From NCBI GenBank assembly GCA_947258975.1, contig CAMYKK010000024.1:1-48266 (forward strand): a stretch of DNA of 48,266 nucleotides, read 5' to 3'. This document shows positions 1 to 48,266 of the stretch, one piece after another. Position numbers and translations under genes: made by a program. Every line of letters starts with the position of its first letter. The first letter of the stretch is position 1. A model generated the notes under the pieces. That model searched no databases. It was not told where the DNA came from and saw only the letters and a program-made list of their open reading frames with translations. This DNA comes from an uncultured Gammaproteobacteria bacterium (GTDB lineage Bacteria > Pseudomonadota > Gammaproteobacteria > Arenicellales > JAANXG01).

Positions 1-321
1 TTCTCTTGGCAGAGATTCGAGATTCACCCCGACCGAAGTATAGGTCAAACCTCGGTGAGTCCCCCGGCATAGCCGGGGGCTTACCTTGGTGAGTTAATGG
101 GACAACACATCGTTCACATTGCTTGCCGCGGCTCGTTGTCACGAACGGTAGCCGCTCAACAGCCGGTCACGGAGCGACGACCACGGCACGACGATGCTTC
201 GCATCTTATTAGTGTGTGACATCAGTGATTCTTGTTATTGACACCGCTGCAGGCATGATCCAATGAGGGCAAACGACGATCCGCGCGCCGCTTCGGTGCC
301 TACCGGAGGCCATTATCAGCG
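1..321. other. Non-coding stretch upstream of lpxH
   Basis: No convincing coding frame is visible on either strand in the first 321 bases. The stretch holds a strong hairpin (54-85, listed separately) and a short direct repeat: the ten bases at 51-60 recur with one change at 85-94. A Shine-Dalgarno-like GGAGG at 305-309 serves the lpxH GTG start. The gene to the left lies outside the window, so I cannot tell whether the hairpin ends its transcript. Confidence 0.6.
54..85. repeat. Long imperfect palindrome / REP-like hairpin
   Basis: GGTGAG and CTTACC (one G-T pair) enclose CCCCCGGC and GCCGGGGG around an ATA loop, with one unpaired T, giving a 14-pair stem. No T-tract follows on either strand, so it is not a classic rho-independent terminator. 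The form (short conserved flank plus GC hairpin) resembles REP elements, but only one copy was seen in the window. Confidence 0.5.
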
Positions 322-1053
322 GTGACAACGCTCTTTATCTCTGATCTGCACTTGGCACGGGAACGACCCGGATCCACCGAGCAGTTTCTCGACTTTCTCG
401 CGACCCAGGCGCATCGGTCGGATGCACTTTATATCCTCGGCGATCTATTCGAATATTGGATCGGAGATGACGCTGCCGCACACATTGGTCATCGCGACAT
501 CATCGACTCTCTTCGGAGTCTCAATGAACGTGGTGTCCCGACGCACTTTATGCCCGGCAACCGCGACTTTCTGGTCGGCAAGCGTTTTTCCGTTGCTACC
601 GGCTGTATCCTGTTAGCGGATCCTAGTGTCGTTGAATTGTACGGCGATCGGGTTTTGCTGACACACGGCGACAGTTTGTGTACAACCGACAGCGCACATC
701 AACGGTTTAGGGCCATGGTAGATCAACCATCCTGGCGCAAGGATTTTCTCGCTAAACCAATCGAAGAACGCATACGGCTCGCGGTCGATGCCCGGTCACA
801 AAGTGAGATCAACAAGTCCTTTCTAACAATGGAAATCATGGATGTGAATCAAATTGCGGTTGAATCCCTGATGCGCGACTTTGGTGTGCGAACCCTGATC
901 CACGGTCATACACATCGGCCCGCGATCCATAAATTTCGACTGGACGGCGCGCAGGTCCGGCGTATCGTATTGGGCGATTGGTACGACAAAACCAGCGTCT
1001 TACGGTATTCGCCGGGAGAGGCGTTTCTCAGCGCCGCAATCCCACAGTCGTGA
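322..1053 (+). CDS. lpxH: UDP-2,3-diacylglucosamine diphosphatase (lipid A synthesis)
   Basis: LpxH cleaves UDP-2,3-diacylglucosamine to lipid X (2,3-diacylglucosamine 1-phosphate) and UMP, the fourth step of lipid A synthesis, at the inner face of the inner membrane. The 243-residue product has the usual family length and a calcineurin-like metallophosphatase layout: SDLHL (D8, H10), GDLFEYW (D41), GNRDF (N80), THGD and HGHTHRP supply the two-metal site. The GTG start at 322 is chosen because the protein opens directly into the first beta-strand (TTLFISDLHL) and a GGAGG lies at 305-309. Its 3' end overlaps the facing gene by 26 bases. Confidence 0.95.
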   Translation: MTTLFISDLHLARERPGSTEQFLDFLATQAHRSDALYILGDLFEYWIGDDAAAHIGHRDIIDSLRSLNERGVPTHFMPGNRDFLVGKRFSVATGCILLADPSVVELYGDRVLLTHGDSLCTTDSAHQRFRAMVDQPSWRKDFLAKPIEERIRLAVDARSQSEINKSFLTMEIMDVNQIAVESLMRDFGVRTLIHGHTHRPAIHKFRLDGAQVRRIVLGDWYDKTSVLRYSPGEAFLSAAIPQS

Positions 1054-1771
1054 CCCGGCGATAACCCTTTGGAAGATCGAATAGCCGCGGATCCGTTGGG
1101 TAGTCAGCGTCATAATCCCGCAATTCCCGGAGTTTCCCATTGTAGTCGCGCTGCCAAACCGGGAATCCAAATTGAAGATGGCGGTCGGGCGCGAACACGA
1201 GATCTGACAGATCACAATCCGATGCCAGCTCTTGCGGTGTATGTTGCATCATAATTGCGTGCTCGGCAGCCAGCGCATGGTGAAATTCGCGCAGCGCATA
1301 AACTGCGCCCTCCAACAGGCCTGCCGCTGCTGCGACCTCGAAACAAAGTTGCCCGTTGGTATAAAGACGGTGGATTTTGACCCTGTGTCCGCCGATCGGT
1401 GGACTCCCGTGGCTGCTTACCTCCTGCTCGGCAAGATCAAACTTGCCAGGCTTGTCGCGCTTCACCTCCTCACTTGATAAGACCAGTACCGAACGGTTGT
1501 CGTGATCAACGCTGTAGATGGCTTTCCGGACGCGATCGAACAGCACGAATCCACTCGATTCCTCGCCGTCATCAATGCGAAGATAATGGGTATCGACGAT
1601 CATGCGCACTGAATAAGATTCGGTACCGCTTTCACGTTCTTGGAACCATATCAGAGTCGACGCAGTGTTCGATGTATCCGTCTCCGACTCTACATTTACG
1701 CTAACGGACAAGTCGCAATACAACACCAAGGGAATAATGAAAACAATTACCGCTCGCCGCCGCTCGTTCAT
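1028..1771 (-). CDS. Unknown secreted or membrane-anchored protein
   Basis: I do not recognise a named family. The product (about 247 residues from the ATG at 1771; a TTG two codons upstream is a weaker start) has a basic N-terminus (NERRR) followed by a hydrophobic run (VIVFIIPLVLYC), which suggests export or anchoring. The mature part is hydrophilic and acidic with alternating short strands, ends in a basic tail, and has no visible catalytic motif. AGGA before the ATG at 1771 supports that start. It lies tail-to-tail with lpxH, their coding ends overlapping by 26 bases, and transcribes away from the metZ block. Codon use looks like the neighbours. Probably a lineage-restricted conserved hypothetical. 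Confidence 0.75.
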   Translation of the reverse strand: MNERRRAVIVFIIPLVLYCDLSVSVNVESETDTSNTASTLIWFQERESGTESYSVRMIVDTHYLRIDDGEESSGFVLFDRVRKAIYSVDHDNRSVLVLSSEEVKRDKPGKFDLAEQEVSSHGSPPIGGHRVKIHRLYTNGQLCFEVAAAAGLLEGAVYALREFHHALAAEHAIMMQHTPQELASDCDLSDLVFAPDRHLQFGFPVWQRDYNGKLRELRDYDADYPTDPRLFDLPKGYRRVTTVGLRR

Positions 1772-1818
1772 GGCCAATCCTAACTCGTATGCTGCTCTAG
1801 CCCGCCGGATTATGCCGA

Positions 1819-2997
1819 TTAATCCTCAAAACGAATATCCTCTTGAATATCCGCGATATCCTCCAGACCTACGGAGATACGGATCAAGTCGTCCGTGATG
1901 CCGGCACTCTGACGCTGTTCCTCCGTCCATCGGCTGTGCGTCGTGCTGGCCGGGTGGGTGATTGTGGACTTCACATCGCCGAGATTCGCGGTGATGGATA
2001 ACAGTTCGGTGGCGTCAATGATCCGCCATGCGGCGGCGCGGCCACCATTTACTTCGAAGGATACGATACCACCGGGCGCGCTTTGCTGTGTACAGGCCAA
2101 ATCGTACTGGGGGTGGTCGACCAAGCCAGGATAAAAAACCCTTTTTACTGCGGATTGATGCGTCAACCAATGTGCGAGCTTGGTGGCATTTTCGCTAATC
2201 GCGTTCATACGCAGTTCGAGAGTTTCCAGTCCTTTCAAAAATACCCAGGCATTAAATGGGCTCATAGATGGGCCTGCGCTGCGTAACACACTGAAAACTT
2301 TCTCGCCTACCAACTCTTTGTCGCCGACGACTGCGCCCCCCACACACCGGCCTTGCCCATCCAAATACTTGGTTGCCGAATGAATGACGATGTGCGCCCC
2401 CAAGTCCAAGGGACGCTGCAACGCCGGAGTGCAAAAACAGTTATCCACCACCAACCATGCGTCGTGGCTGCGGGCGACCTCTGCGAGCGCCGTAATATCG
2501 CCGAGTTCAGTCAACGGATTGGCTGGGGTTTCAAGAAACAACAATTTTGTTTGTTTACGGATGCCCTCCCTCCAGGCATCAACGTCATCTAAGCGCACAA
2601 AATCAAATTCGATACCAAAGCGACTCAGGATATTCGCAAACAACAAGCGGGTGGCCCCGAATATGCTCTGCGAGGCCAGCACATGATCGCCGGCTTGGAG
2701 CAGACCCAGGCACATGGTCAATATCGCCGCCATGCCGGATGCCGTAGCCACACAACTACTACCACCTTCGAGTGACGCAAGTCGTTCCTCAAAGGTCCTG
2801 ACCGTTGGATTTGTAAACCGCGAGTAGACGTTACCTTCTTCGGTATAGGCGAACCGCGCCGCGGCTTGGGCCGCATTGTCGAATACAAAGCTGGAAGTCG
2901 CGAATATCGGTTCCGATTGCTCGCCCTCATTAGTACGTCGATGGCCAGCTCGAATTGCACGCGTAGAAAACGAATGCCGGTTTGCAGGATTAGGCAT
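1819..2997 (-). CDS. metZ: O-succinylhomoserine sulfhydrylase
   Basis: A PLP enzyme of the Cys/Met metabolism family that makes homocysteine directly from O-succinylhomoserine and sulfide, bypassing cystathionine. The 392-residue protein has the family start (SFSTRAIRAG), the PLP-lysine motif SATKYLDGQGRCVGG, and the end SVGLEDIADIQEDI. The DGQGR after the lysine is typical of MetZ rather than MetB or MetC, which I recall from the family; substrate choice (succinyl versus acetyl) remains an inference. It lies 9 bp downstream of purF on the same strand, the conserved purF-metZ arrangement, and probably shares its transcript. Confidence 0.9.
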   Translation of the reverse strand: MPNPANRHSFSTRAIRAGHRRTNEGEQSEPIFATSSFVFDNAAQAAARFAYTEEGNVYSRFTNPTVRTFEERLASLEGGSSCVATASGMAAILTMCLGLLQAGDHVLASQSIFGATRLLFANILSRFGIEFDFVRLDDVDAWREGIRKQTKLLFLETPANPLTELGDITALAEVARSHDAWLVVDNCFCTPALQRPLDLGAHIVIHSATKYLDGQGRCVGGAVVGDKELVGEKVFSVLRSAGPSMSPFNAWVFLKGLETLELRMNAISENATKLAHWLTHQSAVKRVFYPGLVDHPQYDLACTQQSAPGGIVSFEVNGGRAAAWRIIDATELLSITANLGDVKSTITHPASTTHSRWTEEQRQSAGITDDLIRISVGLEDIADIQEDIRFED

Positions 2998-3006
2998 AGC
3001 GGGGAC

Positions 3007-4527
3007 TCAAGAATAGCTGTAACTATTTACTTCGCCAAGATCTGATACACTAGCCTTGGATTTCGCTTCTTCATTACGAACACGCCGAAGATCGATTAGG
3101 TAATCCTCACTGACATCGCCGGTAACGTAGGTAGCGTCAAAACAGGACGTGTCAAATCTGGTAATGGTTGGATTACCTTCCCGTGCTGAGTCGATAAGAT
3201 CTTTCAGGTCTTGAAAATATAGTTTGTCCGCCCCAATCTCTTTCGCCACCTCTGCTTCGGATCGACCATGGGCCACCAATTCGTGGGCGTCCGGCATGTC
3301 GATCCCGTAAACGTTTGGATAGCGCACGGGTGGCGCCGCCGATGCGAAATAAACTTTCTTCGCACCCGCTTCTCGGGCCATTTGGATTATCTGCCTCGAG
3401 GTTGTGCCGCGGACAATCGAATCGTCCACCAATAAAACGTTCTTGCCTGCGAACTCCAAGCCTATGGCATTCAACTTCTGACGCACTGATCGTTTTCGTT
3501 CCGCCTGCCCGGGCATGATAAAGGTACGTCCGATGTAGCGGTTCTTGATAAATCCCTCCCGGTATTTCAATCCCATTTCATAGGACATTTGCAGCGCCGA
3601 TGTTCTGCTCGTGTCGGGAATCGGAACAATCACATCAATGTCATGGTCTGGCCATTCCCGCATAAGCTTATGCGCCAACTTTTCTCCCATACGAAGTCGA
3701 GTCTTGTGCACGGCGATACCGTCGATTATTGAATCAGGTCGCGCCAGGTAGACGAACTCAAAGATACACGGTACATGTTGTGGGTCCTCTGCACAGCGCT
3801 TGGTATGGACGTTCCCCTCCATATCCACAAATACAGCCTCACCGGGCATGATGTCATCTACAAGCGCGAAATCCAGGACGTCCAGCGCGACGCTTTCCGA
3901 TGAAACCATCGTTTCCACACCGTTCTCAGTGTCGCGTTGGCCATAGACAAGAGGCCGAATGCCGAAGCGATCCCGAAACGCGAGAATGCCGTGGCCGACA
4001 ATCATGGCCACGACTGCGTAACCACCACGGCATCGCTGATACACCGTCGCAACCGCCCGAAAGATGTCGTCTACCATCAAGCGCGTACGTCCCGTACCCA
4101 GGACTTGCCGTAACTCATGCGCTAAGATATTCAATAGAATCTCGGAATCCGAGGTGGTATTCAAATGACGCAGATCATCACGGAACAACTGCTCGCGTAA
4201 TTCCGCCGCGTTGGTGAGATTGCCGTTATGACCAAGCGCCACTCCGAACGGAGAATTCACGTAGAACGGTTGGGCTTCTGCCGGAGAACTCGTCCCTGCA
4301 GTGGGATAACGGCAGTGACCGATGCCCATATTACCTTTCAGCTGCCGCATGTGCCGAGTGCGAAATACATCCCGAACCAGACCGAGATCTTTACGAAGAA
4401 AGACACGTTTACCATCGCTGGTGATGATTCCGGCAGCATCCTGTCCGCGGTGCTGTACAACAGTCAAGCCCCCGTAAATCGACTGATTGACGGGTGATCC
4501 GCCAAGGATTCCAATTACGCCGCACAT
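3007..4527 (-). CDS. purF: Amidophosphoribosyltransferase
   Basis: Catalyses the first committed step of purine synthesis: PRPP plus glutamine gives 5-phosphoribosylamine. At 506 residues it has the usual length. The mature N-terminus is [10 protein letters not shown], with Cys2 as the glutaminase nucleophile after Met removal; unlike Bacillus-type PurF there is no propeptide. GHNGNLTN and the GIGHCRYPT loop belong to the Ntn glutaminase domain. [17 protein letters not shown] is the PRPP-binding loop of the C-terminal transferase domain. The gene follows cvpA (145 bp gap) and precedes metZ, matching the cvpA-purF-metZ order of many gammaproteobacteria. Confidence 0.97.
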
Positions 4528-4672
4528 CGTAGCCCCATAACTCTGCGATTAGATACTAGAACTAACAACACCAGGTCATCAACTCCACCCACCAACCTGC
4601 ATCGCGCTGTCACATCCAACTCCCGAAGGAGAGTGTAATCTATAGATCTTAATCAGCGAAATAAGTCTCGCC

Positions 4673-5167
4673 CTATTTTGCGATAAGCTGCGCGGCAATC
4701 GCAGCCGGCAACAAGTCCCGCAGCAATAAAGTAAGTGGCTGAAAGTACTTCACCAACATGGATTCCCGCCACCACGGCTCTTGCGGCAGAGGAGTCACCC
4801 CCGCAATCAGTATAAATCCAGCCACAATGGCTGCCGCCCGGAATAAACCAAATACAGCCCCCAGCATCCGGTCGGGTCCGCTCACACCAGAAATCGACAA
4901 CACCCGGTAGATCATAAAACTAACAATGGTGAGGACTATCAAACCACCGACAAACAATACCGTGAACGCCGCAGCGATACGTAATGTTGATGCGTCCAGA
5001 TACTTCTCAAGATATAGGCTAGCGTCAGAAGCGTAGGTGAATGCAAGCCAAAACGCCAGAATCCAGGAAATCAACGACAGGACCTCACGAACAAAGCCAC
5101 GCGCCACGCCGATCAATGCCGAGACAACAATCACCCCCAAAATAACGTAATCAAAACCGTTGAGCAT
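4673..5167 (-). CDS. cvpA: CvpA family inner-membrane protein
   Basis: A 164-residue protein with four predicted membrane segments. It opens with FDYVILGVIVVSALIGVARGF and has the conserved GFVREVLSLISWI segment of CvpA, the colicin V production-associated protein, now tied to envelope stress tolerance. It lies between the SPOR-domain gene and purF, the standard gammaproteobacterial position, and is likely cotranscribed with them. The start ATG at 5167 gives the usual family N-terminus. Confidence 0.9.
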   Translation of the reverse strand: MLNGFDYVILGVIVVSALIGVARGFVREVLSLISWILAFWLAFTYASDASLYLEKYLDASTLRIAAAFTVLFVGGLIVLTIVSFMIYRVLSISGVSGPDRMLGAVFGLFRAAAIVAGFILIAGVTPLPQEPWWRESMLVKYFQPLTLLLRDLLPAAIAAQLIAK

Positions 5168-5213
5168 CTCGCGTCAGTCGCATATCGTAAAAAGTAAGGG
5201 TTACCGCGATTCT

Positions 5214-5912
5214 TTATGGAAATGCAGTGATAAGTCCTTTTTCACCAATTTTCTGCTGAATGCGGCTCCGCGCGCGTCCCGCCTCCACTCGTTGTTCATA
5301 GGGACCCACCCAAACCCGTGTCAAGACACCCCGGCTCGACTTCACGCGTTCCGAAGACGGCTTGAAACCAAGTGCTTCAAGGGAACTCATAATACGTGCG
5401 GTGTTCTCCGGCTTGGAAAATGTGCCAACACGCACAATCCAACCACGTTGGATCGACTTGTCAGCGGTCTTTGCAGTAGCTGCAGGCTGCACGGTTCGTT
5501 GATTTTTCGACAGCGTGCGCTGCCGGCCGGCCTTCTGTCCAGCCGATCTAGCTGCTGGTTCCGTCACTTTTGCCACCGGCTTCGCCTTTGGGCTCTTCCC
5601 GGTCGGTTCGGGCGTCGCCTTCGACCCGGGCTTCGCGGTCATTTTTGGCGCGCGCTCAGTAATCTCGGGGGCGCGCTTCGACTCGCGTTCCATGGCCGGA
5701 GTCGCGCCGGATATCGGGGTGATCTTGGATATAAAAACTTTGGTGTCCGGATTAGTAGCCGCAGCATCGGTCACCGGCGGACTCGCAGTCGGCTTGGGCC
5801 CGGATAAAATCATTGGCACCACGACCACACCCAAAATAATAAGAATCGAGGCCCCGGCAATGCGATGTTTGAGTTCAAAACTCGGCGCGGGTACGGGAGG
5901 ATTTTGCGACAT
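5214..5912 (-). CDS. dedD: SPOR-domain cell division protein (DedD-like)
   Basis: A bitopic inner-membrane protein of about 232 residues. A short cytoplasmic head (MSQNPPVPAPSFELKHR) precedes one membrane segment (AGASILIILGVVVVPMIL). A long Pro/Lys/Thr/Ala-rich periplasmic linker follows, then a C-terminal SPOR domain (GWIVRVGTFSKPENTARIM ... VWVGPYEQ) that binds denuded septal peptidoglycan. The frame stays open 34 codons upstream to 6014, but the extra residues have no family look; the ATG at 5912 puts the head directly before the LKHRI motif typical of DedD. It lies between folC and cvpA, the canonical place. Confidence 0.85.
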   Translation of the reverse strand: MSQNPPVPAPSFELKHRIAGASILIILGVVVVPMILSGPKPTASPPVTDAAATNPDTKVFISKITPISGATPAMERESKRAPEITERAPKMTAKPGSKATPEPTGKSPKAKPVAKVTEPAARSAGQKAGRQRTLSKNQRTVQPAATAKTADKSIQRGWIVRVGTFSKPENTARIMSSLEALGFKPSSERVKSSRGVLTRVWVGPYEQRVEAGRARSRIQQKIGEKGLITAFP

Positions 5913-6057
5913 ATCCCTAGCCCGGAGATCGCGCCACGGATCCCGGATGATGACGACGGATTCGGGCGACATACAACACGACGCACCGAACATTTCTTGA
6001 GTCCGATATCTCAATCAACATTAGCTCTGTTCTTGCTGACTTGGTGTTATCTGCGGG

Positions 6058-7353
6058 CTATGTGGACGGCAACTTCAGTCGCTTGATTATATCACCCACG
6101 GTGTGAAACGACCCAAATACAACGATCCGGTCGTCAGGGCCCGCCCGGGAACGCGCCTGTTCAAACGCGGCGGTGACCGATGCACACTGGATCACTATGT
6201 CCTCGGAGCCGGCGCCCAGACCCCGTACTACCCCGTAATGGATGTCTTCACCGCTAACGCCACGGGAATCCTCAATCGGCGCGACATACCAGCGGTCGAT
6301 CAACCCCGCAAGCATAGCTGCGATCTGCTGGACGGGTTTGTCGCTCAGCATTGCACACACCGCGATCGTGCGGTCCCGCCGCTCCATGTGCTGTAACTGA
6401 TCGCTCATGGCCATTACCGCTTCAAGGTTATGTGCAACGTCAAGGATTATTTCCGGCCCGCCCGGTATCACTTGGAAGCGCCCTGGCACACTGACCGATC
6501 GCAATCCCTCGCAAATCGCCTTATCGCTTACACCTAGGCGGCGTGACAGGCACTCCAGCACCATGACGACACCTGCGGCGTTGCGGACTTGCCAAGGCCC
6601 GACCAGACGCGGCTTGGGTAACGCGCGATATTGCCGTTGCTGCGGCCCCCACCAATCCCACACGCCGTCATTTACCTGGTAACCAAACTGTTGGTCCAAA
6701 AGACATAAACGGGCGTCGACTTCATGAGCATGCTTGATTAATGACGGCGGCGGATCCGGATCAACTACCACCACCGGACGAGCCGGCCGCATAATACCGG
6801 CCTTCTCCAACGCGATCTGCCGCCGATCCGATCCTAACCATTTCACATGGTCAATCCCAATATTCGTTATCAGACCGACATCCGCGTCTACCGCGTTTAC
6901 GGCATCCAGGCGCCCGCCCATGCCGACCTCCATCACCGCCACATCCAAATTTTGGACGCGAAAAATCAGCAACGCCGCCAAGGTGTTAAATTCAAAATAC
7001 GTTAACGGCACGTTTCCGCGGGCCATCTCGATCATCGCGAACGCGCGGCATAATTCGGATTCACTCGCCGGTAGTCGTTGCACCCGGATTCTCTCCGCAT
7101 AATGAACCAGGTGCGGCGATGTGAATGCGCCAACCCGGTAACCCGTCTCTACGAGGATGGCTTCGAGCAGGCCGACACTCGAACCCTTACCGTTGGTACC
7201 GGCAACGGTTATCAGGGTGTATTCCAACGCTGAAATATTCAGGCTGTCCAACACTTGATGCACCCGGTCCAGACCCATTTCGATTGACCGCGGGTGGACG
7301 GTCTGGACATACGCGAGCCATTCGGCGAGGGAACGACTTCGGCTGACCCGCAT
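6058..7353 (-). CDS. folC: Dihydrofolate synthase / folylpolyglutamate synthase
   Basis: Adds glutamate to dihydropteroate and then to folates. The 431-residue Mur-ligase-type protein carries the ATP loop TVAGTNGKGSSV near residue 50, SPHLVHYAERI (the omega-loop region), GGRLDAVNA, TNIGIDHVKWLG, and a C-terminal domain ending GSFHTVGDII. Length and order are normal for the family. It sits 37 bp downstream of accD, the accD-folC pair seen widely in gammaproteobacteria, and is probably cotranscribed with it. Confidence 0.95.
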   Translation of the reverse strand: MRVSRSRSLAEWLAYVQTVHPRSIEMGLDRVHQVLDSLNISALEYTLITVAGTNGKGSSVGLLEAILVETGYRVGAFTSPHLVHYAERIRVQRLPASESELCRAFAMIEMARGNVPLTYFEFNTLAALLIFRVQNLDVAVMEVGMGGRLDAVNAVDADVGLITNIGIDHVKWLGSDRRQIALEKAGIMRPARPVVVVDPDPPPSLIKHAHEVDARLCLLDQQFGYQVNDGVWDWWGPQQRQYRALPKPRLVGPWQVRNAAGVVMVLECLSRRLGVSDKAICEGLRSVSVPGRFQVIPGGPEIILDVAHNLEAVMAMSDQLQHMERRDRTIAVCAMLSDKPVQQIAAMLAGLIDRWYVAPIEDSRGVSGEDIHYGVVRGLGAGSEDIVIQCASVTAAFEQARSRAGPDDRIVVFGSFHTVGDIIKRLKLPST

Positions 7354-7390
7354 TGCTCGTTACTCGGCCCGAAAGAGGCGAATTCGAAAC

Positions 7391-8326
7391 TCAGCCGGCG
7401 GTGTCTTCGGTGTCCGGCGCCGTATTGTGCCGTTCGAGAACCCCGGTTCTGGGCTCGATTTCCGTATCCAGCGTTGCGCTCATCAACATCGAGACCATGG
7501 CATGCATCCGGTCACGCAGTTCGCGACGGTCAACGATCATGTCGATGGCGCCGTGTTCGAGCAGGAACTCAGAACGCTGAAAACCTTCAGGCAGCGTCTC
7601 GCGGACGGTTTGTTCTATTACTCTGGGTCCGGCAAATCCAATCAACGCATTGGGCTCGGCAATGATGATGTCTCCCAGCATCGCAAGGCTTGCGGAAACA
7701 CCTCCCATGGTGGGATCGGTGAGCACCGAAATAAAGGGAACTCCGTGCCGACCCATCCTAGTCAGCGCAGCGCTGGTCTTGGCCATCTGCATAAGTGAAA
7801 ACAACGCTTCCTGCATACGGGCGCCACCACTCGCACAAAAACACACCAGGGGTACGTGCTGTTCGACGCATAACGCGACCGCCCGCACAAATCGCTCTCC
7901 AACCACGGACCCCATTGAACCGCCCATAAATTCGAATTCAAATGCGGCGACGACAATCGGGTTCCGTTTCAATGCCCCTTTGATAACCAACAACGCATCT
8001 AGTTGTCCGGTCTTCTTCTGGGCCTCTGACAAGCGATCCTTGTACTTACGGCTGTCCCTGAATTTGAGTATGTCGACCGGGCGCACTTCCGCAGCGATCT
8101 CTTCCCGTGGCTCCGGATCCAAGAAAACATCCAGACGCCGCAGAGCACCGATTCGCATGTGATAATCACATTTTGGACAAACATCCAGATTCCGATCCAG
8201 TTCCGCGCGATAAAGCACGGCATTGCATTCCGGACATTTCGTCCACAACCCTTCGGGGACACCACGCTTCCCAAGTCCCGTGCTGGACTTGATTTTTGGT
8301 GGGAGAATCTTATCAAACCAGCTCAT
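7391..8326 (-). CDS. accD: Acetyl-CoA carboxylase carboxyltransferase beta subunit
   Basis: With AccA it transfers the carboxyl group from biotin to acetyl-CoA, giving malonyl-CoA for fatty-acid synthesis. The 311-residue product starts with the conserved [10 protein letters not shown] and has the N-terminal zinc ribbon CPEC-x15-CPKC. A crotonase-type core follows with [22 protein letters not shown] and [10 protein letters not shown]. The ATG overlaps the trpA stop by four bases (ATGA), which indicates translational coupling to the trp genes. The trpFBA-accD-folC order is conserved in gammaproteobacteria. Confidence 0.96.
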
Positions 8327-9153
8327 GGCGTGGCGGCTACAGCTTGCGGATGCTCGTCAATGGCTGTTCTCAGACTGGCGATAAACGCCGACAAAGATTG
8401 ATGTATTTGACGCATGTCTCCGTCGGCTTGCTCGATACGCCTGACCACCGCGCTCCCGACTATGACGGCGTCCGCGAATCGTGCCATTTCCGCGGCCGCC
8501 TGCGGATTGTCAATGCCAAAACCAACGCCCACCGGCAGGGTGCACCGCGTTTTGATGCCCCGCACATGATCTTCGACCTCGGCGACATTTATGTGCCCTG
8601 CCCCGGTTACACCACGTAACGACACGTAATAAACGAAACCGCTCGCTCGATCACAGATCATGCGCACACGTTCCGGGACCGTGGTCGGCGCAAGCAGGTA
8701 AATCGAATCGATGCCCCGAGTTGTTAACGCGGCGTCCAAGTCCCCGGCCTCCTCCGGGGGCATGTCTACGGTGATTATCCCGTCGACTCCGGCATCGGCA
8801 GCGTGTTCAGCAAAATTTCCGTAGCCCATCACTTCGATTGGATTCAAGTAACCCATCAATATCACCGGCACATCAGATCGATATTCGCGGAACTCTGCAA
8901 CCATTTTCAATACGTCACCGATACTAACGCCGTGAGCAAGTGCGCGTTCGCTGGCACGTTGAATCACTGGACCATCGGCCATGGGATCGGAGAATGGGAC
9001 CCCAAGCTCCACCGCATCCGCACCCGCCGCAACGATGAGGCGCATGAGTTCGACGGTCGCGGTGGGCTGCGGATCACCGGCGGTAATGTAGGAAATCAGC
9101 GCGGCACGTTGCTCACCACGCAATCTCGCGAACATGGCGCTGAGCCTGGACAT
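8323..9153 (-). CDS. trpA: Tryptophan synthase alpha subunit
   Basis: Cleaves indole-3-glycerol phosphate to indole and glyceraldehyde 3-phosphate; indole is channelled to TrpB. The 276-residue TIM barrel shows [11 protein letters not shown], the catalytic region [14 protein letters not shown] (Glu and Asp that act on the indole ring and C-O bond), [10 protein letters not shown], and the phosphate loop [10 protein letters not shown]. The start codon overlaps the last base of trpB, so the two subunits are translationally coupled. Confidence 0.97.
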
Positions 9154-10370
9154 CAGACCTCGATCCCTTCGCGCGCGGCTATCGTGTGAACATCTTTATC
9201 GCCCCGCCCCGATAGATTGATCACAATGATCTTCGTGTGCCCCAACTTGCTGGCTAGTTTGCCCGCATAGGCAATGGCGTGGCTGGACTCCAGCGCCGGA
9301 AGGATCCCTTCGTTTCGAGTCAAGCTGTAAAACCCCTCCAGTGCTTCATCGTCGGTCACCGCCACGTAGTCAGCACGTCCGGAGTCCTTGAGCCACGCGT
9401 GCTCCGGCCCAACGCCCGGATAATCCAACCCGGCGGATATGGAATGGGTCTCGCTGACCTGACCATGCTCATCCTCCAATAAATAGCTGCGCTGGCCATG
9501 GAGCACACCCACCTCGCCGGCGCACAACGACGCCGCGTGATGACACGTTTCGATGCCCTCCCCCGCGGCTTCCACCCCATACATTTTCACTTCTGGGTCT
9601 CCGATGAATGGATAAAACAACCCCATGGCATTGGACCCACCGCCTACGCAGGCGACGAGGGCGTCAGGAAGCCTTCGCTCCGCAGTCAGAATCTGCTCGC
9701 GCGTCTCGCGGCCGATGACCGCCTGCAGATCGCGCACCAGGACCGGATAGGGATGCGGCCCGGCAACCGTGCCAATGATGTAGAACGTGTTTTCTACATT
9801 GGTTACCCAGTCGCGCAGCGCCTCATTGAGCGCATCCTTGAGGGTCCGCGAACCCGATTCCACAGTCACGACCTCAGCGCCCAGCAGCTTCATGCGATAC
9901 ACATTGATCGCCTGCCGCTGTATGTCCTCGGCACCCATGTAGATCACGCACTCAAGCCCCATGCGCGCCGCCACGGTGGCAGTAGCAACGCCGTGCTGAC
10001 CCGCCCCGGTCTCGGCGATCACCCGCCGTTTACCCAGCCGCTGAGCCAGCAATATCTGGCCAACAGTATTATTGATTTTGTGCGCTCCCGTGTGATTCAG
10101 ATCCTCCCTTTTTAAATAGATCTTTGCGCCACCATAGTGGCGGGTCAGCCGCTCGGCAAAATACAGCGGCGATGGCCGACCCACATAGTGCTGCAGATCG
10201 GCGTCCAACTCGGCCAAAAACTCCGGATCCTTAAAAAAAACCTCATACGCTTCGCGCAATTCCGTCAATGGGCCCATCAACGTTTCGGCCACAAAAATAC
10301 CGCCGTAAGGCCCAAAATGTCCTCGTTCATCGGGATACTTGTAGTCCATCGCGCGACTGGAGATAGTCAT
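9153..10370 (-). CDS. trpB: Tryptophan synthase beta subunit
   Basis: PLP enzyme that condenses indole with serine to give tryptophan. The 405-residue protein has the PLP lysine in [27 protein letters not shown], the glycine-rich phosphate site VGGGSNAMG, and the C-terminal [10 protein letters not shown]. Two in-frame Met starts exist, at 10370 and 10349; neither has a strong ribosome site, and the second opens at [16 protein letters not shown], closer to usual TrpB ends. It is flanked by trpF upstream (8 bp) and trpA downstream (1-base overlap). Confidence 0.97.
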
Positions 10371-10378
10371 ATTCGCAT

Positions 10379-11035
10379 TTATCGAGATTTATGTTGGCGG
10401 CGCCGATCCGCTGCGCGGACCGCCTTCACGAGGCGCTCGATTTTCCGAGCGTCCTTGATGCCCTCAGCTGTTTCCACACCGCTGCTGACATCGATTGCAA
10501 ACGGTCGCACCTTTTCAATCGCCGCGCCGACATTAGCCGGTTTGAGTCCACCCGCTAATATTACCGGTTTTCTGATCGTCGCGGGGATGCGTTTCCACGA
10601 AAATGTCTCTCCGGTGCCCCCTTCGATCCCTGGTTTATAGGTGTCCAAAAGCAAACCGCGGCAATCCGCAAATGCGGCCGCAATCGCGCTCATATCGACG
10701 TCATCTCGCATGCGCACGCCCTTAATATAGGGCCGTTTATAGCCACGGCACCGCTCCGGCGTCTCGTCTCCATGCAGTTGCAACAGATCCAACGATAGCC
10801 AATCGGCGATTTCCCGGACTTGTTCGATTGCCTGATTCACGAAGACACCGACCACGGTAACCAATGGTGGTAACTGATCAACTATAGAACGTGCTTTGTC
10901 AACGTCCAAACACCGTGGGCTCCGCGGATAAAACACCAATCCAATCGCATCCACCCCGGCGGTAATCGCCGCGCGCGCATCATCGATGCGCGTAATTCCA
11001 CAGATTTTTATTCGTGTTCGTTCGTTAGCGCTCAT
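10379..11035 (-). CDS. trpF: Phosphoribosylanthranilate isomerase
   Basis: Converts phosphoribosyl-anthranilate to the carboxyphenylamino-deoxyribulose phosphate in tryptophan synthesis. The TIM-barrel protein (about 218 residues from the ATG at 11035) carries the catalytic cysteine motif RIKICGITR, the VGVFVNQ strand, LQLHGDE, and the C-terminal phosphate loop [11 protein letters not shown] with its catalytic Asp and EG. The frame extends six codons further to a GTG at 11053; the ATG is preferred because it sits a usual distance before the CGIT motif. trpFBA lie together; the other trp genes are not in the window. Confidence 0.95.
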
Positions 11036-11259
11036 GTAAGAATCGGATCCCACCTTGGGGCCTTGGACACATTTGCCAACATTGCGGCTGGCACTCTGCC
11101 GGACCTAGGGTCAATCTGCGGCGGCGGCGGTGGGAACTTCGGCCCACCGTAACGATTTCTCTCGCTGAACAACTCGGTATTCGCCTCGATAAGTCGTCAA
11201 ACCGTTCTCGATTTCCTATCCGCCCCACTACAATCTCCTAAGGACGACACACCGCTAGT

Positions 11260-12039
11260 CTACCAAAACTGGATCGGCTCCGGCGGCGCGGGGAGTCCCA
11301 ACCGCGCCGGGTATTTCACTGCGGTGAGGTACAAGCCGCAGGCCGGTGCAGTCACCCCTCCATCACGCCGATCACGTCCCAATAAAACCGCTCTTGCCCA
11401 GTGCTCAGGCCGATCCCCGGTGCCAACTGCAGTGAGCACGCCCACTAGATTTCTAACCATATGTTGCAAAAATGCATTAGCACACACGTCGACGCATATC
11501 CATGGCCCATGCCGGCGTACATCGAGATTGTACATTGTTCTCATCGGCGAACTTGCCTGGCAGCCTGCCGCGCGAAACCCACTAAAATCATGTTCGCCGA
11601 TCAATGACCTTGCTGCATTTTGCATTCGTAGCGCATCCAACGGCCGGTATTCTTGAGTTGCAAGATCCCGAAACACCGCGGACCGTGTTCGCCGATTCAG
11701 AATCACGTACCGGTAACAGCGGCCCAGTGCGCTGAAGCGCGCGTGAAAATCATCCGGAACCGGTGCGATCCATGTTACCGCCACATCATGAGGAAGAAGA
11801 GAGTTCGCGCCTCTGTGCCACGAGTAGCCGCTGCGCTGACTGGTGGTATCGAAATGCGCGACTTGCCCAGTTGCGTGAACGCCGCTATCGGTGCGGCCCG
11901 CAGTGACAACTGCGACCGGCTGGTTTGCCACTTGGCCGAGCGCCGCTTCCACACAAGCTTGAACACTACGACTACCCTGTTGCCGTTGCCAACCGTGGAA
12001 TCTGCTGCCTTGATACTCAATCCCAATCGCAAAGCGCAT
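11260..12039 (-). CDS. truA: tRNA pseudouridine(38-40) synthase
   Basis: Makes pseudouridine at positions 38-40 of the tRNA anticodon arm. The 259-residue protein has the usual length, the N-terminal GIEYQGSRFHGWQRQ, the catalytic AGRTDSGVHATGQV (Asp nucleophile), and FLQHMVRNLVG near the C-terminus. It stands between fimV and trpF, the common fimV-truA-trpF order, with a 262-bp upstream spacer and about 220 bp before trpF. Confidence 0.96.
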   Translation of the reverse strand: MRFAIGIEYQGSRFHGWQRQQGSRSVQACVEAALGQVANQPVAVVTAGRTDSGVHATGQVAHFDTTSQRSGYSWHRGANSLLPHDVAVTWIAPVPDDFHARFSALGRCYRYVILNRRTRSAVFRDLATQEYRPLDALRMQNAARSLIGEHDFSGFRAAGCQASSPMRTMYNLDVRRHGPWICVDVCANAFLQHMVRNLVGVLTAVGTGDRPEHWARAVLLGRDRRDGGVTAPACGLYLTAVKYPARLGLPAPPEPIQFW

Positions 12040-12059
12040 GCCAGTCGCCGGACCTAAGC

Positions 12060-12097
12060 TAATTCGTATATTTGGACCAAGGATTCAGGATGATGGC
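12060..12097. repeat. Dispersed intergenic repeat, copy 1
   Basis: This 38-base stretch just upstream of truA resembles 18033-18069, the spacer between leuD and leuB. The 21-base core (12077-12097 against 18049-18069) differs at only two positions, and similarity extends about 16 bases further with one gap. Both copies are in minus-strand intergenic spacers in the same orientation. Confidence 0.45.
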
Positions 12098-12301
12098 GCA
12101 GGGGTTGGGAGATCGGGCGCCGCGCCAAGACGAACTGCATAGCCGTAGCTAATAGCAAAGAGGCGATGGCCGAAAGCGCGAAAATTGTACGTCAATACTT
12201 TGTTCCCGGGGATCATTGCGCGTGATGCCCCGACCGCGCTTGTTGCGGGCTGCCTGACGCCAACAGGCGGGGATCAGCACAGCGCGTCGCTGCGATCCGC
12301 G

Positions 12302-15300
12302 CTAGCCGCTCAATTGATTGGCCAACTCTTGCGCTTGGGTTCGTTGTGTGGGATTGCCCTGCTTTAACACTTCATCGATGATGCTGCGTGCACCATCGTT
12401 GTCACCCATATCGATGTATGCGCGCGCAAGATCAAGTTTCGTCGCAGCTTCGTCCCACTGCTCGTGATCGGCAGCAGGCGGTCCAACATCGTCCATATCG
12501 CTTACCGTCGCGGCCAGTTCCTCGAGATTCGTCTGAATTTCCTCATCCGAAACGCCAGGGACGCCCGCTCCCGCCGCTACGCCGGCGGTGGGGAAATCCT
12601 CGAGATCCGCAGAGATCAAAAACTCGGCCGGTTGCGACGGGGCCCCGGACGTGGTGGACTCGGGCGTCATATCGACGGTGGGCGCCGGCGCGGTGGTTTT
12701 GTTGCCAGGCAACGGCGTCACGTTAGCAACACGCTGTTCAACCGCTTCACCAATCTCCGGGCTGGGTGGTGGGGTGACGTCAAAATTCAAGCCTTCGGCC
12801 ACATCTTCTGCCAGATCTGACTCGGTCTGCTGTTCGGCTTCGGCCTCTAACGCTTCAAAATCCAGATCGAAATCGACGTCATCGAGCCCGCTAATGGTTT
12901 GTGCTTCTGGCGCCGTGTCATCCACCGCTGGCACCCCCGCCTCCAGGGTTTCCTCGATGTTCACTACCGACTCTGACGCCGCCGCCGGTTCGCTGCCACC
13001 CGGGATGACCTCGTCGTGCGGCTCTAGCTGCGTGTCACCATCGCCCCTGAACTTCTCCAGCTCGGCCTCCAGCTTAGAATCGCCCTGTGGTTCCGGAAAT
13101 GGCTGCAAGGAGCCATCCATCGACACGTCAGGACTCGTCATCCCGGCGGCAATATTCTCGGCACCCTGCTGTTTGTCGCTAGCGGCGGCTATCACGGCGG
13201 GGAGCTCTTGGCTGAATAACGGATTGTGGGGATTCATCGTGCGGCCCATCGCCACCACCTGCTGCCAGATCACCGAATCACCTTTGTCACCCGCCGGGTA
13301 TAGCTCTTCAGCCAGCGTCTCAAACGCTTTTAGATCGTTACGCTGTTGGTAGATTTCGAGCAGTTTTAACTTGAGTTCGTGCCGACCGGAATCTTTCTTG
13401 ATCGCTTCTTTCAATACTTCTTCGGCTTGCTCGTCGCGACCGTACGCCAGGTAAACTTCCGACTCGGCGAGCGGATCCACCTCGTCCGCCTGCACCGTCC
13501 CCATGCCCGCCATGCCGAAATCACTCAAAAACGAGGTGTCGGTGGCACCCGTCGCTCTGGTGGTGTCGGTGGTGTCTGTCTGCCCATCCAACACGCTTCC
13601 GCTCAATATGCTTTCCTCAAATTCGGCGATCGAACGGCGGCGGCGTATCATTTGCAGCAAGCCCACCAACAAAGCCACCGCAGCAATCCCGAGGCCAACC
13701 AGATACTGCCAACTGGAAAGCAGGCTGTCGAGGATGTCCTGCCACCACGGAGTCGCCATCTTCGGTTTGGGCGCAACCCGTGTGGTCTTCTTGGGTTTCG
13801 GTTTGGCGGCGGGTTGTGTTGGCTTCTCTACAACCGGCTGTTTTGCTTTCTCCGTTGCCGGTTGTTTCGGCTTCTGAGCGACCTTGGGTGCAACCGCCGC
13901 GGCTTTAGCGTCGGGTTGCACCTCTGGTTCTTCCGCTTGTTTCACCTCGGCTGTGGCGACTTCTTTCGCTGCTGCTGTCTGGTCTCCGGTCGCCGCCGCT
14001 GCTGCAGGCGCCGCTGGCGCAGCAGGAGATTGCGGTTCCGGTTCCGGTCTTGCTGCCGTTGCCGCTGCCGCTGCGGCCTGCTCTTGCATCTGCGCCATCT
14101 GCTCACTTTGTAGATCAATGAGCCGATTAGTCTTCTCAACTTGCGTCTCCAGCAATGCGACTCGCTCGCGCAACTCCTTGTTTTCAAGCTCCCGCGACGT
14201 CAGCGTCTCCTCCAATAGCTGCAGTTGGTCTTTCAACGCTTGGGCTTCAGCCTCGGCTGCGCGGCCCGCAGCGGTTTGCCCGGCGGATGCCTCGCTCTCG
14301 TCGAGATTCGCGCGAACGATGCGCAACACTTCATTTTCCGTGGCTTCCGTTGCCGCTGTTTCTGCGGTTTGTGCGGGACTTTCCGCGGATTTGGCCGCCT
14401 CCGCTGCGGCATCCTCCTTTGGCGCCATGCTTTCACTGTCTGCGGTGGTCCGCACTGGATCCGCTGCGTCGGCGCTTCGCGGCTCGTCGGCCGTGGCCGC
14501 CGGCACCATTGCCGTCTGGCTCGCCTGCGCTATTTGCAGCCTGTAGGCTTGCCACTCTTCCAGGTGGGCGGTGTACACGACACTTGCCTCTTTCCTGGTA
14601 GTTTCAGCCACGGTTGCGATGTTGTCGAGCTTGAGGATCTTTCCCACTTTGAGACGGTTGATATTAAAGTTTACAAACGCATCCGGATTTTCGCGCAGCA
14701 GCGCGATCATGACTTGAAAGATATTGATCTCGGCATTGCCGACATCCAGCTTCGACGCTATCGACCACAAGGTGTCACCCTTTTGCGTAGGTCCATATTC
14801 TCCGCTGCGCACGCCCGCAGTGGGCGGCTCCGACACCATTGCCGGCGACGCTTCACCGGCGGCGGGCTCACCGGCGGCGGGTTCATCGGCGGCGGGCTCA
14901 CCGGCGGCGGGTTCATCGGCGGCGGGTTCATCGGCGATCTCGGTCACAGCGGCCGTGGCCTCCGCTGCGGCCTCGGGCTGTTCGGGGCGCGCCTCATCGA
15001 CTACACGCGGACTACTCACCGACGACGGTATGTCCAGGGCGTAGGTGGGCGGGTCGAGCAACGCGGTGTATTCTCTGATCAATTCGCCGCCGGCCCACTG
15101 GACGGTGACCAAGAAATGGACAAACGGTTCCTTTGCCGCTTGCTCGGTGCGGATCGTAATCGTTGGTTGTGCGGCGTCCCTGGCGACGTCAAACTGCAGC
15201 GTACCCAAGAATTCCGGTCTGTCTACGTTCGCACGAATAAAGTCTTCTCGCGAAGACAGCCGTGCCTCGAGAGTCTCGAGTTCGGCTTCCTGCACCGATG

Positions 15301-15511
15301 TCAATTCGATCTCCGCCACTAGCGGTTCGTCCAACGCCGATTTCACGCGCAACTTGCCCAATCCTAGTGCAAAGACATCGCCAAACACGAACAAACACGC
15401 CACCGCCAGCGTCGCACAACACGAACCAGGCGTTGACCTGCGGTCAGTTCCTGCCGACACACCAAACATCTTATTTATGAAATAGCGTATAACCAATGGA
15501 ATGTAAGGCAA
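12302..15511 (-). CDS. fimV: FimV family polar hub protein
   Basis: A peptidoglycan-binding inner-membrane protein that, in the family, organises the cell pole and supports type IV pili and twitching. The 1069-residue protein has: an export signal; the FimV N-terminal domain (LGLGKLRVKSALDEPLVAEIEL); an Ala/Glu/Pro-rich linker with a 15-base tandem repeat (residues about 190-220); a LysM domain (GDTLWSIA, about 240-300); coiled coil (about 410-480); a Lys/Pro/Ala linker; one membrane segment (YLVGLGIAAVALLVGLLQM, about 600-620); TPR-like repeats (about 670-740); an acidic linker; and the conserved C-terminal end LDLARAYIDMGDNDGARSII. A second Met (MFGVSAG) 14 codons in is an alternative start. 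It sits between asd and truA, the standard position. Confidence 0.93.
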   Translation of the reverse strand: MPYIPLVIRYFINKMFGVSAGTDRRSTPGSCCATLAVACLFVFGDVFALGLGKLRVKSALDEPLVAEIELTSVQEAELETLEARLSSREDFIRANVDRPEFLGTLQFDVARDAAQPTITIRTEQAAKEPFVHFLVTVQWAGGELIREYTALLDPPTYALDIPSSVSSPRVVDEARPEQPEAAAEATAAVTEIADEPAADEPAAGEPAADEPAAGEPAAGEASPAMVSEPPTAGVRSGEYGPTQKGDTLWSIASKLDVGNAEINIFQVMIALLRENPDAFVNFNINRLKVGKILKLDNIATVAETTRKEASVVYTAHLEEWQAYRLQIAQASQTAMVPAATADEPRSADAADPVRTTADSESMAPKEDAAAEAAKSAESPAQTAETAATEATENEVLRIVRANLDESEASAGQTAAGRAAEAEAQALKDQLQLLEETLTSRELENKELRERVALLETQVEKTNRLIDLQSEQMAQMQEQAAAAAATAARPEPEPQSPAAPAAPAAAAATGDQTAAAKEVATAEVKQAEEPEVQPDAKAAAVAPKVAQKPKQPATEKAKQPVVEKPTQPAAKPKPKKTTRVAPKPKMATPWWQDILDSLLSSWQYLVGLGIAAVALLVGLLQMIRRRRSIAEFEESILSGSVLDGQTDTTDTTRATGATDTSFLSDFGMAGMGTVQADEVDPLAESEVYLAYGRDEQAEEVLKEAIKKDSGRHELKLKLLEIYQQRNDLKAFETLAEELYPAGDKGDSVIWQQVVAMGRTMNPHNPLFSQELPAVIAAASDKQQGAENIAAGMTSPDVSMDGSLQPFPEPQGDSKLEAELEKFRGDGDTQLEPHDEVIPGGSEPAAASESVVNIEETLEAGVPAVDDTAPEAQTISGLDDVDFDLDFEALEAEAEQQTESDLAEDVAEGLNFDVTPPPSPEIGEAVEQRVANVTPLPGNKTTAPAPTVDMTPESTTSGAPSQPAEFLISADLEDFPTAGVAAGAGVPGVSDEEIQTNLEELAATVSDMDDVGPPAADHEQWDEAATKLDLARAYIDMGDNDGARSIIDEVLKQGNPTQRTQAQELANQLSG
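14851..14940. repeat. 15-base tandem repeat inside fimV
   Basis: Six consecutive 15-base units of the form GYTCAYCGGCGGCGG, the first and last slightly diverged, encode alternating EPAAG/EPAAD pentapeptides in the FimV periplasmic linker. The unit is a multiple of three, so copy-number change keeps the frame. Two subtypes (CTCACC and TTCATC) alternate, consistent with duplication of a 30-base pair. Confidence 0.85.
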
Positions 15512-15672
15512 TAATATTTAAAGTAAACCCTGGCATTTGTGACCGCATCCGCCCGTTTATTATCGGGTGCACGTTAGCGTCAGATTGGTCACAGGCAAAA
15601 AAACGTCTTTTTCACTGGTAGTTAGCTGGGTATTTTATCAATGCTCTTCATGATTGTTAACTAACTGATAGT

Positions 15673-16695
15673 CTATAAATAGACTTTTATCAAATGTTCA
15701 CCGATCTGTACACTATTCAAAGCCGCGCCCTTGCGGACATTGTCCGCCACGACCCATAAATCCAGCCCGCAGGGGCAAGAAATATCCTCGCGAATACGGC
15801 CTACGAACACCGCGTCGTGATGCGCGCCGTCGGTCACCGCTGTCGGGTACCCGCCGTCCTTATGTTTATCGATCACCTTCACGCCCGGCGCATTCCGCAA
15901 CAGGTCGCGAGCTTGTTGCGCGGTGATTTTGTCGACGGTTTCAATATGCACCGCCTCCGAATGACCGTAGAACACCGGCACCCTCACCGCGGTGGGATTA
16001 ACGAGCAGCTCGGGATCGCTCAGAATTTTTTGTGTTTCCCATACCATCTTCATCTCTTCTTTGGTGTAGCCGTTATCTTGGAAAACATCAATGTGAGGCA
16101 ACACGTTAAATGCGATTTGCTTTGGGTAAACTTGCGGCGAGATCTCCTTCCCATTCAGCAATGCCGCCGTTTGGCTGGCCAATTCTTCCATCGCCGCCTT
16201 CCCGGTACCGGATACCGCCTGATAGGTACACACGTTGATGCGTTTAATCCCGGCGGCGTCGTAAATTGGTTTGAGGGCGACCACCAATTGAATGGTGGAA
16301 CAATTGGGGTTGGCTATTATGCCGCGGTTGCGGTAGCCGGCTATTGCTTCTGGATTGACTTCCGTAACTACCAATGGAATGTCGTCGTCGTATCGGAATT
16401 GCGAGGTATTATCAATCACCACACAGCCCGCTTGCACGGCGATCGGGGCAAATTCCGCGGACACCGACGCACCGGCGGAAAATAGCCCTATATCGACGCC
16501 ACCGAAATCAAAATCGGCCAAGTTGCCGACCTTGCGTTCACGTCCATTGAAAATCACCGACGTTCCCTCCGAGCGGCTGCTCGCCAATGGAAAGATATCG
16601 GCAACCGGGAATTCGCGCCGTGCCAAAATGTCTAACATGGCTTCCCCGACCGCGCCGGTAGCACCCACGACTGCAACGTTGTAGAAATCCGCCAT
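15673..16695 (-). CDS. asd: Aspartate-semialdehyde dehydrogenase
   Basis: Reduces aspartyl phosphate to aspartate semialdehyde, the branch point to Lys/diaminopimelate, Met and Thr. The 340-residue protein has the NADP loop [13 protein letters not shown], the catalytic cysteine in [10 protein letters not shown], the [12 protein letters not shown] segment and HSEAVHIE (active-site His). The sequence and length match the shorter, Pseudomonas/Gram-positive-like ASADH type. It lies 22 bp downstream of leuB; the leuB-asd-fimV order is widespread in gammaproteobacteria. Confidence 0.96.
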
Positions 16696-16717
16696 GTTAT
16701 CGAATCCTAATGAGCCG

Positions 16718-17815
16718 TCACAAAATATCGCCAGATAAATCCCGCAGCACCGCCACCACCGCAGTGCCCATCTGCGATGTGCTCACGGGCTGTGTGCCCC
16801 CGGCAACGAGGTCCGCAGTGCGAAATCCATCGTCCAATACCCGCTCCACGGCCGATTCCACCAGCGTCGCCAAGCGCGTCTCGTTCAAGGAATACCGCAG
16901 CATCATGGCCACCGACAAAAGTGTGGCCAAGGGATTCGCAATACCCTTGCCGGCAATATCGGGTGCTGACCCATGGATGGGTTCGTACATGCCCTTGCCA
17001 TCCGCAGCCAAAGAAGCGGACGGCAACATGCCAATGGATCCCGTTAACATTGCCGCCACGTCTGAAAGTATGTCGCCGAACATGTTGGTGGTGACAATAA
17101 CATCAAACTGTTTGGGTCGGCACACCAACTGCATGGCCGCGTTGTCTACGTACATGTGAGACAACTCAACATCCGCGTACTCATTGCCGATCGAGGTTGC
17201 AACTTTCCGCCACAGCTCGGTGGCCTCTAAAACATTCGCTTTATCTACGGAACACAAGCGTCGATTGCGCTTACGTGCCACATCAAACGCCACGCGCGCA
17301 ATACGTTCAATTTCCGATTCCCGGTACACGAGGGTATTAAATCCCTCTTGCTCTCCGTTCTCGACGGTACGCACGCCTCGCGGTTGTCCGAAGTAGATCC
17401 CACCGGTCAATTCGCGCACGATCAATATATCGAGTCCGGAGACTAGCTCCGTCTTCAGGCTGGACGCATCAGCCAGCTGTGGGTAAGTCACCGCCGGGCG
17501 CAGATTGGCAAATAGCCCGAGTTCGGATCGCAGGGCGAGCAGCCCACGCTCCGGCCGTGACTCGTAGGGAAGCGTCTCCCACTTTGGGCCACCGACGGCG
17601 CCGAGTAGCACAGCATCTGCGCCATGGGCCGCAGCCAGGGTGGTCTCCGGTAACGGCACCCCGTATTGGTCGTAGGCGCTGCCCCCGACCGCGCCGTGTT
17701 CGATGCGCAGCGACAATCCAAAATCAGTCCCGAGGCACTCGAGCAGTTTTATCGCCTCGGCGGTAACTTCGGGTCCGATGCCGTCACCGGGTAAGCACAA
17801 TACAGTCTTAGCCAT
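16718..17815 (-). CDS. leuB: 3-Isopropylmalate dehydrogenase
   Basis: Oxidatively decarboxylates 3-isopropylmalate to 2-oxoisocaproate in leucine synthesis. The 365-residue protein has the family start [15 protein letters not shown], the ESVA-type substrate region near [10 protein letters not shown], the catalytic SVDKANVLE lysine, [17 protein letters not shown] with its metal-binding aspartates, and [14 protein letters not shown] for NAD. It is separated from leuD by a 253-bp spacer that contains copy 2 of a dispersed repeat and no visible gene. Confidence 0.97.
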
Positions 17816-18032
17816 TTTTCGATTCCACTACAGACAAATGAGCCGATGGTTACGCGTCTCGGCCGGCGGAGGTAAGCTGCGTGGCCAAACACAGCCCGCA
17901 CACTGCAACCAGGCCTTCCGCCCCTTATTCTCTTCCGATACCGTAAATGAATCCACCATGGTCGTGTGCGAGATCTACAGATGCGCTACGGGATGCACGC
18001 AAGGATCAGGGGAGGACATTCCCGACCCTGGG

Positions 18033-18069
18033 TAACCCGCATATTGCGCCAAGGATTCTGGATGAAGGC
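18033..18069. repeat. Dispersed intergenic repeat, copy 2
   Basis: Partner of 12060-12097: the 21-base core 18049-18069 matches 12077-12097 with two differences. It abuts the leuD stop codon in the leuD-leuB spacer. No inverted repeat strong enough for a terminator is visible in it. Confidence 0.45.
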
Positions 18070-18719
18070 TACGCGTCAAATCCGACAAACAACCAAGGAG
18101 CCTGTTCGCGACGCCTGCCTTCGTAGGCGCGGATCTCCTCGGCGTGCTGTAACGTCAATTCGATATCATCGAGCCCGTGCAGCAGACGATTTTTACTTGC
18201 AGGGTCGATCGTGAATGACATGATCTCGCCGCTGGGCGTGGTGACGGTCTGCGCCCGTAAATCGACTTGTAACCGATACCCCGGCGTAGACTCGACCTGC
18301 GCAAACAGTGTGTCCACAGCCGCGGATGGAAGGACTACCGGTAACAGTCCGTTTTTGAGGCAGTTGTTGTGGAAGATGTCGGCGAAACTCGGCGCGATCA
18401 GGACTCGAAATCCATAATCCAGAAACGCCCACGGTGCGTGTTCCCGTGACGATCCACAGCCAAAATTGTCTCTCGCCAACAGAACTTGCGCGCCGCGATA
18501 ACGTTCCTGATTGAGTACGAAGTCGGGGTTGGGCCGCCGCTTGGAGTGATCTTGCCCCGGTTCTCCGGGATCCAGATAACGCCAATCATCGAACAGATTG
18601 GGACCGAATCCAGTACGCTTGATCGACTTGAGATATTGTTTCGCGATGATCGCGTCAGTATCCACATTGGCTCGATTCATCGGCACCACCAAGCCGGTAA
18701 ATTCAGTAAATTTTTTCAT
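18069..18719 (-). CDS. leuD: 3-Isopropylmalate dehydratase small subunit
   Basis: The swivel subunit of isopropylmalate isomerase; with LeuC it interconverts 2- and 3-isopropylmalate. The protein (216 residues from the ATG at 18719; the two codons before it begin at a TTG) opens [22 protein letters not shown] and shows [14 protein letters not shown]-like sequence ([14 protein letters not shown]) and [11 protein letters not shown]. Length is normal for proteobacterial LeuD. It follows leuC by two bases, so the subunits are coexpressed. Confidence 0.96.
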
Positions 18720-18721
18720 CG

Positions 18722-20122
18722 TCAAAAATCACGTATGTCGACGAAGTGACCGGTGACGGCCGCCGCCGCCGCCATCGACGGAGACACGAGGTGGGTGCGG
18801 CCACCCCGCCCCTGGCGACCTTCGAAGTTTCGATTGGATGTTGACGCACAGCGCTCACCCGGATCCAAACGATCGGCGTTCATCGCCAAGCACATGGAAC
18901 ACCCCGGCTCGCGCCACTCGAAACCCGCATCCTTGAATATGCGGTCGAGGCCCTCCCGCTCGGCCTGCTGCTTGATTAAACCAGACCCCGGCACCACCAT
19001 CGCCAACTTGATGTTGTTGGCCACCTTGTGCCCAACGACGACGCGCGCCGCGTCACGCAAATCCTCGATGCGGGCATTGGTACACGAGCCAATAAACACC
19101 TTGTCCAGATGGATATCTTGTATCGCGGTGCCTGGCTCGAGATCCATGTATTCCAATGCCCGTATGCGTCCCTCGCGCTTTGCCGGCTCGGCAGCGCTTG
19201 GATCCGGAATCTCACCGCTGACCGGGACCACCATTTCCGGCGAAGTGCCCCACGTCACTTGTGGCTCAATCACGCCGGCATCCACGGCGATTTCCCTGTC
19301 AAACACAGTGTCCTCGTCGCTGTGCAGATCCTGCCAAGCCTGGCAGGCACGTTCCCACATTTCGTCCCGCGGCGCATAGGCACGGCCTGACACGTAGTCC
19401 AGAGTCTTGTCGTCACACGCGACCATACCGGCTCTCGCCCCCGCTTCGATGGTCATGTTGCAGACGGTCATTCGCCCTTCAACGGAGAGATCTTCGATCG
19501 CCGATCCGGCGTATTCAATCGCGTAGCCCGTGCCGCCGGCGGTTCCGATATGTCCGATGATCGTCAATATAATGTCCTTCGCGGTGACGCCGGGCATCAA
19601 CCTCCCGTCTACGACGATGCGCATGTTGCCGGACTTCTTCTGCGTCAAGCACTGTGTCGCTAACACGTGCTCGACCTCTGAGGTCCCGACACCGAACGCG
19701 AGGGTGGCAAGCGCACCATGGGTCGAGGTATGCGAATCACCGCAAACAACGGTCATACCCGGCACGGTTGCGCCTTGCTCCGGCCCAATGATGTGAACGA
19801 TGCCTTGGCGCACATCATTGATCTCGAACTTCAAAATCCCAAACTCCCGCGTATTTTCATCCAGCGTGTCTACTTGCAGTTTCGACACCGGATCGGCGAT
19901 CGGGGCATCGCGATGCGTCGTTGGTATGTTGTGATCCGGCACCGCAAGATTAGAATTGGGGCGCCATGGACTGCGGCCCGCCAAGCGCAGGCCCTCAAAG
20001 GCCTGCGGGGACGTCACTTCATGCACTAAATGACAGTCGATGTAGAGCAAACAGGTGCCATCATCATCTTGATGAACGACATGTGCATCCCATAGCTTGT
20101 CATACAAGGTCTTTGCGGTCAT
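18722..20122 (-). CDS. leuC: 3-Isopropylmalate dehydratase large subunit
   Basis: Aconitase-type Fe-S subunit of isopropylmalate isomerase. The 466-residue protein starts [13 protein letters not shown] and has [13 protein letters not shown], the three cluster cysteines in [13 protein letters not shown] and the pair in [14 protein letters not shown], and the end [17 protein letters not shown]. It is first in the leuCD pair; no leader peptide with Leu codons or attenuator was recognised in the 92 bp before it. Confidence 0.97.
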
Positions 20123-20214
20123 TGTGATACTCTAAATTTCTAAAGACAAAGTTTGTACTGTCGCGAAAGCCGACCTAAGATGTTACCACGAGTATTTCGT
20201 GTTTTAGTAAAGCA

Positions 20215-20652
20215 ATGCAAGACAGCAATTCTGCGCACCATAACTCACCGGTGACGTTTCGACACTTGATCCGCCGCCTCGCGGATGAAATCGGCCGCCA
20301 CCATATACCGGTTCGGACCGGGGCGAAGGACATACACGAGTTCATCGGGCCCGATTCGATCCATCATGAGTTGGTTAACGACCTGGTTCGCGCCGTTTAC
20401 AAGGCCAATCGCTGTGGCTACCTGGACGCACCCGTACATGCCGCCGAGACCTTCAACGCGCTCGGCCAGATTCGGGGACACTGGAGCCAGTCAGGCCGCG
20501 CTGATGTGGATCAGATTAACCTCATCGACGATATCGGTTGGACCGTGAGAGAGCTGCTCGACAGCGGCGCCAAGGCCGCAAACCGCGATGTCCGAACCGT
20601 CGCGCCAGGCGCGGAGCCCGCCCAAGTCTTACGTTTGCGGCGTGCCCGTTAA
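20215..20652 (+). CDS. Unknown small protein divergent from leuC
   Basis: I do not recognise a family. The 145-residue frame starts at an ATG 92 bp from leuC on the opposite strand. It is hydrophilic, with amphipathic segments (FRHLIRRLADEIGRH, HHELVNDLVRAVYKANRCG), no signal peptide, no membrane segment, and an Arg-rich C-terminus (LRLRRAR). The ribosome site is weak. An antisense frame exists at 20245-20481, but the plus frame is longer and has a more protein-like composition. Likely a cytoplasmic conserved hypothetical; moderately sure it is coding. Confidence 0.55.
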   Translation: MQDSNSAHHNSPVTFRHLIRRLADEIGRHHIPVRTGAKDIHEFIGPDSIHHELVNDLVRAVYKANRCGYLDAPVHAAETFNALGQIRGHWSQSGRADVDQINLIDDIGWTVRELLDSGAKAANRDVRTVAPGAEPAQVLRLRRAR

Positions 20653-20733
20653 TTCGGGGGCGCCTTGGTGCAATTTGTGACCTTACCCACTGGCATGCGG
20701 CGCTGCCGCATCTGTCAAGGATCTGCGGAAGCG

Positions 20734-20825
20734 GCTTGTGCTGCGCGAAGTCCCTCTGCTGTGCGAGGACAAGCGCAGTGCTTGTGCTGCACGAAGTTCC
20801 CCTGTTATGCGAGGACAAGCGCAGT
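20734..20825. repeat. 46-base tandem duplication
   Basis: Two adjacent 46-base units (20734-20779 and 20780-20825) each begin GCTTGTGCTG and end ACAAGCGCAGT, with a few scattered substitutions; a third partial copy starts at 20826. GCTTGTGC and ACAAGCGC within a unit can pair. The block lies between convergent genes (20215-20652 and the MFS gene). Confidence 0.8.
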
Positions 20826-20837
20826 GCTTGTGGCGAT

Positions 20838-20885
20838 CTGTGGGAGCGGCTTCTAGCTATCTGTGGGAGCGGCTTTCAGCCGCGA
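20838..20885. repeat. REP-like elements (two copies)
   Basis: CTGTGGGAGCGGCTT occurs at 20838 and again at 20861, the second continuing into TCAGCCGCGA so that GCGGCT-TTC-AGCCGC forms a hairpin. A diverged third copy (CTGCGGAAGCGGCTT) begins at 20722. The TGTGGGAGCGGCTT...CGCGA form matches the REP type I know from pseudomonads and relatives. Placement between convergent genes is typical of REPs. Confidence 0.7.
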
Positions 20886-20951
20886 TGATCGTGACCACAC
20901 AGGATGTCACCCCCACATCTGCTAGGTATCGACGGGATAGGTGTACACCCC

Positions 20952-22097
20952 TCAGGGCCGCGCAGTAGACAATACCGGCCGGATCCATACCAACACCACC
21001 CACCCTCCGGCAAGCGCCAATGCGGCGGCGATCCCAAAGGTGGCAGCCGGACCCAAGTGCTCCCAGGCGTATCCGCTATAGAAGCTGCCCAGGGCGCCAC
21101 CCAGGCCAAAGCTGATGCTGCTGTAAACCGCTTGACCACGGTGCTGATGGGCGCCGTGAAAGATTCGATGAATAAGCTGAATTGCAGTTGCATGGTAAGC
21201 GCCAAAAGTCACCGCATGCATTCCTTGGGCAATTACCATCAGCACCAGATATTGGGGAAACAAGGCCACCATCACCCAGCGCAGTGCGGTCACGACGAAT
21301 GTGGCGGCCAGCACCGTGGTCAGCGGGGTCCACCGGAATATCCGATGCATCACGAGAAAGACACCAATTTCGCAAATTACGCCGAACGCCCACAGTGCGC
21401 CGATCACCGTCTTGCTGTAATGATAATCATCGAGATAAATAGAATAAAAAGTATAAAACGGTGCGTGGCTAGCCTGCATGAGAAAACACGCACACAGGAA
21501 TGCGGCAACCTCAGGGCGGCGAAACACACCCAACAACCTGCCTTGCTCACTTGAACTCGTCTCCGCACCTTCCGGGATTACCAGGCTCACGAGCCAGATG
21601 CCAACGAAACATGAGAGCAAGATGGGAAGGATGACAGCCGGCCCGTGACGGTCCACGAGCGGACCCACGCCCAATACCAAGACAATGAAGCCAACGGACC
21701 CCCACACCCGTATCTTGCCGTAGCGGTCGGAACGCTCACCGAGATGCTTCATGGTCGTCGCCTCCAACTGCGGCAGCGAGGCGTTCCAGAAGAAGCTGAA
21801 TCCCACCATCAGCAACGCCAAGCCCCAAAAACTGGTGAGCCAGAACACCGCGGCGTAGATCAGCATCGCCAACAGCGTGGCGATCCGCACCACGATCATA
21901 CAACGGCCGGATCGATCGGCGAGCCAGCCCCATACATTGGGCGCGATAATCTTGGTAGCCAGCAGCAACGCCACCAGTTGCCCGATCTCTAACGCACTGA
22001 ATCCGAGGTATTTGAGATACAGGCCCCAGTAGGGTATGAGCACACCCAACGAGGCGAAAAAGAAGAAATAGAAACCGGATAAACGCCAATACGGCAT
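20952..22097 (-). CDS. MFS transporter, phenylpropionate-permease-like
   Basis: A 381-residue inner-membrane protein with about 12 hydrophobic segments. It starts PYWRLSGFYFFFFASLGVLIPYWGLYLKYLG and has a GWLADRSGRC loop, the usual major-facilitator signature between helices 2 and 3, plus GKIRVWGSVGFI in the middle. This pattern matches the PPP/HcaT-like branch (MFS_1_like). The substrate cannot be read from sequence. It lies between aroC and the repeat block, transcribed with aroC but separated by 95 bp of AT-rich DNA. Confidence 0.85.
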   Translation of the reverse strand: MPYWRLSGFYFFFFASLGVLIPYWGLYLKYLGFSALEIGQLVALLLATKIIAPNVWGWLADRSGRCMIVVRIATLLAMLIYAAVFWLTSFWGLALLMVGFSFFWNASLPQLEATTMKHLGERSDRYGKIRVWGSVGFIVLVLGVGPLVDRHGPAVILPILLSCFVGIWLVSLVIPEGAETSSSEQGRLLGVFRRPEVAAFLCACFLMQASHAPFYTFYSIYLDDYHYSKTVIGALWAFGVICEIGVFLVMHRIFRWTPLTTVLAATFVVTALRWVMVALFPQYLVLMVIAQGMHAVTFGAYHATAIQLIHRIFHGAHQHRGQAVYSSISFGLGGALGSFYSGYAWEHLGPAATFGIAAALALAGGWVVLVWIRPVLSTARP

Positions 22098-22192
22098 GGA
22101 AGGCAGAGTTCAGAAATGCAAGTAAAAACTTTAATTTTACCGGATAACTATCTAATAAATATAGCTTATTACTAGTTTATTGTGATTCAACT

Positions 22193-23299
22193 TTAAGTGT
22201 CCTCGGAGTGCGCCGGGATGACCGGGACGGGAGATTGCACGTCGGCATTTTGCGCGCGATGCCGCAAGAAATGATCCATCAGGACGAGCGCCAGCATGGC
22301 CTCGGCGATCGGCGTCGCGCGGACCCCGACGCAGGGATCGTGGCGCCCCTTGGTCACCACCTTGGTGGGATTGCCCCGTCGGTCAATAGAGCGTCCGGGC
22401 ACCTGAATACTGGATGTGGGTTTGAGCACGAGGCTGACCACAATATCTTGGCCGCTGGAAATACCGCCGAGGACACCACCGGCGTTGTTGGTCAAGAAGC
22501 CGCCCGGCGCCATCTCATCCCGGTGCCCTGATCCCCGTTGCTCGACGCTTGCAAATCCGGCGCCGATCTCGACGCCCTTGACCGCGTTGATGCTCATCAT
22601 GCCGTGTGCGATCTCGGCATCCAAACGGTCGAATACCGGCTCTCCCAACCCGACCGGTACGCCGCTGGCCACCACGTTGATTCGCGCCCCGACAGAATCC
22701 CCCTCGCGCCGCAATGTCTCGATATAGGCCTCCATTTCTGGCACCTTGTCTGCGTCGGGACAGAAAAACGGGTTGTTTTCGATTTCTTGCCAATCGACGC
22801 GCGCGATGCAAATCGGCCCCATTTGGGCCAGATAACCGCGGATCTCGACATCGGCCTTCTCGGCCAGGTATTTCTTGGCGATCGCGCCGGCCGCCACGCG
22901 CATCGCAGTCTCGCGGGCGGAAGAACGCCCGCCCCCTAGATGATCCCTAATGCCGTATTTGTGTTCATAGACGTAATCCGCGTGTCCGGGCCGAAACGTG
23001 TCCTTGAGGTCATTGTAATCCCGTGCCCGCTGGTCTTCATTTCGAATCAACAACCCGATCGGCGTCCCCGTGGTTGTACCTTCGAATACACCGGAGACGA
23101 TCTCGATCTGGTCCGCTTCCCGCCGTTGGGTCGTGTATCGCGACTGCCCGGGCCGGCGCCGATCCAGATCGCCTTGGATGTCCGCCGCGGATAAGGCGAG
23201 GCCGGGTGGGCATCCGTCGACCACGCACCCCAGCATGGGTCCGTGACTTTCACCAAAAGTGGTGACACAAAACAATTTTCCGAAGCTGTTTCCGGGCAT
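22193..23299 (-). CDS. aroC: Chorismate synthase
   Basis: Forms chorismate from 5-enolpyruvylshikimate 3-phosphate, using reduced FMN; the last common step to Trp, Phe, Tyr and folate. The 368-residue protein shows the three family signatures: [18 protein letters not shown] near the start, the [18 protein letters not shown] segment, and [15 protein letters not shown] near the end. Length is normal. It is flanked by the MFS gene downstream and a small unknown gene upstream. Confidence 0.97.
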
Positions 23300-23378
23300 G
23301 ACAAAATGGTATCAGTAATGCCACTTTGAAAGTAGCGAGCCACTGCCAAGTGGACCATCGCCACGCGTCCCCGATGGT

Positions 23379-23696
23379 TTACGCGATCCCTTGTCGATGG
23401 ACTTGGTTTACCATATCGATGAGCTGGTAAATCGGGATGACGTGGCGATACGTGCGCGCTATTGGGATGAATGGCAGATCCTTGCCGTCCGCGAACTGAT
23501 GTTGTCCCTGTTCCACGTTTCGGTGCAACCGGCGCAGTTGATGACTGATGCCGCGGAACGGTTGTACCAGATCGGCCATCTCGTCATCCAAGTCTTCCGC
23601 AGCACACATTGCCAACTCATCCATCTCGAACACGGCCTGATCGATGAGATCCAGAAACTCGGCGACGGTTTGCGGTGGCCGCACGATTTCCGCCAA
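23379..23696 (-). CDS. Small conserved hypothetical between apbC and aroC
   Basis: Up to 105 residues, acidic in the first half (DELAMCAAEDLDDEMADLV) and more basic later (HQLRRLHRN, ARTYRHVIPIYQLIDMVNQ). It is predicted mostly helical, with no signal peptide or membrane span. The frame starts at a TTG; a GTG at 23684 (giving RPPQTVAEFLDLIDQAV) with GGCGGA just upstream is an equally good start. It follows the apbC stop by 15 bases on the same strand, so it is probably cotranscribed. Function unknown. Confidence 0.65.
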   Translation of the reverse strand: MAEIVRPPQTVAEFLDLIDQAVFEMDELAMCAAEDLDDEMADLVQPFRGISHQLRRLHRNVEQGQHQFADGKDLPFIPIARTYRHVIPIYQLIDMVNQVHRQGIA

Positions 23697-23711
23697 CCCG
23701 CAAGCGCCGGA

Positions 23712-24800
23712 TCAGGAGTTCTGAATGACGATGGAGGGGAACTTGGTGGTGTAGTCTTTTTTCTGGGCCGCCAGCCGCCCCGCCGCGCGCCGCGCAATGT
23801 CTTTGTATATCTTGGCAACGGCACCATCCGGGTCGGCCACCACCGTCGGTTTGCCGTTATCGGTGTCCTCTCGGATACGGACGTCCAACGGCAACGCCCC
23901 AAGATAGGGCAAGCCGTATTCCTCTGCCATGCGCTGACCGCCGCCCTCGCCGAAGATATGCTCTTCATGGCCACACTGGCTGCAAATATGCGTGCTCATG
24001 TTTTCGACCACGCCGATGACCGGAATCTCCACTTTCTCGAACATCTTATAGGCTTTGCGCGCATCCAACAGGGCGATATCCTGCGGTGTGGTCACGATAA
24101 GCGCGCCGGTAACCGGTACGCGTTGCGCCAGTGTCAGTTGTGTGTCGCCGGTGCCCGGTGGGAGATCAATGACCAGGTAATCCAATTCATCCCAGCGCGT
24201 ATCCTTCAACAGCTGCTCCAAGGCCTGAGTGACCATTGGGCCGCGCCATATCATCGGCGTCTCCTCGTCGATCAGAAAACCGATCGACATGGCTTGCAGG
24301 TGGTAGCTATGTAACGGTTCCATGCTCTTCCCATCCTTGGACTCGGGCTTCGCGTTGATGCCCAACATGCGTGGTTGGCTGGGACCGTAGATGTCCGCGT
24401 CCAGTATTCCCACCCGGGCACCCTCCGCCGATAACGCCAAGGCCATATTGACCGCCACGGTCGATTTACCGACCCCCCCCTTTCCCGATGCCACCGCAAT
24501 CATATTCTTTACCCCTTCCAGGGGCTTGACACCCTTTTGCACGGAATGGGACGCAATCTCCGTGGACACATTGATCGTTGCGGTGTCCACACCATCGACC
24601 GCCTCGACCTTGGCCTTCAGCTGTTGGACATATTCCTCGATCCAGCTGCGCGCCGGATAACCCAGCTGCAGCTCCACGGTGACCCTGCCCTGGTCAATTG
24701 CGATGCTTTTTACGTTCTTTCCCCCCACTGGGTCACGGTCCGTATGGGGATCGATGATCGACGCCAAGGTGGCTTCAATTTGGGTTTTTGTGACTGCCAT
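23712..24800 (-). CDS. apbC: Fe-S cluster carrier ATPase (Mrp/ApbC)
   Basis: A P-loop ATPase of the Mrp/NBP35 group that binds and hands on Fe-S clusters. The 362-residue protein has an N-terminal DUF59/MIP18-like domain (residues about 1-90), the deviant Walker A GKGGVGKSTVAVN, DADIYGPSQP, IDLPPGTGD, and the cluster-binding pair CSQCG. A GAGGAAC ribosome site precedes the ATG. It is divergent from metG, the common apbC/metG arrangement. Confidence 0.95.
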   Translation of the reverse strand: MAVTKTQIEATLASIIDPHTDRDPVGGKNVKSIAIDQGRVTVELQLGYPARSWIEEYVQQLKAKVEAVDGVDTATINVSTEIASHSVQKGVKPLEGVKNMIAVASGKGGVGKSTVAVNMALALSAEGARVGILDADIYGPSQPRMLGINAKPESKDGKSMEPLHSYHLQAMSIGFLIDEETPMIWRGPMVTQALEQLLKDTRWDELDYLVIDLPPGTGDTQLTLAQRVPVTGALIVTTPQDIALLDARKAYKMFEKVEIPVIGVVENMSTHICSQCGHEEHIFGEGGGQRMAEEYGLPYLGALPLDVRIREDTDNGKPTVVADPDGAVAKIYKDIARRAAGRLAAQKKDYTTKFPSIVIQNS

Positions 24801-25008
24801 AAGTTCCTCTTCTTTGACCCGCGCGAATTAGCAGCATTCGGGGGGGCGGATCGTACACCGTTGCCTCTGAAATGTCATCGCGAGTAAAGATCAAACACAC
24901 CTGGCCGGCAATAAGCCAAAGTTATCGGAATTCCCGCGCCGCCATTGGCGCGACTAGTCGAAACTGGTACGGTTACGCGCCCACGAGCAGCACAGATCGA
25001 CCAGACCC

Positions 25009-27039
25009 ATGTCCAATAACAAGCGCCGCATACTCGTCACCAGCGCATTGCCTTATGCCAACGGTCCGCTCCATCTGGGCCACCTAGTGGAGTACATCCA
25101 AACGGACATTTGGGCGCGGTATCAACGCCTGACGGGTCAGGAATGTTATTACGTTTGCGCGGACGATGCCCATGGCACGCCGATTATGCTGCGTGCCGAG
25201 GACGATGGCATTACGCCTGAGGAACTCATCGCGCGCATGGGCCGGGAACACCGTGCAGATTTCGCTGATTTCTTGATCGCGTTCGACAACTATCACTCCA
25301 CCCACTCGCCGGAGAACAGGCATTATTCAGAGTTGATCTACCGGCGGCTGAACGCCAATGGTCATATTTCCCGCCGCACCATCAAACAGGCTTTTGATCC
25401 GGAGAAAGGGATTTTCCTCCCTGATCGCTTCATAAAAGGGCAATGCCCGCGGTGCGCCGCCCTGGATCAATACGGTGACAATTGCGAGGTGTGCGGGTCG
25501 ACCTATAGCCCCACGGATCTGATCAATCCGATTTCTGTCGTTTCCGGAGCAGCCCCCGTTGAAAGGGAATCGGAGCACTTCTTCTTCCGGCTCAAGGATT
25601 TCCAGGACATGCTCAAGGATTGGACCGGTGGCGAACACCTGCAACCCGAAGTGAAAAACAAGCTGCAAGAATGGTTCGACGTCGGGTTGCAGGATTGGGA
25701 TATCTCACGCGACGCGCCCTATTTCGGCTTCGAAATTCCTGATGCGCCGGACAAATACTTCTACGTGTGGTTGGACGCACCGATCGGCTATATGGCGAGT
25801 TTTCGCAATCTTTGCGACCGATCCGGCATCATGTTTGACGAATTTTGGGATCCGGATGCGGAAACCGAGTTGTATCACTTTATCGGCAAGGACATTCTTT
25901 ACTTCCACGCCCTGTTCTGGCCGGCCATGCTGGATGGCGCCGGGTTCCGCAAACCCAGCGCTGTGTTTGCCCATGGATTTTTGACGGTGAACGGGAACAA
26001 AATGTCAAAATCACGCGGCACCTTCATTACCGCGCGCACTTACCTCGACCAGCTAAATCCCGAATACCTGCGCTATTATTTCGCCGCCAAACTAAACAAC
26101 CGGGTTGAAGATCTGGACCTCAATCTGGAAGATTTCGTGCAACGCGTGAATTCAGATCTGGTCGGTAAAGTCGTCAATATCGCCAGCCGCTGTGCGGGCT
26201 TTATAACTAAACGTTTCGACGGCCTCCTGGCCGCCGAGATGCATGACGCTCACCTTTATCGAGAATTCGTCGCCGCCGGCGCCGGCGTCGCAAGGTGCTA
26301 TGAAAACCGGGAATACAGCCGCGGCATGCGCGAGATAATGGCGCTCGCCGATCAAGCCAATCAATACATCGCTGATCAGAAGCCCTGGGAGATAGCCAGG
26401 CGGGGCGGCGCTGAGACGCTGCTGCACCAAGTGTGCACTACGGGACTCAATTTGTTTCGAATATTGGTAACATACCTGTCGCCGGTGATTCCGGCGACCG
26501 CGCAAAGAGTAGAAACCTTTTTGGGTTGCGGCATCATCAATCCCGGCGGTTGGAACGCGATACAGCAACCGCTTGCCAACCACCGGATCAAGCCGTATGA
26601 GCACCTGTTGCGGCGTGTGGAGGCCTCACAGACTGACGCCATGATCGAAGCATCAAGGAAAACCGGCGCCATCGCGGACCGGACCGGACCACTCGCCGCA
26701 GATCCCGTGGCGGCGACCATCAGCATCGACGACTTCAACAAAGTGGATCTACGCATTGCCCGCATCACCGAGGCGCAACGTGTCGAGGGCGCAGACAAAC
26801 TCCTAAAATTGAGCCTTGACCTCGGCGGGGAGAACCGGACCGTGTTTGCCGGCATAAAATCCGCCTATCCACCCGACGAGCTGGTTGGGCGTTACACCGT
26901 CGTCGTTGCCAATTTGGCCCCGCGTAAGATGCGGTTCGGTGTTTCGCAGGGCATGGTCCTGGCGGCGGGACCCGGCGGCCAGGACCTGTGGCTGCTGTCA
27001 CCGGATCCAGGCGCGCAACCGGGCATGCGCGTGAGGTAG
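25009..27039 (+). CDS. metG: Methionyl-tRNA synthetase
   Basis: Charges tRNA-Met. The 676-residue protein has the class I motif [12 protein letters not shown], the zinc knuckle CPRC-x9-CEVC, the KMSKSRGT loop, the anticodon-binding helical domain, and a C-terminal tRNA-binding (EMAP/Trbp111-like) domain from about residue 575 ([12 protein letters not shown] ... [14 protein letters not shown]) that dimerises the enzyme. Layout and length match the E. coli type. Confidence 0.97.
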
Positions 27040-27096
27040 ACCAAGCCTGGTCGGTGTACACAGCTCGTAATCAACACGCCGGGACAGCGCTCCGCG

Positions 27097-27750
27097 ATGC
27101 CGAGTATGGTCACAATTGCTGAGATCGATGACTGGCTTCCACAAACGCAGTGCACCCAATGCGGATACCCGAATTGCCGTGCCTATGCCGAGGCGTTGGC
27201 GGACGGGGACGCCGACATCAATCAATGTCCGCCTGGCGGCGACCACACGATTCGCGGGCTCGCCCTGCTGCTGGACATTGGCTCAAGACCACTCAATCCG
27301 TCGTTCGGCAGGCACCACTCACGCTGCGTTGCCATAATCAAAGAAGATCGATGTATCGGTTGCACTTTGTGCATCCAGGCGTGTCCTGTGGACGCGATTG
27401 TTGGTGCCGCTAAGCACATGCATACGGTCATGGAGCAGGAATGCACGGGTTGCGAACTGTGTGTGCCGGCCTGTCCGGTGGATTGCATCGATCTGCATCC
27501 TGCCGCCAGGCGTGCGCCCGAGGTCAGCTGGCGCTGGCCAGACTTTTCTCCGGCCGACACCGACCGCGCCCGGCGGCGCACCACAGCCCGTCAGCAGCGG
27601 CTCGCGGCTCAAAAGGCCCGGCGCGATGCGCGTAAACACGCCCAGCGATTGGCACAAAACCGGCATCGGCGGCAGATCAAACAAGAGATCCAATCCGCCG
27701 TCACTCGGGTCAGGACGAGACGTGCCGAATCGCGGACCAAGCGATCATGA
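27097..27750 (+). CDS. Soluble RnfB-like ferredoxin
   Basis: A 217-residue protein with the RnfB [4Fe-4S] domain (C19, C22, C27, C44) and two bacterial ferredoxin motifs, [16 protein letters not shown] and [16 protein letters not shown]. It lacks the N-terminal membrane anchor of true RnfB and ends in an Arg/Lys/Ala-rich helical tail of about 60 residues. A second Met at codon 4 is an alternative start. Its stop overlaps the nth start (ATGA). In enterics nth closes the rnfABCDGE operon; here no other rnf gene is present, so it is a stand-alone electron-transfer protein. A role in supplying electrons or clusters to Nth is only a guess. Confidence 0.85.
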
Positions 27751-28382
27751 ACGCCGCCAAACGCGCCAAAATCTTGCAGCGTTTGCGCGCGCAGAATCCC
27801 ACCCCAACCACGGAGCTCAACTATCGCAGTCAGTTCGAACTCTTGGTCGCGGTGATGCTATCCGCGCAGGCCACGGACATCAGTGTCAACAAGGCGACCG
27901 GGAACCTGTTCGAGGTCGCCAACACTCCGGCAAAAATTGCCCAAATGGGTACCCGGAGGCTGAAGCCGTTCATCAAATCCATCGGGCTTTACAATAATAA
28001 GGCCAAGAATATCGTAGCCACCGCACAGATTTTGATGGACCAACATGAAGGCCGGGTCCCGGATACACGGCAAGCCCTGGAGGCGCTTCCCGGCGTGGGC
28101 CGCAAAACCGCCAATGTGATACTCAATACCGCATTCAATCAGGCAACCATCGCCGTTGACACGCATATATTCAGGGTCGCCAATCGCACCGGCCTGGCGC
28201 CCGGAAAAACACCTCTTGAAGTGGAAAAACAATTAGTTACATGGGTCCCCGACGAATATAAACGACACACGCACCATTGGCTAATTCTGCTCGGACGCTA
28301 TACTTGTACCGCACGCAAGCCACAATGTGGGCGTTGCGTCATACTCGATCTGTGCGAATATCAAGAGAAAGCCGCAAAATGA
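27747..28382 (+). CDS. nth: Endonuclease III
   Basis: DNA glycosylase/AP lyase that removes oxidised pyrimidines. The 211-residue protein has the helix-hairpin-helix [13 protein letters not shown] with the catalytic Lys that follows the hairpin, the catalytic Asp in [11 protein letters not shown], and the C-terminal [4Fe-4S] cysteines in C-x6-C-x2-C-x5-C (TARKPQ between the first two). Both ends overlap neighbours by four bases, with the RnfB-like gene before and the FIST gene after. Confidence 0.97.
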
Positions 28383-29485
28383 GCGCCGCAAACGTCGCCA
28401 CAGGCATCTGTTACGGAACACCGGCCCGGTCCCGGCATGCCGAGCGCGCGGTGGCCCAGGCGTTGGAAAAAGCCGGGTTGACGACAGCAAACAGCGTAAT
28501 ACTGTTCCTCACCTCCGATTTTGCCCACGATCCCAAGGCCGCACTCACCGCAGCGGCGCGCGCCGCCGGTTGCACGCAGGTCTTTGGCTGTACCGGTACC
28601 GGATTACTCACCGACCAAGAGTGGCTGCTGGACAGTTCCGGGGCAGCGGCAATGGTGTTCGGCGGCGAGGTGTCACTGTCCCCGGTGCTGGATGATCCCG
28701 GCGGGTCGCTGGTGCTGAGTCTGAGTACGCCCGGGGGGTTGTCTACGCATTGGTTGGACGCGCCGGTGGGTCGCATCGGGGCATTGTCAACCGATGAGTT
28801 CGGTCACGGCCCATTCTCGGTCTGGAACAGCGCGCGCGTGGTGCGAGACGGCCACGCCCACGTGGCGATCAAAAGTGTCCGGCATTCGGTTACCGTGGGA
28901 CAAGGCGTGAGGGCGCTGACAGCGCCGCTGGAGGTGGCCGAGGTACAAGGGTTCGACATTCGCCGCCTCGGTAGTTATCCGGCGTTGAATGTATTAGTGA
29001 ATGCCCTACCGGCGTCGGTGCGGCGCATGGAGCGCATCCCACTGCACATGTTGATGTGCGGCGTCACATTCGGCGACCCCCATACCGCTATTCGCGAAGG
29101 ACGCTTTCGCCTGGATCACATCGTATCTGCCAATTCCCAAGACAGCTCCATCACCTTGTCCCATCCATTAACCCAGGGCGAGCGCCTTTTTTGGGCGATT
29201 CGCGACAAGATCACCGCAGAACGGGGGATGACCAAGGCGATAGAACGCGGTGAGCAAGATCTGGGGACAATCCCGGATTTCGCCTTGATGTTCCCCTGTA
29301 TCAGCCGCGGACCCGCGTTTTTCGGCGGCGGGGACCGAGACATCGAACTATTGAAACAGAAATATCCTGATATGCCTTTCATCGGCTTCTACGGAAACGG
29401 GGAAATCGCGCCTCTCGCTGGCGGCAGTCACCTGTATCAGTACTCCACCGTACTGGGATTATTTTCCGTGCGATCGACGTTGTAA
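28379..29485 (+). CDS. FIST-domain sensory protein
   Basis: A 368-residue cytoplasmic protein with the FIST N domain (GCTGTGLLTDQEWL, then a Gly/Ala-rich core) and FIST C domain (ending FPCISRGPAFFGGGDRDIELLK ... PFIGFYGNGEIAPL, within about residues 310-350). FIST proteins are thought to bind small ligands such as amino acids and pass the signal on. The ATG at 28379 overlaps the nth stop (ATGA) and is preferred over the longer frame, which would overlap nth by 35 codons. There is no histidine kinase or cyclase partner nearby. Confidence 0.85.
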   Translation: MSAANVATGICYGTPARSRHAERAVAQALEKAGLTTANSVILFLTSDFAHDPKAALTAAARAAGCTQVFGCTGTGLLTDQEWLLDSSGAAAMVFGGEVSLSPVLDDPGGSLVLSLSTPGGLSTHWLDAPVGRIGALSTDEFGHGPFSVWNSARVVRDGHAHVAIKSVRHSVTVGQGVRALTAPLEVAEVQGFDIRRLGSYPALNVLVNALPASVRRMERIPLHMLMCGVTFGDPHTAIREGRFRLDHIVSANSQDSSITLSHPLTQGERLFWAIRDKITAERGMTKAIERGEQDLGTIPDFALMFPCISRGPAFFGGGDRDIELLKQKYPDMPFIGFYGNGEIAPLAGGSHLYQYSTVLGLFSVRSTL

Positions 29486-29490
29486 CCGCC

Positions 29491-29515
29491 ACGCGCGCGC
29501 GCCCGCGCGTATTGT
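29491..29515 (+). terminator. Possible terminator after the FIST gene
   Basis: ACGCGCG and CGCGCGT form a perfect seven-pair GC stem with a six-base loop six bases after the FIST stop. The tail (ATTGTTCAATTT) is only moderately T-rich, so termination efficiency is uncertain. It would separate the nth transcript from the bufferin operon. Confidence 0.4.
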
Positions 29516-29595
29516 TCAATTTCGGACTCAAGCTAGGTAAGAATCCCGCCGGCTATCCGGTCTGCATTCTTCGAGGCGCAAGAAACTTTTGTCTT

Positions 29596-29614
29596 GCAAA
29601 TGAGTCTCATTGGC
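29596..29614. promoter_or_regulatory. Fur-box-like operator candidate
   Basis: GCAAATGAGTCTCATTGGC contains a perfect inverted repeat, AATGAG-T-CTCATT (29599-29611), 81 bases before the bufA ATG. The layout resembles the Pseudomonas-type Fur box (GCAAATGAGAATCATT form). No clear sigma-70 boxes could be paired with it. Binding by Fur or another metal regulator is inference. Confidence 0.45.
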
Positions 29615-29691
29615 CGACACACTTCATTTCGACTCGTGATTTCGGGTCCTTAAACCATAGATTTAACTTCAACCAACAGGAGTAGAGTTCG

Positions 29692-29952
29692 ATGACCAAC
29701 ACCAAAACCCTCGTCAGCACCGCCGTCTCCAGCCTGATGCTATTGGGGATCGCCGGTACTACGCTTCCCGCCAACGCAGCGGACATGGATAAGTGCTATG
29801 GTGTCGTGAAGGCCGGCAAGAACGATTGCCAGACGGCGAATTCGTCATGCGCAGGAACTTCGACCAAAGATGGTCAAAAAGATGCGTGGATGTACGTCCC
29901 CAAAGGCACCTGCGAGAAGCTGGTCGGTGGCAGCACCAAATCCGGCGCCTGA
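29692..29952 (+). CDS. bufA: Bufferin-type RiPP precursor (DUF2282)
   Basis: An 86-residue precursor of a metal-binding modified peptide. It has a Sec signal (hydrophobic [13 protein letters not shown], cleavage after ANA at residues 27-29) and a short mature part with four cysteines at 35, 46, 53 and 74 in the DUF2282 pattern [13 protein letters not shown] ... SCAG ... [14 protein letters not shown]. In studied bufferins, the two central Cys are converted by the MNIO enzyme to copper-binding thiooxazoles and the outer two form a disulfide. The mature peptide is exported and buffers copper. An AGGAG site lies at 29678-29682. It heads the operon, and bufB starts six bases after its stop. Confidence 0.92.
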
Positions 29953-29958
29953 TCGACT

Positions 29959-30828
29959 GTGACCCCACCGGTTGACGGTTTTACTGTGCAACCAATCCCG
30001 GCGCGAGCCGGGATTGGCCTGCGTAGCGAGCACTATCAAGATGTGATTGCAGCCCGTCCCGCGGTGGGATTCTTCGAAATCCATAGCGAGAATTTCTTCG
30101 GGCCAGGTGGCGCACCGCATCGATATTTGGAGACCATACGCGCCGACTACCCATTGAGCTTTCATGGCGTAGGAATGTCGTTGGGCTCGGTGGATCCGCT
30201 GAACAGAGAACATTGCCAGCGTCTGAAACAACTGGTGGACTATTATCAGCCGGACCTGGTCTCCGAGCATCTGTCTTGGAGTTCGTTCAACGGTCGGTAT
30301 TTTAATGACCTGCTGCCGTTGCCATACACTCCGGAGGCGTTGCACCATGTTATTGACCGCGTGCGGCAGGTCCAGGATACCCTGCAGCGGCAAATATTGG
30401 TCGAGAACGTTTCCAGCTATCTGCAATACACACATTCGACGATCCCGGAGTGGGAGTTCGTCGCCCAGGTTGCGGAACAATCCGGTTGTGGCATCTTGCT
30501 GGATGTGAACAATATTTATGTCAATGCCGTCAACCATGATTTCGATCCGCGAACATTTCTTGGTGGTGTTTCCGCACCCACGGTCAAGGAAATTCACCTG
30601 GCGGGACACACTGTCAACGAGTTCGAAGATGGGTCAATACTCATCGACACCCACGATCAGTTGGTTTGCGACGAGGTATGGCGCCTGTACCGCGACGCCG
30701 TACGCCGTTTCGGGCCCAAACCGACCTTGATTGAATGGGACACCAATCTGCCGGAATTATCGGTATTGCTCGACGAGGCCAACACCGCGCAAACCATCCT
30801 GGAGGCGCCGCATGCCCGGGTTGCGTGA
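29959..30828 (+). CDS. bufB: MNIO (DUF692) multinuclear iron oxidase
   Basis: A 289-residue TIM-barrel enzyme that modifies cysteines of the precursor using a two- or three-iron centre. Metal-ligand motifs of the family are visible: FFEIHSENF (E40, H42, E44), LSFHGVG (H69), VSEHLSW (H104), LVENVSSY, LLDVNNIYVNA, EIHLAGH, DTHD and LIEWDTNLP. The GTG start at 29959 follows the bufA stop by six bases and opens with family-like PIPARAGIGLRSEHYQD. It overlaps bufC by 17 bases, showing tight coupling to the partner protein. Confidence 0.93.
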   Translation: MTPPVDGFTVQPIPARAGIGLRSEHYQDVIAARPAVGFFEIHSENFFGPGGAPHRYLETIRADYPLSFHGVGMSLGSVDPLNREHCQRLKQLVDYYQPDLVSEHLSWSSFNGRYFNDLLPLPYTPEALHHVIDRVRQVQDTLQRQILVENVSSYLQYTHSTIPEWEFVAQVAEQSGCGILLDVNNIYVNAVNHDFDPRTFLGGVSAPTVKEIHLAGHTVNEFEDGSILIDTHDQLVCDEVWRLYRDAVRRFGPKPTLIEWDTNLPELSVLLDEANTAQTILEAPHARVA

Positions 30829-31585
30829 GCTACAGCAAGCATTCGGGTCCTCATTGGGGTCCGATGATGCATCGGAAATCGCCGCGTTGGTATGCGCCAA
30901 CGGACTCAACGGAAATCGGCGGATCCAGATATACCGCAATAATCTGTTCGTCACCCTCACGGATACACTGCGTGCAGTCTACCCGGTAGTGGAAAAACTG
31001 GTCGGTGACGGTTTTTTCCGATTTGCGGCCCACGAATTCATCCACCACTACCCTTCACGACACGGCAATCTGCACCTGTTTGGACACGAATTCGCAAGCT
31101 TCCTCAGCGAATTTGCCGCCGCCAAAGGTCACGCCTACTTACCAGACGTGGCGCGGCTCGAATGGGCGCAACACGAGGTCTACCATGCGGCCGACCACGC
31201 ATACTTGGAGCCACAATCCTTGACCGCCATCGACCCGGATTGCTATGAGTCACTGCGCTTCACCTTACATCCGGCGCGGCGGTTGCTGCACTCAGCCTAT
31301 CCGGTGGTCCGCATATGGGCGGTCAATCAGCCAGACTTCGACGGTGACCAGATGGTCGATTTGTCGGCACCGGGTGACTGCGTGCTGGTGCTGCGGATCA
31401 ATGGGGAAATCGAATTCCATACCGTCGCCCCCGCCGAGTACCGGTTTCTCGTTACCATCCACGAAGGTGACACCCTGGGGCGGGCAGTTGCGGCGGCACT
31501 CGACAAAGACCGGGATTTCGACCTGAACCACTTTCTGGTAAAACATGTGCAAAACGGCACCCTGGTCGAATTCGACTTGGCTTGA
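30812..31585 (+). CDS. bufC: MNIO partner protein (DUF2063)
   Basis: A 257-residue protein with an N-terminal DUF2063 domain (MPGLRELQQAFGS ... RIQIYRNNLFVTLTDTLRAVYPVVEKLVGD), which in the family recognises the precursor leader and docks it on the MNIO. A C-terminal domain of mixed strands follows. The frame extends upstream to 30731, but the ATG at 30812 has GGAGG at 30801-30805 and the family's usual start, and overlaps the bufB end by 17 bases. Confidence 0.92.
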   Translation: MPGLRELQQAFGSSLGSDDASEIAALVCANGLNGNRRIQIYRNNLFVTLTDTLRAVYPVVEKLVGDGFFRFAAHEFIHHYPSRHGNLHLFGHEFASFLSEFAAAKGHAYLPDVARLEWAQHEVYHAADHAYLEPQSLTAIDPDCYESLRFTLHPARRLLHSAYPVVRIWAVNQPDFDGDQMVDLSAPGDCVLVLRINGEIEFHTVAPAEYRFLVTIHEGDTLGRAVAAALDKDRDFDLNHFLVKHVQNGTLVEFDLA

Positions 31586-31632
31586 GGGCTACGTGTGACC
31601 ATAGCCACACACTAAAAAAGGAGAATCAAATC

Positions 31633-32121
31633 ATGTCTATCGCCGCTGCAGTTGCCAATATCGCGAGACCGATTATCCGCGCGCTCGAGTTTCTCAGCCC
31701 GCTGGGACTTTTGGGCATCCGGCTGTGGGTCGCCAACGTGTTTTGGAAGGCGGGATTGACAAAGGTCGCCGTGACCGATGAATTTCCGTTCATAGGCTTG
31801 GGACCCAGCACATTGATGCTGTTTCAATACGAATACAGCGTGCCATTGATCGATTACAAAACCGCGGCTTATCTTGGCACCGCGAGCGAGCTGCTATTTC
31901 CAATATTCCTGGCGATTGGCCTCGGTGGACGGTTTGCCGCCTTCGTTTTGTTCGTATTCAACATCGTGGCGGTGATATCCTATCCAGGTCTCAATGAAGC
32001 GGGTGTGCAACAGCATCAACTCTGGGGTTTGATGCTGGCATTATTGGTTTTTTACGGCCCGGGCAAAATATCAATCGATCATTTTATACGCAAACAATAC
32101 ATGGAGAGTCCGGCTTATTGA
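31633..32121 (+). CDS. bufD: DoxX family membrane protein
   Basis: A 162-residue four-helix DoxX protein. It shows SPLGLLGIRLWVANVFWKAG, YKTAAYLGTASELLFPIFLA, GRFAAFVLFVFNIVAV and LWGLMLALLVFYGPGK. DoxX proteins accompany many DUF2282/DUF692/DUF2063 operons; their role there is unclear (redox or membrane anchoring has been suggested). The ATG at 31633 has AAGGAG just before it. It follows bufC by 47 bp. The symbol bufD follows the bufABCD usage. Confidence 0.85.
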   Translation: MSIAAAVANIARPIIRALEFLSPLGLLGIRLWVANVFWKAGLTKVAVTDEFPFIGLGPSTLMLFQYEYSVPLIDYKTAAYLGTASELLFPIFLAIGLGGRFAAFVLFVFNIVAVISYPGLNEAGVQQHQLWGLMLALLVFYGPGKISIDHFIRKQYMESPAY

Positions 32122-32191
32122 GTTTTCCCCACTGGCGATACGCAAGCAACCTACGGGAAAGCACCTTGCGTTCCAGTTGGCTGATTGGCCC

Positions 32192-33184
32192 ATGAAACAG
32201 ACCACACAAATTATTCAGGTTCCCAACGACGGCCCTTCTTTTGATGATACCTTGCGCGTGAGCGGTCTGGGTTTGCTCACTCGTGCACCGTTGAGCGATC
32301 TGCAAGTCAACTTGGGCAGACTTTGTAACCAGGCTTGCTCTCACTGTCACGTGGATGCCGGTCCTAAACGCACGGAGATCATGCGATGGGAGACCATGAC
32401 ACGAATCTTGACCTGGTTTGATAAGGTGCGGCTACCACATGTGGATATCACCGGCGGGGCTCCGGAGTTGAATCCCAATTTTCGCAGATTCGTGGACGGC
32501 TTCATCGCCCTCGACGCGCGCATCACCTCGCGGTGCAATCTCACCGTGTTGTTCGAACCCGAACAGGCGGATCTTGCTGCTTGGTACGCACGCCGGCGTG
32601 TCCGGTTGGTATGCTCTCTGCCATGTTACTCAAAAAAGAACGTCGATGAGCAGCGGGGTAAAGGCGTTTTCAATAAAAGCATTGAGGCGTTACGCCTCCT
32701 CAACCGGCATGGTTACGGTATAGAGGAAGGTTTGGATCTCGACCTGGTTTACAACCCGGGGGGCGCTGTGTTGCCTCCTGCCCAGGGACCACTCGAAGCA
32801 GACTACAGAACCCGTTTGTTCGACGGTTTTGGTATTCGATTCAACTGCTTGCTCACCCTCACTAATCTCCCTATCAACCGCTTTGCGCACTATCTGCGTC
32901 GCACCGGCCAGACGCAAAGCTACCAGCAATTGCTCGTAGATAATTTTAATCGGCATAGTGTTCCTAATCTGATGTGTCGTCACCTGATGAGTGTTGACTG
33001 GTTGGGGCACGTCTTTGATTGCGATTTCAACCAGATGCTGGCGCTACCGCTTGGCGATGGTGACTTAAAGTATCTGTGGGAGCTCGATCCGGAGCAGATC
33101 AAGGACGCGCCAATTGCCGTGGATCGGCACTGCTTCGGATGCACCGCCGGCGCCGGAAGCAGTTGTGGCGGCGCGTTGGTTTAG
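32192..33184 (+). CDS. arsS: ArsS-type radical SAM protein
   Basis: A 330-residue radical SAM enzyme with the non-canonical C-x3-C-x2-C cluster site (LGRLCNQACSHC, Cys45, 49, 52). Its body fits the ArsS family: ITGGAPELNP, TSRCNLTVL, LPCYSKKNVDEQRGKGVF and LDLVYNPGG. A Cys-rich C-terminal domain (DUF3641) follows: DFNQMLALPLG ... HCFGCTAGAGSSCGG. ArsS is known for making arsenosugar precursors from methylated arsenic and SAM. It lies 70 bp after the DoxX gene on the same strand, probably on the same transcript. An upstream TTG at 32177 is a less likely start. No arsM is in the window. Confidence 0.88.
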   Translation: MKQTTQIIQVPNDGPSFDDTLRVSGLGLLTRAPLSDLQVNLGRLCNQACSHCHVDAGPKRTEIMRWETMTRILTWFDKVRLPHVDITGGAPELNPNFRRFVDGFIALDARITSRCNLTVLFEPEQADLAAWYARRRVRLVCSLPCYSKKNVDEQRGKGVFNKSIEALRLLNRHGYGIEEGLDLDLVYNPGGAVLPPAQGPLEADYRTRLFDGFGIRFNCLLTLTNLPINRFAHYLRRTGQTQSYQQLLVDNFNRHSVPNLMCRHLMSVDWLGHVFDCDFNQMLALPLGDGDLKYLWELDPEQIKDAPIAVDRHCFGCTAGAGSSCGGALV

Positions 33185-33602
33185 CCCGTATATTGCTTCC
33201 AAAACAGGCCGGGCGGGCGTCCTGATCCATCCCGGGCCGTATCTACAGCCAGCGCCTGCTGGCGGGCTCGGCGATTAAGGGAACCGACTTGAGCGTTTAA
33301 TCTGGGATCGGATTCCCGGTTTCACGTTAGTGGTTCGCGCGACACCGCTCGCACCCGCACGACTGCTGATTGTGTATCGTTCGGGCGCGAGTCGTTACAC
33401 GTTGATGATTGGCCTGGGTCCCTGACTGTTCTCGGTCCGCTTCAGGTTACCGGTCTTGCGGGATTATTGGGTTCCAATTCTGGACTACTCGATGATCATT
33501 ATAAGCGGCATGTTACGACTCGTGACACTGCTGGTGCTTTGGATATGCGCGAATCACGTCCACACACCGCATTGAGAAAATCGATCAATTGAGAATTGAG
33601 AC
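33185..33602. other. Non-coding spacer between arsS and terC
   Basis: The 418 bases hold no convincing gene on either strand: frames are short and interrupted. A hairpin GCCAGC-GCCT-GCTGGC lies at 33248-33263, 64 bases after the arsS stop, without a T-tract. The composition is similar to nearby coding DNA, so it may be decayed sequence, but I recognise no family in it. Confidence 0.6.
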
Positions 33603-34426
33603 ATGGCTGATATAATGACCATCGAAAATCTCGCCAACCTCGGCGTGCTGATATTCCTCCAGGCCGTATTTGGCTTCGATAATCTCCTGTAATCTCCATC
33701 GAATCAAAACGCGCGCCACCGAAGTATCAAGCTACGGTACGGCGCTGGGGAATCCTCATCGCGATTGTATTGCGCATCGTGTTGCTGTTCGTGATGATTA
33801 AGCTCATTACATCTCTGACCGAGCCACTTTTCCATATTGACATCCCCGGGGTGGTGGAAGGGTCATTCAATTTTGCCACAGTAGTTTTTTTATTGGGTGG
33901 CGGTTTCATCATGTACACCGCGGTTAAAGAGATCTCCCATATGCTTTCTGTGGAGCATCTGGAGTCAGAGGGCGCGAGCGCGATAAAGAAACAGGTCACG
34001 ACGGTAATCGCTTCCATTGTTTTAATGAACTTAATCTTCAGTTTCGATTCGATTCTTTCGGCGCTGGCAATCACCGATGTGTTTTTAGTGCTGGCGGTGG
34101 CAATCGTTATTTCAGGCGTTGCTATGCTGATGCTGGCTGACCATGTCTCGGAGTTTCTGCGTCGCAACCGCAAGTATGAGGTCCTGGGCCTGTTTATTCC
34201 CCTCATCGTAGGTGTGGTATTACTCGGTGAGGGCGGTCATGTGGCACACCTGAAACTCATGGGTTTCCCCGTCGAACCGATGTCGAAAACAACATTTTAT
34301 TTCTCCATCGCCGTGCTCGTCGTCATTGACATTATGCAATCCGGCTATCAGCGAAAGCTTAATACTGCGCGACAGCTCGAGTCAGCACAGGCGCCGGTAG
34401 CAAGGGGTCAGACTCCGCGGAGTTGA
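33603..34426 (+). pseudogene. terC: TerC family membrane protein, frameshifted
   Basis: TerC-family proteins are multi-helix inner-membrane proteins linked to tellurite resistance and manganese export. From the ATG at 33603 the frame reads ADIMTIENLANLGVLIFLQ then AVFGFDNLL and stops at a TAA (33690-33692). The next frame, beginning at 33692, continues with the expected ISIESKRAP ... RRWGILIAIVLRIVLLF and runs to 34426, with FSFDSILSALAITD, the second conserved acidic motif. The family has LYISIES here, so one base of the Tyr codon (TA-) is missing. This is a one-base deletion, either true decay or a sequencing error. The C-terminus runs into repeat-like DNA (VARGQTPRS). Confidence 0.85.
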
Positions 34427-34568
34427 ATTCTCAAAGATTCAACCGGCGAGAGGCCGTCCGCGAACAACGGCTCCCCGATCTTTTCGCGTCCCACAAACAA
34501 ACGATCTGAGGCTGGCTCGTACGATCAATGAATGGGGGTCCCCGTTAAATTTGTTGGGAGTCCCCGTT
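34404..34568. repeat. Repeat and palindrome debris after terC
   Basis: AGGGGTCAGACTCC at 34404 leads into the palindrome ACTCCGCGGAGT (34412-34423) and an inverted repeat GTTGAAT/ATTCAAC (34422-34443). Further on, TGGGGGTCCCCGTT (34533-34546) recurs as TGGGAGTCCCCGTT (34555-34568) at a 22-base period. GGGGTCAGACTC-type and GGGGTCCCCGTT-type motifs are, from memory, common at the edges of REP-associated or IS200-like transposase genes, but no transposase remains. Confidence 0.4.
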
Positions 34569-34577
34569 TATCGTACC

Positions 34578-35471
34578 TCAATGTGCTCCGTTGAGAATGT
34601 TTTCGACAACTCGGATTTCCTCCTCAGCCTCATGCAAAATGCACAGGGATTTTTGCGGCGTCAATTCTCCCAGGGCCAATTTGCTGAAGGCCGGCACATC
34701 GTCGATGTTGGGGAGTTGAGTCGATCGGCTTGTCCCGACGTAAGCGTGCAGTTGCGCGATCACGAGCAAGTCGACATAGTCCGCTTGCTGGGTGCCTTCG
34801 TACGTCCAGTCCTCGGAGTGTAAAGCCGCCTCGACATAAATGTCGGCGAATTCCCATTCACATAGAATCATCGCGCTAATACGAGCCTGCAGGCAATAGA
34901 CGAATCGATCGAGCACTTCGGGTTTTGCTGCAAGTTCCGGGTAGGACTCGGCTTTTCTCAGCAGCGGGATCGCACCGATGTCGTGCAATATTCCCGTGAG
35001 CATGGCTTTATCGGCGGACAGGCCGGGGGTCTTCTTGGCGAGAACGTGGCACAAGGCGGCGACATGGGCGCTGTGTTGCCACAAGTTTTGCATACGCGTG
35101 CGCAGCGCGCTCGAGTTGGTTCGAAACGAGTTTTTCAGGACGAAGCTGATGATCAGGTTTTGCGTCGTTTCGCGACCCAGACGCGTCACTGCATCCGGGC
35201 AGCTTTCAATCTTTCCTCTGCCGCCGTACGCGGGGCTGTTTACGACCTTGACCAGTCGTGCGGTCAGCGTTGGATCCATCTGTATGATGCGGGCGATGTC
35301 GTGGCTGTCGGTATTCGGATCATTAATGGCACGTCCCACTCGGATGGCGACGTCTGGAATGCTGGGAAACTGCAACTTGCCCGACTTCAAGTCGTCGAGG
35401 AACGCACGAACATAGTCGCGTGTGGTGTTTCCGTGAATGGCTTGAGCCGCTGCCGGCCTGGACGTTGTCAT
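34578..35471 (-). CDS. HDOD-domain signalling protein
   Basis: A roughly 297-residue protein with a single HDOD domain (FPSIPDVAIRVGRAINDPNTD ... DPTLTARLVKVVNSPAY ... LTGILHDIG), a metal-poor relative of HD phosphohydrolases. HDOD proteins act as scaffolds in stress, motility or c-di-GMP-linked regulation. No output domain (GGDEF, EAL, kinase) is fused. The frame extends 11 codons to 35504, but the ATG at 35471 with GGGAA upstream is preferred. It faces terC and lies between the intact arsS and the arsS relic, so it may have arrived by insertion. Confidence 0.85.
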   Translation of the reverse strand: MTTSRPAAAQAIHGNTTRDYVRAFLDDLKSGKLQFPSIPDVAIRVGRAINDPNTDSHDIARIIQMDPTLTARLVKVVNSPAYGGRGKIESCPDAVTRLGRETTQNLIISFVLKNSFRTNSSALRTRMQNLWQHSAHVAALCHVLAKKTPGLSADKAMLTGILHDIGAIPLLRKAESYPELAAKPEVLDRFVYCLQARISAMILCEWEFADIYVEAALHSEDWTYEGTQQADYVDLLVIAQLHAYVGTSRSTQLPNIDDVPAFSKLALGELTPQKSLCILHEAEEEIRVVENILNGAH

Positions 35472-35650
35472 ATTGCGTCGTTCCCAATATTGCGAGTATT
35501 CCACTTTCGCCGCCCGGGCATATCTGTACCGCGCCGTATGACGCCTGCATACTTGAGATCGGGCATCTCAATCCTCTATCGGCGTTCCGGCGCCAAATCT
35601 TTAGCATCGAGTCGCGCGGTTACGTATAAAGATTCCCGGATGCCGGCACG

Positions 35651-35860
35651 ATGTGCCGCCACCTGTCGGGCGACGACTGGATGTGGCAGACGACTACGAC
35701 TTAGATCAAATGCTGCCCTTACCGCCTCGGCGAGCGTAATTTAAAGGGTCTGCGGGAACTCAGCCCGCAAGAGATTAACGACGCGCCAATTGCCGTCGAT
35801 CGGCACTGCTTTGGATGCACCGCCGGAGCTGGAAGCAATTGTGGCGGTACGTTGGATTAG
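35651..35860 (+). pseudogene. Relic of a second arsS gene (3' end)
   Basis: Between the HDOD gene and dnaJ, the plus strand matches the last third of arsS. It starts with MCRHL (35651), then after a small deletion continues DDYDLDQMLPLP, and after another shift continues LKGLRELSPQEINDAPIAV up to the stop TAG at 35858-35860. The final 81 bases (35780-35860) match 33104-33184 with eight substitutions, five of them at third codon positions, and encode [18 protein letters not shown]. At least two frameshifts and no start make it non-functional. The silent bias shows it diverged as a working gene first. Similarity may extend a little upstream (FPDAGT before MCRHL). Its stop overlaps the dnaJ stop codon on the other strand. 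Confidence 0.85.
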
Positions 35861-36996
35861 GTGACCAAATCGTCGAAGAAGGAACGCAGTTTATCTGTCC
35901 AGGAACTTTCACGCGGGCTATGGCGCGCGCCGCCATCGCGAATCGATTCTTCCACTTCCTTGAGCAATTCCTTTTGCCGCTTGGTGAGGTTCACCGGCGT
36001 TTCCGCGGTGATTTTGCAATACAAGTCACCCACGCGTCCGCCACGCACGTTTTTTACGCCCTTGGCACGCAATCGGAAGACTTTCTCAGTCTGTGACTCC
36101 GGCGGCACCTTGATGCGCGCCCGGCCATCCAGGGTGGGGACCTCCAGTTCACCGCCAAGCGCCAGGGCGGCGAAACTCACTGGCATTTCGCAGTATAGAT
36201 CTTCGCCGTCCCGTTTAAAGATGGGATGCGGCTTGATCTGGATCGATACGTACAGATCGCCAGGCACGCCATTTTTACCACCGCTCTCGCCTTCGCCGGC
36301 CAGTCTAATCTGATCGCCCTCGTCGATACCGGCTGGAACTTTTACCGACAACGCCTTGGTTTCCTTGACCAAACCGGATCCATGGCAGCGGCCACAGGGA
36401 TCATTGATTACCGAACCACTTCCGCGGCACGCAGGACAGGTTTGCTGCACGGAAAAGAAACCTTGTTGCATTCGCACCTGGCCCGCCCCGCCGCACGTGG
36501 AGCACGACACCGGCGATGTCCCTGGCGACGCGCCGGTACCGGTGCATCGATCACAGACGACTGAAGTAGGAACACGAATCTTCGCTTCGGTGCCGCGTAC
36601 CGCCTCTTCGAGACTTAACGGCAGGTTAAATCGCAGGTCGGCGCCGCGGGCCCGCCCGCGGGAGCGCTGGGGGCTGCCACCTCCGAAAATGTCGCCAAAG
36701 ATATCTCCGAAAATGTCGCCGAATCCCCCGGCCCCAGGCCCGTGGAATCCGCCTCCGGCGCCGGCCGTGGGATCGACCCCGGCATGTCCGAACTGGTCAT
36801 AAGCGGCGCGCTTTTGCCCGTCGCTGAGAATCTCATAGGCCTCCTTGGCTTCCTTGAATCTTGCCTCGGCGTTCTCGTCACCGGTATTCCGATCCGGATG
36901 ATGCTTCATCGCCAACCGCCGGTACGCCTTCTTGATTTCGGCTTCCGACGCGTTGCGTTGAATTCCTAAGGTCTCATAGTAATCACGCTTAGCCAT
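35857..36996 (-). CDS. dnaJ: Chaperone DnaJ (Hsp40)
   Basis: Co-chaperone that delivers substrates to DnaK and stimulates its ATPase. The 379-residue protein has the J domain ([23 protein letters not shown] motif in MKHHPDRN), a Gly/Phe-rich region, four zinc repeats ([32 protein letters not shown]) and the C-terminal substrate domain. It is last in the hrcA-grpE-dnaK-dnaJ set, but a strong terminator separates it from dnaK. Its stop codon TAA shares bases with the stop of the arsS relic. Confidence 0.97.
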
Positions 36997-37084
36997 AACA
37001 GTTCCAGCGTTTATTATCGCCGATCAACGGATTTGCTTGCTGCAATATACATCGAGTCCACCCCTGACATTTAATTTTCGCCGT

Positions 37085-37124
37085 ATAAACAAAACAGGCG
37101 TGGGCTCTTCGTCCACGCCTGTTT
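37085..37124 (-). terminator. Rho-independent terminator after dnaK
   Basis: AAACAGGCGTGG and CCACGCCTGTTT form a perfect 12-pair stem around a nine-base loop (37092-37124). On the minus strand the stem is followed by TTTTGTTTATA. It lies 91 bases after the dnaK stop and 96 bases before dnaJ, in the orientation of dnaK transcription. Read-through or a separate promoter must supply dnaJ. Confidence 0.85.
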
Positions 37125-37214
37125 CGGAACTGGCCCGCGATGCTCGCCAACATTCCGGATGTCTGGTGCAGGGTGCCTGGTAAAAAATGCGGACCAACCT
37201 CCTTGTCGCGACAA

Positions 37215-39152
37215 TCAGCTCTTGCGCTCGTCGTCTTTGACTTCTTCGAACTCGGCATCCACGACATTTTCTTCCTCCGCGGCAGTCCCCTCGTCCGCGG
37301 ATGCGCTTTCCGCGGTGTCTGCTTGTTCCGCGCTTGATTGTTTGTACATTTCCTCAGCCAAACGATGACTGGCTTCCGCTACGGCCTGTGTCTTCGTCTT
37401 GATTGCATCGGTATCGTCTTCCTTCATTGCGTCCTCTAACTCCTTGAGAGCGCCTTCGATCTTGCTCTTCTCATCCTCACTGAGCTTATCACCCATCTCC
37501 TTGATCGATTTGCTCACACTGTGAGCCATGGCATCGCCCTGATTGCGGGCGTCTACCAGTTCTCTCGTTTTGCGGTCTTCCTCTGCATGCTCCTCCGCAT
37601 CCGTGACCATTTTATCTATCTCAGCATCGCTCAATCCCGAGCTGGACTTGATCACGATCTTGTTCTCTTTGTTGGTTGCCTTATCTTTAGCCGAAACATG
37701 CATAATACCGTTTGCATCGATGTCGAACGTGACCTCGATCTGTGGAACACCCCGCGGTGCCGGCGGGATATCGGTCAGATCAAACCGTCCCAAGGACTTA
37801 TTACCACTCGCTATTTCACGCTCGCCTTGCAGCACGTGCACGGTGACCGCAGTCTGGTTGTCATCCGCCGTGGAAAAAATCTGGTTGGCCTTGGTCGGTA
37901 TAGTGGTGTTTTTGTCGATCAGCTTCGTCATGACGCCGCCAAGCGTCTCGATCCCGAGCGATAAAGGAGTCACATCCAGCAGCAGCACGTCCTTGACTTC
38001 ACCGCCGAGCACTCCGCCCTGTATCGCCGCACCCACGGCCACCGCCTCGTCCGGGTTGACATCTTTACGCGGCTCCTTACCAAAGAAATTCTTCACCGTC
38101 TCCTGTACCTTCGGCATGCGCGTCTGACCGCCGACCAGAATCACGTCATCGATCTCAGCGGCCGATGTGCTTGCGTCCTGCAACGCGATCTTGCACGGCT
38201 CCACGGTTCTCTGAATCAGGTCTTCGACCATCGATTCCAACTTGGCCCGTGTCACTTTCATGACCAAATGCTTGGGGCCGCTTTGGTCCGCGGTGATGTA
38301 GGGCAGGTTGATCTCGGTCTGAACCGCTGAAGACAGCTCAATCTTGGCCTTCTCAGAAGCCTCCTTGAGACGCTGCATGGCCAATGGATCGCCACGAAGA
38401 TCGATGCCCCGGTCCTTTTTGAACTCGTCGGCAAGATAATCGATTATTCGGCGGTCGAAATCCTCACCACCGAGAAACGTGTCGCCATTCGTCGACAACA
38501 CCTCGAACTGATGTTCTCCGTCCACTTCGGCGATTTCGATAATTGAGATATCGAAGGTGCCGCCACCCAAGTCGTACACCGCGATCTTGTGATCACCTTT
38601 TTGCTTCTCCAGACCATAGGCCAACGCCGCGGCAGTCGGTTCATTGATAATACGTTTCACATCCAGACCCGCGATCCGCCCGGCATCTTTTGTGGCTTGG
38701 CGTTGCGAGTCGTTAAAATAGGCAGGCACGGTAATCACCGCCTCGGTAATTTCTTGCCCGAGGTAGTCCTCAACTGTCTTTTTCATCTTCTGCAGCACGC
38801 GCGCCGAAAGCTCAGGCGGCGCCATTTCCTTGCCGTTCACATTCACCCAGGCGTCGCCGTTGCTGGCCTTGACAATCTTGTACGGCATCAATCCGAGATC
38901 GCGCTGCACCACTTCCTCGTCAAACTTGCGGCCAATCAATCGCTTGATGGCAAACAATGTGTTATGGGGATTAGTGACCGCCTGGCGCTTGGCCGGTTGT
39001 CCGACCAGGACTTCACCATCTTCGCTGTATGCCACCACCGAAGGCGTCGTGCGGTCGCCTTCACTATTCTCAATAACCCGGGCCTTCTTGCCCTCCATCA
39101 CCGCCACGCAGGAATTCGTGGTGCCGAGATCAATGCCGATAATCTTTCCCAT
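37215..39152 (-). CDS. dnaK: Chaperone DnaK (Hsp70)
   Basis: ATP-driven foldase. The 645-residue protein opens [20 protein letters not shown], contains [35 protein letters not shown] and the [18 protein letters not shown] substrate-domain start, and ends with an acidic lid tail ([18 protein letters not shown]). The frame is open 45 codons further upstream, but the ATG at 39152 with AGGGGAAA just before it gives the normal N-terminus. grpE lies 76 bp upstream. Confidence 0.98.
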
Positions 39153-39228
39153 AGTGGTTTCCCCTAAAACTCGCTTTGCCTTTTCAACAGTTGGATTGTT
39201 AATAAAGATGGGTACAAACCCGTTTTTT

Positions 39229-39936
39229 TCAAGATTGTTCAGGCTCCGGCGGCGTGCTTGCCGCAGGTTCCGTCGCCTTGGCGACAATCACCATTGCCGG
39301 GCGAATCAGGCGCTCCTGGAGCGTGTATCCTTTTTGTATGACCGCAAGGATATGATTCGGTTGAATATCGCTGGATTCCTGCAAACTCATCGCCTGGTGC
39401 CGTTCTGGATCCAATTTCTCGCCGGTTTCCGGTGACACGACGCGTATATCGAATTTCTCAAATACGCTGTCCATTTGCTTCAAGGTCAGTTCCAACCCCT
39501 CCAGCATTCTTTCCAGGGCCGGTGTGTCCTGCTCATTCAGGTCAACAGCCTTTGCCAGCTCCAAACTGTCGCGCACGGTAAGCATCTCCGAGGCGAAACG
39601 TTCAACCGCGTATTTGCGGACATTGGCAATTTCATTGTCGGCCCGGCGCCGGGTGTTCTCGGTTTCCGCGGTCGCGCGCAGGAACTTGTCTTGCAGTGTT
39701 TTTAGTTCCTTGCGGGCGTTATCCAGGTCGGATTGCAGGGCCTCAATGTCGATCTCATCCATATCCGGTGCGGGTGCGCCCGCCCCACCCACCGGCGCCA
39801 CTGCCGCTACGTCCGACCTATCCGCCACATCTTCGGGGGCGTTTGTCTGTGCCGCATTCACCGGTGCCGCTCTGTCGGCTCGTGTTTCTTGATGCGCAGT
39901 CTGAGCGCTGCTTTCCGCGTCGCGTTTTTTCTTCAC
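39229..39936 (-). CDS. grpE: Nucleotide exchange factor GrpE
   Basis: Releases ADP from DnaK. The protein (about 235 residues) has a long charged N-terminal region rich in Ala, Glu and Asp, a coiled coil ([20 protein letters not shown] ... [14 protein letters not shown]), and the conserved C-terminal head ([18 protein letters not shown] ... [20 protein letters not shown]). No ATG is near the start; the GTG at 39936 ([10 protein letters not shown]) with GGAG ten bases before it is chosen over a TTG at 39996. It lies between hrcA and dnaK. Confidence 0.92.
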
Positions 39937-40082
39937 CTTGAGGTCACTCCACAACTTAATGCAATCGGAAATGGGGTCATTGCGGGCGGATTTCAAGCCG
40001 CATGCGAAAACCCCCGGTCGAAATGGGTCTTTATTATTTCGGGCTATTCCTAACCCATTTAGTCAAATTTGAGTTATCGGGA

Positions 40083-41129
40083 TTATTCCAATCTATCGGC
40101 AGTGGAGGACAGCGCTCCACTCAACAGGCGTGCGGTAACATCCACAACCGGGATCACCTCTTCGTAGGACATACGTGTCGGTCCTATTACCCCCACCGTC
40201 CCGATGATTTCTCCGTCGTGGTCATAAGGGGCCGTGACCACACTGCAGTCGTCCAATGACCGGTAGCCCGATTCCTCACCGATGAAGATGCTGATACCGC
40301 TGACTTTCATGCTGCGATCGAGCAAATCCAGTAGATCTTGCTTCGTTTTGAACGCATCAAATAGTTTTTGCAGTTTCTCTATCTGGCAAAGATCGGGCAC
40401 GTTCAACAGGTTCTCCTCACCACTCAGCATGACCGCATCGCCGCCATCATCCTCGTCATCGAATAGCTTACCTGCTACCGCCAGGGCGGTAGCCATAATG
40501 CGATGCATTTCGTCGCTGTCTTTCTGCATTTCTTCGAGCAACCCACGCCTAACGTCCGCCAGAGAGGTTCCCCCATAGACTTGATTGAAAAAATTCGCCG
40601 CCTCAACGAGTTCATTTGCCGCATATGAGCGATCCGTCGGAATCACACGATTTTGGACCCGGCCGTCATCGGTGACCAGGATCGTTAATACGCGTTGAGA
40701 CGCCAGCCTCACGAATTCAATCTGCCGGAACAACGAACTCCTCTGTCCGGGTATCAACACCACACCGGCAAAATGAGTAACTTGCGACAGGAGTTCGGAC
40801 GCCTTGGTTAACAATAGTTGCGGATCCCTCTCATAGGAGAATTTATCCTGCATCTCCTTGAGTGTCAGTTGCTCGAGCGGTCTCACTTGTAACAGCGAGT
40901 CAACAAAAAAACGGTAGCCTTGCTGGGTCGGAATCCGCCCTGCGGAAGTGTGTGGCGAATGTATGAGGCCAAGGTCTTCCAGATCCGACATGACGTTCCT
41001 GACTGTTGCCGGACTCAAGTTGACCTTGAGTTTACGCGCCAGCGTGCGGGACCCGACCGGTTGCCCGTCATTGATGTAGAGCTCGATAAGAGTGCGCAGC
41101 AGCGTTTCCGCGCGGTCATTCAGCTTCAT
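40083..41129 (-). CDS. hrcA: Heat-shock repressor HrcA
   Basis: Winged-helix repressor that binds CIRCE operators and is kept active by GroEL. The 348-residue protein has the N-terminal DNA-binding segment (LLRTLIELYINDGQPVGSRT ... KVNLSPATVRNVMSDLE), the CGLIHSPHTSAGR-like region (GLIHSPHTSAGRIPTQQGYR) and a C-terminal GAF-like dimer domain (EIIGTVGVIGPTRMSYEEVI). A CIRCE element lies 28 bp before its ATG, so it represses its own operon. Confidence 0.96.
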   Translation of the reverse strand: MKLNDRAETLLRTLIELYINDGQPVGSRTLARKLKVNLSPATVRNVMSDLEDLGLIHSPHTSAGRIPTQQGYRFFVDSLLQVRPLEQLTLKEMQDKFSYERDPQLLLTKASELLSQVTHFAGVVLIPGQRSSLFRQIEFVRLASQRVLTILVTDDGRVQNRVIPTDRSYAANELVEAANFFNQVYGGTSLADVRRGLLEEMQKDSDEMHRIMATALAVAGKLFDDEDDGGDAVMLSGEENLLNVPDLCQIEKLQKLFDAFKTKQDLLDLLDRSMKVSGISIFIGEESGYRSLDDCSVVTAPYDHDGEIIGTVGVIGPTRMSYEEVIPVVDVTARLLSGALSSTADRLE

Positions 41130-41156
41130 TTGCGTTCAACTTGTCGCCCATCGTCC

Positions 41157-41183
41157 TTAGCACTCGGAATAACGGAGTGCTAA
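41157..41183. promoter_or_regulatory. CIRCE operator
   Basis: TTAGCACTC-N9-GAGTGCTAA is a perfect match to the CIRCE inverted repeat, 27 bp, ending 28 bp before the hrcA start codon. HrcA binding here represses hrcA-grpE-dnaK(-dnaJ). Confidence 0.97.
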
Positions 41184-41189
41184 AGAAAC

Positions 41190-41218
41190 ACGCTATCAAC
41201 GTCGTGCCGGACTGTCAA
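41190..41218 (-). promoter_or_regulatory. Candidate sigma-70 promoter of hrcA
   Basis: On the minus strand TTGACA (41213-41218) and TAGCGT (41190-41195) are 17 bases apart. The start point would fall at or in the CIRCE element, as expected for repression by HrcA. The -10 box is weak (three of six). No convincing sigma-32 promoter was seen. Confidence 0.5.
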
Positions 41219-41410
41219 TGTTAGGAATAACAAACTCCCCTATTGACAATGCAGTGAATTACTCTTGCGCTCTGCGCCCGGACCGATGCCCCCGGTCACG
41301 AAAAAGTTCACTCTGTCGACGAAATCGACGAGAATTGAGGGGTCCCGCGTAACAACCACTCGCCCGATCGGTATTGTCAGGGCCTCAAAGACAAACGGCG
41401 CACATCAATA

Positions 41411-42289
41411 ATGTCGAAACAGTTCAAAACGATCGGTCTGTTTGGAAAATTCAATGATCCCGGTGTCCGGGATGCGATGAACAGCCTCACCGAATACCTC
41501 CGCTATCGCGATTTAGAGGTCCTCGTTGGCGAAACCACGGCACAAGAGATTCGTGCTGCGTTGGTGGATGACGAGTGCGCAAAAGATATAGAAAATCGTA
41601 TCGATCTCGGGGTCGTCGTCGGTGGCGACGGTACGATGCTGCACGTCGCCCGGTCATTGGCACGTTACAATGTTCCGCTGGTTGGCGTCAACATGGGTCG
41701 TCTGGGTTTTCTCACCGATATCTCCCTCAATGAGATGTGCGAGGACATCGGTCGAATTCTCGATGGAGAATATGCTCTCGAACAACGGATGATGATTAAT
41801 GTTGCGGTGATCCGAGGCGACGAGGTCCTGTACTCCGACAACGCCTTCAACGACATGGTCATCGGCAAAAGCGACATGGAGCGCCTGATCGAAATTCAGA
41901 CGTTTGTAGATGGCAACTTTGTTACCAAACTGCGTGCGGACGGCATGATCGTCGCAACACCCACCGGGTCCACCGCTTACGCCCTATCTGCGGGCGGACC
42001 GATCATGCATCCACAGCTGGAAGCCTTAATCATGGTGCCCATCTGTCCGCACATGCTGTCCCACCGTCCTATTGCGCTCAGGGATTCGAGTATCATCGAT
42101 TTCAACTTGATTAATATCTGTGAACGCTGCGCGTATGTCTCCCTGGATGGAAAGATTGTCGTCCACCTTGACGGGGACGAAAAAATTCGCGTACGCCGCT
42201 CTCAGGAAACTGTAAGCTTTGTGCGCACTCTGGAACACGACCATTACGTTGCGTTACGGTCAAAGCTTGGCTGGGGAGAGGCGATCTAA
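41411..42289 (+). CDS. nadK: NAD kinase
   Basis: Phosphorylates NAD to NADP. The 292-residue protein has the catalytic GGDGTMLHVAR, NMGRLGFLTDI, the conserved ATPTGSTAYALSAGGPIM, and PICPHMLSHRPI. Length matches the proteobacterial enzyme. It is divergent from hrcA across a 281-bp spacer and followed by recN five bases after its stop. Confidence 0.97.
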   Translation: MSKQFKTIGLFGKFNDPGVRDAMNSLTEYLRYRDLEVLVGETTAQEIRAALVDDECAKDIENRIDLGVVVGGDGTMLHVARSLARYNVPLVGVNMGRLGFLTDISLNEMCEDIGRILDGEYALEQRMMINVAVIRGDEVLYSDNAFNDMVIGKSDMERLIEIQTFVDGNFVTKLRADGMIVATPTGSTAYALSAGGPIMHPQLEALIMVPICPHMLSHRPIALRDSSIIDFNLINICERCAYVSLDGKIVVHLDGDEKIRVRRSQETVSFVRTLEHDHYVALRSKLGWGEAI

Positions 42290-42294
42290 CGCCA

Positions 42295-43998
42295 ATGTTG
42301 ACATCTCTGTTCATCCGCGATTTCGCTATTGTCCCGCAGCTCGAACTCGTATTGGAACCAGGTTTAACGGTTCTCACCGGCGAGACGGGCGCTGGAAAAT
42401 CGATCTTGGTAGATGCGCTGACGCTGGCACTGGGGGCACGCACCGACGCGAGCAACATCCGCAACGGTGCCGATTCCGCGGAGGTCAATGTCGGCCTCGA
42501 ACTGCATCCCGAGGGAGATGCAGCACTGTGGCTGCAGGAGCATGAACTCTATGCAGAAGACAGCTGTGTCCTGCGGCGCCTGGTCTATCGTAACAGGCCC
42601 ACCAGGGCGTTCATCAACGGGCGCCCGGTAACGCTGCAGTTATTGCGTGATTTCAGTCAGCGGATCATCGATATACACGGTCAACATGAACATCAATCCC
42701 TGCTGCGGGTCGAAACACAGCGACAAATCATTGACGATTTCGCGTCCCAAGGTAAAGAAGTCGAGAAGCTCGCATCACTTTATGAAGCGTTGAAGCGCAC
42801 GCAATCGCAGCTGGATAAGCTAAGCAGTGAATCCTCGATCCGGCTGCACGAAATCGACTTGTTGAGATTCCAGACCACCGAACTCGAACAGATGAGCATT
42901 CAGGATGGTGAGTTCGTACAACTGGAACAGGAACACGCCAAACTTGCGCATGCCAGTGAACTGCGAGACGGAATCGAGTTTTGTTATCAACACCTCTACG
43001 ATGCCGAGCAACACGCGGTCGCCGGCACGATCGCACGATGCGTCAACGAATTGCAGGGACTATTGGATTACGAACCGCAGCTGTCACAGATCATCGACGT
43101 TATGAATCAGGCATCCATACACATCGATGACGTGGCAGCACAGTTGCGTCAGTTGCCGAATCGTATTGAACTCGATCCCCAGCGTTTGGATGACGTGGAA
43201 CGGCGCATGAGTGCACTGCTGAATTTGGCGCGTAAACATCAGTGCGAACCGGATCAGCTAAACTGTGTTCATCGGGAATTGGCCGATAAACTGGGCGCAC
43301 TTGAACAGACGGACACGAGTGTCGATGAACTCCAAAAGTCTCTCGAAGATACCCGCAGAAACTACGAAAACACCGCCGACCGACTTTCTAAACAGCGGCG
43401 AATATCGGCGGCGCACCTGTCCAAGGCCGTTACCGAGCAGATGCAAGAGCTGGGAATGAAGGGTGGCCGGTTTGAAGTGACGTGTGCTGAACGTGACCGT
43501 GCGGTACCGACACGTTTTGGTTTTGACGACATCATCTTCCAGGTCAGCACCAATCGCAGTCAGCCGCTCAGGCCATTGAAAAAGGTCGCCTCCGGTGGCG
43601 AATTGTCCCGCATCAGCCTGGCGATCCAGGTTATCGCGGCCCGGGTTGGGCGAGTTCCCACCTTAATTTTCGATGAAGTAGATGTCGGGATCGGCGGCGG
43701 TGTCGCGGAGATCGTTGGCCAGAAGCTGCGATCGCTGGCCCATCAACGCCAAGTGATTTGTATCACGCACCTGCCCCAGGTTGCGGCACAGGGTGATCAT
43801 CACCACCAAGTAAAGAAGTACGATGATGATGGTCTGCGTGTGACAATTTCTCCTCTGACAGATGACGGGCGGGTACAGGAAATCGCCCGTATGCTCGGCG
43901 GTGTCAAGATCACCGAACAGACCATGGCGCATGCCTCTGATATGTTGTCGCGCACCGCCCACCGCGCTGAACCACCGTCGCTCTCTGTGGTGGAATGA
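42295..43998 (+). CDS. recN: DNA repair protein RecN
   Basis: SMC-like ATPase that holds DNA ends in double-strand break repair. The 567-residue protein has the Walker A LTGETGAGKSILVDAL, two long coiled-coil arms (about residues 160-220 and 300-360), the signature VASGGELSRISLAIQ, and Walker B TLIFDEVDVGIGGGVAE. It follows nadK by five bases, the common nadK-recN pair. No obvious LexA box was found in the short gap. Confidence 0.96.
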   Translation: MLTSLFIRDFAIVPQLELVLEPGLTVLTGETGAGKSILVDALTLALGARTDASNIRNGADSAEVNVGLELHPEGDAALWLQEHELYAEDSCVLRRLVYRNRPTRAFINGRPVTLQLLRDFSQRIIDIHGQHEHQSLLRVETQRQIIDDFASQGKEVEKLASLYEALKRTQSQLDKLSSESSIRLHEIDLLRFQTTELEQMSIQDGEFVQLEQEHAKLAHASELRDGIEFCYQHLYDAEQHAVAGTIARCVNELQGLLDYEPQLSQIIDVMNQASIHIDDVAAQLRQLPNRIELDPQRLDDVERRMSALLNLARKHQCEPDQLNCVHRELADKLGALEQTDTSVDELQKSLEDTRRNYENTADRLSKQRRISAAHLSKAVTEQMQELGMKGGRFEVTCAERDRAVPTRFGFDDIIFQVSTNRSQPLRPLKKVASGGELSRISLAIQVIAARVGRVPTLIFDEVDVGIGGGVAEIVGQKLRSLAHQRQVICITHLPQVAAQGDHHHQVKKYDDDGLRVTISPLTDDGRVQEIARMLGGVKITEQTMAHASDMLSRTAHRAEPPSLSVVE

Positions 43999-44046
43999 CG
44001 TCGCGCCGCATGTTTAGCGACCCACGGTCACGACCATCTTCCGCAG

Positions 44047-44532
44047 ATGGATGACCCGGTCTTAGAACACCCGCAGCAGACCGGCGTTCGCCACGCGACC
44101 GGCCACGATGTGTCCGCGATCGGCGCACTGATGAAACGATATGCCGCACTTGGCAATGTCCTACCACGGACGGAGGATGACATCCGGCGAAACATTGACG
44201 ATTTCTATGTTATGCAAACCCAGTCCCGGGTCGTCGGCTGTGGCGCACTGGAGATTTTTACCCCGGAACTCGCCGAGATTCGCAGTCTGATGATCGCCGA
44301 GGACTATGCCGGACAAGGGCTTGGCGGGCGCATGGTGGAGCATCTGGTCAACGAAGCCCGAGCGCGTCGCTTTAAACGTCTGATGGCGCTGACCTACGTT
44401 CCTGAATTGTTTCACAAATGGGGGTTCGAGACCGTGTCCAAAGACGCACTGCCGGAAAAAGTCTGGGGAATTTGCATCACCTGTTACAAATTCAATCACT
44501 GCGATGAAACTGCACTGTTGATCCATCTCTAA
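44047..44532 (+). CDS. ArgA-like N-acetyltransferase (short NAGS)
   Basis: A 161-residue GNAT protein resembling the C-terminal half of N-acetylglutamate synthase without the amino-acid-kinase domain. It shows GVRHATGHDVSAIGALMKRY, the acetyl-CoA loop AEDYAGQGLGGRMVEHLV, and a C-terminal LPEKVWGICITCYKFNHCDE close to the LPEKVW...C...C.DE end of ArgA. It probably makes N-acetylglutamate for arginine synthesis; another amino acid is possible. It lies 48 bp after recN and before bamE, a slot that holds fur in pseudomonads. Confidence 0.85.
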   Translation: MDDPVLEHPQQTGVRHATGHDVSAIGALMKRYAALGNVLPRTEDDIRRNIDDFYVMQTQSRVVGCGALEIFTPELAEIRSLMIAEDYAGQGLGGRMVEHLVNEARARRFKRLMALTYVPELFHKWGFETVSKDALPEKVWGICITCYKFNHCDETALLIHL

Positions 44533-44610
44533 GCTGCATCGAGGCAGCCCGCGATTTACCCGCGAGCCAACATTCGTTATCATCCGCGCACTCGAAAGTG
44601 ACGACATTCC

Positions 44611-45051
44611 ATGCGACGTTTATCAATTATCACTGCCGTATCCATTGCGGTGTTACTCAGCGGCTGCATCCGCCCGTACAGTATCGACGTTCAACAGGGT
44701 AATGTCGTCACCTCTGAGCAACTCGAACGGTTGAAGATAGGCATGACGAAGCGCGAAGTGCGCTACCTGCTTGGCAGTCCCTTGGTGGTAGACCCATTTC
44801 ATAACGACCGTTGGGAGTATTATTATTCCTTCAGGGCCGGAAGATCCAAACAGGCAGAACATCGTCGCGTCACCATTGTCTTTGATAGTGACGCGTTTCG
44901 CGAAGTACAAGGAGATATTATCGCTGGAGAGAGCGATTCGGTAACGCCGCAGGACGACACGTCCGGCGGCGGCACCAAGGTCACGGAACCGCAAGCAAAG
45001 AACAAAAAGGGATTATTACGCCGGGGTTGGGACAAGGTGTTTAAGAAATAG
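44611..45051 (+). CDS. bamE: Outer membrane assembly factor BamE
   Basis: Small lipoprotein of the BAM complex that inserts outer-membrane beta-barrels. The 146-residue protein has a lipobox (VLLSGCIRP, Cys about 19), the BamE/SmpA fold (EQLERLKIGMTKREVRYLLGSP, then FHNDRWEYYYSFRAG), and an extra basic C-terminal tail (AKNKKGLLRRGWDKVFKK) beyond the usual domain. It converges on ratB with a 20-bp gap. Confidence 0.93.
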   Translation: MRRLSIITAVSIAVLLSGCIRPYSIDVQQGNVVTSEQLERLKIGMTKREVRYLLGSPLVVDPFHNDRWEYYYSFRAGRSKQAEHRRVTIVFDSDAFREVQGDIIAGESDSVTPQDDTSGGGTKVTEPQAKNKKGLLRRGWDKVFKK

Positions 45052-45071
45052 CGCCGTGGATGCCAGGATCA

Positions 45072-45386
45072 CTAACGATCCGGTTTCGCCCTGCCCTTTG
45101 TCTTGCCCTGCGCCGCAAGCTCCCGCCGGATCTCCTTTGGATCAGCGGTCAAAGGACGATACACTTCCACCCGATCGCCCTCGGCGACCAGCTGTTCCAA
45201 CTGCACGACCCGGCCGAATATTCCCACGCTGTTGACGTCTAGATCGAGCCGGTGCCGTTCGACAATTCCCGACTGATTGAGCACGTGATTGACATCGCTG
45301 CCGGACGGTACCGTGAGTTCGAGCAGATACTGCCGCTCCGACTCAGCATACGCAACTTCGACGCGGATCTTTTTAGCGGTTTCCAT
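45072..45386 (-). CDS. ratB: RnfH/RatB family ubiquitin-like protein
   Basis: A 104-residue beta-grasp protein with the family pattern RVEVAYAESERQYLLELTVP ... VGIFGRVVQLEQLVAEGDRVEVYRPLTADPKEIRR. It is the usual partner of ratA and overlaps that gene's end by 14 bases. The molecular role is not settled. The C-terminal tail is basic (GKTKGRAKPDR). Confidence 0.92.
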   Translation of the reverse strand: METAKKIRVEVAYAESERQYLLELTVPSGSDVNHVLNQSGIVERHRLDLDVNSVGIFGRVVQLEQLVAEGDRVEVYRPLTADPKEIRRELAAQGKTKGRAKPDR

Positions 45387-45810
45387 AGATCAGTTGGGCA
45401 CGCTTATGAAACGCATCTACTTGCGTGTTGGAAATGTGGGAAAAGACCGGCCCCACCAAGGCGGCAACCACCTTACTGTCGAAATCGAAATGCAAATCCA
45501 ACTCGATCTTGCACGCATGTTCGTCCAACGGCGTGAATCGCCACACACCCTCCAAATTGCGGAATGGCCCCTCCACGTGCTTCATGGTGATTGATTCGTA
45601 AGGCTTCATGGTGTTTTTGGTCGTAAATTTCTTTTTCAATCCCTTGAACAAGATCATGATCGAGGCCGTCACCGTATCGCCCTGTTCCGAAATCACGGTT
45701 GCGGCATCACACCAGTTCAGGAACTCCCGATAGCGCGGAATGTCCGCAACCAGCGCATACATCTCCTCAGCGCTATAGGGCACTAATGCCGAACGTTCAA
45801 CTTTATGCAT
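45373..45810 (-). CDS. ratA: RatA / COQ10-type START protein
   Basis: A 145-residue START-domain protein (MHKVERSALVPYSAEEMYAL ... YREFLNWC ... GPFRNLEGVWRFTPL ... HISNTQVDAFHKRA). E. coli RatA was described as a toxin that blocks 70S formation; relatives (COQ10) bind ubiquinone and aid respiration, so the role is uncertain. The frame extends five codons to 45825 (MVIIS), but the ATG at 45810 gives the usual start. It overlaps the symporter gene's end by eight bases. Confidence 0.92.
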   Translation of the reverse strand: MHKVERSALVPYSAEEMYALVADIPRYREFLNWCDAATVISEQGDTVTASIMILFKGLKKKFTTKNTMKPYESITMKHVEGPFRNLEGVWRFTPLDEHACKIELDLHFDFDSKVVAALVGPVFSHISNTQVDAFHKRAQLIYGNR

Positions 45811-47215
45811 TGAGATAATGACCAAATAACAAATACAACAGCAACATACCCACCATCACCGGCGACACGAAACGGGTAAGGAACAACCATATCTCGAATC
45901 CGGCAAGACTCCCGAGTTTCAATTCCTCCTGGGAGTGGCTCCGTCGAATTGTCCAACCCGCAAACAGCGCAATCAGGATGCCACCCAACGGTAGTGTAAT
46001 GTTAGTCGTCAATAATTCGAAGATATCAAAAAAACCATGGGTTTTTTCAACGCCCAAAAAGCGAAACGAGAACGCCCAGTCACTGAAAGACATGATCGTG
46101 AGCATCCCCAGCAACCAGGCAAAACCACCGGTCAGGACCGCGGCAAGCACGCGCCTGACCCCGCGGGTTTCGGTCAACCAGGCTACCGCCGGTTCAATCA
46201 ACGAGATCGCCGACGTCCACGCGGCGAACACCAATAACACGAAAAACAACGTTCCCCAAAACGTCCCACCGGGCATCTGGCCGAAGGCAATTGGCAAGGT
46301 TTCGAAAATCAACGGAGGCCCCGCCGCGGGTTCCAACCCATTGGCAAACACGATCGGAAACACCGCCAGACCCGCCAACAATGCCACCACCGTGTCGGCG
46401 ATCACGATCAGGAACGTCGATCCGCCGATCGACGACCGCTGCGGCAGATAGGAACCGTAGATCATTATTGCGCCCATACCTAAACTCAGGCTGAAAAACG
46501 CCTGACCCATCGCACCGAGTATCACCGCCGGTGTGAGTTTGTCAAAGTCGGTCTTGAATAGAAACTCCCACCCCTCATCAAAACCGCCGCTGCCCATAGA
46601 GTAAAACACCAAGGCCAGCAAAAGAATGAATAATACCGGCATCATGACCTTAACCGCCTTCTCCAGTCCAGCCTGCACCCCGCGTGCGACGATGAGAGTC
46701 GTCATCGCCATGAACAAGGTGTGCCACACCAATACCCGTTGCGGATCGGTAACAAAAGCGCCAAACAGCGCTTTGATGTGTTGCGGATTTTCCATCGCGA
46801 ACGCGCCGCTCGCGCTGTGAAACACATAAGCGAGGGTCCATCCAGCGACCACGCCGTAAAACGACAGAATCAAAAAACCGGTGGCCATGCCCAACCAACC
46901 TACAAACTGCCACCCCGGACTGGCACCCTCCTGTTGGGCGAGCACGCGCATGGTATTGACCGGACTGAGGCGTGCCCGGCGGCCTAATAGCACCTCGGAC
47001 ATCATGATGGGTATACCGATCAGCACGATGCAGACGAGATAAACGAGCACAAATGCCCCACCACCACCTTGGCCCACCATATACGGAAATTTCCAGATAT
47101 TGCCAAGCCCGACCGCCGAGCCCGTCGCCGCCAACACGAACGCCCATCGTGAGGACCATTGGGCATGCACATAATTGACGTGGACGACGACCTTTCCCCT
47201 ATTTTTTATAAACAC
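45803..47215 (-). CDS. SNF family sodium-dependent symporter
   Basis: A 470-residue LeuT-fold protein with about 12 membrane segments, carrying the family N-terminus WSSRWAFVLAATGSAVGLGNIWKFPY (sodium and substrate site in helix 1), GGGAFVLVYL, and the helix 6 region FFSLSLGMGAIMIYGSYL. Substrate (amino acid or other) unknown. The start is unsure: the frame opens at a GTG at 47215 with a better-looking GTG at 47170 (HAQWSSRW); AGGGG lies between them but at poor distance from either. The gene is inserted between ratA and smpB, which are adjacent in many relatives. Confidence 0.88.
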   Translation of the reverse strand: MFIKNRGKVVVHVNYVHAQWSSRWAFVLAATGSAVGLGNIWKFPYMVGQGGGGAFVLVYLVCIVLIGIPIMMSEVLLGRRARLSPVNTMRVLAQQEGASPGWQFVGWLGMATGFLILSFYGVVAGWTLAYVFHSASGAFAMENPQHIKALFGAFVTDPQRVLVWHTLFMAMTTLIVARGVQAGLEKAVKVMMPVLFILLLALVFYSMGSGGFDEGWEFLFKTDFDKLTPAVILGAMGQAFFSLSLGMGAIMIYGSYLPQRSSIGGSTFLIVIADTVVALLAGLAVFPIVFANGLEPAAGPPLIFETLPIAFGQMPGGTFWGTLFFVLLVFAAWTSAISLIEPAVAWLTETRGVRRVLAAVLTGGFAWLLGMLTIMSFSDWAFSFRFLGVEKTHGFFDIFELLTTNITLPLGGILIALFAGWTIRRSHSQEELKLGSLAGFEIWLFLTRFVSPVMVGMLLLYLLFGHYLNA

Positions 47216-47340
47216 TATAAAGCTGAAAGCAGCGTATCGTCCGCGCCGAGTGTGGCTTGAAACTCCACGCGCAATATCACCGGTAATTGACGGCTATGAC
47301 AAATTAGTTTTAGTGTTGCCTAAGGAAGGATAGTAACTCG

Positions 47341-47817
47341 ATGGCCAAGAAAAAAACCAAATCTGCTTCGAATACGATCGCACTCAACAAAAAGGCGCGC
47401 CACGACTATCATCTCGACGAGGAGTTCGAGGCCGGCCTGGCGCTCGAGGGTTGGGAGGTCAAGAGCCTGCGCGATGGGCGCGGCCAACTCAAGGAAAGCT
47501 ACGTGATCGTACGCCATGGGGAGTTGTTTTTGTTCGGGGCGCACGTCTCACCGCTGTCGTCGGCGTCTACCCACATCCACCCCGATCCAACACGCACCCG
47601 AAAATTGTTGATGAAGCGGGGGGAAATCGATCGTCTCATCGGCGCTGTGGAACGCCGCGGCTACACGCTGGTCCCGCTGGCCCTGTATTGGAAATCCGGA
47701 CACGTCAAACTCAAGATCGCCCTCGCCAAAGGCAAAAAGCTTCACGATAAGCGCGCCGCCATCAAACAACGGGAGTGGGAACGGGACAAACAACGATTAC
47801 ACAAATTGACCCGCTGA
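47341..47817 (+). CDS. smpB: SsrA-binding protein SmpB
   Basis: Binds tmRNA and brings it to stalled ribosomes. The 158-residue protein opens with a Lys-rich stretch, has the core [39 protein letters not shown] and [19 protein letters not shown], and ends in the basic tail [18 protein letters not shown] that enters the mRNA channel. AAGGAAGG lies before the ATG. ssrA lies 93 bp downstream on the same strand. Confidence 0.97.
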
Positions 47818-47883
47818 GACACCACAAGGTGGAAACTGGGGACTTTTGCTCGCCTTTGCTGCGCTAAACGACTGGAAATCCCG

Positions 47884-47889
47884 TATAAT
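47884..47889 (+). promoter_or_regulatory. -10 box of ssrA promoter
   Basis: A perfect TATAAT ends 21 bases before the tmRNA 5' end. It is preceded by CCG and no strong -35 hexamer is found at 16-18 bases (TTGCTG is 22 away). The distance suggests a short leader trimmed from the precursor, as is normal for tmRNA. Confidence 0.65.
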
Positions 47890-47910
47890 AGCCCCCACAT
47901 ATCACCTCAT

Positions 47911-48266
47911 GGGGGCGACATGGCTTCGACGTGGGTCGCGAAACCATCGGGGCATGCCGAGGTGCGGATTTCCTCGTGAATCCAGCCGCAAACTATTAGT
48001 TGCCAACGACGACAACTACCAACTAGCCGCTTAATCCCGGCTAGTCCTTTCACCCGATTTGCCTACGGATTGGGATTCGAGAGGTCAAAACACATAGGAT
48101 CGCGTAGCGTTGCGTCCGTTAGCGTTGCGTCAAATTCAAGCGGACTCGCTGATCAGTACGCTCGTTCGCCGGTGTACGGTCAGTTAAACTAAAAGGCGGA
48201 CTAAGCATGTAGATCCGGTGTGCGGAGGGCTTGCGGACGCGGGTTCGATTCCCGCCGCCTCCACCA
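47911..48266 (+). ncRNA. ssrA: Transfer-messenger RNA
   Basis: A 356-nt tmRNA that rescues stalled ribosomes. The 5' end GGGGGCGACATGGCTTCGAC pairs with the 3' CGCCTCC before ACCA, keeping the G-U pair at the third position that marks alanyl identity. A T-arm (GGTTCGATTCC) lies just before. The reading frame 48002-48034 encodes ANDDNYQLAA and ends TAA; in the E. coli tag the comparable peptide is ANDENYALAA. A 12-base sequence TAGCGTTGCGTC is duplicated (48105-48116, 48120-48131) in the pseudoknot region. smpB is 93 bp upstream. Confidence 0.97.

Follow-up and report, generated by a model that had tools for sequence, protein, structure and literature searches.

Five genes, all of them open and on one strand, occupy positions 29692-33184 of the window (the whole stretch of DNA analysed, 48,266 nucleotides). 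They constitute a complete Buf1-type bufferin operon, bufA-bufB-bufC-doxX, followed 70 bp on by an intact arsS. The bufA gene (29692..29952, + strand) encodes a Buf1 (DUF2282) bufferin precursor of 86 aa (Pfam DUF2282, E 2.9e-24), with a hydrophobic N-terminus judged by eye to be a signal peptide for export and four cysteines at 35, 46, 53 and 74. These cysteines are invariant in 36/36 aligned homologues, 22/22 from operons linked to arsS and 14/14 from unlinked ones. The gene for the MNIO bufferin maturase, bufB (29959..30828, +), starts with GTG, and its product scored 398.4 bits against NF050167 MNIO_BufB (cut-off 310) and matched PF05114 with E 5.7e-111. Its reading frame is overlapped for 17 nt by that of bufC (30812..31585, +), the DUF2063 partner. 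BufC matched PF09836 above the gathering score (E 6.7e-23) and stayed below the cut-off of the narrower NF050145 HvfC model (59 bits; cut-off 142). The same was seen for the DoxX membrane protein of the operon (doxX, 31633..32121, +), which matched PF07681 above the gathering score (E 1.7e-12) and the narrower NF050144 HvfX model with 48.8 bits, below its cut-off of 80.

The fifth gene, arsS (ATG at 32192, to 33184, +), encodes a radical SAM protein of 330 aa that scored 419.4 bits against the ArsS model TIGR04167 (cut-off 300) and also carries DUF3641. The preliminary description had read the locus as a four-cysteine DUF2282 precursor, a DUF692 MNIO, a DUF2063 partner, a DoxX protein and an intact radical SAM gene with a Cys-rich end 70 bp past doxX; the profile matches bear out each of these assignments, the last as ArsS. 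The cluster motif CX3CX2C lies at 45/49/52 and the C-terminus is rich in cysteine. In a tree of 61 ArsS the protein falls in a distinct clade (clade II; 47/61 rows, split 100/100). Ten cysteines are common to both clades, and Cys 45, 49, 52, 145, 262, 277, 314, 317 and 325 are invariant across the 61 sequences, gaps aside. A PDB sequence search returned six weak matches, all radical SAM enzymes and none named ArsS. What is left of a second arsS, a decayed 3′ fragment, adjoins dnaJ at 35651..35860 (+; 80.5% DNA identity over 154 bp; TIGR04167 positions 264-303, E 1.3e-8).

It had been proposed that ArsS might modify the bufferin peptide a second time. Two features of the protein would suit such a role: an extra cysteine, Cys141, which is Ala in clade I, and a weak similarity of the radical SAM core to peptide-modifying enzymes including YydG (far under the cut-off; E 5.8e-7). 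However, Cys141 is near-invariant in clade II as a whole, and at a threshold of at least 80% in each group no ArsS position separated the 25 linked from the 22 other clade II members (G011 and G014 entered as unlinked). Pfam at E up to 1e-3 detected Radical_SAM and DUF3641 only, with no SPASM, and 44 residues precede the first cluster cysteine, a stretch into which an N-terminal RRE domain would hardly fit. The precursors gave the same picture. No linkage-specific residue was found between 22 linked BufA and 14 unlinked homologues, and BufA of G331, where the operon lies far from arsS, is a peptide of the same kind and pattern; linked BufA is thus an ordinary Buf1. The linkage-specific features expected in enzyme or precursor if ArsS were a BufA maturase were therefore not seen.

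The gene arsS was found in 47 of 60 genomes of the window's order, probably Arenicellales (the window's own genome included), and the bufferin-arsS array in the same order and strand in 23 of these 47. The 23 comprise 22 with the MNIO gene on the contig and G025, whose contig is broken within bufC; G011 and G014, also counted among the 47, have contigs that start within arsS or 198 bp ahead of it, too little upstream sequence to show linkage. Five families of the order, and one family outside it, share this arrangement of five genes. As the array recurs in 23/47 arsS genomes, the linkage is beyond chance, and an assembly accident or a one-off was ruled out. Among the other arsS loci of the class, the bufferin operon lay directly upstream in 2/136, from one family, or in 2/134 when only loci with at least 1.5 kb upstream were counted (L251 and L290 have less). 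The 136 loci exclude the window, G021 and G029 (same order) and the partial arsS of G135, G145 and G194, and include one of the two arsS of G247. Across phyla, the array occurred in one of the best 80 of at least 588 arsS loci, which are not a random sample (74/80 with at least 1.5 kb upstream), and that one came from the window's order. These counts, which answer the question raised earlier of how often arsS follows bufferin operons, rule out a general place for arsS among bufferin genes. Each arsS locus was the starting point for counting adjacency, MNIO loci being those among the matches listed; neighbour genes were identified by tblastn, using the window's proteins plus a few more as queries, which may miss remote relatives. 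Other arrangements were also seen: in G156 and G261 bufBC genes of a different type are divergent from arsS at a distance of about 4 kb, in G119 a bufferin operon follows arsS 2.5 kb downstream, and L088 has, 3.3 kb upstream of arsS, an MNIO gene with 39% identity.

Upstream of the operon lies a metG-rnfB-nth-FIST block (25009..29485, +), assigned by synteny and by Pfam matches to methionyl-tRNA synthetase, FeS/Fer4, endonuclease III and FIST; rnfB was named by eye, the Pfam evidence being the FeS and Fer4 domains. In this lineage arsS mostly belongs to a conserved metG-rnfB-nth-FIST-arsS block, within which the bufferin operon sits; the operon is often missing while arsS remains, the same genes flanking arsS in many genomes without the operon. 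The block is not universal: at the linked locus L079 the 15 kb examined contain neither metG nor rnfB nor nth, L036 has FIST without nth, and the unlinked L072 has no block gene. On the BufB tree the linked label needs 2 changes, against a mean of 12.4 for shuffled labels. The ArsS tree gave 8 label changes between linked and unlinked, a figure that may be too high because G011 and G014 were entered as unlinked. From these trees we infer a single old association of the operon with arsS, inherited within one gammaproteobacterial lineage and lost several times, and arsS looks like an independent neighbour, not a new peptide-modifying enzyme.

The doxX-arsS gap of 70 nt (32122..32191, +) was aligned with those of four genus mates. 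At 32153..32177 (+) the window holds a decayed copy of a terminator- or attenuator-like hairpin kept by the genus mates. Over the five sequences, 48/50 cells of its 10-pair stem are paired and 3 pairs are changed on both sides; one of five covariation measures was not above shuffles. Both unpaired cells belong to the window's sequence (fold z 0.23), and in G005 the minimum-energy fold of the gap favours a different pairing. A hairpin with terminator features is also present in the gap of G018 and G027. A promoter/terminator scan found sites no more often than in shuffles and reported none in the window's gap; scanning 29400-36100 against Rfam returned nothing. Measured to candidate ATG starts, the gap is at most 30 nt or overlapping in 13/25 linked loci: the candidate arsS start overlaps the doxX stop in 4, from two families, and gaps of 8-30 nt are found in 9 more. 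Nothing lies between doxX and arsS in 25/25 linked loci, though the genes on either side differ. Given the 13 short or overlapping gaps, shared transcription of doxX and arsS in linked loci is plausible; in several families the spacing is that of a single transcription unit, so that arsS is probably expressed there at least by read-through.

Genome-wide partners of ArsS were compared in 276 genomes of the class (table sizes 142, 148, 128 and 165). arsS tracked the arsenosugar glycosyltransferase family TIGR04283 closely (138 both, 4 arsS only, 10 glycosyltransferase only, 124 neither; phi 0.90) and ArsM less so (phi 0.57). With MNIO the association was weak (94 both, 48 arsS only, 71 MNIO only, 63 neither; phi 0.13, p 0.028), 48 of the 142 arsS genomes lacking any MNIO match (threshold E 1e-40); among the 60 genomes of the order it was not negligible (phi 0.33, p 0.021). 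The co-occurrence with the precursor/MNIO system expected of a RiPP maturase was thus not found at class level. As ArsS tracks TIGR04283, persists without bufABC and shows no linkage-specific residues, a second modification of the bufferin peptide by ArsS is unlikely.

ArsM, GT82 or GT83 lies within 5 kb of arsS in 101/136 class loci. An arsM elsewhere in this genome, which the preliminary description had named as half of a refuting outcome, was found: the ArsM family has a match over the cut-off (G000:C101, 365 bits) and one under it (C94, 241 bits), both on other contigs. TIGR04283 is over the cut-off at C12 and C26 of the same genome, and GT82 adjoins GT83 on another contig. Of the 23 linked order genomes, 22 likewise had TIGR04283 over the cut-off, as had both genomes of f106. 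However, ArsM was not detected in 18/23 linked order genomes (searches at E up to 1e-30 and 1e-15), and is missing in most linked genomes outside the window's genus, so that the usual ArsS substrate supply seems missing there. For G025, which stands outside the linked set of the co-occurrence tables, ArsM and TIGR04283 status was taken from separate searches. arsS genomes with no detectable ArsM number 37/142 in the class sample and 30/47 in the order sample, at thresholds that differ (E up to 1e-20 and 1e-30, respectively; the looser may admit other methyltransferases), and TIGR04283 is kept in 35/37 and 29/30 of them.

We consider it likely that arsS is resident at an old chromosomal site, metG-rnfB-nth-FIST-arsS, with a standard copper-buffering Buf1 operon directly upstream of it, and that ArsS is a separate enzyme with read-through expression in several families. 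From what is known of the families, BufA would be secreted and its cysteines turned into copper-binding thiooxazoles by BufB together with BufC, with DoxX as an accessory membrane protein. ArsS would remain in the cytoplasm with its own small-molecule chemistry, placing an adenosyl group onto methylated arsenic, and, as the co-occurrence suggests, its product may feed arsenosugar-type glycosyltransferases encoded elsewhere in the genome. ArsS would be dispensable for bufferin maturation. Counting against this explanation are the doxX-arsS frame overlap in two families, tighter than chance neighbours need, the 18/23 linked genomes with no ArsM detected, the order-level association with MNIO and the exceptions to the block.

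Alternatively, arsS may have been retained on the bufferin transcript because copper and arsenic stress coincide, one signal calling up copper buffering and organoarsenic synthesis with no physical interaction of the products. The preliminary description had raised such a joint copper/arsenic defence, and several observations fit a stress operon: the conserved five-gene order, the close spacing or overlap of doxX and arsS in several families and the retention of TIGR04283. The terminator-like hairpin in the window's genus, G018 and G027, the missing ArsM and the persistence of arsS where bufABC is absent do not. This possibility can be held only tentatively as regards selected, shared regulation; otherwise it overlaps with the explanation preferred here. 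It is rather unlikely that the bufferin operon merely landed beside arsS once and was carried along with no shared expression or function: a flanking block that occurs with or without the operon, the hairpin in the window's genus and the weak class-level association with MNIO agree with such passive carriage, and the start/stop overlaps, the short gaps and the uninterrupted doxX-arsS junction amid differing flanks do not. It is improbable that, in the linked lineages with no ArsM, clade II ArsS with its Cys141 has been repurposed in a translationally coupled operon to act on the bufferin peptide, or to adenosylate a metalloid or thiol species other than dimethylarsenite. A second peptide modification by ArsS is the least credible reading and a very improbable one, the recurrent linkage, Cys141, the weak core similarity to YydG and the missing ArsM being outweighed by the arsS genomes with no MNIO match, the unlinked G331 BufA and the protein features given above.

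The locus couples two sets of metal-related genes across a lineage and, under the preferred explanation of an ordinary operon beside a resident arsS, illustrates gene adjacency resting on an old syntenic block; among the papers listed by the literature searches, none was found to report a bufferin operon-arsS linkage. ArsS with TIGR04283 but no ArsM is a side result that may matter more than the linkage, as the retention of TIGR04283 in such genomes raises the question of what ArsS and the glycosyltransferase do there.

Radical SAM maturases of RiPPs that form thio(seleno)oxazoles have reportedly been described by Lewis in 2021, and presumably belong to a family other than ArsS. The window resembles those systems in having a radical SAM gene near a Cys-containing RiPP precursor, and differs in that its ArsS has no SPASM match and gives no sign of touching the peptide. 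With the Buf1 bufferin operon (bufABC-doxX; PMC12452194) the window shares the same four genes, precursor family and Cys pattern, and a BufB that passes the NCBIfam cut-off; it differs in having arsS after doxX. The main text of that survey gives additional conserved genes at extremely low proportions and mentions neither 'arseno' nor DUF3641. ArsS is described in PMC12159101 and PMC8552651 as transferring an adenosyl group onto methylated arsenic, and in the latter as acting with ArsM in arsenosugar biosynthesis in Synechocystis. Unlike known arsenosugar ArsS, that of the window's clade lies, in the order, mostly apart from ArsM and glycosyltransferase genes, in genomes often lacking ArsM. 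In its TIGR04167 score, its ten shared cysteines and the presence of TIGR04283 and ArsM-family genes in the genome, the window's ArsS is like the arsenosugar enzyme.

The five genes lie on the + strand in the order bufA (29692-29952), bufB (29959-30828), bufC (30812-31585), doxX (31633-32121) and arsS (32192-33184), with 70 nt between doxX and arsS, as the preliminary description had it. The bufA reading frame carries the four cysteines of Buf1, the DUF2282 type of bufferin precursor. The bufB product, an MNIO maturase, scored 398 bits against the NCBIfam bufferin-maturase cut-off of 310, and the radical SAM enzyme ArsS (TIGR04167) 419 bits against its own cut-off of 300. bufC and doxX were assigned by reading frame and family match.

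In the order sample, with the window's own genome counted in, arsS was found in 47 of 60 genomes and an MNIO gene in 37. Linkage was seen in 23 genomes of this order. In 22 of them the MNIO gene precedes arsS by ~1.3-1.5 kb in the same orientation; the contig of the 23rd, G025, is truncated within bufC and retains bufC-doxX-arsS. Linkage could not be judged in G011 and G014, and neither is among the 23. Outside the order, the operon was directly upstream of arsS at 2 of 136 loci of the Gammaproteobacteria sample (at least 1.5 kb of upstream sequence was present at 134), both from family f106, whose genomes G259 and G153 carry the same array. A cross-phyla scan of sequenced species showed the array at one of its best 80 of 588 arsS loci (L095, from the window's order). 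The array is thus recurrent and not a one-off, but confined in distribution. Other layouts were also seen. At L293 (genome G119) a bufferin operon follows arsS at a distance of 2.5 kb and in the same orientation, an arrangement different from that of the window. At L051 and L052 (G156, G261) a divergent bufBC pair, of another MNIO type, lies ~4 kb from an arsS-arsM cluster, accompanied in L051 by a Cys/Lys-rich precursor-like ORF.

The arsS genes of this lineage are mostly found within a metG-rnfB-nth block, to which FIST and a gene for a DUF1841 protein are often added (families from Pfam; rnfB named by eye). The block also occurs without the bufferin operon, arsS then directly following nth or FIST (L038, L043, L069-L071, L073-L076, L083-L087), and the cross-phyla scan added further loci with the block and no operon (L090-L092). 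None of the block's genes was found at unlinked L072; at linked L079 the retrieved sequence contained neither metG nor rnfB nor nth, and at linked L036 FIST was present and nth not found. In the ArsS tree, whose root was chosen for drawing only, the block-bearing rows of the neighbourhood comparison fell in clade II, which comprises 47 rows (split 100/100). The 14 rows of clade I stand separately, and 11 of them have an ArsM or arsenosugar-glycosyltransferase gene nearby. Linked and unlinked labels required 8 changes on this tree versus 19.6 in shuffles, and on the BufB tree the linked operons required 2 versus 12.4. A single old bufferin-arsS association followed by several losses fits best. 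L062 and L089 have doxX-arsS and lack bufABC, which fits what bufABC loss would leave; an older doxX-arsS pair is a possible alternative. G331 carries an operon of the linked type far from arsS. Additional copies were noted as well: in the window's genus, L168 (G004, contig C43) has another bufA, 90.7% identical to that of the window, and behind it a broken bufB interrupted by several stops; L172 (G035) has an extra bufA upstream of the linked operon, between a DUF1841 gene and bufA; and L173-L175 (G051, G021, G034; family f10) have MNIO genes about twice the usual length (534-564 aa) after two DUF2282 precursor genes.

The candidate arsS start lies at most 30 nt from the doxX stop in 13 of 25 linked loci, with overlap in 4 of these 13. 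Candidate gaps in the window's genus measure 67-70 nt and contain a 10-pair hairpin. It is fully paired in four genus mates, one of which has a G-U pair and one three compensated pairs among its differences, which is modest evidence from a comparison of five sequences; in the window itself two of the pairs are mismatched, and the fold is no better than that of shuffled sequences (z 0.23). In the gap of G018 a hairpin of 12 pairs is accompanied by a T run, and in that of G027 the sequence behind a hairpin is T-rich. Since gaps are short or overlapping in some linked loci and contain hairpins in others, doxX-arsS coupling probably varies from species to species.

Downstream of arsS, the window has an apparently broken terC-family gene (33600-34426, +), in which the frame from 33603 ends at 33692 and the TerC match resumes in another frame. 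Beside dnaJ, 35651-35860 (+) is what remains of another arsS copy, a decayed 3' end (80.5% DNA identity over 154 bp, with an in-frame stop). In the genus mate G002 an intact arsS directly adjoins dnaJ; the terC/HDOD stretch was therefore probably inserted between arsS and dnaJ along with a partial arsS duplication.

The preliminary description had proposed that ArsS could introduce a second modification into the bufferin peptide. The ArsS core is weakly similar to radical SAM enzymes that modify peptides, YydG among them, and at several positions BufA varies less among the linked peptides than among 14 unlinked Buf1 peptides of mixed type. However, BufA of G331, unlinked and of the same type, shows the linked-set pattern, Pfam detected only Radical_SAM and DUF3641 on ArsS, and in the alignment no residue at 80% in each group distinguished the 25 linked from the 22 other clade II enzymes. 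Both clades have ten cysteines in common, to which clade II adds Cys141 (94% of rows). These sequence comparisons argue, though not decisively, against a dedicated second modification of BufA by ArsS.

Across 276 genomes of the class, arsS followed the arsenosugar glycosyltransferase TIGR04283 (138 with both, 4 arsS only, 10 glycosyltransferase only, 124 neither; phi 0.90) more closely than ArsM (phi 0.57) or MNIO (94 with both, 48 arsS only, 71 MNIO only, 63 neither; phi 0.13); for the order's 60 genomes phi was 0.80, 0.33 and 0.33, respectively, all these values ignoring kinship between genomes. ArsM, GT82 or GT83 lies within 5 kb of arsS at 101 of 136 class loci. The window's own genome has ArsM-family matches on contigs C101 (over cut-off) and C94 (under cut-off), and GT82 adjoins GT83 on C12; the usual partners of its ArsS are therefore present, dispersed.

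Among the 23 linked genomes of the order, an ArsM match was found only in the five of the window's genus, one of the matches being partial; a different ArsM profile matched four of these five and no further linked genome. TIGR04283 was over its cut-off in 22 of the 23, the exception being G026 (88% complete). Both f106 genomes have an ArsM match, each with one internal stop. In the class, 37 of 142 arsS genomes were without an ArsM match (E up to 1e-20), and since 35 of these 37 keep the TIGR04283 glycosyltransferase, it and ArsS may have an ArsM-independent role. Where ArsM is absent, the substrate of ArsS may be imported methylarsenicals or some other compound.

The literature weakly suggests that the bufferin-arsS linkage is undescribed so far. 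No publication joining the two in its title or abstract start was found in a search of the openly accessible literature; 'arsen' is absent from PMC13097082, and 'arseno' and DUF3641 from the main text of PMC12452194. The latter, a survey of the MNIO landscape, places extra conserved genes in bufferin clusters at extremely low proportions. In known arsenic systems, a passage in PMC12159101, citing the ArsS study, describes a radical SAM enzyme that adenosylates arsenic during arsenosugar biosynthesis, and in Synechocystis, according to a passage in PMC8552651, ArsS acts together with ArsM.
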